A DNA stretch of 47,968 nucleotides from a virus. The stretch lies in IMG/VR virus record IMGVR_UViG_3300025703_000009, positions 1-47,968 of that record; one strand, written 5' to 3'. Below the pieces are notes generated by a model. The model ran no database searches. It was not told the origin of the DNA and was given only the letters and a program-made list of their open reading frames with translations. Positions 1 through 47,968 of the stretch are shown here, one piece after another. Both the position numbers and the translations under genes were made by a program. Numbering within the stretch: the stretch's first letter is position 1; the number at the start of each line of letters is the position of its first letter.

Positions 1-1
1 A

Positions 2-487
2 GCCGGGGCTGGCCTTAAGGCGAAATTTGAACCCAAGAAGTGCATTATCTGTGGCGATGAATTCACTCCGAAGCGCGGCGTCCAAGTCATTTGTGGGAAG
101 CCAGAGTGCAAGAAAGAAAAATATCGTCAGTACGCCAAGGAGTATGCCCGGAAGCATAGTACGCCTACTCGCGAAGAAAAGGTTACAGATGATGAAGTTC
201 TCTACTGCAAGCATTGTGCGGCCTACAACACCCACGATACCGCGGGCCACAACGAGGCTATGGGCGTGATAACTCCGCCGGCGCCAGTCGCCAACGCAAA
301 CCCGGAGCCGGTGGTAGAGCCCGAGTTTATGCCGGGTGAGGAAAAAGACCATGCGGAAATTGAATCGTGGAGACCGAAGACGATAGTACCCGGACAGCCG
401 GGATATGGCCAGGTGCCGCGCTTCCCGAAAGACGAACGTGAACTGGAAAAGGCTAAGAAGAAGAAATCTAACCAGGAGAATATATGA
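2..487 (+). CDS. 5'-truncated zinc-ribbon protein
   Basis: The open frame runs in from the contig edge, so the N-terminus is missing; about 161 residues remain. A Cys cluster CIICGDEF...ICGKPEC near the start and a second cluster CKHC followed by two His (about residues 65-75) look like two zinc-binding knuckles. The C-terminal half is Pro/Glu-rich and ends in a lysine tract (KAKKKK). It overlaps the next gene by 4 bases. Zinc binding is inferred from Cys/His spacing; no nuclease motif is visible, so DNA/RNA binding is only a guess. Confidence 0.7.
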   Translation, partial: AGAGLKAKFEPKKCIICGDEFTPKRGVQVICGKPECKKEKYRQYAKEYARKHSTPTREEKVTDDEVLYCKHCAAYNTHDTAGHNEAMGVITPPAPVANANPEPVVEPEFMPGEEKDHAEIESWRPKTIVPGQPGYGQVPRFPKDERELEKAKKKKSNQENI

Positions 488-1278
488 TTGAGTACACCGA
501 AGACGAATTTAATCAGGTGGTAGCCCAGAAGGATAATGCCTACTGGGAACGTAACCAGCTAGTCGCGGCGCTTAGTAAGCTCTGGCCGGCGCACCTGGCC
601 AAGCATCCCAAGGAAGACGAGAGCTGGGATGATGACTGGCGCACCATTGTCGTGATTTACATCGAGGCCCAAGACGCCGGCGGAAGCTACCAGCGCAATA
701 ATAGTCCTGGCCGTTCTATCGTCATGCTTCATAATCGGCCGTTCTATCAGCTAACTTGGCACCTCCATGATACTGACGTGGAGCTGTTCGATCACCTAAC
801 CTACGAGACTATTTTGAGCGATGAACAGATGAATTTAAGGGGTCAAGTATCTAATAATAATTGGAGTAATAGCGAGCCTTTCGTCTGGGACGGTCATAGT
901 ACCGAAGAAAAATACCGAAGACTCCGATCCCTGGTTGACGGAGCTGTTGTTACCTACCCCAATATAATTAGTAATGCAATCCAAAAAGCAATCGCCAGCG
1001 GAAAAGAGCTGGGCCAGAAATTTCTCCGGCGAATTGTTGCTCAAGAGCTGGATGGTCTTAGCCTAGCCACCTATGAGATTGACGGAGTTTTTGATGCAGC
1101 GCTTCAAGAAAGGCGTGGATATCCAAAGGGCGCAAATAGTCGCAAGGTAGTCGAAGAGTTGGTGGTAGCTGCTGTTAAGTATCACCGAGATCAGATACAA
1201 AATACCGGTGCCGAAGAAGATGGTATGGCCCGAGATACCATGGCCGCCAATGGCGATTCGCGCGTGAGAATGTTCTAA
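484..1278 (+). CDS. hypothetical protein, 264 aa
   Basis: An ATG follows a purine-rich stretch (ccaggagaatat) and overlaps the upstream stop. The protein is mixed alpha/beta and soluble, with a Trp- and Asp-rich N-terminal part (WDDDWRTIVVIYIEAQDAGG) and a helical Lys/Glu-rich C-terminal half. No family is recognised and there are no membrane segments. Position suggests a member of the early operon. Its base composition is less GC-rich in the middle than its neighbours. Confidence 0.75.
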   Translation: MIEYTEDEFNQVVAQKDNAYWERNQLVAALSKLWPAHLAKHPKEDESWDDDWRTIVVIYIEAQDAGGSYQRNNSPGRSIVMLHNRPFYQLTWHLHDTDVELFDHLTYETILSDEQMNLRGQVSNNNWSNSEPFVWDGHSTEEKYRRLRSLVDGAVVTYPNIISNAIQKAIASGKELGQKFLRRIVAQELDGLSLATYEIDGVFDAALQERRGYPKGANSRKVVEELVVAAVKYHRDQIQNTGAEEDGMARDTMAANGDSRVRMF

Positions 1279-1427
1279 TGACCAAACGTACTAGCTGGCT
1301 AGTATCTATTTTCCTGGTACTAGCCGGGCTGACCTTCCTAGACTGGCTGATTTTCGTAATCGGCTGGCTATGGATGATAGTCAACTTCACCCGAAGCAAC
1401 TGGGTTAGAAGGTGGTGGAATGGCTGA
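1278..1427 (+). CDS. small membrane protein, 49 aa
   Basis: The ATG shares its A with the preceding TAA (TAATG), and the frame overlaps the following gene by 8 bases; such coupling favours a real gene. The product is almost wholly hydrophobic, with two closely spaced segments (WLVSIFLVLAGLTFLDWL and FVIGWLWMIV) and a basic, Trp-rich tail (RSNWVRRWWNG). It is probably an inner-membrane protein with unknown role; it could be a host-takeover or superinfection peptide. Confidence 0.6.
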   Translation: MTKRTSWLVSIFLVLAGLTFLDWLIFVIGWLWMIVNFTRSNWVRRWWNG

Positions 1428-1893
1428 CAGCCGTACCTGGCCGCCGGCCGAACTGCTGACTTATATCAATAAGCTCCGGCAGTTAATCCTGAGAGACAAA
1501 CAGCTCTACGGGCAGTTTAAGGTTGACTTGAAAGCCTATCCCGAATTGTGGGGTGTAGTGGGTAGGCTCCTGAAAGCCCGGGCGCGGTATTACCGCGGCG
1601 AGATCGTCCGGGCCAAGCAGGACACCAAGCGCTACGCCCTGGGCGAGGATCCGCGCGAACCGACCAAGCACGGCGAAATGATTTGTAGCTGGGGAGACCG
1701 GTATCTTGAAGATTTGCCGGAGCAACTTAAATCGCTGGAACAACACTGGGCCGAAAGCTCCGGCGCCCACGGCCGTAACAACCGGACCATCATAGCAACC
1801 CAGCTCTGGGAAGGAGATGAGCTACTGGTCGGGATCACCAAAAATAGTATGCAAACGGTCATCAAAGACCTCGAGAGGATTACCTATGGATAA
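1420..1893 (+). CDS. hypothetical protein, 157 aa
   Basis: The start lies within the end of the membrane-peptide gene, preceded by GAAGGTGG. The product is helical and charged, with repeated Leu/Lys/Arg segments (LLTYINKLRQLILRDKQLYGQF; KARARYYRGEIVRAKQ) that could form a coiled coil. No catalytic motif is seen. The end overlaps the next start by 8 bases, typical of this early operon. Confidence 0.75.
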   Translation: MADSRTWPPAELLTYINKLRQLILRDKQLYGQFKVDLKAYPELWGVVGRLLKARARYYRGEIVRAKQDTKRYALGEDPREPTKHGEMICSWGDRYLEDLPEQLKSLEQHWAESSGAHGRNNRTIIATQLWEGDELLVGITKNSMQTVIKDLERITYG

Positions 1894-2044
1894 AATATCA
1901 GAGGCCGGCTATAAACTTGCAGACGTACCGGCGGTGAAGTGCTTTAACTGTGATAAGCCTATCGGGGAATTAGAGTATCGCGAGGTAAAAATGCTTGCGA
2001 GGTTTGGCCAGATGCTATTTGAGCATGTGGAGTGTCCGGCATGA
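1886..2044 (+). CDS. small zinc-ribbon-like protein, 52 aa
   Basis: The internal ATG at 1886 is chosen because GAGAGG precedes it and it gives a compact protein; an upstream alternative would lie entirely inside the previous gene. Two Cys pairs, CFNC and HVEC, could hold one zinc ion. The stop TGA overlaps the helicase ATG (ATGA). Function unknown. Confidence 0.6.
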   Translation: MDKISEAGYKLADVPAVKCFNCDKPIGELEYREVKMLARFGQMLFEHVECPA

Positions 2045-3033
2045 GCGAAAAATCAGAATTTAGGATGCTGGAAAACTGGGAGCCGGAGAAGAAAGAACGG
2101 CTGTTACTGCATCTGCTGGACGAAATGCCGCCGGAAGCGCTCAGAGCAGCCCGTAAGAAGCGCACGGAGCGTGTTCCGATCCAAGACTACTTCAAGGAAG
2201 CCAAAGAGATTCACCGCATGGCCGGCCAGGTCCAGGGACTCTCTACGCACATCAAGAACATTGACGACCTGACACTGGGTATGACCGGCGGGGAGCTGAT
2301 CGTCATGTCCGGGCCAACCAGCGCCGGCAAGACGCAGCTTACCACCATGATCGCCTACAACGTGGCCGCGCACGGCGATAAGGTCCTGTTCGTCACCATG
2401 GAAATGACCAAGGCCCAGATGACCGACCGCTTTATGAGTGCCGGCGGAACTGACCTATCGGAACTGAGCCACGGGATTATCGAGTACCAGAAAGAGTCCG
2501 ATCTGGCGGCGCTGGATATTCCCTACCTGGTAGGCGATGCCGTGAGAGACGGAACCAAGCTGATCGTCATCGACCACCTTCACTACTTCGGCTCTGAGGA
2601 CGACAGCAACCAGGCCCAGGCGTTAGGCCGGATCGTCAAAGACTTCAAGCAAGCCGCCGTGGCCAACAACGTGCCCATCATTCTGATCTGCCATATCCGT
2701 AAGCTGTCATCGGAGGGCAAGAAGCCTACCGCCAACGACCTCCGCGACAGCTCCCTTATCGGGCAACACGCCGACCAGATCATCATGGTTTGGCGCGATA
2801 TCCGGCCCAGCGCGCAGGATGCTACCGTAGTCGAAGTGACTAACTGGAAAAACCGTTTAAGAGGCTTACACGCCGGAAAGAGAAGGAGGACGTTCTATGC
2901 AGTCGGAGCCCGACTTAGAGAAGAAAGACCAAAACAAACAGATCAAACAAGTATGTCTATTTTACCGGAAGACGGTGAAGGGGCGGAAATATCCGATCTG
3001 GGTGAGGAGGAGGGTCTCGATATCCCTTTCTAA
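2041..3033 (+). CDS. DnaB-type replicative helicase (RecA-fold ATPase)
   Basis: The 330-aa protein has the order of a DnaB C-terminal domain: Walker A GPTSAGKT (about 91-98), FVTMEM corresponding to the DnaB FSLEM segment carrying the catalytic Glu, Walker B LIVIDHL (about 173-179), a sensor segment ILICHIRKL, and DLRDSSLIGQHADQIIMVWRD, equivalent to the DnaB DLRESGxIEQDAD...RD block. The DnaB-type N-terminal domain is reduced to about 60 residues and there is no primase domain. ATG 2041 is preferred over GTG 2032: GGAG lies 8 bases upstream and it forms an ATGA overlap. It should unwind the fork 5' to 3' as a hexamer. Confidence 0.88.
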   Translation: MSEKSEFRMLENWEPEKKERLLLHLLDEMPPEALRAARKKRTERVPIQDYFKEAKEIHRMAGQVQGLSTHIKNIDDLTLGMTGGELIVMSGPTSAGKTQLTTMIAYNVAAHGDKVLFVTMEMTKAQMTDRFMSAGGTDLSELSHGIIEYQKESDLAALDIPYLVGDAVRDGTKLIVIDHLHYFGSEDDSNQAQALGRIVKDFKQAAVANNVPIILICHIRKLSSEGKKPTANDLRDSSLIGQHADQIIMVWRDIRPSAQDATVVEVTNWKNRLRGLHAGKRRRTFYAVGARLREERPKQTDQTSMSILPEDGEGAEISDLGEEEGLDIPF

Positions 3034-3046
3034 CTACAATATCCTG

Positions 3047-3172
3047 ATGGTTCGGAAAATCTTTTTCCCCGATACCTTTGAAATAGACATCGGGGACATG
3101 AAGATACCGGTCAAACAGATTGACCTAAATCCCCCGCCGAAACAAACGCAAAACTCCCTGTTAAATAGTTGA
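3047..3172 (+). CDS. possible 41-aa protein after the helicase
   Basis: A short frame from ATG 3047 follows the helicase stop and ends just before the promoter at 3169. The product starts MVRKIFFPDTFEIDIGD and ends in a Pro/Gln-rich tail. No good Shine-Dalgarno is adjacent; the nearest GAGGAGG is over 35 bases away. It could be translated by coupling or be spurious. Confidence 0.35.
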   Translation: MVRKIFFPDTFEIDIGDMKIPVKQIDLNPPPKQTQNSLLNS

Positions 3173-3197
3173 CTTTTAGGAACGCAGCTAGTAGAAT
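3169..3197 (+). promoter_or_regulatory. sigma70 promoter
   Basis: TTGACT (3169-3174), a 17-base spacer and TAGAAT (3192-3197) predict transcription from about 3204. It sits at the end of a tight gene series, directly before the structured leader at 3204-3485, so it would drive that RNA and the nuclease/SSB/RecA genes. Confidence 0.65.
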
Positions 3198-3203
3198 GTA
3201 GCG

Positions 3204-3485
3204 TAACCCATAGCGGGACGAACTTTAAAAAATAATAGTGTTGCTTAACATATCCTCAATATGGCGTTGGTAGATAGCCGTAAGGCGTGAACGTGGCGTG
3301 TACAGATAGCAAATGAAGCGGTTTTCGGCCGACCTCCTAGCTAACCGGGCCATGTGTATTGAGGATAGCTGACCAGTGAAGCCGGTTCAGTTCCCTCTGA
3401 CCGGCCGCTCCTGAAAGGTCCATAGCTGTATACAATCCGATCACTATAAAAGGGTTTCCCGGGGAATAGTGGCCCCTTTGGGACC
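3204..3485 (+). ncRNA. structured leader or ncRNA of unknown class
   Basis: This 280-base gene-free stretch lies between a good promoter and the gene at 3526. Paired segments: TATCCTCAATA (3251-3261) with TATTGAGGATA (3357-3367), 11 of 11; nested inside, TGGC/GCCA and GTTGGTAG/CTAGCTAAC with one bulge; a GCC-GTAA-GGC mini-hairpin with a GNRA loop. A second domain closes AGCTGACC with GGTCcatAGCT around a CCGGTTCAG/CTGACCGG hairpin. A last hairpin, GGT/CCC/GGGG with CCCC/GGG/ACC (3453-3485), precedes the Shine-Dalgarno. No known riboswitch or ribozyme core was recognised; it could be cis-acting or an independent RNA. Confidence 0.6.
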
Positions 3486-3525
3486 GGTTATGGATCTTTC
3501 AGGCAACATTATTGAAAGGAGAAAT

Positions 3526-3717
3526 ATGGAAGAAAAGTTCCAAGGACCAGACGAAGCTTCATTGGCCCGGATGACACCGGCCACCATTGAAGCCCTGCTC
3601 GAAACGCTGAGAGATCAGCGGGCTGAAAAGGTCAAGCAAATTGACGTAGAAATCCGCTTTTATGAGGAAGAACTTATAAAACGGAAAGGACCGCAACGTG
3701 CCGCGCCCGGAAGCTGA
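3526..3717 (+). CDS. small acidic/helical protein, 63 aa
   Basis: The start is the ATG at 3526, 7 bases after AAAGGAG; a longer in-frame version from 3469 would begin inside the structured leader. Residues 20-55 form a charged helix (EALLETLRDQRAEKVKQIDVEIRFYEEELIKRK), a likely coiled coil. It overlaps the nuclease start by 20 bases, suggesting coupling. No family recognised. Confidence 0.7.
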   Translation: MEEKFQGPDEASLARMTPATIEALLETLRDQRAEKVKQIDVEIRFYEEELIKRKGPQRAAPGS

Positions 3718-4765
3718 ATTCGTATTGCATACCCTGTACAAGGGCCAGGTTCAGATCAAAGAATTGGTTAATAGCCATACCTACAAGATTTTTGATCGAA
3801 AGAATGACCGGGACTGGGAGGTGTCGCCAAGCGCCACCGGTTTGACCGACAAGATGGAGAAAGGGGCGGGCCTCATGGTCTACGCTATGTCGGAAGCCAT
3901 GAAGTACATGGACCGGCAGTTCACCAATATGTCTATCAAACAGATGGCTGAAACGGATTTTACCTTCGGGCAGATGTTCAGGGATGCCCGGGCGGCACAC
4001 CTGAATAAGTCGGCGCTGGGCCGGCGGGTCGGTACGGCCTCCCACGAGTACATCGAAGAGCTGTTAAAAGCCCTGGTTCGTAGCCAGAAGCAGCATACCC
4101 AGTTCATCGTGCCACCATCGCCCACCGCGATTGATTTGAAAGCCGACCTTAAACAGTCCTGGCTCAATATCATTGACGCCTACAACTTCGATAAGATTGA
4201 GACGGTAGATAAATACCGGCAGATCGTGAATAAGGATATCGAGGTCAGGTCCTTACTCTGGCAAGAAGCGCTCATGCTACAGCGTACATGCGTCTCAGCC
4301 CGCGAATTTTTTATCGCGGCCGTAAAGGCCCAGGCTATCAAGGTCTGGGCGGTTGAGCAGATCGTACACTCCCGGAAATATTTTTTCTCAGGAAGATTCG
4401 ACTGCATCCTCGAGTTCGTCAAGCCCTTTGACTGGCGCGGCTATACGATCTCGAAAGGCATATATTTTACTGACTATAAAACCAGTAACCCTGGCCGGGA
4501 CTATCCGATGGGGATTTTCCCCAATCACTTGCCGCAGCTTGGCCTGTACGATATCGCGTATTGCGAAGAGTTCCCCGAGATTTCAGACCGGATTAGTGGC
4601 CACCTGATTTTGGGAAGCTCCAAGCAGGGATTAGGGTTTCACCCTTATGTCTCAACCAGGCGTGAACGTAACCGCAACTGGGGCAAAGCATTGGTACCGA
4701 TCAACGAGTATATGCATCAGGGTGATAAAGAGTTGAAAGGGCTCAATCTGTACGCAAGCACATAA
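3698..4765 (+). CDS. PD-(D/E)XK exonuclease, RecB/Cas4-like
   Basis: The GTG start follows GGAAAGGA. The 355-aa protein carries the ordered RecB-nuclease motifs: H116 in GTASHEYIEELL, Glu before VHSRKYFF, D235 in SGRFDCILEF, D259-Y-K261 in YFTDYKTS (the DxK catalytic pair), and Q280...Y284 in PQLGLYDIAY (the QxxxY motif). Such nucleases resect DNA ends in phage recombination. It lies two genes upstream of the SSB-like gene and in the same operon as the RecA-like gene, consistent with a resection, coating and strand-exchange set. No iron-sulphur Cys cluster is visible, so it is not a canonical Cas4. Confidence 0.85.
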   Translation: MPRPEAEFVLHTLYKGQVQIKELVNSHTYKIFDRKNDRDWEVSPSATGLTDKMEKGAGLMVYAMSEAMKYMDRQFTNMSIKQMAETDFTFGQMFRDARAAHLNKSALGRRVGTASHEYIEELLKALVRSQKQHTQFIVPPSPTAIDLKADLKQSWLNIIDAYNFDKIETVDKYRQIVNKDIEVRSLLWQEALMLQRTCVSAREFFIAAVKAQAIKVWAVEQIVHSRKYFFSGRFDCILEFVKPFDWRGYTISKGIYFTDYKTSNPGRDYPMGIFPNHLPQLGLYDIAYCEEFPEISDRISGHLILGSSKQGLGFHPYVSTRRERNRNWGKALVPINEYMHQGDKELKGLNLYAST

Positions 4766-5007
4766 TGGTAAAAAAAAGATATTCACTCCCAACGGATCCC
4801 GTTAAGCGTAAACAGGTACAGACCCGAATTAAAAAATACGGGCGCGATACCTACGCTAAAGCAGGATCCAAAGGTGGAGGCCCAAATTCGCCGGGAAGTT
4901 TTACTTCCGAACGGGCACGGTTGGCCGGTATAAAAAGCGGTCAGGTACGAGCAGCTAAGAAAGCAGAACAACTTAAAGAAGAGGAGAATAGTGATGCCGA
5001 ACATTGA
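4765..5007 (+). CDS. small basic protein, 80 aa
   Basis: TAATG overlap with the nuclease stop. The product is rich in Lys/Arg/Gly (GSKGGGPNSPGSFTSERARLAGIKSGQVRAAKKAEQ) and looks disordered; a nucleic-acid-binding accessory protein is plausible from charge and place. The last bases overlap the SSB-like gene start region, which supports operon structure. Confidence 0.65.
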   Translation: MVKKRYSLPTDPVKRKQVQTRIKKYGRDTYAKAGSKGGGPNSPGSFTSERARLAGIKSGQVRAAKKAEQLKEEENSDAEH

Positions 5008-5581
5008 TGTAATTTCGGAAGGTAAATATAAAATCGAGACGGTTGGCCCGGTTAAAACCGGCACGTCTAAAAAGACTGGCAAAGCCTACAAGACATTCGA
5101 CCTTCAATTCGAGGGTGATCCTCAGTGGTACAACTGTTTTTGGACACGTCCGGAAGACCCGAAAATCGGCCAAGAGCTGGATGGCAAGAAAGAATTTAAC
5201 AAGGACTTCGATAGCCACCAGTTCAACATGGGTTTTGCTGGCAACAAGGCTAACTGGAACCCGGCTGGCGCCAACGCGACCGTGTTTGCGGCCGCTGTGG
5301 CCGTTGTGAACGGTTTTCTGGGGCTGGACGGGGCGCATTTGGATAAGTGGCAAAAGGAGCGCAAGGAAGGCCAGACGGCTATCGCACACTACCTCGAAAC
5401 AGTGACCTCAGTCGCGGATGATATCAAGCAGCGGGTAGCCAAAATGGGCGGTGACGTTCAGACTGCGGCCAAGACCGCGGCAGCTCCACCTAAAGGCGGC
5501 GACCCAGGCCCGGTCAGCCCCGGCGAAGAAGACTGGCCCGATAAAGACGGCGAAGAAGAAGTCGATCTGGGGGGGATGTAA
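4994..5581 (+). CDS. ssb: single-stranded DNA-binding protein (OB-fold type)
   Basis: ATG 4994 lies 7 bases after GAGGAG; an in-frame GTG at 4991 is the alternative. Residues 1-110 are beta-rich with aromatics (KAYKTFDLQFEGDPQWYNCFW) as in OB folds. A Gly/Pro/Ala linker leads to a strongly acidic tail (EEDWPDKDGEEEVDLGG), a hallmark of SSB proteins that recruit partners through the C-terminus. The next to last residues differ from the bacterial DDDIPF tip. Neighbouring nuclease, helicase and RecA-like genes fit. Similarity to a specific phage SSB family was not recognised, so the call rests on architecture and context. Confidence 0.7.
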   Translation: MPNIDVISEGKYKIETVGPVKTGTSKKTGKAYKTFDLQFEGDPQWYNCFWTRPEDPKIGQELDGKKEFNKDFDSHQFNMGFAGNKANWNPAGANATVFAAAVAVVNGFLGLDGAHLDKWQKERKEGQTAIAHYLETVTSVADDIKQRVAKMGGDVQTAAKTAAAPPKGGDPGPVSPGEEDWPDKDGEEEVDLGGM

Positions 5582-5591
5582 AGGAGGACAG

Positions 5592-6281
5592 ATGAACCTA
5601 CAAACCCAATACAACCAAGCGGCAAGCGCCCTAAGCGTTCTGGGATATAGTAAAAACCTACCAAGCTTACCCCGCATTAAAAAAGCGTTCACGGCTGAAC
5701 AATTAGCTTACACCACCAAGCACAAGGCCACCCTCGTCATCACACCACCATCTAACTTATACGACCTAATCAAAGCTTTTGACAAGAAGCAGAAAACCGA
5801 GAGTTACATCTACAAATACCTCTTGGACCAGTACGACCTAAGCTCCGACAAATGGCGGGTAGACTTCGTACTGCCCGACCTGATGTTTACCAGTCAAACT
5901 TCCGATGAGCAAAAGAAGTCTTTGCGCAAACAACAAAAAAACTATAAGGTCGGTTTACAGAGTATTGACCCCCGAACTTACGTCATGCTGGACGCTATCC
6001 GTATAGAGAATGGCGAAAAGCTGTTAGATGGAACTACTTTTACCCGCTTCGCCCAACTACCAATGAAAACTTCGGGCGGCTACTCGTGGGTTCCGCGCGT
6101 GGACTCGGTCGGCGGTCGGGTCTACCTGGACAGGTCGCGCGGCCGCGCGTACTCGTACGAGGGTCTCCGTGCTTCGGTGGGGCTAGAACTTAATACTTCA
6201 ACTTCACCACTTCCTGATTCTTTTTCTTCTGAGCTTCCAGAGGAGCTGACTATTAACGGAAAGATGTATAGGGCTGTATGA
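5592..6281 (+). CDS. hypothetical protein, 229 aa
   Basis: AAGGAGG stands 8 bases before ATG 5592. The N-terminal two thirds is helical and basic (TEQLAYTTKHKATLV... YLLDQYDLSSDKWRVDFVLPDLMF); around residue 165 it becomes Gly/Tyr/Arg-rich (SGGYSWVPRVDSVGGRVYLDRSRGR). No recognised family. The next gene starts at an ATGA overlap. Local composition is less GC-rich than the flanks in the first third. Confidence 0.75.
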   Translation: MNLQTQYNQAASALSVLGYSKNLPSLPRIKKAFTAEQLAYTTKHKATLVITPPSNLYDLIKAFDKKQKTESYIYKYLLDQYDLSSDKWRVDFVLPDLMFTSQTSDEQKKSLRKQQKNYKVGLQSIDPRTYVMLDAIRIENGEKLLDGTTFTRFAQLPMKTSGGYSWVPRVDSVGGRVYLDRSRGRAYSYEGLRASVGLELNTSTSPLPDSFSSELPEELTINGKMYRAV

Positions 6282-6484
6282 ACCACTTAGAAGATATATT
6301 AAAGGCTAGGGGTGGCAAAGTTAATTTAGAACCAGCCAAACAGCAAATCTACAAAGAGCTTATGGAGCTTGTCGGGGAGGATGATACGCCCAAACACAAC
6401 CCTAAACAGCTATTCAAGGCTGCTAGGAACGAACTACGAGCCGAACTTCGTCAGGCCATAGCGGAATGGTGCGGGGTGAAATAA
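6278..6484 (+). CDS. hypothetical helical protein, 68 aa
   Basis: Starts in an ATGA overlap with the previous gene and ends in TAATG with the next, so it is embedded in a coupled series. The sequence is helical with alternating acidic and basic patches (AARNELRAELRQAIAEW). No motif identified. Confidence 0.7.
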   Translation: MNHLEDILKARGGKVNLEPAKQQIYKELMELVGEDDTPKHNPKQLFKAARNELRAELRQAIAEWCGVK

Positions 6485-6936
6485 TGGATAAGCTCTCTTG
6501 GGAACTTTGCAAACAGCGGGTGGCGGATTGGAGCGCAGAGGTTGAAGAACACCTGAACGTAACCGCCAAGTACATTCAGATGTACCGCGTCACCAATGAT
6601 GACGGCGAGAAGTTGTCGCAAATCCTGGCAGAGCTTAATTACCGGGTCATGCGCCTTGGGGACTTCCAGGCCAAATATAAGCGCCTACAGCTCTGGACCT
6701 CCGGGCGCTACGAGATTGAAAAAGGGTTAGCAGCGTTAGCCCTTCTCAAAGAAAAAAAGCCGGCCACCTACGCCAAAGAGGCTAAGTACGAAACGGTCGA
6801 AAAATTTCTCGATATAATGGTAGACGCAGATGCCATGCATATGCGCTTACAGAACGGGAGGTCGAGCGCCCGCGATACGACCGAAGCAATCCGTTCTCGT
6901 ATAAGCCAAATCAAAGGGGCGATAAGGAGTGGTTAG
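6484..6936 (+). CDS. hypothetical helical protein, 150 aa
   Basis: The ATG overlaps the preceding stop (TAATG). The product is nearly all alpha-helical with many Leu/Lys/Glu heptad-like stretches (KLSQILAELNYRVMRLGDFQAKYKRL), resembling small phage proteins that form helical bundles. Function unknown. Confidence 0.75.
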   Translation: MDKLSWELCKQRVADWSAEVEEHLNVTAKYIQMYRVTNDDGEKLSQILAELNYRVMRLGDFQAKYKRLQLWTSGRYEIEKGLAALALLKEKKPATYAKEAKYETVEKFLDIMVDADAMHMRLQNGRSSARDTTEAIRSRISQIKGAIRSG

Positions 6937-7112
6937 TGTCTCAAATTCAATGGCCGCCATGGCAAAAATACTATGAGGAAATTGATCCACCAGAACCAAG
7001 AACAAGTAAATTTAAGAAAGGAATTATAGATTATGGGGAAGACATTATACGAACATGCTACAGCCGAGTTGAAACGGCTTGGGCTGCACTTAGAGGAGGA
7101 GAGCCCGGATAG
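6936..7112 (+). CDS. possible 58-aa protein overlapping the next gene
   Basis: A GTG overlapping the upstream TAG is preceded by AAGGAG at good spacing, opening a frame that runs 80 bases into the next gene. The product begins MSQIQWPPWQKYYEEIDPPEP and has a Tyr/Arg/Trp-rich end. The unusually AT-rich stretch 6940-7030 would otherwise be non-coding. The long overlap argues for caution. Confidence 0.45.
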   Translation: MSQIQWPPWQKYYEEIDPPEPRTSKFKKGIIDYGEDIIRTCYSRVETAWAALRGGEPG

Positions 7113-7665
7113 CCGGAAGATCCTCACTGATACCTTGGCGCTAGTTAAACGCTTCGAGAAACAGGCGCATAACGAATGGACCGGGAAGTGGGTGTTGGAG
7201 TTTTTCGAGACCCTCTGTAACTTCCTGCCGCTGTCACCGATTACCGATGACCCGGCGGAGTGGGAAGCCTACGAAGATACCCATAAGAACGTGACTACCG
7301 GGGAGGCCGAAGTTACTAAGCGCTGGCAAAACAAGCGCGCACCGTCGATTGTTTCGATGGATGGCGGCAAAACCTTTGTTGACCTCAAGACCAAGAAAGA
7401 AGGTAAGTCGGTCGATCATATCGAGCAGGAGAAAGAGTGGGCCGCGGACCGGGCCAAGCGTGACGCTGAGAGAAAAGCCAAGGCTAATCCTGGCCAAGTC
7501 CAGGCTCCGAACGTGCTGGCCCAGCCGCCAGTTGATACTTCGGTTCCGGCCGGTGAAGAAACTGATTCAAAACAAGTGTGGGCATCAGGTAAAAAAGTTG
7601 CTGCCGAATTTGCAAATTCTCCTGGTACAAAAAAAATTGAAAAGTCAGAAGAAGATAGTAAATAA
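7033..7665 (+). CDS. conserved phage protein of unknown function, 210 aa
   Basis: The segment LCNFLPLSPITDDPAEWE...RWQNKRAPSIVSMDGGKTFVDL resembles a widespread but uncharacterised phage family with PLTPLTGxxxEW and QNKR blocks (recognised by memory of the motif). The C-terminal 80 residues are Lys/Glu/Pro-rich and probably disordered. It sits directly before the RecA-like gene, 2 bases apart. Confidence 0.75.
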   Translation: MGKTLYEHATAELKRLGLHLEEESPDSRKILTDTLALVKRFEKQAHNEWTGKWVLEFFETLCNFLPLSPITDDPAEWEAYEDTHKNVTTGEAEVTKRWQNKRAPSIVSMDGGKTFVDLKTKKEGKSVDHIEQEKEWAADRAKRDAERKAKANPGQVQAPNVLAQPPVDTSVPAGEETDSKQVWASGKKVAAEFANSPGTKKIEKSEEDSK

Positions 7666-7667
7666 CC

Positions 7668-8477
7668 ATGGCCCAGCGGGAAGCGTTCAGCTTTGGGGCG
7701 TTTCCGCGCCGGTCCATAGATTGGATTAAGAGCGAGATGGCGAAGAAAGGACTACCACCTATCATCATGGCCTCTGAAATGGCCCCGATAGAGTTCATTA
7801 CCAGCGGGATTCCCGAGCTAGATGCGGTTTGCAAGGGCTTCCCGGTTGGCAAAATCAGCGAGATTTACGGCCTGGAGGGTGTTGGCAAAACGTCAGTCAC
7901 CCTACAGTCGATTGCCGGGATGCAAAAAGTCAAAAAGAAAGTTTTGTTCATTGACGTGGAGAACGCGCTCAACGTGGAGCGCGCGCAATTCTACGGCATT
8001 GATACTACCAAGCTGGCTGTTTCCACGGAGCCAACCATTGAAGGCATATCCGACCTGATAACGGCCTACATGGGCGCTTACGATGCGATTGTCGTGGATT
8101 CGGTGGCCGCCATGGTGCCGATGGCCGAGTACGAAGGCGAAGCCGGCGAAGCGCACATGGGCCTGAAAGCCCGGCAGATGGGCCAGTTGATGCGCAAGGT
8201 TGTCGCCAAGCTTACCGAGGCTAAATGCGCCCTGATATTCATTAACCAGCAGCGGTTCGACTTGCAGCCGTTCAGCGCCAAGTTCTATACGCCTGGCGGC
8301 AAAGCTATCCCGTTTGCAGCGATGCTCAGGATCGAGTTAAAAAGCCCGCAGAAGGACAAGATCGAAAGCACCGTCAAGGGTGAGAAGAAACGGACCGGTA
8401 AGTGGGTAACTGCTACGGTCATTAAATCCAAGATAGGAACGCCGTATGTCGAAGCACGGTTTAAGCTTCTCTATTGA
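7668..8477 (+). CDS. RecA-like recombinase (short form)
   Basis: Core RecA motifs are in order: Walker A GLEGVGKT (68-75), Walker B with D144 in AIVVDSVAA, an L1-like segment GLKARQMGQLMRKV, and FINQQR (191-196), matching RecA FINQIR before loop L2. TPGGKAIPFAAMLRIEL and SKIGTPYVEARF match the RecA GGNALKFYASVRLDI and KNKxAPPF blocks. At 269 aa it lacks most of the RecA C-terminal domain. It should bind ATP and catalyse strand pairing in phage recombination, next to the SSB and RecB-like nuclease. The final 32 bases overlap the next gene. Confidence 0.88.
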   Translation: MAQREAFSFGAFPRRSIDWIKSEMAKKGLPPIIMASEMAPIEFITSGIPELDAVCKGFPVGKISEIYGLEGVGKTSVTLQSIAGMQKVKKKVLFIDVENALNVERAQFYGIDTTKLAVSTEPTIEGISDLITAYMGAYDAIVVDSVAAMVPMAEYEGEAGEAHMGLKARQMGQLMRKVVAKLTEAKCALIFINQQRFDLQPFSAKFYTPGGKAIPFAAMLRIELKSPQKDKIESTVKGEKKRTGKWVTATVIKSKIGTPYVEARFKLLY

Positions 8478-8922
8478 GGGAGCTACAATCAGCGTTGATG
8501 AAATGGCCGACTATGTAGCCACTTGGGTTTATCGCGCACCCTCTGAACGCGCCCAAGAAGATATGGCCCATCAGATAACTCATGCGCTCATGGAGTGCGT
8601 AGGAAAGAAGGTACTTGTGGCAAGAGCAGATCAAAGTCGAAAAGCCTGGGTGGAACGGCATCCGCCAAACCATGCCGGTTACTACTACTGTCACCTTTGC
8701 GGCGGCTGGGTACACCAGAGCGAAGCCGAGCTTGACGAAATTGAGCCGCGGAGCGTCCGGCGCGGCGAGGATCCGCTACGAGACGATAACCGCCGCATGG
8801 CACATACTTGGCCGATAACAGCGCCAGACGGGACACAAGTTTGCCCCGGGAATAGAGGTAAGGGATCGCGAGCCATCTTGTCAGTGACACAAGAAATTGC
8901 CCCCCCCGACACGGAACTTTAG
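8446..8922 (+). CDS. HNH-endonuclease-like zinc protein
   Basis: The start lies inside the recA-like gene behind AGGA. C82/C85 in YYCHLCGGWV, LDEIEPRS (97-103), N115, H120, C133 and GNRGKGSR follow the outline of a phage HNH domain (CxxC, DHIxPRS, N, H, C, NxxKGS). The first catalytic His of DHIxP is Glu here (DEIEP), so the nuclease may be inactive or use another residue. The N-terminal 70 residues are unrelated helical sequence. An HNH-derived DNA-binding protein is the alternative. Confidence 0.6.
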   Translation: MSKHGLSFSIEGATISVDEMADYVATWVYRAPSERAQEDMAHQITHALMECVGKKVLVARADQSRKAWVERHPPNHAGYYYCHLCGGWVHQSEAELDEIEPRSVRRGEDPLRDDNRRMAHTWPITAPDGTQVCPGNRGKGSRAILSVTQEIAPPDTEL

Positions 8923-8932
8923 GAGTTTTTAC

Positions 8933-9190
8933 ATGAAAAGAATTTGCAGTTTAGAGGTTGCGCAAATGGTTGGCAAGCTAGGATATAGAGAGCGAACCGA
9001 AATGTTCTGGGACAGACATAATCCCCAATCCCGAGAAGGTGGGAAGCCTACCGATCCAAGTATAGCCTGGAAACTTTCGCCAATACGAGCCGAAATAGAT
9101 GGCGACTGCTGTTTGTCGGCTCCTAGTGATTGGCAAGCAGTTAAATTTTTCGTAAAAATTATAGTTCAGATTTTAAGAGGCAAACTATGA
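8933..9190 (+). CDS. hypothetical protein, 85 aa
   Basis: AGGAG precedes ATG 8933 by 9 bases; a longer frame from 8897 would overlap the upstream gene without its own signal. The product has a charged N-terminal two thirds and a hydrophobic end (AVKFFVKIIVQIL) that could be a membrane helix. No family recognised. ATGA overlap with the next gene. Confidence 0.65.
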   Translation: MKRICSLEVAQMVGKLGYRERTEMFWDRHNPQSREGGKPTDPSIAWKLSPIRAEIDGDCCLSAPSDWQAVKFFVKIIVQILRGKL

Positions 9191-9600
9191 GTAAATCACG
9201 ACAAGAGATTGCCTTCGATCAGTGGAAGCAGGATTTTACCAAACTGGTATTAGCAGATAAAAAATTGAGCCCAGACACGCGGCGCGATATCCAAGCCGGC
9301 ATTGATGACTGGGCCAGCTTCCCGGGCATCCATGAGAATATGATCCAGGCGTTCAGCAATTTCATGTGGGGCATGGATGCGGAGATTGAGCGCCAGGTCA
9401 ATAATGAAATGGTCAGGCTCCGAGAGATCATACCGTTACTAGCGGACCCCGAAGACACGAATACCCTGACAATCATAGATGCCCTGAATAAGATTGTGGC
9501 GGAGAATAGCAAGCCGACCGTGGACTTAGAGGACGAGGCCATTGATACGCTCATAACAGATGAGGAAGTTGATGATAGCCCGATACCGGGTGTAAAATGA
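9187..9600 (+). CDS. hypothetical acidic protein, 137 aa
   Basis: Starts by ATGA overlap. The body is helical with a conserved-looking FDQWKQDFTKLVLADKKL and the last 40 residues are strongly acidic (VDLEDEAIDTLITDEEVDD). Role unknown; acidic tails like this often mediate partner binding or DNA mimicry, which is only a guess. Confidence 0.7.
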   Translation: MSKSRQEIAFDQWKQDFTKLVLADKKLSPDTRRDIQAGIDDWASFPGIHENMIQAFSNFMWGMDAEIERQVNNEMVRLREIIPLLADPEDTNTLTIIDALNKIVAENSKPTVDLEDEAIDTLITDEEVDDSPIPGVK

Positions 9601-9707
9601 CCGCTTCTAAGCCGTTCTAAGCGCCTTAAATTTTCAAGACGCATGGAACATCAGCTTTGGTACTACAATAGATTTGGGAACTTAAAATTTTAACGAGGGA
9701 TAGCATT

Positions 9708-9896
9708 ATGAACCGAACTCAGTACGACATTGTGAAGATCATGCAAGCCATTGGCATTTCTGCGCGGCGGTTTGCTACGGCCTGTAAAGCCGAATACAAG
9801 TTAATGGACCGCGCGTACCGCGCTGGGACTTGGGAGCGATTTGTTGAACTGCAAGAAGGCCAGGATATGATGGACACCATGGGTGTTGACCTGTGA
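9708..9896 (+). CDS. small helix-turn-helix-like protein, 62 aa
   Basis: GAGGGAT stands before the ATG. Residues 4-30 (TQYDIVKIMQAIGISARRFATACKAEYKLMD) have the helix-turn-helix feel of small phage DNA-binding proteins, but the match is weak. The upstream 107 bases contain no gene; a short A+T-rich imperfect inverted repeat is present there. Confidence 0.55.
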   Translation: MNRTQYDIVKIMQAIGISARRFATACKAEYKLMDRAYRAGTWERFVELQEGQDMMDTMGVDL

Positions 9897-10279
9897 GAGA
9901 GTGGCACTTCGAGGAAAAAGTCTATAAGCGCTGGGTAGTGTTAATGATTGGCTCCTTTGAGGAATTATTAGAAGAATTGCGAAAGTCAGAATACAAATAT
10001 GTTGACGAAGTAGAGAAGGCTGCCGGTTATAATATTCGACTTAACCTAGAAAATAGTAATGAAACCTGTACGATTGTTTGGTTGCCAAAATTCAGTTTGG
10101 CGGAGTTGGTTCATGAGCTTACACATCTGGTGATGCATACTTTTAATCGAGCCGCTGTGCCGATAGATATTGAGAACGAAGAGGGGTTTGGATTTTATAT
10201 GGAGTATTGGTTTGGCGAAATGGTCCGGGTTCACCGGCGCTATCCGAACGGCCGGAGCGCCCACGAAGCAAAAAAATAG
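9893..10279 (+). CDS. small zinc metallopeptidase-like protein
   Basis: HELTH (residues 74-78) in LAELVHELTHLVMHTF is an HExxH zinc site, and a downstream Glu in NEEGFGFYMEYW (about residue 97) fits the third ligand, as in small phage zincin-like proteins. The GTG start overlaps the preceding stop (GTGA). The frame ends inside the upstream arm of the shared terminator. Substrate unknown; it is the last gene of the rightward left-arm operon. Confidence 0.7.
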   Translation: MREWHFEEKVYKRWVVLMIGSFEELLEELRKSEYKYVDEVEKAAGYNIRLNLENSNETCTIVWLPKFSLAELVHELTHLVMHTFNRAAVPIDIENEEGFGFYMEYWFGEMVRVHRRYPNGRSAHEAKK

Positions 10280-10312
10280 AGCGGTCTCGCAAGCCGCTCT
10301 ATCGGTGTTTTT
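10276..10312. terminator. bidirectional intrinsic terminator between converging operons
   Basis: Stem ATAGAGCGG (10276-10284) with CCGCTCTAT (10294-10302). On the plus strand T6 follows 5 bases later (10308-10313); on the minus strand seven Ts follow at once. It separates the rightward early genes from the leftward lysis genes. Confidence 0.85.
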
Positions 10313-10344
10313 TACACTATTGTACTACGCGGGGGGGGGCAAGG

Positions 10345-10650
10345 CTAGCCGTCTCCCTCCGTATCGCGAAGCTGAATCCAGTCATGTAGAGTAGCGCGGT
10401 AAGACAGGCCGGCCGTGACAGCTATGGTAGCCGCCAAGATAATCCAGTCCGTCCATGAGTGCGGCACTATGAGCCCCTTGAGATCCACGGCGATTGAAGC
10501 CAGGACGCTCAGGACCAACAGGGTCGGAACCGGGTACCGGTTGGCGAATGAAAGCGGGACGAGATTTAATTTTAATATTTGGTGAAGCGCTACGACTGCA
10601 AGGGCCGACAGCACGACTGCATGAGCGTATACCGATGAGAGAATATCCAT
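10345..10650 (-). CDS. holin-like membrane protein
   Basis: The 101-aa product has three hydrophobic segments (about residues 6-30, 42-62, 68-86: VVLSALAVVALHQIL; PTLLVLSVLASIAVDL; WIILAATIAVTAGLS) and a charged C-terminus (RDTEGDG), typical of class I holins. It lies beside two papain-fold lysis enzymes. Another membrane gene at 11399 could be the holin or antiholin instead. Confidence 0.6.
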   Translation of the reverse strand: MDILSSVYAHAVVLSALAVVALHQILKLNLVPLSFANRYPVPTLLVLSVLASIAVDLKGLIVPHSWTDWIILAATIAVTAGLSYRATLHDWIQLRDTEGDG

Positions 10651-10658
10651 AGGACTCC

Positions 10659-11402
10659 TTATTTTAGCTTTGCTAGATCGGCATTAAGGGTTGCCGAATC
10701 AAAACCCTCGGGGCTTTTGCCCCCTGTCAAAAACTCCTGGGAAAGATACGCGATGGCTTCATCGCAGTAGCGAGTAAAGAAACTCCAGGTCATCTTTTGG
10801 ACTTTGCCCCAGGTAACAATATACACATACTTGCTGTCATAGCCGATGGCCGGGATATAGTGTCCGCCCTCGATTGGCGAACTGGCAACCACGCTCCAAG
10901 GCTTGCCAGCGTTGAACTGATCCATGGCGCTCTTGGGGAATTGGATGCCGATGCCGACAGCATCGAACAAGTAAATAGCCTGTTTCATCTCGAGCTTGTT
11001 GCCGGGCGTGATGGCCAGGTAAGCGGCGACTTTATGCCGAGTGCGAACGCTATCTTCGATGCCGGTCTTCCGGCGGTAGCTGGCGGCCACTTGCATATCA
11101 GTCCCTTGGTCGGTGTTCGGGTCATTCGGGTTGAAGCCCGTGATGGCCGTGTAGTCACTCAGGGCGTCTGCCGTGGTGATGTTGACGGTCTTCCCGGCTT
11201 CGCGGTTCCAAAACATTGTTTCGTGGCCGGCGCCGGCCAGGACACAATCGCCATATGAGTCGTTGCCTAACATGCCCCAAGGGATTGAGACGTTCTGGTG
11301 GCCGGTTTTAGTTGGCGGACTTGGCAGCGTTGAGACTGCCAGGTAATCGCGGAGCCTGAACTCCACGGAATTTTTGCGGGCTGCTAGTTTTCCTAATTTC
11401 AT
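10659..11402 (-). CDS. papain-fold cysteine peptidase, putative lysis enzyme
   Basis: C53 in SYGDCVLAGAGHE, H181 in GGHYIPAIGYD and the following VTWGK strand give a Cys-His papain-like arrangement (C39-like). The WGMLGNDSYGDC block is shared with phage lysis-associated peptidases (recalled). No signal peptide. It starts 4 bases within the end of the 11399 gene and lies between two holin-like genes, so peptidoglycan cross-bridge cleavage or virion function are both possible. Confidence 0.65.
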   Translation of the reverse strand: MKLGKLAARKNSVEFRLRDYLAVSTLPSPPTKTGHQNVSIPWGMLGNDSYGDCVLAGAGHETMFWNREAGKTVNITTADALSDYTAITGFNPNDPNTDQGTDMQVAASYRRKTGIEDSVRTRHKVAAYLAITPGNKLEMKQAIYLFDAVGIGIQFPKSAMDQFNAGKPWSVVASSPIEGGHYIPAIGYDSKYVYIVTWGKVQKMTWSFFTRYCDEAIAYLSQEFLTGGKSPEGFDSATLNADLAKLK

Positions 11403-11683
11403 CGCTTATCCTCCAATGATTTTTTAATTACTTTGTGATGGCGGAGCTGCTGTATGCCAATCAGTATACCAACATAAATCGCTTCCAGGGAAACAATGTT
11501 AGTCAGGAGTCCTGTATCAAGGTGAGCGGCAAACCAGTAAATGAACCAGGCCGTGTGAATCAGGATTGAGGTCTTCGAGAAGATGAGCCGCAGGGTACCG
11601 TTGATGCCCCAGTCAGGGATCAGATATCCTACGACCGCATCGAATTTCTCGAAGTTTGCGGAAATTTTTGTTTCCAGTGACAC
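11399..11683 (-). CDS. small membrane protein, holin-like
   Basis: 94 aa with two hydrophobic segments (SILIHTAWFIYWFAA and IVSLEAIYVGILIGI) separated by a short polar loop and ending with a basic tail (RHHKVIKKSLEDKR). Together with 10345 it brackets the peptidase gene; one may be holin, the other antiholin. Confidence 0.55.
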   Translation of the reverse strand: MSLETKISANFEKFDAVVGYLIPDWGINGTLRLIFSKTSILIHTAWFIYWFAAHLDTGLLTNIVSLEAIYVGILIGIQQLRHHKVIKKSLEDKR

Positions 11684-11687
11684 CGGT

Positions 11688-12419
11688 TTAGCCTATTACT
11701 ACGTCTGAGCCGTTAGTGTAAAGGTCGCCGCGGCCGTAGTCTTCGGAGTCAATAGTGTAAACACCGTTGCCTCTGCTGGCTACGATTGGATATTCCAGGT
11801 CGCGTTGGAAGGCTCGAGGGTCAATGATGCCCTTAACGTCTGCCGGGTTGTTCGGGTTGTATGGACCGCCTTCTACATAGAGGTGCCATGGGCCGGTTGT
11901 CTTCGGCAAGGTTATGGTTTGGCCGGATGGTGCCGGGCTTGGCGCCGGAGCTGGATTGCCGCCGACATTAGGACGGTACCAACCGAGGCACGGACGATAC
12001 TTCCAAGGGTAGTTCGTGACGTTCGCCGGAGCGCCGGAGGCTGGAGAGTTTTGCTGGCACAGGGCATAGCCGGAAGCGCTGGCGCTTTCACAAACACCGG
12101 TGTGGCCATAAGGGTTATTGAACTGATTGCTGTAGCCGGCTTGAGGCGTGGCGCCGAAAATCATAATATCGCCCTGTTCGGGGACTTGGTTCGGGTTATT
12201 GTGGTCGTTCTCTATCCAGGTAAGGTACTGGTTGCCTTTGCTGGCGAGGTCCTTGGCCCCATCGACAGAGCCCATAATACTAGGCCATGATACTCCCGGG
12301 AAGAGTGCGGCCGTATAGCTCCGCGGGTTATTAACAACGAGGGCGACACATTGGCCGTCTCCGATAACGTGGCCTAGAACACCGGCCTTCCAGTTTGCGT
12401 AAGTTGCTGCTGCTGACAT
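11688..12419 (-). CDS. CHAP-domain endolysin
   Basis: C24 in IGDGQCVALV and H106 in NPYGHTGVCES are the CHAP nucleophile and base. A Pro/Ala linker (about 153-167) leads to an 80-residue C-terminal module (GPWHLYVEGGPYNPN...) that probably binds the cell wall. CHAP enzymes cleave peptidoglycan as amidases or endopeptidases. AAAGGAGG precedes the ATG, and a promoter with a perfect TATAAT lies just upstream (12450-12479), so it can be expressed apart from the structural genes. Confidence 0.85.
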   Translation of the reverse strand: MSAAATYANWKAGVLGHVIGDGQCVALVVNNPRSYTAALFPGVSWPSIMGSVDGAKDLASKGNQYLTWIENDHNNPNQVPEQGDIMIFGATPQAGYSNQFNNPYGHTGVCESASASGYALCQQNSPASGAPANVTNYPWKYRPCLGWYRPNVGGNPAPAPSPAPSGQTITLPKTTGPWHLYVEGGPYNPNNPADVKGIIDPRAFQRDLEYPIVASRGNGVYTIDSEDYGRGDLYTNGSDVVIG

Positions 12420-12449
12420 AAAATCCTCCTTTACAGGTTATTACTCAGA

Positions 12450-12479
12450 ATTATAGCACAGCCCGGTTTTGGCTATGAA
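12450..12479 (-). promoter_or_regulatory. extended -10 promoter of the lysis cassette
   Basis: On the minus strand TGC-TATAAT forms an extended -10 (TATAAT at 12455-12450); the -35 region TTCATA (12479-12474) is poor with an 18-base spacer. Transcription would start about 12443 and yield a short leader before the endolysin Shine-Dalgarno. Confidence 0.55.
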
Positions 12480-12862
12480 GCACTACTTTCAGGGATAGAA
12501 TTTTTAATACGGGTCTCAAGGTAGCCCAGCTTGCGCTTCTGGTCGTCAAGGGCAATTTTCATTTTGCGGATCTCTTCCAAGAGGTTTTGCTTATCTTTAA
12601 TCAAATCATCCACCTTTGTTCTTAATTCACCGTTCTCCTTGTTCAATCTTGCTATATCGGTGTACAAAAGTTCAATGACTTTTTCCACAGTATCGACACC
12701 AGGATTGAGACGGCCGAACTCGGCCACCAGATCATTCGGCAGTTTTTTAATTTTATAATCAGTCCGCCGGCCGTTTCGATAAGCATAGTAGGCTGCGCCA
12801 AAAGCGCCAAGGGCACTAATAGTAGCAACTGTTATAGGGGTAATATCAAAGGTGGTGGCCAT
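12473..12862 (-). CDS. membrane-anchored coiled-coil protein
   Basis: One N-terminal membrane helix (about 10-28, TVATISALGAFGAAYYAY) is followed by a basic stop-transfer and a long coiled coil (about 60-120, IELLYTDIARLNKENGELRTKVDDLIKDKQNLLEEI). The layout resembles an inner-membrane spanin subunit, but no outer-membrane partner with a lipobox was found. Another structural or lysis role is possible. It overlaps the upstream gene by 17 bases. Confidence 0.6.
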   Translation of the reverse strand: MATTFDITPITVATISALGAFGAAYYAYRNGRRTDYKIKKLPNDLVAEFGRLNPGVDTVEKVIELLYTDIARLNKENGELRTKVDDLIKDKQNLLEEIRKMKIALDDQKRKLGYLETRIKNSIPESSAS

Positions 12863-13361
12863 TTTTTAAATCCTCTTTATGTTCATCCGTGGCCAGCGTT
12901 TTATGTATTTCCTGTTGAAGGGCCACGGAGAGCGGGTTTATGCTAGGTTCGCTAGAGTTAATAATACAAATTAAAGCGTAAAACGTCCAGATGACCGGAG
13001 CGCTGATGCCGACAGCGTGGGTTGAGAAATAGGACAGCCAGTAGCCAAGCGCCAAGAAGGCACCAATGCCGGCGCTTAGTACCAAGCCGATTCGGGCCAC
13101 CACATACTTCGTAGTTAAGGCTCCATGCATACACATGATGCCGGAAATTCCGAAGAAGGTAATCCAAAATATAGGCATGTGGACCAGGGCAATATTGGTG
13201 ATCCGGGTGAAGCTTATTGATGCCCTGGGAGAATCTAAAATCATAAAGGCGGCTATCATCAGGTTGCTTACGGCGACTAATAATATAGTCCGAAACAGGT
13301 TAGGATGTTTGTTGCGCAAGGCCACGCTTGGTGAAATATCACTCATACGGCTATTGTACAT
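12846..13361 (-). CDS. multi-pass membrane protein
   Basis: About four hydrophobic segments (ILLVAVSNLMIAAFMIL; ALVHMPIFWITFFGISGIMCM; IGLVLSAGIGAFLALGYWL; VIWTFYALICII) with a soluble Lys/Glu-rich C-terminus. The upstream ATG (13361) follows TTGGGG; a second ATG at 13346 (MSDISPSVA) is equally possible, and a TACAAT hexamer overlaps this stretch. Function unknown, in the lysis neighbourhood. Confidence 0.6.
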   Translation of the reverse strand: MYNSRMSDISPSVALRNKHPNLFRTILLVAVSNLMIAAFMILDSPRASISFTRITNIALVHMPIFWITFFGISGIMCMHGALTTKYVVARIGLVLSAGIGAFLALGYWLSYFSTHAVGISAPVIWTFYALICIINSSEPSINPLSVALQQEIHKTLATDEHKEDLKNGHHL

Positions 13362-13382
13362 AACCCCAATAAATTAACCAAT

Positions 13383-13404
13383 AAAAAACGGCCCCGGAGG
13401 GCCG
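13383..13404 (-). terminator. intrinsic terminator ending the virion operon
   Basis: On the minus strand CGGCCC and GGGCCG pair around a short loop (13404-13389), followed by six Ts (13388-13383). It lies directly after the last gene of the leftward structural block. Confidence 0.85.
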
Positions 13405-13425
13405 CTTCTTCGCGACACGAACTAA

Positions 13426-14097
13426 TTAAGGGCGGTCGTCAGACAGGCCGTCATCCTCTTCCTCTTCGGAAGCGTCTTCCACTATACCGTCTTGGGCCGG
13501 CCCGCGGTTGGTGTAGTTGATAAGCTCAAAGCCCATCTCTTCCAATCGGACCTCAATTTCCTTCTCGGTTTTAGTGTTGAAGTTTTCAGTTGACAGGGGA
13601 ACAGTGTGACCGCCGACCAATTTGATATGGGTATGCGGAGTCACGCCATCGAAGACGTCCACGGTCTTGCCGTTGCGGCGCGGGAAGCCCATGCCGGGCC
13701 GGCTCTGCGGAACCTTGCTTATGAACTTGGGCTCTCGAGCAGTTGGTTTTTTGGCCCGAGATACTTTTTTGTCAGGAGCCGTAGCAGAATCTTCATCGTC
13801 AGCTTTCTCATCGGAGTCGGCATCAGGGTCAGGGGACTTATCTGAGTCCTCTGAATCTTCTGTGCTACTGTCAGGTTGTTCATCATTTTTTTCTTCTTGG
13901 TTATCGTTAGTATTTTCTGGGGCTTTTTCTTCTTCACCTTTTTGGTCGACAATTATGAGTCCGTTTTCATCGACAATGTTGGTGAGCGTAATCGCTTCCA
14001 GGGCCACGGGTGGGATCTTGTCTTTGCCGATGAATCGCTTATCGCGCCGGTAGCGCATTTGGCCTTTTACTTCGATTGCGTCATATACTGATGCCAT
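13426..14097 (-). CDS. acidic low-complexity protein, 223 aa
   Basis: The N-terminal 50 residues and the C-terminal 90 (HTHIKLVGGHTVPLS, EVRLEEMGFELIN) look folded and flank a central Asp/Glu/Ser/Pro-rich tract (STEDSEDSDKSPDPDADSD). It is the last gene before the operon terminator. Acidic linkers like this occur in minor virion proteins; function unknown. Confidence 0.7.
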   Translation of the reverse strand: MASVYDAIEVKGQMRYRRDKRFIGKDKIPPVALEAITLTNIVDENGLIIVDQKGEEEKAPENTNDNQEEKNDEQPDSSTEDSEDSDKSPDPDADSDEKADDEDSATAPDKKVSRAKKPTAREPKFISKVPQSRPGMGFPRRNGKTVDVFDGVTPHTHIKLVGGHTVPLSTENFNTKTEKEIEVRLEEMGFELINYTNRGPAQDGIVEDASEEEEDDGLSDDRP

Positions 14098-14168
14098 AAA
14101 AACCTTTCATTTAAAATGTCTGAATGTCTTTACTCTATATCAAAATTTTTGCGGTGTAAACCCCTGAA

Positions 14169-17100
14169 CTATGGCCCGGTTATTTGGCCAGTCAAGCTAC
14201 CATTAAATTGATCGAAGGTCGCCGTTGAGGATGGTGGGGTCGCGCTATAGGTATTGACGCCAACGCCCAGCGTTCCCGGCACAGCGGCTTTTATAAGCGC
14301 GGTAAAAGGATTGCCGGTATCGCCTTGGATCTTAGCGATGTCTTGGACGTTCAGCGGGACCAACATGGACCCAAGCGTAGTTGTCGCATTAACTGGTTGG
14401 CCGGCCTTATCGGTGCCTTTAAGCAAAGACGAGCCCGTAGAAATAACTGGGTTTTCTTTGTTCTGTATCAGGTCGGATAGGATTGACAGCCTGGAAGCGC
14501 CACCGAATTTGCCGGCGCTAAGGTCGGTAATGTCACCGGAGGTCGAACTTTTCTTTTGGCCGGAGAGTTCGCGCCAAGCGAAAACCAAGTTTTGTTGAAA
14601 GCCACCGAGGATATCGTAACGGGTATCGCCGGATTTAATTTTCAAGAAGTCCGATGAACGGGGATCAGTTTCGACTTGGAGACCGGCCATGGCGGCCAGG
14701 CCGAAGACTACGCTGGCAATGCCGGCGAAGGAGCTGGCCGACTGTAGGGCGTACTTACGGGCGACAGGATCGAGTTTGGCATAGTAGACGGGGTTCAGCA
14801 TGTCCAGGCGGGACTTCCACAGGCGGGGCGAGAAGAGGGTTCGGTTAAGTGCCGGGGCGACCTTCTCGAAGAAGCCGTTAGGATCACCGTAACCACGTCC
14901 GGAGCTGGTGTTAATAAACTTACCGATGCTCAGGCGTTGGGCTTCTGAAAATGCCTCTGGATCAATACCAGCGCCCCGGAGGTCATTCATAATATGTTTG
15001 GCCGCCATGAACCGAAGTTGGGTTAAGCCGCCGGTATAGGCCCGGTCTGAGGCCCCCACTAGCCGGCCGAAGACAGGTATCTTCTCGGGGAGTTGAGATA
15101 CATATGCCTCTTCGGAGCCATCAACGCCGGTTAAGGCCGTGTTGGTGCTTTTAATCCATTCGTAGTCGGGATCCTGTTTCATGGCCGACATGTCTTTATC
15201 GTAATTCTCTGCGCTCTTGAAATAATGTACCTGTTTCGCGAAAGCGGCCTTAGCCTCAGTTGGGAAGCGAGAGCCAAGCACGGCGCCCTGGCGGAGAGTG
15301 CCGGAAAGGTCAGAGGAGGCCATGATAGATTTAGGAGCGCTGACGACTTCGGCGGCCAACTGGGCCTTGGTCTTCGGGTTAGCTTCATGGACCTTGGCGT
15401 ATATCTGTTTGGCTAGCTGATCTTTCTCAAACCCGGCTGGTAGGTCCTGCATCTTCTGGGACAAGCCGAAAATATCTTGGGCTAGTTCTGGGGTCAGTTG
15501 GGGCAAATCGAGTTTGGAGCGGGCTAGAGCCAGGTAGTCGTGGTCGGTCATAGCGCCAAGGTTGCTGAGTTTGTTGACTCGATCGAGATAGCTGGCGCGC
15601 GCTTTTTTAGGCACGTCTTTGGCCATACCAGTAAGGACGTTTTTCTTGGCGTCCGCGATACGGGCATTCAAGCGGTCAGTGACTTCCTGGGCGACCGTTT
15701 GGGCGGACTGCTGATCGAATCCCTCCTTGGTTAAGGCATCCGCGACTTCGGCAACCGATTGGTGTTGGCTGGCATAACTTTTTTGGATGACATCGGATAT
15801 CCGGGTTTCGTTCTTGGCAAGCTGTTCTTTGATGGCGGCGCTGAATGTCGAGCTGGCGGCCGGCGGCCCGAGTTCAGATTTAAAGAAGGTGTCCAGTTTC
15901 GCCTGTACCTTGGGGTTATCGGCAAATTTCTCATGAAGGATCCGCTGGGCTTCGGGGAAAGCGTCTTGGGCCTCTGGGTTGCGGGCGAAAACTTCTTTCA
16001 GGACATCGGTTGGCGATTTTCGGGTGGCAACTTTTTGGGGTAACATTTCCTGTTTAACTTTTTTAGTCAATTCATCTACAAGGGCATCGGCTTTTTGTTT
16101 GATCTGGGGGGTGACGGCTTTTTCAACACGGCCGGCAAGTTTTTCACCGGTGGAGGTTGCGGTATCTTCCGGGGCAAAGGGCTTACCATTGATATCTAAT
16201 TGGCCTTCGCCAGGCTTGGCCGGCAATCCAGCAGGGATTTTAAGGTTGGGGCTGTTAGCGGTGTCTCGCACGGCCTGTTTAACTGTGTTGGCATCCGGTA
16301 CGTTGGCCTGGTCGGTGGCAGCTTTGATGTCCTGGGCTACTTTGCCTTCGTTTCCCGCGCCGCGCTCGAACCTACGGCCGGAACTTACCGTGTCGCGGGC
16401 TTGGCGCATTTTGCGGGCCGCAACACGTAGAGTGCCTTCCGGCGTCAGCCGATTGTAGATAGAGTATGCCTGGACTGATCGGCCGGATTCTCGGCCGGCG
16501 GTGTCCAATTTATCAGCCAGGGCTCCTAGATCCCCGGGAACGGTGCCGTCTTGGATTTTACTTAATAAGTGATGGCCAACGGTAACATCTTCATCAGATA
16601 GGTGGCCTTTGGTCATTATGTCCGCTAAGGCGGCCTGGGGATCTGCTTCAACCGTAGCCTTGGCCCGGTCGGACATAGCTTGGTTGGCTTTTGGCTCATA
16701 GGTTTGGGGCTGGATGTCACCCACGGTTTGCTTAGTTTCAGGGGTAGAGTTATCTGAATTTTTCATTGTGTCGAAGAAGCCCCGGGGCCGTTCGCCGGGA
16801 GGCGTAGGCGCTACGGCGTCCGGGGCCGGAGCAGATAGTTGGTCGAAATTCTTTAAGGCATTGACACTATCAGACAATTCAGTAGCTTGAGCAACGGTTC
16901 GTTGGTCTTTCGGAATCGATCGAAGCTGTGATACATGATCGATCATGTCTTCCTGGGTCATTTCAGTGGCTTTACCCGTAGCAGGATCAATATGCTGTAT
17001 TGTTGGTTCGGCGGCACTACCTCCGCCAGGAGTAGAAACGGGAGCTTGATTTCCGGGTTCAGGGGTTGTGGTCGGAGCTTCGCCGCCAGTCGGCGCCGGG

Positions 17101-18509
17101 GCCTCTGCAACAGGGGCTTCCCCCGGCTTGGGCTGTTCACCGACACCGTTCATGGCATCCATATACTGTTGTCGGATGACTTCGTGAGGAGCCATCGGTT
17201 CGTTTACTAAGGCATTTTGGCTGCCGGTTCGGTCTTGTAGGAGTTGGTAAACTGAGGATTCCTGGGGATCGACTATGCCACCGCCGCTGGTTCCCGTTTC
17301 AAGGGCATGTTGAACCTGATCGGCGAAAGCGGCTTGGGTCGGTGGTTTGCCATGCTCGGCGTAATACTGGCTGTAAAACGGCGTGTGTGAGGTCGTCCGT
17401 GCATAGCCGCCATCCGCGGTCTTTTGGAGTTGGCCGCCAGTCTGGACTTTATCGTACTGGTAGGCATGTTGGGCGGTCTCTTTGACGTACTGTTCGGGGG
17501 ATGAGTAGTGAGCTGCGACTTCTTGGAAGAGAGCGTCTTGAGGATTCGGCTCCGGGCCGGGCCGGGATAGTTGCGGACTTTGGACGTTCGGGTTGCCGGA
17601 TTCGGTTGATGGGACAGCGTTACCGGGCCGGTCTGCGGAAGCATTACCTTTGCCGAAAGGAGCAACGCTACCGGCTTCGGTCATGGGGGTGCGGCCGGCC
17701 AAGGCGTCAGAAGCGGCCTGTTGGGCCTGCCCGGGTATTTCAGCTAAACCGGACCGGACGTTTTTATCAAGCAGGGCGCCCCTAGCTCCAAGAGCGCCAC
17801 CCGTCAGGCCGCCAAGCAGGGCATTATGCCAAGCTTCGCCGGGCGTGGCGTTCGGATTCTCAAGCGTACCGATACCGCCATAGCCAGCCCCTAAGAGGGC
17901 ATTGGCGCCGGCCTGGGAGCCGAATTTAGCGGCCGCGGACTTAGCGGTATTCTCGGCGGCTGTCTTAGCGGCATCCTCGCCCGCACCGGTAACCAAGGCT
18001 TTGGCACCGCTGCCTATTCCTAACGTAGCCAAGTTCAGGAAAGTGGAGGCGGTCTGCGCGCCGGCTTTGGCACCACTAAGTTTATTGACCCCTTCATCTT
18101 TCACTTGGCTGGAAATAGTATTGGAGGTTTGCTGGAACTGCTGATACTTCTGATTAAGTTGGTCAAGGGAAATTTTACCGGCGTTATAGTCCTTCGTGGC
18201 CTGTTGGTACATCTGTTGGTTAGCTTTGATATTCTTCGGGGCGTTGATATCCGTATAGACTGCTTGGCCAATGTCTCCTACGGTTTTAGCCGCGCCTACC
18301 GCGTCAGAGGCTACGCTCTTAACAATACCGCCAAAGAAGGTGCCGGCGGCTTTACCGACATCTTCAACCCCGTGTACGATATTCCCGAAGAAGCCACCCC
18401 CGCCACTGGACGGCGAACTTAAATCGCCGAAGAAGCCGTTCCGCTGCCACCACGGAACAGATGGATCAGCCGTTTGCTGGGAACTTTGATCTTGCCACCA
18501 TGGGTCCAT
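14169..18509 (-). CDS. giant internal virion (ejection) protein with LPD38-like C-terminus
   Basis: 1446 aa. The N-terminal 250 residues are Gly/Ala-rich with possible amphipathic segments (VGKAAGTFFGGIVKSVASDAVG; SGAKAGAQTASTFLNLATLG). A long Pro/Gln linker follows, then a helical middle (800-1100). The C-terminal 300 residues contain FINTSSGRGYGDPNGF, LNRTLFSPRLWKSRLDMLNP and one hydrophobic segment (ASVVFGLAAMAGLQV), the pattern of large-polyvalent-protein domain LPD38 in phage ejection proteins. No lytic transglycosylase motif was seen. It probably travels with DNA into the cell, like T7 gp16. Confidence 0.75.
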   Translation of the reverse strand: MDPWWQDQSSQQTADPSVPWWQRNGFFGDLSSPSSGGGGFFGNIVHGVEDVGKAAGTFFGGIVKSVASDAVGAAKTVGDIGQAVYTDINAPKNIKANQQMYQQATKDYNAGKISLDQLNQKYQQFQQTSNTISSQVKDEGVNKLSGAKAGAQTASTFLNLATLGIGSGAKALVTGAGEDAAKTAAENTAKSAAAKFGSQAGANALLGAGYGGIGTLENPNATPGEAWHNALLGGLTGGALGARGALLDKNVRSGLAEIPGQAQQAASDALAGRTPMTEAGSVAPFGKGNASADRPGNAVPSTESGNPNVQSPQLSRPGPEPNPQDALFQEVAAHYSSPEQYVKETAQHAYQYDKVQTGGQLQKTADGGYARTTSHTPFYSQYYAEHGKPPTQAAFADQVQHALETGTSGGGIVDPQESSVYQLLQDRTGSQNALVNEPMAPHEVIRQQYMDAMNGVGEQPKPGEAPVAEAPAPTGGEAPTTTPEPGNQAPVSTPGGGSAAEPTIQHIDPATGKATEMTQEDMIDHVSQLRSIPKDQRTVAQATELSDSVNALKNFDQLSAPAPDAVAPTPPGERPRGFFDTMKNSDNSTPETKQTVGDIQPQTYEPKANQAMSDRAKATVEADPQAALADIMTKGHLSDEDVTVGHHLLSKIQDGTVPGDLGALADKLDTAGRESGRSVQAYSIYNRLTPEGTLRVAARKMRQARDTVSSGRRFERGAGNEGKVAQDIKAATDQANVPDANTVKQAVRDTANSPNLKIPAGLPAKPGEGQLDINGKPFAPEDTATSTGEKLAGRVEKAVTPQIKQKADALVDELTKKVKQEMLPQKVATRKSPTDVLKEVFARNPEAQDAFPEAQRILHEKFADNPKVQAKLDTFFKSELGPPAASSTFSAAIKEQLAKNETRISDVIQKSYASQHQSVAEVADALTKEGFDQQSAQTVAQEVTDRLNARIADAKKNVLTGMAKDVPKKARASYLDRVNKLSNLGAMTDHDYLALARSKLDLPQLTPELAQDIFGLSQKMQDLPAGFEKDQLAKQIYAKVHEANPKTKAQLAAEVVSAPKSIMASSDLSGTLRQGAVLGSRFPTEAKAAFAKQVHYFKSAENYDKDMSAMKQDPDYEWIKSTNTALTGVDGSEEAYVSQLPEKIPVFGRLVGASDRAYTGGLTQLRFMAAKHIMNDLRGAGIDPEAFSEAQRLSIGKFINTSSGRGYGDPNGFFEKVAPALNRTLFSPRLWKSRLDMLNPVYYAKLDPVARKYALQSASSFAGIASVVFGLAAMAGLQVETDPRSSDFLKIKSGDTRYDILGGFQQNLVFAWRELSGQKKSSTSGDITDLSAGKFGGASRLSILSDLIQNKENPVISTGSSLLKGTDKAGQPVNATTTLGSMLVPLNVQDIAKIQGDTGNPFTALIKAAVPGTLGVGVNTYSATPPSSTATFDQFNGSLTGQITGP

Positions 18510-18511
18510 GG

Positions 18512-19333
18512 CTACTGTCCGTATAGACTATTATGGTAAGCGAACCACGGGTTCTGGGAAACCGAGTTATTGTAGTTGTTTACGGCTTGGTGGGGGGCGG
18601 AAAACGGATTAAGTTTATTCCAGAAAGATTCTTGCGGTGGCGCGGCCGGTTGCGGCGTAAGGACTTGGGGCAACGTACTGGCCGCCAGAGCGCCGCTCTG
18701 CGCTTTCGTAGGGGCATTTACATTTTGTGGGCTGAAAGATGGATTAGTGGCGGTCTGGGTGTTCTGGTTAGGCGTGTAATAGTCGGACCAGTGTTTGACG
18801 AAACCCTGTACCATATCGGCCGGGCTCTTGTAGGTTGAGATTAAGGAATTAAACTTGTTAGGGTCGGCGGCGCGCATCTTGTCTAGCGTCTTCGTATCAC
18901 CGTTTACCCAAGCTGACGAGAGAGCTTGAAGAGTGTTATAGTCTTGGACGAATTTTTGATCCTTGGGGTTCGGGGAGTTGGCTAACAGTTGGGCCGGGGT
19001 TTTACCAGTTAGAAGCGAGAACTGGTTGATGCCGATCTGTTTACCGGTGCCATCATAGAAAGCATAGCCCTTGTTATCCGGTAAAAGCGTCATCTGGGCC
19101 TTGCTGGGATCCTTGGCATCCGTAAGCTGTTTCTCCTGGATGGCGGCGGCTTTGGCAGCGTTGGCTTGGACGATATTATCAGTTGTCGCTTGGACGGCCG
19201 CGACCTTGCCGGTTTGGGCTTGGGGTGTCATGTCGGCGGATTGCTGACCTTGGGCATAGTTCGTGTCTATGTTTGAGCCCGCTCCGCCGGAAGCGCTTGT
19301 AATGTTGTTTGCCCATTGGGCCCATGGATCCAT
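18512..19333 (-). CDS. probable internal virion protein, 273 aa
   Basis: Ala/Gln/Asn-rich and mostly helical, ending 2 bases before the giant protein gene. Its first residues MDPWAQW resemble the start of the giant protein (MDPWWQD), hinting at a shared N-terminal signal. No enzymatic motif. Assignment rests on composition and on its place between the nozzle genes and the giant ejection protein. Confidence 0.65.
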   Translation of the reverse strand: MDPWAQWANNITSASGGAGSNIDTNYAQGQQSADMTPQAQTGKVAAVQATTDNIVQANAAKAAAIQEKQLTDAKDPSKAQMTLLPDNKGYAFYDGTGKQIGINQFSLLTGKTPAQLLANSPNPKDQKFVQDYNTLQALSSAWVNGDTKTLDKMRAADPNKFNSLISTYKSPADMVQGFVKHWSDYYTPNQNTQTATNPSFSPQNVNAPTKAQSGALAASTLPQVLTPQPAAPPQESFWNKLNPFSAPHQAVNNYNNSVSQNPWFAYHNSLYGQ

Positions 19334-19349
19334 AGTTTTATCTTACCCC

Positions 19350-20354
19350 TTACCCTTTATAAATTGAAGCTGCATTAGCGATTTCTTGGGACGTATAGCC
19401 CTTACCACTCAATGAACCAAGCCACTGGTTGACCAGTTTTTGTTCATCAGATCCGGTTTGGCTGGCGATATCTTGGGCTTGGTTGAGGGCTTCGGTGTGT
19501 TGTTCGCCGGTAAGAGCAACGCCCTGGTTCTGAATAAACTGCTCGAGGTTGACATCGAGGTTAGCTTTGCCGGTAACATCCGTAGCTGTAGAACGGGTGT
19601 CAGAGGTGCCTAAATCTTGGAATGTTCGGCCCATCAGAGTGGTCGCGGCGGCGATTTTATTATCCGACTGGCGGAGCTGTTCGTTGCTTTGGAGTCCGTA
19701 GGCTTTGGCGGCTTCCGTGACCTGGCCTTGGCCTAAGCCTGATTCGCCGGTGCCGGCTGCGCCGACACCTTCTGTAAGCGCCCGGTTGGCACTATCAAAT
19801 GATAGGCCACCTGTCCGGGCCGCATAGTCCTGGGCGGCTTGGGTATCTTCGTTGCTTGAAGCGGTATCTTCGGCAGTCCGTTGGCGCTGGGTCTGGGTAT
19901 CTTGAAGGGCGTTTGATAGGGTTGTGTCGAGTGCGGCTTTTTGGGTATTGATATTTGTCGTCTGTTGCTGTAGCGCGACATTCTGGGCATTCAAAAAGTC
20001 CGACATTTTTTGCTGATAAATCGGCGTGACGGCTGCGGTGGCCATCTGGGTCGCTTGGTTCCAGGCTCCCTGGGTGTCCATTGTTACTAAACGCGGGACC
20101 GGGGCTGGGGGATTGGCGGCTTTATAGGCGGCCAGCTCTTGGTTATATACGGCGGCCAGATCCGGGCCGCCGGTCGTGGAGGTGCTACTGCTTGATCCGG
20201 CGCCATAATTCGGCGTTGGCGGAGCGGCCGGGGCTTTCGGAAGGCTGGCTCCCCACTGAGTTACGCGGGACATACCGGTGCCGGGTGTTAGGTAGTCGTA
20301 GGCCGAGCCGCCGAGTGTTGCCGCGCCTTTGGCGATGGTGGTGAATATCGACAT
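19350..20354 (-). CDS. probable internal virion protein, 334 aa
   Basis: Ser/Gly/Pro-rich N-terminus (GAGSSSSTSTTGG), then a helical Gln/Ala/Thr-rich body (LNAQNVALQQQTTNINTQKAALDTTLSNALQDTQTQ) typical of podovirus ejection proteins. First of three adjacent genes of this kind. A weak promoter-like pair (TTGTAA-17-GATACT, 20392-20364) lies just upstream. It could instead be a tail adaptor. Confidence 0.65.
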   Translation of the reverse strand: MSIFTTIAKGAATLGGSAYDYLTPGTGMSRVTQWGASLPKAPAAPPTPNYGAGSSSSTSTTGGPDLAAVYNQELAAYKAANPPAPVPRLVTMDTQGAWNQATQMATAAVTPIYQQKMSDFLNAQNVALQQQTTNINTQKAALDTTLSNALQDTQTQRQRTAEDTASSNEDTQAAQDYAARTGGLSFDSANRALTEGVGAAGTGESGLGQGQVTEAAKAYGLQSNEQLRQSDNKIAAATTLMGRTFQDLGTSDTRSTATDVTGKANLDVNLEQFIQNQGVALTGEQHTEALNQAQDIASQTGSDEQKLVNQWLGSLSGKGYTSQEIANAASIYKG

Positions 20355-20397
20355 ATACCACTTAGTATCTGATTATTGCAAGGATTTTACAACCAAT

Positions 20398-20913
20398 TTA
20401 TAAAGCGTCCCCTGAAAGACTGTAAGAGTCAACGTGACTGTCGTTCGCCAAAATGTAGTATTTTAATCGAAGAATATATTTTGGAGCATCCGAAACGTAG
20501 CCGCCGCCATAAAGAAAATCATCAAGCGTATGGACAATCCGAAACTCGTTGGCGTCAACTTCAAAAGTGATTTTATCTTCTATCGTACCGGCGCTGCCGG
20601 AATAAAAATAGGCTTGCCCGCCGTAGCCGCCGGCCTTCGGGTCAGTATTTGAACCTCCGTAAGTCTTGGTGTAGATGTAGAGAAATACCTCTGGGGTGAA
20701 GGGTAAATTATGCTTGATGACTTCGAGGACCTCGCGCTGCTGGGTCGTGACATTGGAGACAAGCGCCGTGCCGCCGGGGAAATTATCGAGTATGGCCAAC
20801 TTAGGGGGCGTATCAACCAGGCTAACTTGCAACCGGGACTTGCGGCTGTCATACGCCAAGTCCTGGCCCGTAGGGCTCCCAGACTGGCCGAAAACAAGCA
20901 ATCCTTGGGTCAT
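20398..20913 (-). CDS. tail-associated beta-rich protein, 171 aa
   Basis: A beta-rich protein with Gly/Tyr-rich loops (AGGYGGQAYFYSGSAG). The block VIKHNLPFTPEVFLYIYTKTYG resembles IDHHLGYPPTYFLAQVKR and LFDHNLGFLPAFNYRAIS in the neighbouring 20910 gene, suggesting a repeated domain. ATGA overlap with that gene. Likely a small tail decoration subunit. Confidence 0.65.
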   Translation of the reverse strand: MTQGLLVFGQSGSPTGQDLAYDSRKSRLQVSLVDTPPKLAILDNFPGGTALVSNVTTQQREVLEVIKHNLPFTPEVFLYIYTKTYGGSNTDPKAGGYGGQAYFYSGSAGTIEDKITFEVDANEFRIVHTLDDFLYGGGYVSDAPKYILRLKYYILANDSHVDSYSLSGDAL

Positions 20914-21740
20914 ACGGCTAACTCCGTGGGTTCTTTCGTGATGAGGAAGGCATATGAGCCGGCCAGGGCCGATTGAGAGCCCTTCACGATGACATTGTTC
21001 GTGTCGGCCACAATACGGGCGCCGAAAGGTACTACCATTGGAAATATAGTATCTACGCCCAATGGGTCTTTAAAAACCGAATTCCATTCGTTGGCGCGTT
21101 TAACCTGGGCGAGGAAATAGGTTGGCGGGTAGCCGAGGTGATGGTCAATCGTCAGAGAGTAGTCCGGGCTGGCCGCCGTGCGGACGCCGGTTTGCTGGAT
21201 AGCGAAGGCTTTGCCCTTGGTGTCAATCGTGAATTTCGACAGGTCCGTAGAGTTGATATCACCCTCGTTGGTGAGGATTTTGATGCCGATGTCCGGTTCA
21301 AGCACCGGCGCGCCCGGGACCCCGAAGCTGATTGGTGCGGCGTACTCGGTAGTAATGTCGAGGTTGTACAGCCGGATAAAGCACTTCAAGACAATAGGGG
21401 TGGTAGGATCGCCGGAGACATAAAGGTTTCGGAGGTACACCGAAGTATCGGTTGCTATGATCTGTAAAAGGCTATTGTTAATGGTTACAAAGCTGTTGCC
21501 GCCATTGTCCAGCGAAATCGCCCGGTAGTTAAAGGCCGGCAGAAAGCCGAGGTTGTGATCGAAGAGCTTCTCAACCCACCAGTGAGTTGCACCACTATCG
21601 GCATGGGATATCGTAAACTCTTGTTCGAACTGGATGTCCAAGAAGCGCCAGCGGGTATCAACTACCTTCTGATAGTCCGCGGCAATCACTACGTCCACGC
21701 CCTGCTGGGTAACTATTACTCCTGATGTAGGATCTGCCAT
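20910..21740 (-). CDS. tail-associated protein with two related beta domains
   Basis: 276 aa. Two copies of an HxLGxxPxYF-like block, at about residues 60-75 and 205-220, indicate a tandem duplication related to the single-copy 20398 protein. Starts behind GGAGG. The position between nozzle and internal virion genes suggests a distal tail or fibre-attachment role. Confidence 0.65.
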   Translation of the reverse strand: MADPTSGVIVTQQGVDVVIAADYQKVVDTRWRFLDIQFEQEFTISHADSGATHWWVEKLFDHNLGFLPAFNYRAISLDNGGNSFVTINNSLLQIIATDTSVYLRNLYVSGDPTTPIVLKCFIRLYNLDITTEYAAPISFGVPGAPVLEPDIGIKILTNEGDINSTDLSKFTIDTKGKAFAIQQTGVRTAASPDYSLTIDHHLGYPPTYFLAQVKRANEWNSVFKDPLGVDTIFPMVVPFGARIVADTNNVIVKGSQSALAGSYAFLITKEPTELAV

Positions 21741-21748
21741 GAAGCCTC

Positions 21749-22015
21749 CTACGGGGTTAAGTTGCCAAGCCAGGCGGTTTGTACGTCATTCTCATCGGAA
21801 ACGACTATCCGGCCGTTGATGCCGTCTATGGTGATCCGGCCCAAAGATAGTAAGTTGCCGAGAGCGCCGTTAATCTGTACGCGGTCCAAGTTAATCGTGC
21901 TGCCGGAACCCTGGCCAGTTTGGTCATTCAGGGTCATGGCCAAGGGGTTTGACTTCGTGGACCGCGACAAAAAGCCATTGAAGCCAGCGGTGGTGTAGTC
22001 ATATTTAGGATTCAT
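21749..22015 (-). CDS. small tail protein, 88 aa
   Basis: Tightly packed between nozzle and tail genes (8-base gaps), with GGAGG before the start. The sequence RITIDGINGRIVVSDENDVQTAWLG is typical of short beta-helical fibre tips. Precise function unknown. Confidence 0.6.
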   Translation of the reverse strand: MNPKYDYTTAGFNGFLSRSTKSNPLAMTLNDQTGQGSGSTINLDRVQINGALGNLLSLGRITIDGINGRIVVSDENDVQTAWLGNLTP

Positions 22016-22023
22016 ACAGCCTC

Positions 22024-24549
22024 CTATCGTTTAACAGCACGGAAAATATCCTCCTCAAGGTCGAAGTAAACGATGACTTTATGAATTTCCACCGGGTCGC
22101 CAGTGGCGCTGTTTTTGAAACTGATGTTTATCATGCTTCCCTTTGGTACTGTTGCCGGAAAAGCCATAGCATCGACACTAGCAGTCATTTCACCCACGTC
22201 TATCGGGTCGCCACCGTCAATCCGGATAATAATCTTCGTGCCAGTGGCATTTTTACCATAGATCTTAATACCGTAAAATCTCTTAACCTCTTCGACATCG
22301 AGTGGCGTAATGCTGCGCGCGCCAACCATTTGCATCTGGTCATCACCAATCGCACAATCCATTTGAATAGTTTGGCCGGCATCATCGTCCCCGAGTTCGT
22401 CCACCCAGAAGTTACCGTGTTCATCGAAGAAATGCGGCTGGATATTATTGTTGTATTTATACTCGAGCTGAACCGGCATTTGCGCATCGAACAGCTCTGT
22501 GGTCCAGTTATTAGCTTCGAAGTCATAGAGGATGCGGAGGGTCTTCGTGACTCCACCGAGATTAAACTGGCCCAAGGTGATCTTGAGAATTTTGCCGACA
22601 CATACGGCCGTAGCATTGACAAGTTGCGACTGGGGTACAAGCGCGATGGTCTTTTGGATCCCCATCGAGATAATGGTTTCCGTGCCGGCGGCTTCATTCC
22701 GCGACCAAACATTTCCCTTGGCATCTAACCAAACCATGAAAGTTTGGTAATAACAGATAGTATCGTTGGAAATACAGCCAACATCGTTGTACAACGGCGT
22801 CAGGTTTTGACCATCATACTTGAAAGTCATGTTCTCCGTAAAGATGAAAAGGCGCGAGGCGATTGTACCGACACCGGTGATGTCATTCGTGGCATCCAGG
22901 CTAGGCGGTAATTTTTCCCAGTCAGCATCTTCCGGGTTGCGGTAGTCAGTGTTCCAGTAGTAGGTAAGTTGGCCCTTGCGTCCGGCACCCCAGAGTTCAT
23001 CGCGGTTGCCGATGACATAGCTGAGAAGAATCGTATGTGTCCCAGAGCCCGTAGCCGTGATATCAATTCCGATGCCGGCCTGGGCGTTTGCGAGGCTGCT
23101 AGCGACTTTAATTGTCGTGGGGCTCATGTAGATCGAATAATAGGTTGTACCGACCGCCAGCGGGGCTGGTAGTGTGCCTGTCGAAGCGAATTTGATAGTC
23201 GTGCCCGTAGGGAATTGCGAGGCATCCGATAAAGTAATAATATCTGTCGACGTATTAACGGCCCCTGTTGCAAAATTAAGCTGATAGGGAAGAAAAGTTA
23301 TGGAATCATTCACTTTGTCGACATCCAAAATGGTGATAGTGAACATCTTGTCTTCCGTGCCGGCGGCATAAACATCCAAAACCTGGGTAGGCTTAACATA
23401 TCGAGCCGAATCAACATCGAGTGTCAGGGCTTTTACCCCAGTAGTAGAAGTCAAAAGCTCCATTTCTCCAACCACCAAAACCGTAGCATGTCCTTGATTG
23501 GCTGAAACATTCAAGCGGTAATATCGGTAAGCGGTTGTGTTAGCGATAGGATAAATTCGTTTTTCGCCGACAGCCCAAGAAGGCGCGTTGGTCTGAGTAT
23601 CTAAAACAGTCCAGGCGGAATTATCAGGTGAGCCCTCGAGAGTCCACGTCTTCGGGCCAATCGTTGGATCCGTATCACCAATTCGTAAGCCTACCAAAGA
23701 ATAATAGGTTATCGTTTTACTGTTGCCGGAACCGAAATCATAAGAACACCAACCAGTAGTAGTACCGCTTACGGGCGCCCAACCAAAGTTCTGATCGTCA
23801 TCGAAAAGATGCCATGCATCGTTAGGAGCGCTGTAAATAGTTGAGGCCGCTGCTACGCCGATAGGGGTGGTATTAGAGGTCATGGTTGGGGTGTTATCAA
23901 CCAGAGTAACGGTAGCCGGTACATCGGTTTGGGCCGAACGGGAATAGGCAACTACACCAGTTGGCCCAGAGCTTTTATACAGCCGATCTCGGTAGCGAGT
24001 GCCGCCGATTTGGCAGTTGGCCGCCCACATAGTCCCGCCGTAAGGGATATAAAATCGGGCAAAGGGCGCGAAGTTGAGTTGTCGGGTCAGAGAGACATTA
24101 TGGCTTTGGTCAACGGTGAACGGCGCTCCTATGGTATCTGAGGACTTCTGGTAGCTCGATACCCAAACCTCATTCAGATCATAATTGAAATTCACCTCGG
24201 CTCCCGCCAACATGCCGGTTTGTACGTTTACCCAAGCCAAGCCGATAGGATCCCAACGCCGAAGGTTGGCCGAAGCGTTGCCGGTGATATTGCTGGCCAT
24301 CCAAAGCTCCGCGCCGGTAGGATAGCGGGCCACGTAACCGCCGAGAGCCGGGTTATCTACTGGGCTGGTTGGAATCGCTGGGTAATTGGTCGCGTCATAC
24401 TTCTGTGAGCCTGGACGGCGCACAAATGCTCCCAGGACCTTATCGAACCGGGCGTTGTACGTCTGATCCATTTCATTAGCTTTTCTCAGGTGGGGCGTGG
24501 TGTACTGCTGTAAACCGCCGGAGAATTCAATATAGGGATAATGGGTCAT
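22024..24549 (-). CDS. T7 gp12-like tail nozzle protein with inserted F5/8C domain
   Basis: 841 aa. Repeated beta-propeller-like blades (ELWMASNITG; NEVWVSSYQ; RDELWGAGRKGQLTYYWNT; RLFIFTENMTFKYDG; FMVWLDAKGNVWSRN) fit a podovirus nozzle (tail tubular protein B). Residues about 235-368 form a discoidin F5/8 type C domain (WHLFDDDQNFGWAP ... YYSLVGLRIGD ... GPKTWTLEGSPDNSAW ... AYRYYRLNV), a carbohydrate-binding insertion between blades. It abuts the head-tail connector gene, the order expected for gp11/gp12-type genes. Confidence 0.8.
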   Translation of the reverse strand: MTHYPYIEFSGGLQQYTTPHLRKANEMDQTYNARFDKVLGAFVRRPGSQKYDATNYPAIPTSPVDNPALGGYVARYPTGAELWMASNITGNASANLRRWDPIGLAWVNVQTGMLAGAEVNFNYDLNEVWVSSYQKSSDTIGAPFTVDQSHNVSLTRQLNFAPFARFYIPYGGTMWAANCQIGGTRYRDRLYKSSGPTGVVAYSRSAQTDVPATVTLVDNTPTMTSNTTPIGVAAASTIYSAPNDAWHLFDDDQNFGWAPVSGTTTGWCSYDFGSGNSKTITYYSLVGLRIGDTDPTIGPKTWTLEGSPDNSAWTVLDTQTNAPSWAVGEKRIYPIANTTAYRYYRLNVSANQGHATVLVVGEMELLTSTTGVKALTLDVDSARYVKPTQVLDVYAAGTEDKMFTITILDVDKVNDSITFLPYQLNFATGAVNTSTDIITLSDASQFPTGTTIKFASTGTLPAPLAVGTTYYSIYMSPTTIKVASSLANAQAGIGIDITATGSGTHTILLSYVIGNRDELWGAGRKGQLTYYWNTDYRNPEDADWEKLPPSLDATNDITGVGTIASRLFIFTENMTFKYDGQNLTPLYNDVGCISNDTICYYQTFMVWLDAKGNVWSRNEAAGTETIISMGIQKTIALVPQSQLVNATAVCVGKILKITLGQFNLGGVTKTLRILYDFEANNWTTELFDAQMPVQLEYKYNNNIQPHFFDEHGNFWVDELGDDDAGQTIQMDCAIGDDQMQMVGARSITPLDVEEVKRFYGIKIYGKNATGTKIIIRIDGGDPIDVGEMTASVDAMAFPATVPKGSMINISFKNSATGDPVEIHKVIVYFDLEEDIFRAVKR

Positions 24550-25728
24550 CTACTGCCTATACTTCGGAGCGCCAAATTGCATGTAGCGCTTTTTATCAGC
24601 GCCCATACCAGTTGGGCCGCCGGCCTTGATAGTTTTCTCCCGCTGCAACATGCGGATTTCAGCCTGGTACATCTTATCAAACTCCGCAAATTGAGAGGCC
24701 CACTTAGAGTCATCATCCATCTTACGGAGGTAAAAGGCCCGTTTCAAGCCGTACTGGTAAATCAAGTTGTCGGGGGTTTCGAGTGGGTCTGCCAAGTCTG
24801 TGAACCGGGTGAACTTCTTGTAGTAATGGAAGTTGAAGGCACCGATCCGGGTAACGCGGGCTTGGGGATTGAACAGCATCAGGTTAGCCTCATCATCGAA
24901 GGCGATCTCATTGACGTAATCCGAGGGTAGGAAATGCCGCGACTGCCGGAAGCGCATGGTCGTGATATCAACCTCTTTGGGTTGGTAAGTCAGGGGGTTG
25001 TTGCCGGCATTATACTGATTGACTTCGACAAAATTGATCTTCCAAATATCTGCTGGGAACGGTACGGCCGTATCATTGGTTTCCACGTCCAGGGAAACAT
25101 TCCGCTTCAAGAACCGATATGGCCGCTTGGCTTGCTTATAGAGGTCCTTGCTGATGTTATTCATAATCCCTATAAGGGCTGTCAGGTCGAAAACAATGAA
25201 CTGTTCATCGTTTACTTCGCGGAGGGTTTGGAGGATTGTATCGCCAACCGAGTTGTCCGGGTAACCGGTGAGCTGGATCGGGGGAGACATTTCAGATTCA
25301 ACGCCAGCGATAGAGTCATAAAAGGTGGACTTGTAAAAATATGTGTCCAGGGCGTTCGGGTCATTGTAGACCGTTCTATCGGTTGGGTCATCCCAGTTAA
25401 TATCCGCCGTGGCAATATTCGTGTAGTTACCATTTACCCCCGTACTTGAGCGATAGAAGCGGATTTGATCATACTGTAGGGCGTACACCGGATCATCAGC
25501 GTCATGCGGTAGTAAAGTTGAGCCCACAGTCAGGGTAGTAGTCGTTTTGGCGGATTGAACCACCATTTCGGAGCGTTCGCGGGCTGGGGCACCTATCAGG
25601 ATCCGGCGAGTGTTCGGGAAGTTATTGCTATTTTTTACCTTGAGAGAGGTGGTGGCTGCTGGGAGGGCCGCTGTTAGGTAGGTTTTCTCTAGGTCTTCAA
25701 CTTCGGGATTGTAGATGTAGATGTTCAT
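24550..25728 (-). CDS. head-tail connector / tail adaptor protein
   Basis: 392 aa, directly upstream of the nozzle gene. The N-terminal 170 residues are beta-rich and Fn3-like (DQIRFYRSSTGVNGNYTNIATA); the C-terminal half is helical and Tyr/Arg-rich (YYKKFTRFTDLADPLETPDNLIYQYGLKRAFYL), as in adaptor proteins that bind the portal. Assignment is by order and architecture; a direct family match was not recognised. Confidence 0.65.
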   Translation of the reverse strand: MNIYIYNPEVEDLEKTYLTAALPAATTSLKVKNSNNFPNTRRILIGAPARERSEMVVQSAKTTTTLTVGSTLLPHDADDPVYALQYDQIRFYRSSTGVNGNYTNIATADINWDDPTDRTVYNDPNALDTYFYKSTFYDSIAGVESEMSPPIQLTGYPDNSVGDTILQTLREVNDEQFIVFDLTALIGIMNNISKDLYKQAKRPYRFLKRNVSLDVETNDTAVPFPADIWKINFVEVNQYNAGNNPLTYQPKEVDITTMRFRQSRHFLPSDYVNEIAFDDEANLMLFNPQARVTRIGAFNFHYYKKFTRFTDLADPLETPDNLIYQYGLKRAFYLRKMDDDSKWASQFAEFDKMYQAEIRMLQREKTIKAGGPTGMGADKKRYMQFGAPKYRQ

Positions 25729-25770
25729 GCTCTAATTTAACCTTTTCAGAGACTTATTTGCAATTTATTA

Positions 25771-27288
25771 CTAAAGCGATAGGCGCGGTGCCGCCCTGGT
25801 TTCAGGAGTCATTCGGGGTCGGCTGCTGAAATCATGGTTAGGGACAATCATTAAATTGCCGTTCAGATATACACGGGCATCATCGAAAATGAATACCTGG
25901 TCAGAAAAGAAGATTGTTCGATCTTTAAGGATCGCCTCAACCACAGTGATAGAGTCAGCTAAGTTGTGCTGTAGCGCCCGGCCGGTGCCATCATTAGCGC
26001 CAACTGAATCAGCCCGGCCTAAAACTATTCCTCGGAAAGAGGAATCACTAGTTAGAACCGTATCAGACATTGGTTTGGCTGTTTTGCGAACTACCGCATC
26101 GGCACTTGTAACAGAGTCAGAAAAGGGTTTGGCAATAGATTTAATTATTGCTTCGGCTGGTGTGACAGAATCCGCGATGCCATGCATAACATGGAATAGC
26201 AGGGAATCACTGGTGACTACTGTATCTGAGGCAGTTTGAGTTTTGCCACTACCGAAGGTAATTGATAGACCATCACTTGGAATTACTGAATCACCAAAAT
26301 TCTTGACTGGCTTTTTAACTATGGCGTCCGTAGAGGCCACAGAATCGCTTTGTGGATGTGTGATGGCCCGGACTATCGAATCGCTAGGCGAAACGCTGTC
26401 TGATGGCTTCTTCGTGACTTTGTTGACCCATGAATCATTGGGCACTACGTTGTCAGTTGGATTCATCGTATATTTGCGAATACTGGAATCACTTGAGGCC
26501 ACTGAATCACCAAAATTCTTGACTGGCTTTTTAACTATGGCGTCCGCTGGGGTGACGGAATCAGATAATGGATGACCAACTGCTTTACTAATAACACTAT
26601 CAAAGGTATTCGCTGTATCTGTCAAAATTTTGGTCGCAATTTTTATAAAATTTGTGCCGTCTGTAATAGTGATGTCATCAAACCAAGCGTCCATGATAAG
26701 GGTGGCTGAACCGTCATTCCCCGTAACACGCGGTATTACAGCTATAAAAGCTGTCGTGGAGGCTGTAGTAAATGTCCTAGTATATAGGGTCCAACCAGTG
26801 GTGGTTAATATAGGGCTGCCAGCGTTGGCTGAACCCAGAGTTACGCCGTCAGCTTGGACCTCCCGAAAAAGTATGGCTGCACCCGAAAAAGCGCTTCCAC
26901 TATTAAGTTGTGTTTTTACAGCACATGTAACAGTATATTTAGTATTTGGTTTGATTGGTACTGCATATTGGGGTGTTTTACTAGCACTTAGAAGGGGTAG
27001 TAGGCCGCATTGTATTTGAGAACCTGTGGCTAGGGTAGATAATTTTAAAGAATTAACACCTGAGTTCGAGGTTGAAGAATCAAATCTAGCTGTTGCAGAG
27101 CCAGCCATAACGAAAGTTGACCAGCCATACATATCATTGGTTGTTGAGCCGGCGGCCGTACCGTCAATCCATCGTTGATTAGTATTTGTAGCCGCCACAA
27201 AACTAGGAGCTGCTTCAAAATCACTATTGCGAATAAGAAGTTCAGTTGGATAAACCGCATCTGCCAGATTGAGAATGAGTACTGCCAT
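25771..27288 (-). CDS. tail fibre: carbohydrate-binding module plus 18-residue repeats
   Basis: Residues about 15-215 resemble a CBM4/9-type jelly roll (ELLIRNSDFEAAP; WSTFVMAGSATARFD; YAVPIKPNTKYTVTCAVKT; DAWFDDITITDG). From 221 to 478 there are about 14 copies of an 18-residue unit with consensus xSDSVxxSDAIVRKxxKP, two of them enlarged by 1-3 residues. The C-terminus is short and basic. Repeat rods plus a sugar-binding domain indicate a receptor-binding fibre. Confidence 0.75.
   Translation of the reverse strand: MAVLILNLADAVYPTELLIRNSDFEAAPSFVAATNTNQRWIDGTAAGSTTNDMYGWSTFVMAGSATARFDSSTSNSGVNSLKLSTLATGSQIQCGLLPLLSASKTPQYAVPIKPNTKYTVTCAVKTQLNSGSAFSGAAILFREVQADGVTLGSANAGSPILTTTGWTLYTRTFTTASTTAFIAVIPRVTGNDGSATLIMDAWFDDITITDGTNFIKIATKILTDTANTFDSVISKAVGHPLSDSVTPADAIVKKPVKNFGDSVASSDSSIRKYTMNPTDNVVPNDSWVNKVTKKPSDSVSPSDSIVRAITHPQSDSVASTDAIVKKPVKNFGDSVIPSDGLSITFGSGKTQTASDTVVTSDSLLFHVMHGIADSVTPAEAIIKSIAKPFSDSVTSADAVVRKTAKPMSDTVLTSDSSFRGIVLGRADSVGANDGTGRALQHNLADSITVVEAILKDRTIFFSDQVFIFDDARVYLNGNLMIVPNHDFSSRPRMTPETRAAPRLSL
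25855..26628 (-). repeat. 54-bp tandem coding repeats in the fibre gene
   Basis: About 14 diverged 54-bp units encode the 18-residue repeats. Two segments, 26285-26330 and 26501-26546, are identical over 46 bp and lie exactly four units (216 bp) apart, pointing to recent duplication or gene conversion within the array. Confidence 0.85.
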
Positions 27289-27298
27289 TTCTGGCCTC

Positions 27299-27754
27299 CT
27301 AACTAATCGTTAGGGTCCAGATAATCGAAAGTGTGTCGCTTGCACCTTTGTTAATCGTTGAAAACGAAGAATATGTGTACATATTACCAACGCTGGCAGC
27401 ATCAAATATACCAGCCTCAGTAATAGCACCAGTACCAACTCCGGCGGCGTAGTCGCCTTGCATGGTCACGACATTGGTTGAACGGGTTTTGCTAGTTAAA
27501 GCTACTCGAACCAGCTCGGTTGCCAGAGCAGTTGTACCACCCGTACCTGTACCAACAGCCATCCAGCCGGGTTTACTAAGGGTTGGAGAAGCTAAAAGTT
27601 GATCGGCGATGGCGTTTTTACCAGCAGCCTCAACAGTATTGTGAATTGCCTCCCGCTGTTTTATCTTGCCGTTTTTATCTCTAAGAATAAATTCAACATT
27701 ATATTTCAGGTGAGCTGAATCAGCATTAACATCAGATTGAATATTTTTACGCAT
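27299..27754 (-). CDS. tail/fibre-associated protein, 151 aa
   Basis: ATG 27754 is chosen because GGGAG lies just upstream; an in-frame ATG at 27811 lies inside the previous gene. The product has a beta-rich body with Gly/Thr loops (GWMAVGTGTGGTTALATELVR ... GAITEAGIFDAASVG) reminiscent of short phage tail-fibre collar domains. 8-base overlap with the upstream gene. Confidence 0.65.
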   Translation of the reverse strand: MRKNIQSDVNADSAHLKYNVEFILRDKNGKIKQREAIHNTVEAAGKNAIADQLLASPTLSKPGWMAVGTGTGGTTALATELVRVALTSKTRSTNVVTMQGDYAAGVGTGAITEAGIFDAASVGNMYTYSSFSTINKGASDTLSIIWTLTIS

Positions 27755-27962
27755 CTTCTTCTCCCTTGTCGCGGACGAGACCGCCTTCTTTTGCTTTTGC
27801 GGCTGCATCATCTTCTAACTCGATGATAGCACCTGGACTGTACTGAACTTCATTGTGGAAATAACCATCTTCGGCAATTACAATATATTCGGATCGATTA
27901 TGCTTTTCAGCCTTATCTGTGCTGTTTGCTTCATCATTGATATTGAGTCTGTGGTCAGTCAT
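27747..27962 (-). CDS. small acidic protein, 71 aa
   Basis: ATG 27962 (MTDHRLNINDEAN) gives a compact acidic protein after the tailspike stop; the longer form from 28043 would overlap the tailspike. The motif YIVIAEDGYFHNEVQYSPGAIIELEDD resembles short beta-domain head or tail accessory proteins. Weak Shine-Dalgarno. Confidence 0.55.
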   Translation of the reverse strand: MTDHRLNINDEANSTDKAEKHNRSEYIVIAEDGYFHNEVQYSPGAIIELEDDAAAKAKEGGLVRDKGEEDA

Positions 27963-28006
27963 TGATTTAATCTTTGCATACTTTATTTTAAAAAACAAGC
28001 AATTTT

Positions 28007-29647
28007 CTAGCCATTTGCAATTGTATCTCGAATTGCTACCCATTGAGGTTTATGTCTTCCATCTGTATAGACAAGCCCATAATTATCAACTGCGGTGCTT
28101 GGGGAATTGGCGGCATCGATATCTGTATAAAAAAACAGTGGTCCAGCATAAGGTAATGAACGTACATACCTAATGGCTTGTTGGGCCAGTAGTGCTTGGG
28201 TCGCAATATCTACGGCACCAGCGGCGGTGCCATTATAATTACCATATTCTGTAAACCAGATTTTCTTATTGCCATCTCCGTTAGCAACCATGGTTTGATA
28301 AAGTGAAGTAACCAAAGTACTATTTAGACCATATACATGAAAATTGGCGGCATCGAAGTACCCAGGACCTATAGCAGTATATATGGCCTGTAGGCAAGTA
28401 TTTGCATTTTGGTGAGTGCCGTCTGTAGTAGTTACGTTTCCTATACCCCCTAACAGTACGGTTACGGCAGGGTTGGCGGCTTTTATGGCAATATAAGTAG
28501 ATTTCAGAAGTGTTGCATAACTAGCGGTATTAAAATTAAACCAGCCCCAGCCGGTCGGTTCATTAGGCTCATTTATAATCTCATAAGTATTTACTCCCTG
28601 AGAAGCATATCTATTCACGGCGGCGACTGCAAAATTAACAAAATTCTGATAATACTGGCTCTGCAAAACTCCGGCAGATAGAGCCCATGATGGTGGCCCA
28701 GAAAATGTTGCTAGTATATTAACGCCCGGGGAGGCGGCGATAATAGCATCCAATATGGTCCAGTCATAGGTTCCTTGTGAAGATTCTACTGTTGCCCAGG
28801 AGAAATCACATCTAGCCCAGCCAAGATTAGCAGCCAACAAATCAGTATATGCTGAACTTGAGGTTTGTTGATGCATATTAACACCAAAGTTCTGAGGGTC
28901 AGGTGCGCTCCGTACTAAATTACGAGGTGGTGACCAAATAGTACCGTATTGAATTGATCCATTATTGCCATTACCACTAACATCTCCTACTACGCTACCC
29001 GTCTCTTCGGTAGTAGGCCAATCTAAAATGGGCGAAAAAGTTGCTGTATTATTATAGCGTTGTGATACCTGAGATGAAGTTAAAGCACTGCTATAAATTT
29101 TAAGGGCTCCCAGATTGCCCGTAAATGCATTGCCTATACTTGTACGCTCAAATACACCCAATGCAGTTTGGTTAACCGTGAAAGTCCCGGTCGGAGAATA
29201 ATTAAAATTGGTACTATCCAATACTCCATCTATGTATAAGGCAACAGTACCAGCGCCGTCATCAGTGAAGATTAATTGATGTAATCTTCCGTCTAAACAA
29301 TTAGTGGCAGATGTCTTGGCTGATAATAAAGCTGTGCCAGCATCATTATGTAAATCTATTTGCAGTTTTTGGGCAGGAGATGCAGCCGCATATATTCTAA
29401 AAAATGGGGCTCCACTACTACTACCATTGCTAAATAGTGTTGAAAATTGAGCTTGAGGTAATCCCTTAAATAATAATTCGATTGAATAAGGAGAACCTAA
29501 AACTACACCTTTGGCGACTGGTAGAAGAACTCCGCTTGTTCCAGCGTTTCCATTAAAAACCAAGTTACTACCAATATTACGCCTGTTATTGGCCGATCCT
29601 CGCCCAGAAGCCGATCCTCGCCCAGAAGCTCCACTACGAAGTCCCAT
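28007..29647 (-). CDS. glycoside-hydrolase tailspike (LamG + TIM-barrel)
   Basis: 546 aa. The N-terminus holds an 18-bp DNA tandem repeat (29593-29628) coding GRGSAS twice. A LamG/concanavalin-like sandwich (about 30-200, SIELLFKG ... LHQLIFTDDGAGTVALYIDG) follows, then a TIM-barrel glycosidase (about 250-546). The acid/base E360 sits in YEIINEPNEP and the nucleophile E467 in IWFTEYGNY, the clan GH-A signature (GH5/GH39-like), so the enzyme should be active. It probably degrades host capsule or wall polysaccharide during adsorption. Confidence 0.85.
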   Translation of the reverse strand: MGLRSGASGRGSASGRGSANNRRNIGSNLVFNGNAGTSGVLLPVAKGVVLGSPYSIELLFKGLPQAQFSTLFSNGSSSGAPFFRIYAAASPAQKLQIDLHNDAGTALLSAKTSATNCLDGRLHQLIFTDDGAGTVALYIDGVLDSTNFNYSPTGTFTVNQTALGVFERTSIGNAFTGNLGALKIYSSALTSSQVSQRYNNTATFSPILDWPTTEETGSVVGDVSGNGNNGSIQYGTIWSPPRNLVRSAPDPQNFGVNMHQQTSSSAYTDLLAANLGWARCDFSWATVESSQGTYDWTILDAIIAASPGVNILATFSGPPSWALSAGVLQSQYYQNFVNFAVAAVNRYASQGVNTYEIINEPNEPTGWGWFNFNTASYATLLKSTYIAIKAANPAVTVLLGGIGNVTTTDGTHQNANTCLQAIYTAIGPGYFDAANFHVYGLNSTLVTSLYQTMVANGDGNKKIWFTEYGNYNGTAAGAVDIATQALLAQQAIRYVRSLPYAGPLFFYTDIDAANSPSTAVDNYGLVYTDGRHKPQWVAIRDTIANG

Positions 29648-29656
29648 AGAAACCCC

Positions 29657-30835
29657 CTACTTTTGTGTACCTGATCGTACAAAGAATGTAACGTCAATCG
29701 TACCACCTGTTATAACATAACCACCAGTAGCAACATTGGCAGGATATTTATAAAAATTGCCAACTACAGGTGTGATAGTACCTCCTAAGTAACCTGATCC
29801 TGATGCTGTATTATCAGCAATCCTTACTGTGCCGGCGGTAGAACTGTTGACAAAAAATCCATGGATAGTACCAGGAGCTGAAAGGATCTGGCCGGAGCCT
29901 GTGAGGTTTACTGGAGTCCAGCCTTTCTCATAAGACGAAGTAGCATCATTAATAATATCTAGCTGTTGCAGCCACTTAACCCCAAAGCCATGAAGGGTAG
30001 AATCCCAAACATCAGCGAATATCTTGATCAGGCCGCGGAGTTTGGCGGAGATCGTACCATTGGCATCCGAGACTACAGCGGCATCAGCGATAGTTCCTTC
30101 TACGGTATTAAGGTTAGTGGTATTCGTGGTGTTGGTTGTGAAGCTTGCGGAAAGGCCCTTGAGAACCGATATGATACTGCCGTTCCCAGAACTGTAAGCA
30201 GAGTCGCCTACGGCGCCCGTCGCGGTAGCGATATTGTCCAGGTCGGTCTTGGAAGCGCCCGTGTCGCTCGTGAGCCTACGGAGCTTGGCGGAGATCGTAC
30301 CTACGGCGCCGGCCGAAACGATAGCGTCATTGACTGAGCCCTCAACCACATTGGCCCCGTCAGCCGTAGTAGTCGCGGAAGTGCCGCTGCCGGCATCAGC
30401 GCTCGGGCCGAACGGCAAGTAATAGAGGTCGAACTGGACCTGGCCAGAAGTCGTGTCAGCTCCGGCGAAGGTGATAATAATTTCCTGGCCAGCCAGGAGG
30501 GTATAAAACGGTGTGGCGTTTGGAACAGTAGGGGCTGTCAGGGTGCCAGTCTTGTCTACCAAGATATTATTGGCGAAGGAAACGCTGTTCGTGGCTGGGA
30601 TCAGGGCGCCAGTCGCGCCGGCGATACCTACGGCGATGGTTGCGCTGGCTCCAACCGGTAAAACTACACCCTTAGCGACTATCGCATAGAGACCGTCTTC
30701 CTCGACTTTAAACAAGGCTTCGTTGCTGCCATTTTGGCCGTTGCCGGTAGTACCGTCAAGGGTGATAGTACGGGCCTTAATGTGGGCGACATCGAGTCCT
30801 GGGTCACTGAGATTTAGTATATTTGAGCGGGTCAT
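29657..30835 (-). CDS. tail fibre protein, 392 aa
   Basis: Beta-rich, Gly/Thr/Ser/Ala-rich. A middle region with two related segments (EGSVNDAIVSAGAVGTISAKLRRL and EGTIADAAVVSDANGTISAKLRGL) reveals an internal duplication. The C-terminal 120 residues form a probable trimeric beta domain. Located with the tailspike and repeat fibre, so one of at least three receptor-binding components. Confidence 0.7.
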   Translation of the reverse strand: MTRSNILNLSDPGLDVAHIKARTITLDGTTGNGQNGSNEALFKVEEDGLYAIVAKGVVLPVGASATIAVGIAGATGALIPATNSVSFANNILVDKTGTLTAPTVPNATPFYTLLAGQEIIITFAGADTTSGQVQFDLYYLPFGPSADAGSGTSATTTADGANVVEGSVNDAIVSAGAVGTISAKLRRLTSDTGASKTDLDNIATATGAVGDSAYSSGNGSIISVLKGLSASFTTNTTNTTNLNTVEGTIADAAVVSDANGTISAKLRGLIKIFADVWDSTLHGFGVKWLQQLDIINDATSSYEKGWTPVNLTGSGQILSAPGTIHGFFVNSSTAGTVRIADNTASGSGYLGGTITPVVGNFYKYPANVATGGYVITGGTIDVTFFVRSGTQK

Positions 30836-30874
30836 ATATGTTTAGTATCCTTAAAGGCTTGGCAAAAAGCAAGC

Positions 30875-31066
30875 CTATTTCTTTTTGCGGGAGCCGTGGT
30901 AATTTTTCATGCCAGGAGCGGTTTTAGCCTTGCGGGCCAGGTTGCCGATCACGCCGCCGGGAACGCCGCGGGCCTTGAGTTGGGCCGAGCGGCCGCCGTA
31001 GCCTAATTTGTTGGATTTACCCTTGTAAGAACCACTTTTTTTGATGCCGGATGATCGTTTTGCCAT
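30875..31066 (-). CDS. small highly basic protein, 63 aa
   Basis: Starts MAKRSSGIKKSGSYKGK and is rich in Lys/Gly/Arg/Ser throughout, with RBS AAGGAGAATC. Likely binds DNA or the inner capsid; it sits between fibre and capsid genes. No family recognised. Confidence 0.65.
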   Translation of the reverse strand: MAKRSSGIKKSGSYKGKSNKLGYGGRSAQLKARGVPGGVIGNLARKAKTAPGMKNYHGSRKKK

Positions 31067-31090
31067 AATGATTCTCCTTAAATTTTAATC

Positions 31091-31447
31091 TTATACAAAA
31101 TCCTCTGACTCGTCAATAATCTGCCGGTGAACCCATTTATCGGTGGTTCGAGCATCGAAATCAATGTCTTCGTACTCCGCACCAGTCGTGTTATAGCGGA
31201 CATGCGCATCGTAATAGGCTTGGTTAGCTAGGGGTTTCAGGTGAAAAAATGAGACTTCGGACATCGGATCGTTTATGCCACCGTGAAAAGGGTTGGCGCC
31301 AACCAGCGGAACCGCCGTGTAGGGATCAGAGCCCAGGTTGTACAGCGCCGCGACCTCATCGGCTGTGTAGGTCTCCACGGAGCCGTCATCCAGCGTGATA
31401 GTGCCGTAGTAAACGGCCCATTTTGGTGGTTGAGGATAGTCAGGCAT
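31091..31447 (-). CDS. hypothetical structural-region protein, 118 aa
   Basis: Acidic and Tyr-rich (AVYYGTITLDDGSVETYTADEVAALY). It begins immediately after the T-tract of the terminator at 31462-31484, so its expression depends on readthrough or its own promoter. Function unknown; possibly a head-completion or minor capsid subunit. Confidence 0.65.
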   Translation of the reverse strand: MPDYPQPPKWAVYYGTITLDDGSVETYTADEVAALYNLGSDPYTAVPLVGANPFHGGINDPMSEVSFFHLKPLANQAYYDAHVRYNTTGAEYEDIDFDARTTDKWVHRQIIDESEDFV

Positions 31448-31461
31448 AGCCTCATTGTAAC

Positions 31462-31484
31462 AAAAAAGGCCCCGAAGGGCCTTT
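31462..31484 (-). terminator. intrinsic terminator after the capsid gene
   Basis: Minus-strand AAAGGCCC-TTCG-GGGCCTTTTTT: a perfect stem with a UUCG loop and six terminal Us, 28 bases after the capsid stop. It should reduce transcription into the tail genes and help keep capsid in excess. Confidence 0.9.
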
Positions 31485-31512
31485 CTTGCTTTGGAATGCT
31501 GTGGTGGACAGT

Positions 31513-32433
31513 CTAGCTGCCGTCACCAACTGAGCCGTAACAGCCCATCCAGTCGGAGTAACCGACTGAGAACCGTACAACGCTCTTCCAACGTGCGGCT
31601 TCGGCATCGAAGTCCCAGTTGGGTCCCTGTACGCCTTCGTCCTTGCGGATGAAGAAGTTCAGTTGCGCGTCTTCCTGATCGGTCAAAACAAACCACGCCA
31701 ACGCGGACGTCAGGTAGGGCCAGATAACAATATCCAGCGAACCTTGGACCGGGTTGATGTCGTTGAAGTTAGAACCTAGTACCTGAGTCGATTTCATGAT
31801 GATCTGGGCGGTATATTGCAACTCGACCGGGACCAACAGAGTCGTAGGCATAAATTCTACTATCTGACCTTTGGTATTCAAGCGCTTGCGCATGGCAAGA
31901 GTAACGGCTTGAATTGCGCTCTGCGTGAGCGCGGTGGTGATCTTGTTACTCTGAATGATGTCACCAGGCCGGTTTACGTGGTTGGTGGCGAATAGTGCCT
32001 TGCCATCACCCCCCGTAAAGGTGGCCTTACCGCCGCCGCCGACTACGAAACCGTAGTTGAAGACGTCAGCACCAGCTTGTTCCAGCGTCATCATCTTTGA
32101 CTTCGCTAAAGCGGCTGGACGCTTTTTAATCATGCCCCATTTCTCATCGTCAATCATTTCCTGAGAGACTGATGCACCCTTGGCAAATTTCTTGTGGGTG
32201 TAGGTCACTTCCCAACCTGGTACGGTGTCTTCGTACTTGATATTCTCAAGTTCTGCCGTCTCTTCGAGCTGGCCGTAGCCGCTCATGGAAGTGTCTTGCT
32301 CGTATGCCTTATCCGAAGATGTCACATTGAAAACCTTGTCGAGGCGACTTACGAATTTCGCCTCCGCTTCATCGTGGATCTGTCGGAAGACGTTATCTAA
32401 GGCTTGTGGCCATTTTGGGCGTACTTCTGCCAT
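31513..32433 (-). CDS. major capsid protein (HK97 fold, Mu gpT-like)
   Basis: 306 aa. Recognisable blocks: YGQLEETAELENIKYEDTVPG, then THKKFAKGASVSQEMIDDEKWG, DGKALFATNHVNRPGD, FMPTTLLVPVELQYTAQIIM and WFVLTDQEDAQLNFFIRK. This order is the Mu-like gpT major head subunit family. No N-terminal protease-cleaved delta domain is obvious; a separate scaffold gene lies upstream. A strong terminator follows. Confidence 0.85.
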   Translation of the reverse strand: MAEVRPKWPQALDNVFRQIHDEAEAKFVSRLDKVFNVTSSDKAYEQDTSMSGYGQLEETAELENIKYEDTVPGWEVTYTHKKFAKGASVSQEMIDDEKWGMIKKRPAALAKSKMMTLEQAGADVFNYGFVVGGGGKATFTGGDGKALFATNHVNRPGDIIQSNKITTALTQSAIQAVTLAMRKRLNTKGQIVEFMPTTLLVPVELQYTAQIIMKSTQVLGSNFNDINPVQGSLDIVIWPYLTSALAWFVLTDQEDAQLNFFIRKDEGVQGPNWDFDAEAARWKSVVRFSVGYSDWMGCYGSVGDGS

Positions 32434-32454
32434 TGATCTATTCCTTCCTTCCCG

Positions 32455-33300
32455 CTATGAAAGCGTGGTTATCGACTGTGGGGCTGCTACGACAAAGGTG
32501 CCTTTGCCAAAAACTGTACCCGCAGCGTTAGTTGCTACTCTCCGGAGACACAAAAGTTGGCCAACAGTGGCGCTTTTGCTCAAAACATCAACCGTCTGCC
32601 GACCCGTGCCGCCCGTAAGGGTAGGCGTGTCGAATGACAGGTGGGCCGAGGTGGCGCTAACCGCGAGGGTAGTGCCATCTGTAGTTTGGGTGATGGCCTC
32701 GATTACTAAAGTTGTCGAGGTCTTGGTGGTCGCTGTTACTAATGGGTTAATGACCGTACCCGTACCGTAGTCCGTACCAATCGTTCCGGTCAAGTTAATG
32801 GCCGCTTTTAGGTTGGTAAGGGCCGCGGTCGCGGTGGTGTTAATGAGAACCTCATTAGCAGCACCGGTTAGCGTGGTCTTGAAGGTGTATGTGACACCTC
32901 CGACCGTAATTGTGTCGTTGTTGGCCGGCGCCGTAGCGTCCGAGGTCAACACCGCCTGTGATTTAACCACCAGCTTAAAATAGCTGCCGGCTGCGTCAGC
33001 AGGAAGAGAACCGTTCACTGGTATGCGGAGCTTCAATCCCTCTACCAAAGTGATGAGAACCTGTTTCGTGCCATCGCCGAGGACGACTGGCGCACGATAG
33101 TTTCTACTCACAAGGTTGGTGACTTCACCGCCGGTAACAACACCTGCTAATTTCAGGGTGCTAACGGAGGTAGAATCGACCGCATCCGAGGCAACATCTA
33201 CGAAATCGCCATCGGTAACAGTCACACCACTCTTAACAATTCGCTGTTCAGTCGCGAACTTAGAGATTTGGGATCGGCTTCCTAGAATTTCTACTGGCAT
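32455..33300 (-). CDS. capsid decoration/head protein with inserted beta domain
   Basis: 281 aa, immediately upstream of the capsid gene. The N- and C-terminal parts (about 1-115 and 234-281: DGDFVDVASDAVDSTSVS; VGQLLCLRRVATNAAGTVFGKG) resemble capsid-cement proteins. A Thr/Ala-rich module of about 117 residues (DTITVGGVTYTFKTTLTGAANEVL...) is inserted between them and resembles a surface domain found in many phage structural proteins. Confidence 0.65.
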   Translation of the reverse strand: MPVEILGSRSQISKFATEQRIVKSGVTVTDGDFVDVASDAVDSTSVSTLKLAGVVTGGEVTNLVSRNYRAPVVLGDGTKQVLITLVEGLKLRIPVNGSLPADAAGSYFKLVVKSQAVLTSDATAPANNDTITVGGVTYTFKTTLTGAANEVLINTTATAALTNLKAAINLTGTIGTDYGTGTVINPLVTATTKTSTTLVIEAITQTTDGTTLAVSATSAHLSFDTPTLTGGTGRQTVDVLSKSATVGQLLCLRRVATNAAGTVFGKGTFVVAAPQSITTLS

Positions 33301-33333
33301 AGGAACCTTTCAGTTACAAATTAATGAAACCGG

Positions 33334-34224
33334 CTATGCGAGTTTTACGCCGAGCTTCTGTGCAAAAAATTGTTCTTGGTCACTCTTCTTTTGCTTGGAA
33401 GCGGGTCGTTTTTTGTTCGGTGTGTGCCGGGTGGCAGCAGTTTTTTTAGCGGCAGATGCAACTTTTTCTTTCTCAGTCGTTTCCAATTCCCAGCCATAAT
33501 ATCGGTAAGCGGCTTCAAGTCCCTCTTTCATACTGGGGAATTCACCTTCATGCTCTTCGCGGTACTCTTGACCAAAAATCTTGAGAAAGCGGCCGATTTT
33601 CCGACTCTTTTCAGGGTCAGATACAGCCTCCGGGTGGGCATCCACAAAATCTGAATACTCCCGTTTACTCTCGTTGTCCAATTTCGCCTTTACGTGCGCG
33701 GTAATCGGATCGAGCTGTTGCTGGCCTTCGGGATCATCGCCCTTGGCCAGAGTCTTAGCGCCTTCCTCCCCGAATAAAGCTTTCGCGATATCCGGCTTGG
33801 TCTTGATCGCCCCTAAGAGTTTGTCGAGTCTCCCCTTCGTCTCTTCGAGGACCCCATTGATACGGACCGTCTCTTTCGAGTTTTCGATATACGATTTTTC
33901 AATCCGTTCGGCGTCTAATGAACCATCTTCGTTAAGGAACTGCTTGAGGCGTGGCTTGTAGGTATCTGACTTCTTGGATTTTTTGTCCTTGTCAGCGTCC
34001 TCGGCATCATCGTCTTCCTCGGAGTCATCATCAGAATCTTCCTCGTCGCCGGCTTTGCCGCCTTTGGCTGCCTCTTTAGACTTCTTGGATTTTTTGTCGT
34101 CCTCATCGGTGTCATCCTGGTCAGTTTCGTCTTCCGAATCCAATTCGTCTTCGGTTTCTACTTCTTCGTCAGGCTCATCGATGGAATCTAAAAATTTACT
34201 CCAACTATCGTCTTCTTCTGCCAT
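33334..34224 (-). CDS. scaffolding protein
   Basis: 296 aa. Residues 1-90 are a low-complexity Asp/Glu/Lys tract; 95-255 are helical (IEKSYIENSKETVRINGVLEETKGRLDKLLG) and the last 40 are basic (KKTAATRHTPNKKRPASKQKK). Acidic N-terminus, coiled middle and basic capsid-binding tail between portal and capsid genes are typical of scaffolds. Confidence 0.8.
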   Translation of the reverse strand: MAEEDDSWSKFLDSIDEPDEEVETEDELDSEDETDQDDTDEDDKKSKKSKEAAKGGKAGDEEDSDDDSEEDDDAEDADKDKKSKKSDTYKPRLKQFLNEDGSLDAERIEKSYIENSKETVRINGVLEETKGRLDKLLGAIKTKPDIAKALFGEEGAKTLAKGDDPEGQQQLDPITAHVKAKLDNESKREYSDFVDAHPEAVSDPEKSRKIGRFLKIFGQEYREEHEGEFPSMKEGLEAAYRYYGWELETTEKEKVASAAKKTAATRHTPNKKRPASKQKKSDQEQFFAQKLGVKLA

Positions 34225-34252
34225 GTTAAATTACCTCTCTCGCCCGCATGAT

Positions 34253-34287
34253 CTGTTTTTATTCAGAATTACCGCTGTTTTTATTCA
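34253..34287 (-). repeat. two 13-bp direct repeats in the scaffold leader
   Basis: CTGTTTTTATTCA (plus strand) occurs at 34253-34265 and 34275-34287, 22 bp apart (two helical turns), in the 120-bp gap between the 34345 and scaffold genes. A 7-bp GC hairpin (CTACCCG/CGGGTGG) lies further upstream on the minus strand. Possibly an activator or regulatory site. Confidence 0.5.
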
Positions 34288-34344
34288 ACGGGGGGTCGTA
34301 TTAAAAAGTAGTGTGCCGCCACCCGATGGCCCGGGTAGCAACTC

Positions 34345-34668
34345 CTAATTTTCGGCTTCGTCTTCAACCAGGACCTTCTTGATTTTCTCCAAATTTTTGA
34401 AGAAAGCCACTAATTCAGCGGCGGAGCCCTTGTAGTAATGAAGCTGATCGCTTGTCAGGCTATTACTCAAGTTAGCGCGCGCTAAATGGTCCTTACGCTG
34501 GGCCACATAGACATTTCTTAAAATTTTAAACACCGGGCTATCAACAAATTCGGCAATTAAAACTGCTTGGGCCGTTGATAGTTTGATGTTAAGTCCGGGT
34601 GGAGTGAGCCCAGGATCGCGCTTCATAAGCTTGATTGGCCACAAATCCTCGTCTTTACTGCTGCTCAT
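34345..34668 (-). CDS. hypothetical structural-region protein, 107 aa
   Basis: Helical, between portal and scaffold genes, with a conserved-looking KLSTAQAVLIAEFVDSPVFKILRNVYVAQR block. Proteins of this type and place are common in podovirus clusters, but no function is known to me. Confidence 0.65.
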   Translation of the reverse strand: MSSSKDEDLWPIKLMKRDPGLTPPGLNIKLSTAQAVLIAEFVDSPVFKILRNVYVAQRKDHLARANLSNSLTSDQLHYYKGSAAELVAFFKNLEKIKKVLVEDEAEN

Positions 34669-34708
34669 ACTAAAAATCTACCTGAATTTATTGTCTAACG
34701 CAAGTATT

Positions 34709-37033
34709 TTAACGGTTGGGCGCTTGCTGGTTGCTAACTTGACCGCCGTTGACGTTGCCGGGCGTAGCTGGTGGCTGGGCTGGTGCAGCGCTCTGGGCGG
34801 CAGCCTGGGCCTGTTTGATTTTGGCCGCGGCGGCCATGACGTTTGGCGGCGGAGTGGGCGTACCGGAGCCGGGAGCCGGTGGACCGCCAGGAATTGGTGC
34901 CGGGCCACCCGGGCCGGTCGCGCCCATGCCGGGTTCGCCGCTCATACCAGCCGCCGGAGCGCCAGAAGTCTGGCCGGCCGCGGCGCCACCTGGTCCGTTT
35001 TCGTTTTCGCCCATGATGTGCCGTTGGAAAATGGCCGCGATGCCCGGATTGTTGGCTACGAATTTCTTGTAGAAGTCAGATTCGGTAAATTGAAGGTGGA
35101 CTAGGGTGTGCTGTTCGTCAGCGCCCTCAGTCGGATCAAGGGCGATACCCTTCATCATCACCAAGTTCTCCCAGTAAGCCTGGGATTGCTGCTCTTCGAT
35201 GGTCTTGCCTTGGTCGGTCAGCCAGGTTTGCGGATCGAAATCATATTCTTGGATGATATCTTTCATAACCCGGCGCACATTGATCTGTTGCATGGTCATC
35301 GGGTTCCCCATGAGACCGTTGAATAGCTCCATAACCTTACTCTGGCGGATCGCCTGGGGCAATACGGCCTTGATGTCCCACTGGATGCGGATATCCACGT
35401 CTCCGAGGTTATCGAAGAAGCGGGCGTGGGTTGAATCCAGTTTGAAACTAGCGGTGCCATTCACATCATTCATTTGCAGGGCTTTGGTACCGTCATCGTC
35501 TTCGACAATATTGAATTCGTGACCGTCAATAGAGATATTGCGGTAGACTTTCTGGGTTTTGGCCTTCGTGTCATCGTCCTGGGTAATATCTATAACCCGC
35601 GGGGCTGGGTAAAAGAACTGGATGTTGGACCATTTCAGTTTGCCAACCCGTTCAGTGGTACTCATGCCAGTTAAGGTGTTAATAAGGTTGATGCGCTTCT
35701 GGCTCTGCTCAGTAATGATTGAGGCTTCTGTAGCAGTGCCGCCGACATTCACGCTCTGGGAGCGGTCGTCAATGCCGGTAACGCGCTGCTCATCGTCCCG
35801 GAGCATGTCATCCATACGGACAGAGCTTCCAGGCACGTCTCCGTACTCCAAGGGCTTGATAACCTGGTCCAGGTTTAAACCGCCGGAATTGACGTGTATG
35901 AAGCCGTGGGGGCGCGTGGTGGCCTCGTCCTCGTCAATGTCGAACAGGTCCGAAACCAGGAACATTTTGTTGAGGTGCATTTTCTGGCGGTCCAGTGATA
36001 GGTTGCGGATGGCTTCGCGCTCTTCCTGGGTGGGGGCGATAATTTTCGGAATACCCATGCCGTAGATCCGACCCTCAACTGGGTAGTAATTCCAAATGGC
36101 GACCGGCAACTCCTTGTGTTTGAAGGGAATTGGCTGGTCACAAATTACAACAGTGTTCGCGAGTATCTGGTAACTGTCGGTCATTTTGTTGTAATAGCGC
36201 AAGACTTGTACATAGTCGCCATCCATCGGGTCATCGTCTGACCTCTGGAAGAAGTTTGACTTCGGAGATATGCTGCCACAGGGAATAACCTGGTCCACGT
36301 TATAGCAATCTTCCCGGTCAGAATATTTCATGTGAAAAGTGTCGAGCCGCATCCGCTCTTCCAAGATGCAGTCTTCGGCTTCTTCGATGCAGGTGGCCGC
36401 CTCGTCTATAAAAATCCGCTCGTTGGGCCATTGTTTGGTGAAGGTATCGTCTTTGTCGATAATTTCCCGGGATTTGTACTGTAGGATGCCATTCTGCACC
36501 GAGTCAGGGTCTTGGACCATCCTGGTTTCGTAAAAATATTCCTCAACGGTGAAGGCCGTGCCGCGGGAAGCAGCGCAGTTGAAGGCTTTTATGGTCTCAA
36601 AATCAAAACCGGTGCGGTCCATGTTGTACGTCAAGATGCCGTTGCCCCAGAACGCCAGCGGCGTATCTGATCCCTCTTGGGGTTTCAGGCTCGGGCGGAT
36701 CTTGACGCCGACAGTTTCTTGAAGGTGGGTTTGGATAGCGCTGAAAGCGTCCGGCAAGCGGATGTCGGCCCGCCAATCGTCCGGGTCGCGCTCCGGCCGC
36801 CAGAGCCTAGAGAGTTTGTCGGCCTGTTCCCAGTCCCGTTCGGCTTCCCGGCGCATCGGGTCATCCTTCATTCGCTGATAACGGTCCCAAATATGGGCCC
36901 GGGTGGCCCGGTCATTCTTGTTCGGCTTGTAATTATACTCGTAGCCTTGGCCGCGCTTGTCTTCTTTTTTGGCGGGTGTAGCGCCATTAGCGATTGCGGT
37001 TTGCTCACGAATTTTTTTTAGATAATCTGCCAT
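34709..37033 (-). CDS. portal protein
   Basis: 774 aa, ending 1 base into terL order. The N-terminal region (DYLKKIREQTAIANG ... RDWEQADKLSRLWRPERDPDDWRADIRLPDAFSAIQTHLQETVG) and the long helical/beta core fit a podovirus portal. The last 85 residues are Pro/Gly/Ala-rich (GPGGPAPIPGGPPAPGSGTP), probably flexible. The portal-terminase adjacency is canonical. Confidence 0.85.
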   Translation of the reverse strand: MADYLKKIREQTAIANGATPAKKEDKRGQGYEYNYKPNKNDRATRAHIWDRYQRMKDDPMRREAERDWEQADKLSRLWRPERDPDDWRADIRLPDAFSAIQTHLQETVGVKIRPSLKPQEGSDTPLAFWGNGILTYNMDRTGFDFETIKAFNCAASRGTAFTVEEYFYETRMVQDPDSVQNGILQYKSREIIDKDDTFTKQWPNERIFIDEAATCIEEAEDCILEERMRLDTFHMKYSDREDCYNVDQVIPCGSISPKSNFFQRSDDDPMDGDYVQVLRYYNKMTDSYQILANTVVICDQPIPFKHKELPVAIWNYYPVEGRIYGMGIPKIIAPTQEEREAIRNLSLDRQKMHLNKMFLVSDLFDIDEDEATTRPHGFIHVNSGGLNLDQVIKPLEYGDVPGSSVRMDDMLRDDEQRVTGIDDRSQSVNVGGTATEASIITEQSQKRINLINTLTGMSTTERVGKLKWSNIQFFYPAPRVIDITQDDDTKAKTQKVYRNISIDGHEFNIVEDDDGTKALQMNDVNGTASFKLDSTHARFFDNLGDVDIRIQWDIKAVLPQAIRQSKVMELFNGLMGNPMTMQQINVRRVMKDIIQEYDFDPQTWLTDQGKTIEEQQSQAYWENLVMMKGIALDPTEGADEQHTLVHLQFTESDFYKKFVANNPGIAAIFQRHIMGENENGPGGAAAGQTSGAPAAGMSGEPGMGATGPGGPAPIPGGPPAPGSGTPTPPPNVMAAAAKIKQAQAAAQSAAPAQPPATPGNVNGGQVSNQQAPNR

Positions 37034-38718
37034 CAGTAACCAATCATTGGGCTCCGGGGAGCATTTAATTTTTTGAACAGGGCCTTGCGCGATTCGGATC
37101 GTTCACGCTGGACCGCGTTGCGGAGTGGCGGAGTGGCAACTTCAAGCACGGTGGCTAAAGCATCGGAGATATCGTCATATTTGGCCTTCGGGAATTTGAC
37201 TAATTCATCTTCCAAAAAGTTTAAGTTGGGACATTCTACGATGTGAAACACCCGTCCGAATTCGTACTTAGGAGCAAGGGCCAAGATACGGCTTTCCTTA
37301 TCATTGACTCTATGTTTAATGTACCGTATCGGTAGCCATTCGCCAAGCTCTTTTTGCTTGTCCTTATAGGTGCGCTCAATCGAACTGCCGGCGCCGGCCA
37401 GGGCCTCGACCGCGATGTATTTAGGTTGGAATTTTCGGAAGAGCCGGAAGGTTTCCATGACGATTTGCCCCTCGCTCATCTTGGCCCGGACGATATAACG
37501 GACGTACAGGTTGTCCTGGTAGTCCATGCCGGATATCACGAAGGCCGCCCAGTCGGAGTGCGCGCCATCGCCGCCCGGGTCAACCGTCAAGTACCAGTTG
37601 ATCGGGATGCCATCGACTTCGTTCCAGCGTTTCTTGACGAACCACTCCCGCTTAAACTTAGCGGTCTCGCTATCGACCGGGTTGTTCATGTACTGGCAGG
37701 AGAAAATGTAACTGCCCTGGCGTTCGCGCTGGGCCGTTAAGAATTCAGTGTCCAATTTGGCCGGGTAGAATAGCTCCGCGCCGTCATCGGACCTGGCCTG
37801 GCGGGTTATGACGTTGAACTTAGAGAGGTGTTCGTCAATGATATCCTGGTACAAATCGGTGTGCGTCCAGCGGGTGCCGATAACAATCGCTGGCCGGCCC
37901 GGATCGAGCAGCGAGTAGGCCAGCTTCCAGTGTTCCTTGACCTTATCAATCTGTTCCTTGGTCTTGGTGTTGATTTCCGAATGGAGGTCATCAAAAATAA
38001 TCAGGTCATAGTGCCGGGAGTTTTTGGTAGTGTCCACGCCGCCGGTATCGATGCTGGGCTCTTTGCGGGCCTTCTTGCGGGAGGCCAGGTCAACCGCCGA
38101 ACTATGCCAGCGGGTCGCCTTGTCCTTGGCGTTGGCGTCCGGCATGATGCCCCAGCAAGCGTAGAAGACTTGCCGGTAGTCATCGTTGCCCTCGAAGTGG
38201 CCCTTGATCTCACTCAAGAAACCGGAGCTGTTGGTTGAGGTCTCAGAGTCCAGCAGGATGCGCTTCTCCGAAAAGTGCAGGAAGTATTGCAGCGTGAAAC
38301 CAATCGTCACTACGGAAGTCTTGAGGGTGCCGCGGGGCAGCAGTAACAGTAGTTGGTTGAGCAGGGCTTCCAGTTTGTCTTCGTGCCGGAGCTGGTTCTC
38401 GTTATCGGGGTCGGCCTCGAAGCCGGGAATGAACGGCTGGAGACTTTCCAAAAACATGAGCCGCTCTTCTTCGGTTGGCAAACCCAAGTCTTCGGTACGG
38501 CCGTAGTCGCTGGGGAATTCGATATCCTTGATAACTTCCGGCGTGTCCCAGAACAGGATCCGCCGGGTGGCGGCGCAGACCGGGCCGTGGACGAACTCAT
38601 CAATGTCGGTATAGCCTAAGACGTATTTACAGAGGTAGAATAAGTCAACCTTGCAGCGTTCGGCGATTTGCTGGTAGGCCAGCTCTTCGGCTTTTTTAAT
38701 TGCTAAACGGGTGTCCAT
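37033..38718 (-). CDS. terL: terminase large subunit
   Basis: 561 aa. P-loop LLPRGTLKTSVVT (about 127-136; the Gly of GKT is replaced by Leu, as in some terminases) and Walker B YDLIIFDDLHSE (about 237-247). The RNase H-like nuclease domain shows the first Asp in YLTVDPGGDGAHSD, Glu in YIAVEALAGAGSS and the final Asp in YDDISDALA. It packages DNA through the adjacent portal. The start overlaps nothing; the stop abuts the portal gene. Confidence 0.92.
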   Translation of the reverse strand: MDTRLAIKKAEELAYQQIAERCKVDLFYLCKYVLGYTDIDEFVHGPVCAATRRILFWDTPEVIKDIEFPSDYGRTEDLGLPTEEERLMFLESLQPFIPGFEADPDNENQLRHEDKLEALLNQLLLLLPRGTLKTSVVTIGFTLQYFLHFSEKRILLDSETSTNSSGFLSEIKGHFEGNDDYRQVFYACWGIMPDANAKDKATRWHSSAVDLASRKKARKEPSIDTGGVDTTKNSRHYDLIIFDDLHSEINTKTKEQIDKVKEHWKLAYSLLDPGRPAIVIGTRWTHTDLYQDIIDEHLSKFNVITRQARSDDGAELFYPAKLDTEFLTAQRERQGSYIFSCQYMNNPVDSETAKFKREWFVKKRWNEVDGIPINWYLTVDPGGDGAHSDWAAFVISGMDYQDNLYVRYIVRAKMSEGQIVMETFRLFRKFQPKYIAVEALAGAGSSIERTYKDKQKELGEWLPIRYIKHRVNDKESRILALAPKYEFGRVFHIVECPNLNFLEDELVKFPKAKYDDISDALATVLEVATPPLRNAVQRERSESRKALFKKLNAPRSPMIGY

Positions 38719-38740
38719 TACCAGTTAGTATAGCAGAGGT

Positions 38741-38956
38741 CTAGGCCCGGCTATCGTGGACTAAATCCCAGCCGTGTTCGGGCGGGTCGCGCAAAACCAG
38801 TTGGCCGAGCGGCCGGTTGGCGACAGCCAGTGAGCAGCCGAATTCCCCGAGGCGTTCAACCTCTTCGAGAGTGCCGGCCTCGGCATGGCGGCGGATCACC
38901 TCTTCGGCCTCGTCCTCCATGATCTGCTTGTGGGATAAGCGGTCGTGCGGTTTCAT
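38741..38956 (-). CDS. small acidic protein, 71 aa
   Basis: First gene after the leader terminator at 38972-39011, 22 bases upstream of terL. Helical acidic N-terminus (HKQIMEDEAEEVIRRHAEAGTLEEVE) and a C-terminal segment GQLVLRDPPEHGWDLVHD. Unknown. No good Shine-Dalgarno; a leader frame (38961-39074) stops 4 bases upstream, so translation may be coupled. Confidence 0.6.
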   Translation of the reverse strand: MKPHDRLSHKQIMEDEAEEVIRRHAEAGTLEEVERLGEFGCSLAVANRPLGQLVLRDPPEHGWDLVHDSRA

Positions 38957-38960
38957 AAAA

Positions 38961-39130
38961 TTATTCTAGCATAAAAAGAAAACACTCCGCAGTCTTGCGA
39001 CCTTGGAGTGTCTTCCCGAAAACAGGTGTAGGTATGCCTAAAAAAGTTCTCTGAGTTAACTCTATTACTGACATACCAGTAACAAAATTAACCGTAGTTC
39101 AATAATAGGTTATGGCCTATTGTTTGTCAA
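38961..39130 (-). promoter_or_regulatory. late promoter with leader terminator (attenuator)
   Basis: TTGACA (39130-39125), 17-base spacer, TATTAT (39107-39102): a near-consensus sigma70 promoter, start about 39095. About 85 bases on, ACACTCC/GGAGTGT (39011-38982) pairs around an inner GTCGCAAGAC loop, followed by a TTTTCTTTTT tract (38981-38972). The leader also has TTACTG-GTATGT-CAGTAA and GGTATG/CATACC pairings. A 37-codon frame (39074-38961) crosses the terminator. All virion genes lie downstream. Confidence 0.7.
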
Positions 39131-39133
39131 GCG

Positions 39134-39337
39134 CTATTTGATGCGCTTGACGACCAGGAATCCGTTGCGGGGATTCTCAGCCACTTCAAAGCCGTCAGGC
39201 AACGCGCAGCCTTCGGGGCGCTGGTCGCGGGTGAAGTAGTAGATGCTCTGCTGGCGACCGCCGCGCAGGGTGACTTCTTTGGTGTTCAAGTAATACTGAA
39301 CGCCCTTGCTGTTGGTGTGGGTGTAACTATCAGACAT
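39134..39337 (-). CDS. conserved small protein, 67 aa
   Basis: The pattern KGVQYYLNTKEVTLRGGRQQSIYYF is a common signature of short proteins in phages and mobile elements (recalled; function unknown). GGAGACCAAATA precedes the start. Last gene before the late promoter region; transcription from upstream would run into the late leader. Confidence 0.7.
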   Translation of the reverse strand: MSDSYTHTNSKGVQYYLNTKEVTLRGGRQQSIYYFTRDQRPEGCALPDGFEVAENPRNGFLVVKRIK

Positions 39338-39823
39338 TTATTTGGTCTCCTTGCTTTTTTTAAGTGCTGTCTCGAACTCTTTGGGACCGATAGGCTTATC
39401 ATCCTTGGAGTAAGCCGTCTCAGTATCGCTGACGGTCTTCATATAGCGATGACCGTCCAGGGTGAAGTCGATGGCGACTTCGGATTTGCCAGGGCTGGCC
39501 GGCGGATCGAGCGGCGGCTTGGGGTTTTCCGTGGCCCGCTTCTCAGCAGCCAGGGCTTTATCCTCTTCGGGAACTTCGGCCTGGATGTCGGTGTTCTCGT
39601 TGCGGGCGATAGCCGCGTTGGCGTAGAACAACATCTGCTCGAGGCTCGTTAATGCCAGGCTTTGCTCCCGGCAGAAAGGCGTCATGTCAATCACGGCGTC
39701 CTTCATGGCCTTGCCGGCGGCGCGCATCCCTTCGATCTTCTTGATGGCATCCGCGGTGGGCGTGTGATTGGTGAAATTCCAATCCCAGAGTTGCTTCCGC
39801 TGGTCAGGTGACTGCGGACCCAC
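39338..39823 (-). CDS. acb2: Acb2-like cyclic-nucleotide sponge (anti-CBASS/Thoeris) with C-terminal extension
   Basis: Residues about 14-75 (FTNHTPTADAIKKIEGMRAAG ... PFCREQSLALTSLEQMLFYANAAIAR) match the helical Acb2 signature, with its N-terminal HxP, helix and final ExSLAxTxLExxxxWANAAIAR block. Acb2 hexamers bind cyclic di- and trinucleotides and so block CBASS and some Thoeris signalling (known for the family). The remaining 85 residues, a Pro/Glu linker plus a small beta-like module (EVAIDFTLDGHRYMKTV), are absent from the usual 90-110 aa proteins. Assignment is by motif memory. Confidence 0.75.
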   Translation of the reverse strand: MGPQSPDQRKQLWDWNFTNHTPTADAIKKIEGMRAAGKAMKDAVIDMTPFCREQSLALTSLEQMLFYANAAIARNENTDIQAEVPEEDKALAAEKRATENPKPPLDPPASPGKSEVAIDFTLDGHRYMKTVSDTETAYSKDDKPIGPKEFETALKKSKETK

Positions 39824-40029
39824 TATTCTTTGCCGCCTTTTTCAGCGGCATCCTCGGCTGCGGAGTCTTTGACGCCGGGTGGTTCTGGATCACCCTTTTT
39901 TTCAGCGGCATAAAGAGTCTTCATCTTCTTCATGGCCAGGGCGCGGGTGTCGAACTCGCCCATTTTCTTGCCGGTCTCCGTGTTGTAGACACAAAACTTG
40001 CCGGTCTCGTCTTTGATTTGATATGGCAT
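39823..40029 (-). CDS. conserved small protein, 68 aa
   Basis: MPYQIKDETGKFCVYNTETGKKMGEFDTRALAMKKMKTLYA is a motif shared by many short phage proteins (recalled; function unknown). The acidic C-terminus is likely disordered. GAAAGGATC precedes the start. It lies directly downstream of the tRNA-like RNA region on the same strand. Confidence 0.7.
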   Translation of the reverse strand: MPYQIKDETGKFCVYNTETGKKMGEFDTRALAMKKMKTLYAAEKKGDPEPPGVKDSAAEDAAEKGGKE

Positions 40030-40088
40030 AGGCCAGATCCTTTCGTTTAGTTTAATAACACTTACCTGAACCGCCCCTCACGGGCATA

Positions 40089-40196
40089 GGCGGCGATGGT
40101 GGGATTCGAACCCACGTCCACCAAGCTGTTTAAGTAACCGAATAATGCTTGGTGGTGAATCGGTGTCTGCCATAAGTCCGCTTTGGCTACATCGCC
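40089..40196 (-). ncRNA. tRNA/tmRNA-like RNA domain (non-canonical)
   Basis: Minus strand: acceptor GGCGATG (40196-40190) pairs with CATCGCC (40098-40092), and a canonical T-arm GTGGG-TTCGAAT-CCCAC precedes the latter. A D-arm-like GCCA/TGGC hairpin with GCGG loop is present. There is no normal anticodon arm. Instead a 9-bp stem CCACCAAGC/GCTTGGTGG closes a 20-base loop and is joined to the T-arm by only AC, as P2 meets the T-arm in tmRNA (GGAC + T-arm). The 3' end reads GCCT, not CCA. No tag frame is seen. A truncated tmRNA-like or viral tRNA-like element is proposed. Confidence 0.6.
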
Positions 40197-40505
40197 CCAA
40201 GAGCCTCTCGACCGGGGCCGGAGGTTAGGCGCCAACGCGCGGGGGTCGAACCCGGCAAACCCCGAAGGGAAATTGTGGCTCCTAATTGCCAGCGTGACGA
40301 TAATCGAATTGTTAAGGGACGTTCAGGGGAACTACCCCTAATCTAACAGCCCACCACCCCTCATGTCAAGCGGAATCTCCCCTGCAAATACAAAGCCCCG
40401 GGTTCAGCCAAGGTGCGAGACCAAGGCCGAACGATCCGGGGCGACCCGGCATAACCATAAACCGGGCAAGCGATTGAGAACGAAACCCTACCATCGGTTT
40501 GCCTC
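40197..40505 (-). ncRNA. structured RNA upstream of the tRNA-like domain
   Basis: Strong pairings on the minus strand: GGCAAACC (40503-40496) with GGTTTGCC (40261-40254), enclosing hairpins AAACC/GGTTT, GCCCGG/CCGGGT and a 48-base hairpin whose arms GCCCCGG/CCGGGGC and GTTCGGCC/GGCTGAAC (40442-40395) are nearly perfect. CCC-TTCG-GGG (about 40270) is a UUCG hairpin, followed by a T-arm-like GGGTTCGACCC. A TATACT hexamer (40517-40512) could start it. No coding potential. The class is unknown; large phage RNAs such as ROOL or GOLLD come to mind but were not tested. Confidence 0.55.
40341..40369 (-). promoter_or_regulatory. sigma70-like promoter inside the RNA region
   Basis: Minus-strand TTGACA (40369-40364), 17-base spacer, TTAGAT (40346-40341). 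The -35 is perfect, the -10 mediocre. Start about 40334 would cover the tRNA-like domain and the three small genes 40029-39134. Confidence 0.55.
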
Positions 40506-40591
40506 ACCCCTAGTATATCAAATCCAAATACCCCCACCCAAAACGGGGGTCAAAAGCGGATTTTTTTTCTGGGTATAAAAAGCGAGGAACA

Positions 40592-40661
40592 TTCAATCTG
40601 TTAGAGAGTCATAATGAACACGGCGAGCAGGGCAAAATAATAAGGCCATTTCAATCTGTTA
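40592..40661. repeat. TTCAATCTGTTA direct repeats
   Basis: TTCAATCTGTTA at 40592-40603 and 40650-40661 (58 bp apart); an inverted 10-bp copy AACAGATTGA lies at 40925-40934. Iteron-like or regulator-binding sites. Confidence 0.6.
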
Positions 40662-41070
40662 TTTATGTGGGGGAAATTTTAGTAAAATGCTAACCATTGT
40701 CGGTTCGGGATCATCTATTGTCAGGTGGTTGTAGGGGGGCAGATACCATATTTTTGGTATATATTAACTGGGGTTGTATGTCATCATTCTTTGTGGTTGT
40801 ATATAGTATTTTAGTGGGTATTTTTTAGTCATAGGGGGATGAGGGTTTGGTTGTTAGTGAATAACATGCCCGCAAATGCATCAATCGGGTGGTTGGGTTT
40901 GCAGATAGTCTTATTCATGAATCAAACAGATTGATATATCGCCAGCAAACAACAAAACAATCAATGAATAAAACATATTAAACCATAATCACATATGACC
41001 TTGTGTCAATAGCGTTGAGCATAAACCATAGTATGACATGCATATAACAGTGGTCGTATATGTGTACTGT

Positions 41071-41090
41071 CGTACAATGTTGATTGTACG
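41071..41090. promoter_or_regulatory. palindromic operator-like site
   Basis: CGTACAAT-GTTG-ATTGTACG: two perfect 8-bp arms with a 4-bp centre, between the divergent arms. The GTAC core recurs in the operator-like repeats at 44503 and 44581. Confidence 0.6.
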
Positions 41091-41357
41091 CCACTAACGG
41101 ATACGCACCCCTGTACATTGATAACCCTTTGACAGGTGTTATTGTGCCGCGCGAAAAGTAAAAAGCCAAACAAAATTGGCGGACACATGCACAAACCCAT
41201 AGCCCCCTTACTCTAATACTTGCTTGTAATTGCCGTAATTCATACAAGTTGCTGATTACTAACTATAATGCTTTCGCCATAATGGAACGGCAATAATGTT
41301 TAATTACTAATATCGCAAGCTTGGTTGTTATGCGCTTTTCTTTTTGCTTCCGGGGCG

Positions 41358-41589
41358 AACGCAGCGAGTGAAAGCGCCGCGCGTAGTTTTAAGCTCAAAA
41401 CCCGGTTTATGCCGGTTTTACGTTGATTTGCGTGAATACTGAGCCACGTACAGGCGATTTGAGGCGATAAAAATAAAAAGATGGGTTGATGTACGTCTTT
41501 TATAAATGATGTGAACGCAGCAAGCAATTAGTTCAAGCTCCCTGCTAATAAAATAAAAAAAGAGTTGACAAGGAACGCAGCGAGTGAAA
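41358..41589 (+). repeat. GAACGCAGCGAG repeats
   Basis: GAACGCAGCGAGTGAAA at 41358-41374 and 41573-41589, with a partial copy GAACGCAGCAAG at 41513. The last copy fills the spacer of the promoter at 41565. Confidence 0.6.
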
Positions 41590-41593
41590 CAAT
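41565..41593 (+). promoter_or_regulatory. sigma70-like promoter of the right-arm small-gene operon
   Basis: TTGACA (41565-41570), 17-base spacer, AACAAT (41588-41593). The -35 is perfect; the -10 matches 4 of 6. It precedes the gene at 41648, with a TAAAGCT-ATTA-AGCTTTA hairpin (41601-41618) in the leader. Confidence 0.55.
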
Positions 41594-41647
41594 GGACGGG
41601 TAAAGCTATTAAGCTTTATTACATTAACAATTAAGTCAGGGGGACAG

Positions 41648-41767
41648 ATGACAGTAAAACCGTTTTTACTTCACCCAGCCGATCAGCCGCGCATTGTTAA
41701 AATCGAGGTCCGGCAATTCGGGATTAGTAAATGGGTAAAAGTCCGGCGCGCAAGCCGGAGCGAATAA
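41648..41767 (+). CDS. small basic protein, 39 aa
   Basis: CAGGGGG lies 5-6 bases before the ATG. Product MTVKPFLLHPADQPRIVKIE... ends with a basic run (KVRRASRSE). First gene of the right-arm operon. Function unknown. Confidence 0.55.
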   Translation: MTVKPFLLHPADQPRIVKIEVRQFGISKWVKVRRASRSE

Positions 41768-41795
41768 CAAGCAACCAAAACAAAAAAGGAAAATC

Positions 41796-41879
41796 ATGCC
41801 AACACTAAAAGAGTTCGGACAAGCGGCCATAGCACTAATAATAATCTGGCCGATCGCAATACTATTTTTAAGTCTCTAA
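41796..41879 (+). CDS. single-span membrane peptide, 27 aa
   Basis: AAAAGGAAAATC precedes the ATG. After MPTLKEFGQ the peptide is one hydrophobic helix (AAIALIIIWPIAILFLSL). Such tiny membrane peptides are frequent in phage early operons; role unknown. Confidence 0.5.
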   Translation: MPTLKEFGQAAIALIIIWPIAILFLSL

Positions 41880-41888
41880 GGGGGAAAT

Positions 41889-42260
41889 ATGAACGCAACA
41901 CAACGCAAGTACCACACCAGTAAGCACTTTGTAGAATTAAAAGAATTAGGCTATGTCTATAGCAGTATGGGGAAAATTAACGGTTTAGAGCGTCGCGTTC
42001 ATGCGTTTATGGAGCGATGTTGTAACGAGGATATAAGCGAAGCAACGCAGGAGCGCCAAGAAAAGAAATTCACCGAAGAAGCCCGGGAGCTGTTTGGCGG
42101 TGAGTTGCCCAAGGGTTTTATGCTTAACGGCGACCCCAGGGGCTACGCGCTTAAATTAGATGATGAGGCATACAGCCGCGACCCACGTGACCCCAACCAC
42201 ATGCCAGTCACTTACACAGATATGGGCGGCTATGGAATATTAGCCCCTGACTTTCAGTAG
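41889..42260 (+). CDS. hypothetical protein, 123 aa
   Basis: TAAGGGGG stands 5 bases before the ATG. Mixed charged protein with HxCC (MERCCNEDI) and a C-terminal part SRDPRDPNHMPVTYTDMGGYG. No recognised family. Followed by the first copy of the two-hairpin cassette. Confidence 0.7.
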   Translation: MNATQRKYHTSKHFVELKELGYVYSSMGKINGLERRVHAFMERCCNEDISEATQERQEKKFTEEARELFGGELPKGFMLNGDPRGYALKLDDEAYSRDPRDPNHMPVTYTDMGGYGILAPDFQ

Positions 42261-42335
42261 TGACACGCTAGGGCGGCAATCCGGCCGCCTTATGGGTATC
42301 ACTACCCGATAATATCAATTAAATCAGGGGGCAAA
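42261..42335 (+). other. two-hairpin intergenic cassette, copy A
   Basis: TAGTGACACGCTAG leads into stem 1 GGCGGC/GCCGCC (42272-42277 with 42284-42289) and stem 2 GGGTA-TCAC-TACCC (42294-42307), then an A+T-rich linker and AGGGGG before the next ATG. Same plan as copies B and C. Confidence 0.75.
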
Positions 42336-42407
42336 ATGACAGCCAAGATTAAATATAACGGTCGCTATTACCGCACCGTAGCGGAAGCAGTTAAGGCCAA
42401 CGGATGA
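42336..42407 (+). CDS. 23-aa peptide
   Basis: AGGGGG precedes the ATG; product MTAKIKYNGRYYRTVAEAV... The TGA overlaps the next ATG (ATGA), so it may serve in translational coupling. Small basic beta-like peptide, function unknown. Confidence 0.5.
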   Translation: MTAKIKYNGRYYRTVAEAVKANG

Positions 42408-42682
42408 AAAAATATGAGCCGTTCGATTTGGATGAACTGGAAGAGGTTTGTACAATCGGCGAAAAAGTAACAGTTCCGGCCGGTAAAACCGGCATGTGGC
42501 ACGTTTTCACTAACAATACAGATGAGTTTTTTGGGCTCGACCAAGAAGCCGAGGCGCGCGAGTTATTCGACACCTGGGCGAAAGAAGAAGGTTGCGCCCG
42601 GCTGTACTTGGAAATTGAAGACGAAGACGGCAATAACGAGCTTGAGGAGTGTTGGCAATCCGTTGGCGACTATCCGATGTAG
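42404..42682 (+). CDS. acidic protein, 92 aa
   Basis: Strongly acidic (net Glu/Asp rich: FDLDELEEVCTIGEKVTV; YLEIEDEDGNNELEE). Starts at an ATGA overlap. Acidity is compatible with DNA mimicry or an inhibitor, which is speculation. Followed by cassette copy B. Confidence 0.7.
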   Translation: MKKYEPFDLDELEEVCTIGEKVTVPAGKTGMWHVFTNNTDEFFGLDQEAEARELFDTWAKEEGCARLYLEIEDEDGNNELEECWQSVGDYPM

Positions 42683-42751
42683 TGTTACGCTAGAGCGTCC
42701 ACGCGGGCGCTCAGTGGGTGACATCACCCGATAAACTAATCAAGGGGGAAT
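42683..42751 (+). other. two-hairpin intergenic cassette, copy B
   Basis: TAGTGTTACGCTAG, then stem 1 GAGCGTCC-ACGC-GGGCGCTC (42693-42712) and stem 2 GGGTG-ACAT-CACCC (42716-42729), then A+T-rich linker and AAGGGGG. Stem sequences differ from copies A and C but pairing is kept. Confidence 0.75.
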
Positions 42752-42916
42752 ATGACAAAGAAAGCCTCAAAGGTGGAATTGTCTATTTTGGAGCGTTGCG
42801 CCTTGCGCGACACGCTACAGGCCGCGCTGGATGACCAGGACACGCGGAAACAGCTCAAGGCGTGGCGAGTTCACGCCATAGAGCGGGTTATAGCCAAAAT
42901 CCCGCCCGTTAAGTAG
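42752..42916 (+). CDS. small basic helical protein, 54 aa
   Basis: CAAGGGGG precedes the ATG. MTKKASKVELSILERCALRDTLQAALDD... is helical with a Lys/Arg-rich second half. Unknown; possible DNA-binding accessory. Confidence 0.6.
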   Translation: MTKKASKVELSILERCALRDTLQAALDDQDTRKQLKAWRVHAIERVIAKIPPVK

Positions 42917-42985
42917 TAGTGCGCTAGGCCGTCAGTTTGGCGGCCGATGGGTATTATTACCCGTAAATTAACCAAAGGGGGCAAG
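42917..42985 (+). other. two-hairpin intergenic cassette, copy C
   Basis: TAGTGCGCTAG leads into stem 1 GGCCGTC-AGTTT-GGCGGCC (42927-42945) and stem 2 GGGTA-TTAT-TACCC (42949-42962), then A+T-rich linker and AAAGGGGG. Stem 1 sequence is distinct from A and B. Confidence 0.75.
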
Positions 42986-43246
42986 ATGAGCAACAAACTA
43001 ATTGGTGTGGTGGCAGCACTTGGCGTGGCGCTGCTGGCCGTGATTGTGATCGGCACATATCACGCAGCCAACGCCGAGGCTCAAACGTCTAAGATCGAGT
43101 ATGTAGCCCAAACGTGCTACGACCAAATCCACGGCATCCCTACAGCAAACTTTCAAACTTGCGGGGACGCGGAAGACCAAGCGAACGCGGAATATTTATG
43201 CAACGCCAACACGCTTACCGCTAAGTGCTGGGTTGAGTTAAAATAA
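42986..43246 (+). CDS. membrane-anchored or secreted Cys-rich protein, 86 aa
   Basis: ATG 42986 follows AAAGGGGG. A signal/anchor (LIGVVAALGVALLAVIVIG) precedes a small Cys-containing domain (four Cys: TCYD, TCGD, LCN, KCW), likely two disulphides outside the membrane. Could be a superinfection-exclusion protein, which is a guess. Confidence 0.65.
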   Translation: MSNKLIGVVAALGVALLAVIVIGTYHAANAEAQTSKIEYVAQTCYDQIHGIPTANFQTCGDAEDQANAEYLCNANTLTAKCWVELK

Positions 43247-43250
43247 ACCC

Positions 43251-43517
43251 GTGTACCGAAAATATAGAGTAATCATTTTCACGACTAGAGGCCGCCAGCT
43301 AGCAGCGGCGGCCGATAGCGTCAACGGCCTGGCCGACATGGTGAAGTATTGGTTTATCAACGACCCGGCCGGGCGCGCGGTCTATGATGACCAGGTGCAA
43401 GCCGTAGCCATTTATGAGTTTGACCCCAGCACCGCGCAATATATCAACATTGGTCAGATGACCAGCAACAGTCGCGCGGATGCTGTCGCCAAAATCCGCA
43501 TCCTGGGCGCTCGATAG
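43251..43517 (+). CDS. hypothetical protein, 88 aa
   Basis: GTG start 5 bases after the previous stop, probably coupled; no strong Shine-Dalgarno. Mixed alpha/beta (YRVIIFTTRGRQLAAAADSVNGLAD ... VAIYEFDPSTAQYINIG). Unknown. Confidence 0.6.
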   Translation: MYRKYRVIIFTTRGRQLAAAADSVNGLADMVKYWFINDPAGRAVYDDQVQAVAIYEFDPSTAQYINIGQMTSNSRADAVAKIRILGAR

Positions 43518-43528
43518 GTAACCTAAAG

Positions 43529-43831
43529 ATGAAGCAAGAAGGCTGGCATAGAATCTTCGTAGGTCGAATTGAAAAGTCAGAGCTTATAAATATCGTTCGA
43601 GAGGTAAAGAACCTCTGGCATTTCGGCCCTATTATTTGGCCTCAAGGAGACAGCAAAAAACGCGCTCAGATTAAAGCGGTGAAAGATAGTGCTGATCAGT
43701 ATTGGGTACTGTTGAATGATGCCGCGATGACCTATCTACTGTTGCGCTGCAAGGATATCGAAGCACCAAAGATTGTTGGCCGCAGCGGTAAACCGGAAGA
43801 GCCAATCAACCTTGAAGATATCCCGTTTTAA
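43529..43831 (+). CDS. hypothetical protein, 100 aa
   Basis: AGGTAAC precedes the ATG. Alpha/beta with a Trp- and Lys-rich middle (WHFGPIIWPQGDSKKRAQIKAVKDSADQYW). Its stop overlaps the stop of the opposite terS-like gene by 4 bases. Unknown function. Confidence 0.65.
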   Translation: MKQEGWHRIFVGRIEKSELINIVREVKNLWHFGPIIWPQGDSKKRAQIKAVKDSADQYWVLLNDAAMTYLLLRCKDIEAPKIVGRSGKPEEPINLEDIPF

Positions 43832-44373
43832 ACAGGTGCGGGAGCGTTGCGATTATTGAGGACCTGGATAAGCTGGACCGGGTTGCCGGCGTTAATGCCA
43901 GCGATGAGCGCCGACAACGCCGCTTGGTCTTGTGGAGTAACCGGATCCGGGTCTTCACCTTTACTCTGGTTATGCATAGCTTCACTGACTTTGGTGAGTT
44001 CGTTAATCGTCAATTCCCGGTACAGTTCCAGCTTTTGCTTAAACTCGCGCTCAGTAATCGAGCCGGCGCGGAGCTGTAGCCGGAGGTCCTTAATCACGCT
44101 GGCGTCTTCGATAGCCTCATCAAGCCGGTTTTCGATAAGCTGATGAGCTTTTTGCTTGAGCAACACCGCGGATGTTGCACCTTCTTGGGCGATCAAAGCG
44201 CGGCCTTGGCTAATTGCTGGTAGGTTGGATTGCCGGAGCCGGCGGATTGTCGCCACGTTGACGGTGCGGCCGTAAGCTTTCTCAAAACTCTCTTGGATTT
44301 GCGCATACTGGGAACCAAGGGTTAGCTGTTTAACCACGTATCGGCGCTGTTCGTTGGATAGTCTGGCTGCCAT
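43828..44373 (-). CDS. terminase small subunit-like HTH protein
   Basis: 181 aa. An N-terminal helix-turn-helix (about 5-45: LSNEQRRYVVKQLTLGSQYAQIQESFEKAYGRTVNVATIRRLRQ) is followed by a helical oligomerisation region (60-140) and a Pro/Gly/Asn tail. This plan fits TerS, which recognises DNA for TerL. It lies 5 kb from terL on the same strand, alone within rightward genes. Another DNA-binding regulator is possible. Confidence 0.55.
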   Translation of the reverse strand: MAARLSNEQRRYVVKQLTLGSQYAQIQESFEKAYGRTVNVATIRRLRQSNLPAISQGRALIAQEGATSAVLLKQKAHQLIENRLDEAIEDASVIKDLRLQLRAGSITEREFKQKLELYRELTINELTKVSEAMHNQSKGEDPDPVTPQDQAALSALIAGINAGNPVQLIQVLNNRNAPAPV

Positions 44374-44429
44374 TGGGTTTTAGTATACAATATATTCGGG
44401 TCAAACTGCTGCTCAAGTAGTCCTGGCCC

Positions 44430-44459
44430 AAAGTCCGTGTTGTGAGGCACGGACTTTTT
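44430..44459 (+). terminator. intrinsic terminator of the right-arm operon
   Basis: AAAGTCCGTG (44430-44439) pairs with CACGGACTTT (44448-44457) and runs into TTTTT. On the plus strand it ends transcripts that have crossed the terS-like gene in antisense; on the minus strand the T-tract is lacking. Confidence 0.8.
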
Positions 44460-44461
44460 AG

Positions 44462-44490
44462 TTGACACAACGCAGCATGAGGGGTATATT
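44462..44490 (+). promoter_or_regulatory. strong sigma70 promoter P1 for the initiator operon
   Basis: TTGACA (44462-44467), 17-base spacer, TATATT (44485-44490). Start about 44497. It directly follows the terminator and leads to the TTG-start initiator gene. Confidence 0.75.
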
Positions 44491-44502
44491 GAGCCATAAG
44501 TA

Positions 44503-44591
44503 GGACACGTACAAGTAGCCTGCACACAATTCAATCAATAGGCAGGTTGCAAAACGCCGGGCGTTGCTATACTCTAGTAATGTACGTGTCC
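44503..44591 (+). promoter_or_regulatory. inverted operator-like repeats around second promoter
   Basis: GGACACGTACA (44503-44513) and TGTACGTGTCC (44581-44591) are perfect inverted 11-mers. Each lies just downstream of a -10: P1 TATATT, and P2 TGC-TATACT (extended -10, 44568-44573). Within P2's spacer, AACGCC-G-GGCGTT (44553-44565) is a perfect palindrome. P2 has no clear -35. The repeats could bind a repressor or pair in P1 RNA. Confidence 0.65.
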
Positions 44592-44592
44592 C

Positions 44593-44615
44593 AAGCCTCC
44601 TGCTAACGGAGGCTT
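44593..44615 (+). promoter_or_regulatory. Shine-Dalgarno-sequestering hairpin
   Basis: AAGCCTCC (44593-44600) pairs perfectly with GGAGGCTT (44608-44615) around a 7-base loop. The right arm holds the GGAGG used by the TTG start at 44622 (9-base spacing). The U-run after it is short (TTT), so occlusion fits better than termination. Confidence 0.6.
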
Positions 44616-44621
44616 TACACT

Positions 44622-45371
44622 TTGTCAAAACAAAACCCTACCTACTACGCGATCATTACCGCGGATGTTCGTTATGATAATGATCTACCGCCAAACGCCA
44701 AACTTCTCTATGGCGAAATAACAGCCCTGGCTAATGCTACTGGGATTTGTACCGCTAGCAACGCTTACTTTGCCAAGCTTTACGACGTTAAAGTCCGGGC
44801 GGTGAGTGAGTGGGTTAGCATGTTAGCTGGTAAGGGATATATTGAGGTGAATGTTATCGTCAACTTTGGGAACAAGCGCGAGATCGTGCTACCTATAGTG
44901 AATAATCACCATACCTATAGTGAAAAAACACTAGAGGGCTCTAGTGAAAATTCACTACATAATAATACAAGTATTAATAATAAAGCGCGCACCTCCAGCA
45001 CAGAGCCTTCGGCTGATATCTTAAAAGCCTATAATTTATATCTTAAATACTTTATTTCTGGTATTACACGTGATATTGCCGGGCCGGTATTTAGCAAGCC
45101 GCTCATGGAAGCCGCCATGAAACGATATCGGCTGACACCAAAACGGAAGGCCGCGCTTGAGCGCCGACTGAAAGACGCTGAGCCAAAAATGGTATTCGCC
45201 GCGATTGTTGGGTTTGGCCGGGCGGATTGGAGCAACGGCAATAATGACCGTAGATGGAAAGCTGACCTGGCAGATTTTATCTGTCGTAGTTATGAAAATG
45301 TCGAAAGGGGGGCGCGTTTATACGAAGAACAACGTGCTGGATCACGGTCTGACGATCCATGGAACGCCTAA
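44622..45371 (+). CDS. replication-initiator-like protein
   Basis: 249 aa from a TTG start. N-terminal winged-helix (about 20-85, NDLPPNAKLLYGEITALANATGICTASNAYFAKLY) of the HTH_36 type used in phage replication initiators, then a Thr/Asn/Ser-rich linker. The C-terminal domain RLTPKRKAALERRLKDAEPKMVF...ADWSNGNNDRRWKADLADF resembles the conserved end of DnaD/lambda O-like phage replication proteins (recalled). It would bind the origin and recruit the helicase. The ribosome site is hidden in a hairpin and the start is weak, suggesting tight control. Confidence 0.7.
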   Translation: MSKQNPTYYAIITADVRYDNDLPPNAKLLYGEITALANATGICTASNAYFAKLYDVKVRAVSEWVSMLAGKGYIEVNVIVNFGNKREIVLPIVNNHHTYSEKTLEGSSENSLHNNTSINNKARTSSTEPSADILKAYNLYLKYFISGITRDIAGPVFSKPLMEAAMKRYRLTPKRKAALERRLKDAEPKMVFAAIVGFGRADWSNGNNDRRWKADLADFICRSYENVERGARLYEEQRAGSRSDDPWNA

Positions 45372-45460
45372 GAGCGTTTCAAAAGTGCCGGACTGGAATA
45401 CTATCAACTAATGCCCTAAAATGGGCGGAAACGGGCTTATTTAAGCGCACGGAGCAATTT

Positions 45461-45754
45461 ATGGACGACCAACCATCACAAGAAATGCCAAGGTATCAAT
45501 CTCATAAAAAAGTTTGGGCTTTGAAAATACAAAGTATTGAAACTGATCTTGAGAGAGCTAAAAAAGAAGACAGAGAAACTGATGGCGGAGCTTTTATTAC
45601 CCCTGCCGATGAGGGGTATGGTGAATTCAAAGTAGATCGTGAATTCGTCCAAAAACATGAGCCCGTAGCTGGAGGCTATTATGTTGTCTATGAGGGTGGT
45701 TATAAATCATTCTCACCAGCTAGTGCGTTTGAAAACGGTTATACAAGAATTTAA
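45461..45754 (+). CDS. conserved phage protein of unknown function, 97 aa
   Basis: ATG 45461 follows GGAG. The YQSHKKVWALKIQSIE ... GGYYVVYEGGYKSFSPASAFENGY pattern is a very common small phage protein (recalled; uncharacterised). No enzymatic motif visible. Confidence 0.75.
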   Translation: MDDQPSQEMPRYQSHKKVWALKIQSIETDLERAKKEDRETDGGAFITPADEGYGEFKVDREFVQKHEPVAGGYYVVYEGGYKSFSPASAFENGYTRI

Positions 45755-45768
45755 TTTAAGGAGTTAAT

Positions 45769-45996
45769 ATGTTAGGATTCAAGACTAAAAAGCAAAAGAC
45801 ATTGGAAGAAATTCGAAGTAGGCCGAGCAAAACTATCAACCTAGGGTTACACGAAGAACCGTTTTTGTTCGACGTCCGGGCCATACCGCACGGTGTTATG
45901 ATCAAGCGTATCTTTCACCGCAAGGGACAACATAACTGGGAGTGGCGTGTTAGTTACCGGGCCGGGAACGGTAAGCCCTTGCGAACCGTTTACTAG
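45769..45996 (+). CDS. hypothetical protein, 75 aa
   Basis: AAGGAG stands 7 bases before the ATG. Basic, with beta-type stretches (FLFDVRAIPHGVMIKRIFHRKGQHNWEWRVSYRAG). Unknown. Confidence 0.6.
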   Translation: MLGFKTKKQKTLEEIRSRPSKTINLGLHEEPFLFDVRAIPHGVMIKRIFHRKGQHNWEWRVSYRAGNGKPLRTVY

Positions 45997-46005
45997 GGCG
46001 AGACT

Positions 46006-46098
46006 TTGGATATCGCCCTAGCCGAGTTCTTCAAAAACCATGAAGACATGCTGATCGAGTACAATGATAACAACGTAGGGGGCATAGGAGCAAACTAG
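46006..46098 (+). CDS. possible 30-aa peptide
   Basis: TTG start 7 bases after GGGCGAGA, product MDIALAEFFKNHEDMLIEYNDN... ending just before the next gene. Support is weak: rare start codon, no family. Included because the 100 bases would otherwise be empty in a densely packed operon. Confidence 0.3.
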   Translation: MDIALAEFFKNHEDMLIEYNDNNVGGIGAN

Positions 46099-46100
46099 CC

Positions 46101-46412
46101 ATGAGCAAAGGTTTACGGCATTACCCTGAAAGCCAAAGAATGGAAATCGCTATGCGGCGCACGAAAGTATCAACCAAGGGTTGTAGCTATTGGGGCGCTG
46201 TAGGGTTTCTGAACTCGAAGGGTATCAAGACCAAGGAGCAGTCAGTCACGGATGCGGTCGGCGTCATCATGAACATCGCACATCTCAATAATGCCCAGCA
46301 AGCAGAAAGGAAAAAGAAACGTGCGAATTTACGACGGTCCCCGCGCACTACGCTCGCAGCAGCGCTCGATCCGCGGAGCAAGAGGCGCTTGGAAGCGCTT
46401 AGAGCTGGCTGA
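46101..46412 (+). CDS. basic protein, 103 aa
   Basis: ATG 2 bases after the preceding frame. Lys/Arg-rich C-terminal half (ERKKKRANLRRSPRTTLAAALDPRSKRRL). The last 92 bases overlap a second frame (46321-46566), so the end is constrained by both; either frame could be the minor one. Unknown function. Confidence 0.55.
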   Translation: MSKGLRHYPESQRMEIAMRRTKVSTKGCSYWGAVGFLNSKGIKTKEQSVTDAVGVIMNIAHLNNAQQAERKKKRANLRRSPRTTLAAALDPRSKRRLEALRAG

Positions 46413-46566
46413 TCCGATTCAGGTTGGCGTGGATCTCGCCAGCGGCCCGGACAAGACAGCCTACACGATTTGTCGAACTCCGGGCCGGCTTCGCCGGTTC
46501 TTGAGGAAGCACGGCATTGATCGTAGCACCTGGGAATACAAAATCATTCGGCAATATTATTCGTAA
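46321..46566 (+). CDS. hypothetical protein, 81 aa
   Basis: GTG 46321 follows AAAGGAAAAAGAAAC; ATG 46291 is an alternative without a ribosome site. The C-terminal part IQVGVDLASGPDKTAYTICR is typical of short phage proteins. Long out-of-frame overlap with the preceding gene. Confidence 0.5.
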   Translation: MRIYDGPRALRSQQRSIRGARGAWKRLELADPIQVGVDLASGPDKTAYTICRTPGRLRRFLRKHGIDRSTWEYKIIRQYYS

Positions 46567-46579
46567 CTAAGGAGAGAGT

Positions 46580-46657
46580 ATGGCTAAGAACAAACGGCGT
46601 TGCCCGACTTGCCATAACGTGATCGACAAATATCACAAGAAAAACGGTTGCTACTGA
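46580..46657 (+). CDS. zinc-knuckle peptide, 25 aa
   Basis: AAGGAGAGAG precedes the ATG. MAKNKRRCPTCHNVIDKYHKK...C carries CPTC and a later His/Cys, enough for one zinc site. Basic; may bind nucleic acid. Very short, so moderate support. Confidence 0.5.
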   Translation: MAKNKRRCPTCHNVIDKYHKKNGCY

Positions 46658-46672
46658 TGAGAAGGACCTACA

Positions 46673-46768
46673 ATGAAAAAAATACTAAAAGTTCTATTCT
46701 GGGTGATGACAATAACTGATCTGGTAGCGACTATCTGGTTCATCCAGTACGCGCAAATCAGGCTTTAA
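46673..46768 (+). CDS. membrane peptide, 31 aa
   Basis: GAAGGACC precedes the ATG. MKKILKVLFWVMTITDLVA... is a single transmembrane helix with a basic N-terminus. Role unknown. Confidence 0.5.
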   Translation: MKKILKVLFWVMTITDLVATIWFIQYAQIRL

Positions 46769-46777
46769 GGAGGACGA

Positions 46778-47203
46778 GTGAAAGTTTTACAGTACCGCAA
46801 GAAGTCAGTAGTAATTTCGGCGATGCAATATACCGGCGAAAACTGGGAAGAAGCGTTGGCCTGGGTTAAGAGGCAGGGCGGCAACGCTGCCGGGGCGCAT
46901 CGGCAGATAACCATCATTACCCTTGAGGGCAACATGAAAGCCGATCCGGGTGACTGGATAATCCAGGGTATTGCCGGCGAATTTTACCTGTGTAAGCCTG
47001 GTATCTTCGATGAGACCTACGAGCCCTATGACGGTAAGAAAACCTTGTCTAAGCCCTTGGCTCAATGGTTTCCTGACCTGAATAGTTTCGAAGTAGATCA
47101 GATCCGCCAGTTGATACGCGGAGCCGCGGAGCGCGATGCGCAGCTTGATGGCAAAACGCCGGTCCGCACTGTTACACTCACTATCGGATCCCTTCATGAT
47201 TAA
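46778..47203 (+). CDS. conserved phage protein, 141 aa
   Basis: GTG start after AAGGAGG. KKSVVISAMQYTGENWEEALAW...TLEGNMKADPGDWIIQGIAGEFYLCKPGIFDETYEPY is a common phage protein of unknown function (recalled pattern: RKKPVVIEAVQWTG...GDWIIRGVxGExYPCKPDIF). The last 8 bases overlap the deformylase start. Confidence 0.75.
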   Translation: MKVLQYRKKSVVISAMQYTGENWEEALAWVKRQGGNAAGAHRQITIITLEGNMKADPGDWIIQGIAGEFYLCKPGIFDETYEPYDGKKTLSKPLAQWFPDLNSFEVDQIRQLIRGAAERDAQLDGKTPVRTVTLTIGSLHD

Positions 47204-47636
47204 GGTCCTGAAATATCCCCACCGTAGGTTGGCGCGCAAGTCAACGCCGGTGAAGAGCATGGCAGAAGCCCGGCAAATCCTCAAAAAGCTTGATGACGCT
47301 ATCGCCGAGCAAGTCTGGGGCAAAGTCCTGGGCTTCGCCGCGCCGCAGATCGGTATCGACAAGCGCGTGTTCAGGGCTTCCGGTATCGGCTACATTAACC
47401 CCGAGATTGTTTGGATGTCGAAAGGCTGGAACTACTGCCATGAGGGCTGTTATTCGCTCGAGCAAGGGCGTTACGATTACGAAGTGGTCCGGCAGCACTC
47501 TTTGATTCTGAAATGGACCGATGAGGGGGGGGTAGACCACGAAGAACGATTTAACGGCAAGCGGGCTCAAATTATCCAGCATGAATACGATCACCTGGAA
47601 GGCAAGCTTGCTAACAGCGCAGAAGAGGCAAAATGA
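47196..47636 (+). CDS. def: peptide deformylase
   Basis: 146 aa. The three Def motifs are present: GFAAPQ (46-51, motif GxGLAAPQ), EGCYS (83-87, EGCLS; Cys85 is a metal ligand) and HEYDH (129-133, HExxH). The enzyme removes formyl groups from new proteins. Phage versions lack the C-terminal tail, as here. ATG 47196 overlaps the previous gene by 8 bases; an upstream in-frame start at 47136 lies within it. Confidence 0.88.
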   Translation: MIKVLKYPHRRLARKSTPVKSMAEARQILKKLDDAIAEQVWGKVLGFAAPQIGIDKRVFRASGIGYINPEIVWMSKGWNYCHEGCYSLEQGRYDYEVVRQHSLILKWTDEGGVDHEERFNGKRAQIIQHEYDHLEGKLANSAEEAK

Positions 47637-47746
47637 ATCTGTTGTGTGTTTTCGATGATTGCCGATTCCCAGCGAGATATGTTTTTATGGGAATGTCACT
47701 CTGTAAACAACACTTTCAGTGGAAGAGCAACCAGGTACAGAAGTGA
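47633..47746 (+). CDS. zinc-knuckle-like protein, 37 aa
   Basis: ATGA overlap with def. CVFDDC and a later LCKQH could bind zinc. Small and unknown; its TGA overlaps the next GTG. Confidence 0.5.
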   Translation: MNLLCVFDDCRFPARYVFMGMSLCKQHFQWKSNQVQK

Positions 47747-47838
47747 GATCGCGACCTACCCTGGTACAGGTAAGCATAGATAAATTCTGCTGGCTTTGCG
47801 GCAATCCGCGAACGCACCAGTGGCCATTTTTAATGTAA
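47743..47838 (+). CDS. zinc-ribbon-like peptide, 31 aa
   Basis: GTGA overlap. FCWLCGNPRTH gives a CxxC zinc knuckle. Coupled to the preceding gene. Unknown. Confidence 0.45.
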   Translation: MRSRPTLVQVSIDKFCWLCGNPRTHQWPFLM

Positions 47839-47846
47839 GGAGAGAT

Positions 47847-47968
47847 ATGAAGACCCAAATAATTGTTGAAAACGGTGTGGTGTCAATCGTGATTGATGAT
47901 GGCAAGCCCGTAGTAATCCAGCCGGCAATGCGGGCTGATAATAGTACCCCCCCCCCCCCCCCCCCCCC
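47847..47968 (+). CDS. 3'-truncated hypothetical protein
   Basis: AAGGAGAGAT precedes the ATG. 34 residues (MKTQIIVENGVVSIVIDDGK...) are readable before the frame runs into the terminal C run, which would encode polyproline and is probably not real sequence. Beta-rich start; family unknown. Confidence 0.5.
   Translation, partial: MKTQIIVENGVVSIVIDDGKPVVIQPAMRADNSTPPPPPP
47947..47968. repeat. terminal C22 homopolymer
   Basis: The contig ends in 22 Cs. This may be a sequencing/tailing artefact or a real C tract that stopped assembly; it makes the last codons unreliable. A G9 tract also occurs at 10331-10339. Confidence 0.9.

Follow-up and report, generated by a model that had tools for sequence, protein, structure and literature searches.

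An unclassified RNA fold, real and under selection, is the untranslated leader of an early replication/recombination operon in the phage genome analyzed here, a 47,968-base virus record from IMG/VR that we refer to in its entirety as the window. That the leader stands above chance follows from its conserved position and architecture and from compensated pairing in relatives. These results support the original prediction of a structured RNA of unknown class: the element is structured, has no Rfam family, and occurs at the same place in three related phages, two of which (L162 and L168) show compensated pairing. The choice left by that prediction, between an independent RNA and a control element, leans with the boxA-like element described below towards control of transcription elongation. 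The earlier observations were real, but they had missed the boxA-like element, the outer helix at the ribosome site, and the related phages in which the site is empty.

The leader and its predicted fold

The gene order in the window is a DnaB-type helicase gene (2032–3033), a small ORF, the promoter, the leader, a gene for a 63-aa protein, a nuclease gene and, further on, RecA (Table 1). The promoter that had been proposed to start the untranslated segment was found, and from it transcription is expected to start near 3204. The small ORF is perhaps the counterpart of an ORF in the related phage L028, a suggestion that draws mainly on its position. The ribosome site of the 63-aa gene lies at ~3514–3521. 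The downstream genes had been described as a nuclease, SSB and RecA-like operon; of these, RecA was recovered through Pfam (RecA family, E 4e-48) and the nuclease through a weak match to a PHROG exonuclease, whereas for SSB there was no family match. No intrinsic terminator was found between leader and operon in the window, L028, L162, or L168.

Table 1. Features of the leader region, in window coordinates
Feature	Position	Strand	Remarks
Small ORF	2897–3172	+	Overlaps helicase end, upstream of promoter; 27% identity to L028 ORF at same place
Sigma-70-type promoter TTGACT-17-TAGAAT	3169–3197	+	-35 TTGACT 3169–3174; -10 TAGAAT 3192–3197; 17-base spacer
Structured untranslated leader RNA, whole element	3204–3513	+	~310 bases; start as expected from the promoter
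Small hairpin CCC-AUAGC-GGG	3207–3217	+	Directly before boxA-like element; too short to weigh alone
boxA-like element CGAACUUUAAAAAAU	3219–3233	+	2 mismatches to relatives' consensus
Outer helix, 5' strand	3234–3245	+	Predicted fold
Domain A	3251–3367	+	11-bp stem, 3251–3261 with 3357–3367
Middle hairpin (second hairpin of the original prediction)	3380–3405	+	Predicted fold
Domain B, long bulged hairpin	3410–3503	+	Stem 3410–3426 with 3486–3503; predicted fold
Outer helix, 3' strand	3502–3513	+	Adjoins ribosome site; predicted fold
63-aa protein, first gene after leader	3526–3717	+	30% identity to L028 homologue

The helices described earlier, namely the 11-bp stem, a GNRA mini-hairpin, a second domain, and a final bulged hairpin, were all present where they had been placed. 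The apex of domain A, AUGGCGUUGGUAGAUAGC, occupies 3261–3278 and the GNRA hairpin, GCC-GUAA-GGC, 3277–3286; two near-equal folds of this domain are predicted, at -39.1 and -37.5 kcal/mol. The location given for the element (3198–3485) was right, but its extent was not, as a 12-bp outer helix that closes both domains and ends at the ribosome site carries it to 3513.

The window leader folded better than 100 of 100 dinucleotide shuffles, with a z of about -3.7 (-3.6 to -3.9). Other stretches of the window also fold well: in a coarse scan with 25 shuffles each, the 309-base stretches from 3401 and 1201 had z values of -5.1 and -3.7, respectively. The first of these good folders (3401–3709, + strand) shares sequence with domain B and with the beginning of the 63-aa gene, and the other is 1201–1509 (+ strand). 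The fold signal is thus strong, yet not unique within the window, and is moderate taken alone.

A coding region was rejected as an explanation, since no ORF of at least 50 aa lies within ~3200–3465 on either strand and L028 has no long frame at the corresponding position; a conserved coding frame had been named beforehand as evidence that would speak against a structured RNA. A search of Rfam 15 gave no match to the window leader at the gathering threshold or at E 10, in agreement with the earlier statement that no ribozyme or riboswitch could be recognized. The leaders of L028, L162, and L168 had no match at gathering and only sub-threshold, chance-like matches at E 10, and among known riboswitch or thermometer families in Rfam none reached threshold. 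Elsewhere in the window, 40091–40196 (- strand) matched the Rfam tRNA family with 38 bits. The acceptor, D- and T-arms are intact there, an overlong segment with a possible 9-bp CCACCAAGC/GCUUGGUGG helix replaces the anticodon arm, and ARAGORN calls no tRNA; from these features it may be a degenerate, interrupted or tRNA-like RNA.

Relatives with and without the leader

A terminase search led to the L028 phage (48 kb; contig also present as L092, L169, and L219), which has the same gene order and a helicase and RecA ~40% identical to those of the window. L162, L168, and L166 were found by a scan with a helicase alignment. In L028, L162, and L168, a structured leader follows the helicase gene and small ORF and precedes a homologue of the 63-aa protein; alignable homologues of this protein follow the leader site in these three phages and in L166. 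Each of the three leaders is preceded by a promoter, TTGAC(A/T)-17-TA(A/T)GAT, spans an insert of ~230–410 bases, and contains two long-stem domains, the second of which ends just before the ribosome site. Their fold z values were -8.7 (L028), -9.2 (L162), and -11.2 (L168). Loops and apical parts differ greatly between the phages. In the L028 phage, a second domain A-type hairpin was seen at L004 6474–6580 (+ strand), with a stem of AUACCGAUUAAGCGUA with UACGCUUAAUUGUUAU and UGGCGCCGGUAGCG just inside.

Other searches yielded little. When 50,697 phage records were searched with the leader and nuclease, at the nucleotide level and by tblastn, nothing convincing emerged, and a 30-nt match to MW202615 was dismissed (E 0.7, inside a gene). 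Scans for relatives with single window proteins failed with the nuclease and the helicase, and with RecA they returned two distant loci; genome-contig scans gave distant helicases only. A match in L037 proved to be merely the ribosome site. Scanning for TGGCGTTGGTRGNNAGC returned at least 120 stretches, which, besides the L028 phage, were judged to be chance from stem scores and sequence, not individually, and scanning for GAACNTTAACAATTNNATNTNA returned the three phages already known plus five others, the five being judged chance from their surroundings.

The leaders of L162 and L168 align well. Across 54 pairs in their main helices, 108 of 108 cells pair, and 18 of the 54 pairs are changed on both sides, compared with 26–46% pairing and 0–2 both-side changes when the partner strand was slid as a control. 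Because the structure was read from those same sequences, the high paired percentage is partly built in, and it is the both-side changes that are informative. In the structure that RNAalifold itself proposed for L162 and L168, 34 of 100 pairs were compensated. The compensation evidence comes from this one sequence pair, of which the window is not a member. A four-sequence MAFFT alignment (A8) was visibly misaligned and was therefore used neither for the pair counts nor for a covariance model.

Some related phages lack the leader. The helicase, the small ORFs, and a nuclease-like gene are all retained in L166, as is a perfect TTGACA-17-TATAAT promoter, but the leader there has only some 20 bases and holds no RNA domains and no boxA. 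In L161, L167, and L171, a promoter-like sequence, read by eye, stands close before the next gene, and these phages probably have a promoter but no RNA at the leader site. Homologues without the helices, which had been named as potential counterevidence, are thus absent among the phages that carry the insert but do occur among those that do not. At this site, the RNA and boxA thus occur together or not at all; the module is optional, and the operon does not generally depend on it. In the L166 phage, an exact CGAACATTAACAATT occurs in another short leader (L272 1437–1472, + strand), with a GC-rich hairpin-like stretch upstream of it and a ribosome site downstream.

The boxA-like element

A consensus, GAACWUUAACAAUU, is shared by L028, L162, and L168 beside the long-stem domains, with two copies in L162 and in L168, one of the L168 copies being GCACUUUAACAAUU. 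This consensus was built without the window sequence. The window leader nonetheless carries GAACUUUAAAAAAU at 3220, a 12/14 match equaled by 1 of 2,000 shuffles, and the only other window match with two mismatches is at 41619. All four leaders carry the element beside their long-stem domains, whereas a check of 13 other helicase loci, within 1.3 kb, found it at none of them.

The reference for comparison was TGCTCTTTAACAATT, the rrn boxA of E. coli together with its 3' flank, whose presence was confirmed in 5,375 of 5,426 genomes (median copy number, 7). Measured against this 14-mer, which may not be the reference appropriate to the host, the phage elements have one (L168), two (L028), three (L162), and four (window) mismatches, and shuffles did as well in 0/1,000, 2/1,000, 21/1,000, and 76/1,000 cases, respectively. 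Positions C4 and T6 of boxA are kept in all four phages; mutating both together abolishes boxA function in suhB (PMC5725501). Patescibacteria served as a test group because of a distant helicase match in such a genome. Their 16S leaders (30 compared) hold variants such as CAGAACTTTGACAATT and ATGAACATTAACATTT, some of them one or two mismatches from the phage element; 5/30 leaders had at most two mismatches versus 0/30 on the opposite strand, in the one phylum compared.

The overall layout is promoter, boxA, long-stem domain, (boxA), long-stem domain, and ribosome site, which resembles a small-scale rRNA leader. Each long-stem domain of L162 and L168 is preceded by a boxA-like element; L028 has one only between the domains and none before the first. 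Of the long helix that rrn-type leaders have after boxA, L162 and L168 carry a compensated counterpart; for L028 and the window such a helix is predicted. Its spacing from boxA is shorter in the phage leaders than the 18–19 bases of E. coli. Fold prediction pairs either the 3' part of boxA or the bases right after it with sequence at the ribosome site or immediately upstream of it.

Possible modes of action

The reading to which we give most weight, while holding it tentatively, is by analogy with known systems that of a Nus-recruiting antitermination leader, nut- or put-like in action and a member of neither family. In rRNA operons, boxA binds NusB/NusE and polymerase resists Rho on untranslated RNA; a strand of the long leader-trailer helix comes after boxA, and a second such set precedes 23S rRNA (PMC10250234). 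With ~300 untranslated bases, the phage leader would be exposed to Rho. Its boxA, in the nascent RNA, would bind host NusB/NusE (S10) with other Nus factors as in rRNA operons, and the resulting complex would make RNA polymerase termination-resistant across the leader and then the long early operon. Like HK022 put RNA, the stems may make contact with polymerase; alternatively, they may bring boxA near the ribosome site, with the large variable domains standing in place of a boxB hairpin. The shared position in four phages, the fold scores, the compensated pairs, the better-folding sense strand, the boxA-like element of all four leaders with its resemblance to the E. coli boxA and to 16S leaders, the order of elements as in rrn leaders, the functional boxA of another 5' UTR (PMC5725501), and the lack of an intrinsic terminator before the operon all favor antitermination. 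Against it stand the single sequence pair behind the compensation, the non-significant alignment of the window and L028 RNAs, the four of 14 positions at which the window departs from the E. coli boxA, the boxA placement in L028, the shorter spacing, and the relatives without a leader.

In its action, the leader would come closest to nut, put, and rrn leaders, without belonging to any of them. It shares with rRNA operons (boxB-boxA-boxC and leader-trailer helices) a promoter, a boxA-like element, and a long helix around a folded domain, and L162 and L168 repeat the set as is done before 16S and 23S rRNA (PMC10250234). The phage domains, however, are ~70–230 bases long with no rRNA inside, the boxA-helix spacing is shorter, and a protein operon follows directly. 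Lambdoid nut sites (boxA and boxB, with N protein) likewise have a boxA-like element just downstream of an early replication/recombination promoter, but the phage leader lacks the 15-base boxB hairpin, the bases after its boxA form strands of the long helix, its stems are very large, and a shallow search identified no N protein. The HK022 put RNA is ~70 nt long, with two stem-loops just downstream of an early promoter, and contacts polymerase at the beta' zinc-binding domain (PMC9378689); the window leader also has two stems in a folded RNA just downstream of an early promoter but is ~310 bases long, folds differently, and has a boxA-like element. In suhB, as here, boxA stands apart from rRNA, in a protein gene's 5' UTR; there it is functional and represses, at six bases from the ribosome site (PMC5725501), whereas the phage boxA lies, linearly, almost 300 bases upstream of it. 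Finally, GOLLD, ROOL, and OLE are also large folded RNAs, some of them in phages; the leader is smaller, is placed at the head of an operon, and has no Rfam match.

The same leader possibly also yields processed RNAs. An alternative that we regard as unlikely makes this its main role: RNase III-like cuts would release one or two independently acting RNAs from the head of the operon, and boxA would merely shield the untranslated RNA from Rho, as it does rRNA. Branched domains are indeed enclosed by long near-perfect stems, and in L162 and L168 a boxA stands before each of them, in the boxA-stem order seen for 16S and 23S rRNA (PMC10250234); a UCCRUGGUGGACC stretch in domain B differs at a single base between these two phages. 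The great variation of loops and apical parts would be odd for a trans-acting RNA, however, and neither a terminator nor a second promoter was consistently found in the window, L028, L162, and L168. The UCCRUGGUGGACC stretch lies in an apical hairpin of domain B (L162 ~5200–5220 and L168 ~7190–7210, + strand), differs in its conservation from its surroundings, and is a candidate contact site. To the idea of a new phage RNA class built like a miniature rRNA operon, with boxA before RNase III-type stems, one or two folded RNAs released to act in early infection, and the whole forming an optional module seated between a promoter and the first gene behind it, we give still less credence.

It is improbable that the leader, by folding over or beside the ribosome site, acts in cis on translation of the 63-aa protein and later genes in response to a protein, for example an operon product, or another signal. 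In all four phages, either the outer helix or domain B reaches right up to the ribosome site, and the 63-aa gene and its position are conserved; but in L162, L168, and the window most of the ribosome site lies outside helices, known riboswitch and thermometer families all stay below threshold, and boxA would be left unexplained.

The window RNA itself is likely homologous to the other leaders, judging from its position, two-domain layout, domain A apex, and boxA-like element. Just inside the domain A stem, the window and L028 share AUGGCGUUGGU..G..AGC, with CUAAC..GCC on the opposite side, and an apex similar to that of L028 is allowed in window domain A within 1.6 kcal/mol of the minimum. We consider homology likely rather than proven because the local alignment of the window and L028 RNAs was not significant, 58 of 1,000 shuffles being as good. 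That the window holds instead an unrelated, moderately folding spacer sharing only its position with the real RNAs is very doubtful. It shares little sequence with them, its z is moderate, and related phages do without a leader, but it has a boxA-like element found independently in relatives, the L028 domain A apex motif, and two long-stem domains in the same order, and it beat all shuffles.

The sense strand folded better than the antisense strand in all four phages, which favors an RNA over a DNA hairpin; L028 showed a large gap (-87 versus -54 kcal/mol), L162 and L168 a small one. Together with G-U pairs conserved on the sense strand and the placement of promoter and boxA, this makes least probable of all a DNA-level element that is transcribed only incidentally, such as an origin of replication or a single-strand initiation site, even though the leader adjoins a DnaB-type helicase gene and has long inverted repeats of a kind able to form hairpins in DNA.

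The best-known cases of phage antitermination are those of lambdoid phages, which infect enterobacteria. If the antitermination reading is true, recruitment of the host rRNA antitermination machinery would be more widespread and would extend to phages of uncultured hosts, and the boxA variant could help tie uncultured phages to their hosts. The leader adds a structured RNA that had not been listed, and its absence from L166 offers a natural comparison of phages with and without it.

Follow-up and report, generated by a model that had tools for sequence, protein, structure and literature searches.

A tRNA-like domain without an anticodon arm, probably closest to tRNA-Ser, at the head of a phage late operon

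The bacterial Y RNA YrlA (RF02553) mimics tRNA without decoding and is possibly enclosed by a helix between its 5' and 3' ends. In eukaryotes, the mascRNA of MALAT1 is a tRNA-like element downstream of a longer RNA, whose 3' end is set there by RNase P. The minimal substrate of the bacterial enzyme consists of an acceptor stem, a T-arm and RCC. Among tRNAs, those for leucine and tyrosine are the others that carry a long variable arm like that of tRNA-Ser. The identity elements of bacterial tRNA-Ser are G1-C72, G2-C71 and G73, plus the long variable arm; G73 repels LeuRS and TyrRS, and serine identity does not depend on the anticodon (PMC9976931). Phage tRNAs are reported to evade tRNA-targeting defences (PMC10264068, PMC11555353).

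We analysed a 48-kb IMG/VR virus record derived from metagenomic DNA, IMGVR_UViG_3300025703_000009, from position 1 to position 47,968; this stretch of 47,968 nt is called the window below. From the base pairing predicted for one segment of it (Table 1), we show that it keeps the parts of a class II tRNA, namely acceptor, D-arm, T-arm and G73-C-C, intact and paired, but has lost the anticodon arm. Our preferred reading is tentative, with a probability of about 0.45: the domain would be a non-decoding mimic derived from tRNA-Ser, placed in the leader of the late operon, excised by RNase P and acting as a decoy bound by SerRS or other tRNA-handling proteins.

Table 1. Predicted RNA elements and adjoining genes in the window
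Feature	Position	Strand	Remarks
tRNA-like domain, whole	40089..40196	-	Rfam RF00005 38 bits; fold z -3.55
Acceptor stem	40196-40190 / 40098-40092	-	7 bp, all Watson-Crick
Tail G73 C C	40091-40089	-	followed by U, not A
D-arm GCCA-AAGCGGACUUA-UGGC	40169..40187	-	4 bp; A14, GG18-19, A21; aligns with tRNA-Ser D-arms
T-arm GUGGG-UUCGAAU-CCCAC	40099..40115	-	5 bp, loop UUCGAAU
Stem CCACCAAGC/GCUUGGUGG	40118..40155	-	9 bp, 20-nt loop; replaces anticodon and variable arms; AC joins it to the T-arm
Candidate H-type pseudoknot helix ACCGA (40164-40160) / UCGGU (40141-40137)	40137..40164	-	interlocks with 9-bp stem
Upstream helix of the initial annotation, GGCAAACC (40503-40496) / GGUUUGCC (40261-40254)	40254..40503	-	8 bp, around hairpins
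Candidate sigma-70-like promoter TTGACA-18-TAGATT	40340..40369	-	extended -10 TG; stronger candidate
Candidate closing helix 40327-40313 / 40080-40065	40065..40327	-	15 bp, one bulged G; ~274-nt RNA
First late-operon open frame	39823..40029	-	68 aa, no family; GAAAGGA upstream
Acb2/Tad1 hairpin-domain protein gene	39338-39823	-	Pfam PF24729, E 2.6e-11

The 109 nt of the minus strand from 40197 to 40089 have a minimum free energy of -39.9 kcal/mol, compared with -27.9 kcal/mol in shuffled sequences (z -3.55), and none of 200 shuffles was as good. When the whole window was scanned with the Rfam tRNA model (RF00005), the domain scored 38 bits (E 1.5e-4) against a gathering cut-off of 29. Fold and score together confirm the initial annotation, made from the sequence alone, which had described a 3' domain with a 7-bp acceptor, a D-arm-like hairpin and a T-arm. 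A clean match to the ordinary tRNA model had been named there as a point against this description; the cut-off is indeed passed, but only by way of an insertion of 47 nt that stands for the anticodon and variable region, the acceptor, D-arm and T-arm being matched.

The middle of the domain is where it departs from a tRNA. The replacement of the anticodon arm by a 9-bp stem with a 20-base loop, linked to the T-arm by AC, had also been noted and is seen in the fold. A 5-bp anticodon stem with a 7-nt loop is absent: ARAGORN in default mode finds neither a tRNA nor a tmRNA, and the minimum free energy structure has the longer arm instead. The intron mode of ARAGORN yields only a forced Leu(UAA) call whose anticodon stem is broken (about 3/5 anticodon pairs), and a scan that deleted every possible segment returned many arbitrary tRNA calls and was uninformative; a tRNA with an intron in its anticodon loop was rejected. 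An arm as long as 9 bp turns up in 1.7% of the sequences obtained by shuffling the middle segment. ACCGA and UCGGU could pair across this arm, possibly as a pseudoknot helix that is a relic of the anticodon stem. The pseudoknot is unproven, because 8% of shuffles do as well. We also considered a phage attachment site; the acceptor 5' strand and the D-arm are present too, which does not fit a mere tRNA 3'-end core, and the frames inspected included no integrase.

To which tRNA is the domain related? With a covariance model of the domain we searched 100 genomes, all from the phylum that holds the terminase's only relative in the genome collection; these Elusimicrobiota serve solely as a tRNA comparison set and may not be the host's phylum. 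Among the best 30 matches fetched, 17 were tRNA-Ser and 8 tRNA-Pro, and none was Leu or Tyr. A further comparison, designed to avoid selection and length bias, took two of these genomes, both of the one phylum; their tRNAs were recovered with the tRNA model and only the shared arms were scored. tRNA-Ser(GCU) ranks first of 45 in one and first of 38 in the other; the serine tRNAs take ranks 1, 3, 4 and 36 and ranks 1, 2, 4 and 9 (Ser against the rest, one-sided p 0.03 and 0.002). The domain thus appears closest to tRNA-Ser by sequence, an assignment that is good but not certain because Ser did not come first in the 24-tRNA cluster of one MAG. The stretch 40196-40089 has all the serine marks: G1-C72, G2-C71, G73 and a long variable arm. 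The acceptor reads GGCGATG, compared with GGAGAGG in the tRNA-Ser genes, and all of its pairs still form; those genes mostly end in GCCA, the domain in GCCU. As a separate observation, an Elusimicrobia MAG contig packs 24 tRNA genes into about 2.3 kb, resembling the tRNA array of a phage or mobile element.

The late genes (terminase, portal, capsid) point leftwards from 40029 and early-type genes rightwards from 41889. The domain lies on the minus strand of the non-coding gap between these divergent sets, directly ahead of the first late open frame, from which it is separated by about 60 nt without a terminator. In the genome collection the terminase has a single match, from an Elusimicrobia MAG, with 29% identity. 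Just behind the RNA in the late operon, the Acb2/Tad1-like gene likely encodes an anti-CBASS or anti-Thoeris sponge. The phage has a second anti-defence gene, for the type I Thoeris inhibitor Tad3 (7033-7665, plus strand; Pfam PF25185, E 4.6e-18), which directly precedes a RecA gene. Elsewhere, a peptide deformylase is encoded at 47136-47636 on the plus strand (Pfam PF01327, E 1e-25). The divergent gap contains GAACGCAGCGAGTGAAA in two exact copies (41357-41373 and 41573-41589), and its first 12 bases recur there twice more in nearly the same form; these may be sites for a regulator or for packaging. The last 22 positions of the record (47947-47968) are all C, probably an assembly artefact.

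How far does the RNA extend beyond the domain? The initial annotation had proposed a large structured RNA reaching upstream, and this stands only in part. The 8-bp helix, a 48-nt hairpin and the T-arm-like GGGUUCGACCC are all present as sequence, but the stability of the upstream pieces does not exceed that of shuffles (40508-40334, z -0.8; 40310-40198, z +0.6), and helix and hairpins may reflect nothing beyond base composition. When the long RNA is folded freely (-179.0), the tRNA-like domain is broken; with the domain kept the value is -168.3. Inside the upstream part there is a second and better promoter, TTGACA at 40369 with TGTTAGATT at 40340, with a predicted RNA start near 40333 that may be the real one. 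In a short transcript from this start the predicted fold keeps the domain (acceptor pair probability 0.93) and the candidate closing helix (pair probability 0.96-0.999; duplex -23.8 kcal/mol). Its stability is matched by 0.1% of shuffles and by 3% of random window pairs, so that a shorter RNA closed by 15 bp is suggestive only. With a start near 40333 and a closing helix reaching 40065, both ends of the RNA as originally drawn may be wrong. The G+C content is 51-66% in the stretch 40090-40500 and 30-46% in the gap beside it. This favours a longer functional unit, whose 5' end may lie upstream of 40333.

The tRNA-like domain is known from one genome so far. Against phages and plasmids, blastn matched only the T-arms of ordinary tRNAs; exact and gapped pattern searches of IMG/VR gave no copy, only a tmRNA 3' fragment in the virus contig L134. 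The terminase has relatives in IMG/VR at 43-51% identity. Run over about 70 loci of these relatives, the covariance model found only ordinary tRNAs or nothing, and it did not detect the domain in 16 whole related phage contigs, in a search run without a positive control. The 68-aa neighbour was discarded as a cassette marker: it occurs in one relative, where the RNA is absent. As an observation in its own right, L134 carries at 5367-5402 (minus strand) the 3' end of a tmRNA gene without the rest of it, on a 25-kb contig; this fragment probably represents an ssrA attachment site of a phage.

Five relatives (L004-L008) have conserved RNA-like stretches of about 280 nt at the same place, with a similar promoter layout. 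In L004 (~5150-5440) and L005 (~5310-5610) the stretch precedes the terminase operon, is promoter-driven, contains covarying pairs and a block of 49 nt that is the same in the two phages, and ends in a terminator-like hairpin. L006 (~4040-4370), L007 and L008 (both ~4765-5100) share a second conserved stretch unrelated to the first kind. None of the five shares sequence with the window RNA or, in the loci tested, matches Rfam. From these few genomes we infer that non-coding RNAs may be exchanged for one another at this site.

What could such an RNA do? According to our preferred reading, host RNase P would cut the late transcript between 40197 and 40196, guided by the acceptor, T-arm and RCC; the tRNA 3' end would then be trimmed and its CCA completed. 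The product would be bound, perhaps even charged, by seryl-tRNA synthetase through the long variable arm, G1-C72, G2-C71 and G73, not the anticodon. Unable to read codons, the RNA would serve late in infection as a decoy or sink for the synthetase, for tRNA-modifying enzymes or for tRNA-attacking defence nucleases. Cutting would also release the late mRNA from its leader.

Several observations support a mimic. Perfect stems (7/7, 4/4 and 5/5 pairs) and a z of -3.55 are not expected of a decaying gene. The acceptor differs in sequence from those of the tRNA-Ser genes compared yet is fully paired, and the domain lies in the non-coding gap ahead of the late operon, next to the Acb2/Tad1-like gene. 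The investment in counter-defence implied by that gene and Tad3 lends plausibility to a decoy aimed at tRNA-attacking defences and proves nothing. Counting against a mimic are its occurrence in a single genome, with no sign of selection beyond one sequence; the GCCU tail; A15 of the D-loop, which faces C48 in place of the usual Levitt pair; the long-transcript fold that breaks the domain; and the 9-bp arm with its 20-nt loop, unlike a real Ser variable arm. A further reading, which we think unlikely, is that SerRS still recognises and charges the RNA, and that, in the late phase, abundant seryl-RNA or empty decoy sequesters SerRS, EF-Tu or a tRNA-attacking defence nuclease. If so, this would be a tRNA derivative that lacks an anticodon and serves in counter-defence or translation control.

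The main rivals of the mimic are both live. One, rather improbable in our view, takes the domain for a processing signal only: RNase P and tRNA 3' nucleases would split the leader from the late mRNA, and the excised piece would have no role. The domain holds the acceptor, T-arm and RCC that the cleavage needs, at a short distance from the first late frame and with no terminator between them. An acceptor hairpin would suffice for this purpose, however, and the retained D-arm, G73, G2-C71 and 9-bp variable-like arm are left unexplained. The other rival, which we hold to be doubtful, is a phage-borne tRNA-Ser gene in decay, its anticodon and variable arms scrambled by insertions. The single occurrence, the similarity to tRNA-Ser and the possible anticodon-stem relic would suit such a history, but pairing is perfect in all three stems that remain, and a new arm of 9 bp has arisen.

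The initial annotation had offered three options: a tag-less mini-tmRNA, a tRNA mimic or the end of a ROOL- or GOLLD-like giant RNA. The tRNA mimic fits best. For a mini-tmRNA the 9-bp arm would be P2, and the RNA, charged with alanine, would rescue ribosomes with SmpB. GGACG and the T-arm do resemble a tmRNA 3' end, that of L134 also having TTGGTGGACG-GGGTTCGA, and the tmRNA model (RF00023) detects the domain. It does so, however, at 28.6 bits with its middle deleted, below the gathering cut-off of 47. The 5' half forms a paired, tRNA-type D-arm, not the tmRNA D-loop; pair 3-70 is C-G, and the G3-U70 of alanine identity is absent; tRNA-Ser is closer. Between the P2 strands there is no tag-coding, mRNA-like part, only the 20-nt loop, and the ARAGORN tmRNA search was empty. 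A permuted tmRNA was rejected by the Rfam search. A mini-tmRNA is therefore disfavoured and very improbable. A giant phage RNA of the GOLLD or ROOL type that ends in the domain, or a Y RNA of the YrlA type that has it as its tRNA-like module, would agree with the GC-rich non-coding stretch, the possible closing helix and the phage location, but is highly unlikely given the lack of any Rfam match (GOLLD and ROOL up to E 5 in 40040-41000, YrlA at E 10), upstream parts no stabler than shuffles and no Ro (Ro60/TROVE) protein among 30 phage proteins from the larger frames scanned with Pfam.

How, then, does the domain compare with known systems? With tmRNA it shares tRNA-like ends, a long stem where a tRNA has its anticodon arm and GGACG beside the T-arm; it differs in its sub-cut-off score, its normal D-arm and the lack of both an mRNA-like part and G3-U70. 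If made and processed, the RNA would be a phage tRNA mimic without an anticodon, distinct from tmRNA. YrlA is alike in mimicking tRNA without decoding and possibly in having an enclosing 5'-3' helix, but the domain does not match its model, has a free-standing acceptor with G73-C-C, and lacks a Ro partner among the scanned proteins. By analogy with the mascRNA of MALAT1, a tRNA-like piece 3' of a longer RNA could define an RNA end through RNase P, although mascRNA is eukaryotic and unrelated in sequence. The closest likeness is to bacterial tRNA-Ser (class II), in the sequence and pairing of acceptor, D-arm and T-arm, in the G73-CC tail, in G1-C72 and G2-C71, and in a long arm ahead of the T-arm. 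Unlike tRNA-Ser, the domain has no anticodon arm, has only one arm of 9 bp with a loop of 20 nt, carries U for the final A of CCA and belongs to the leader of an operon. If the RNA is made and processed, nature would here provide a test of anticodon-independent serine identity. The defence-evading phage tRNAs are likewise encoded by phage-borne genes for tRNA-like molecules, with a possible counterpart here in an anti-defence role; those tRNAs decode, whereas the domain cannot (PMC10264068, PMC11555353). If our preferred reading is true, the roles of phage tRNAs would widen from decoding to decoy.
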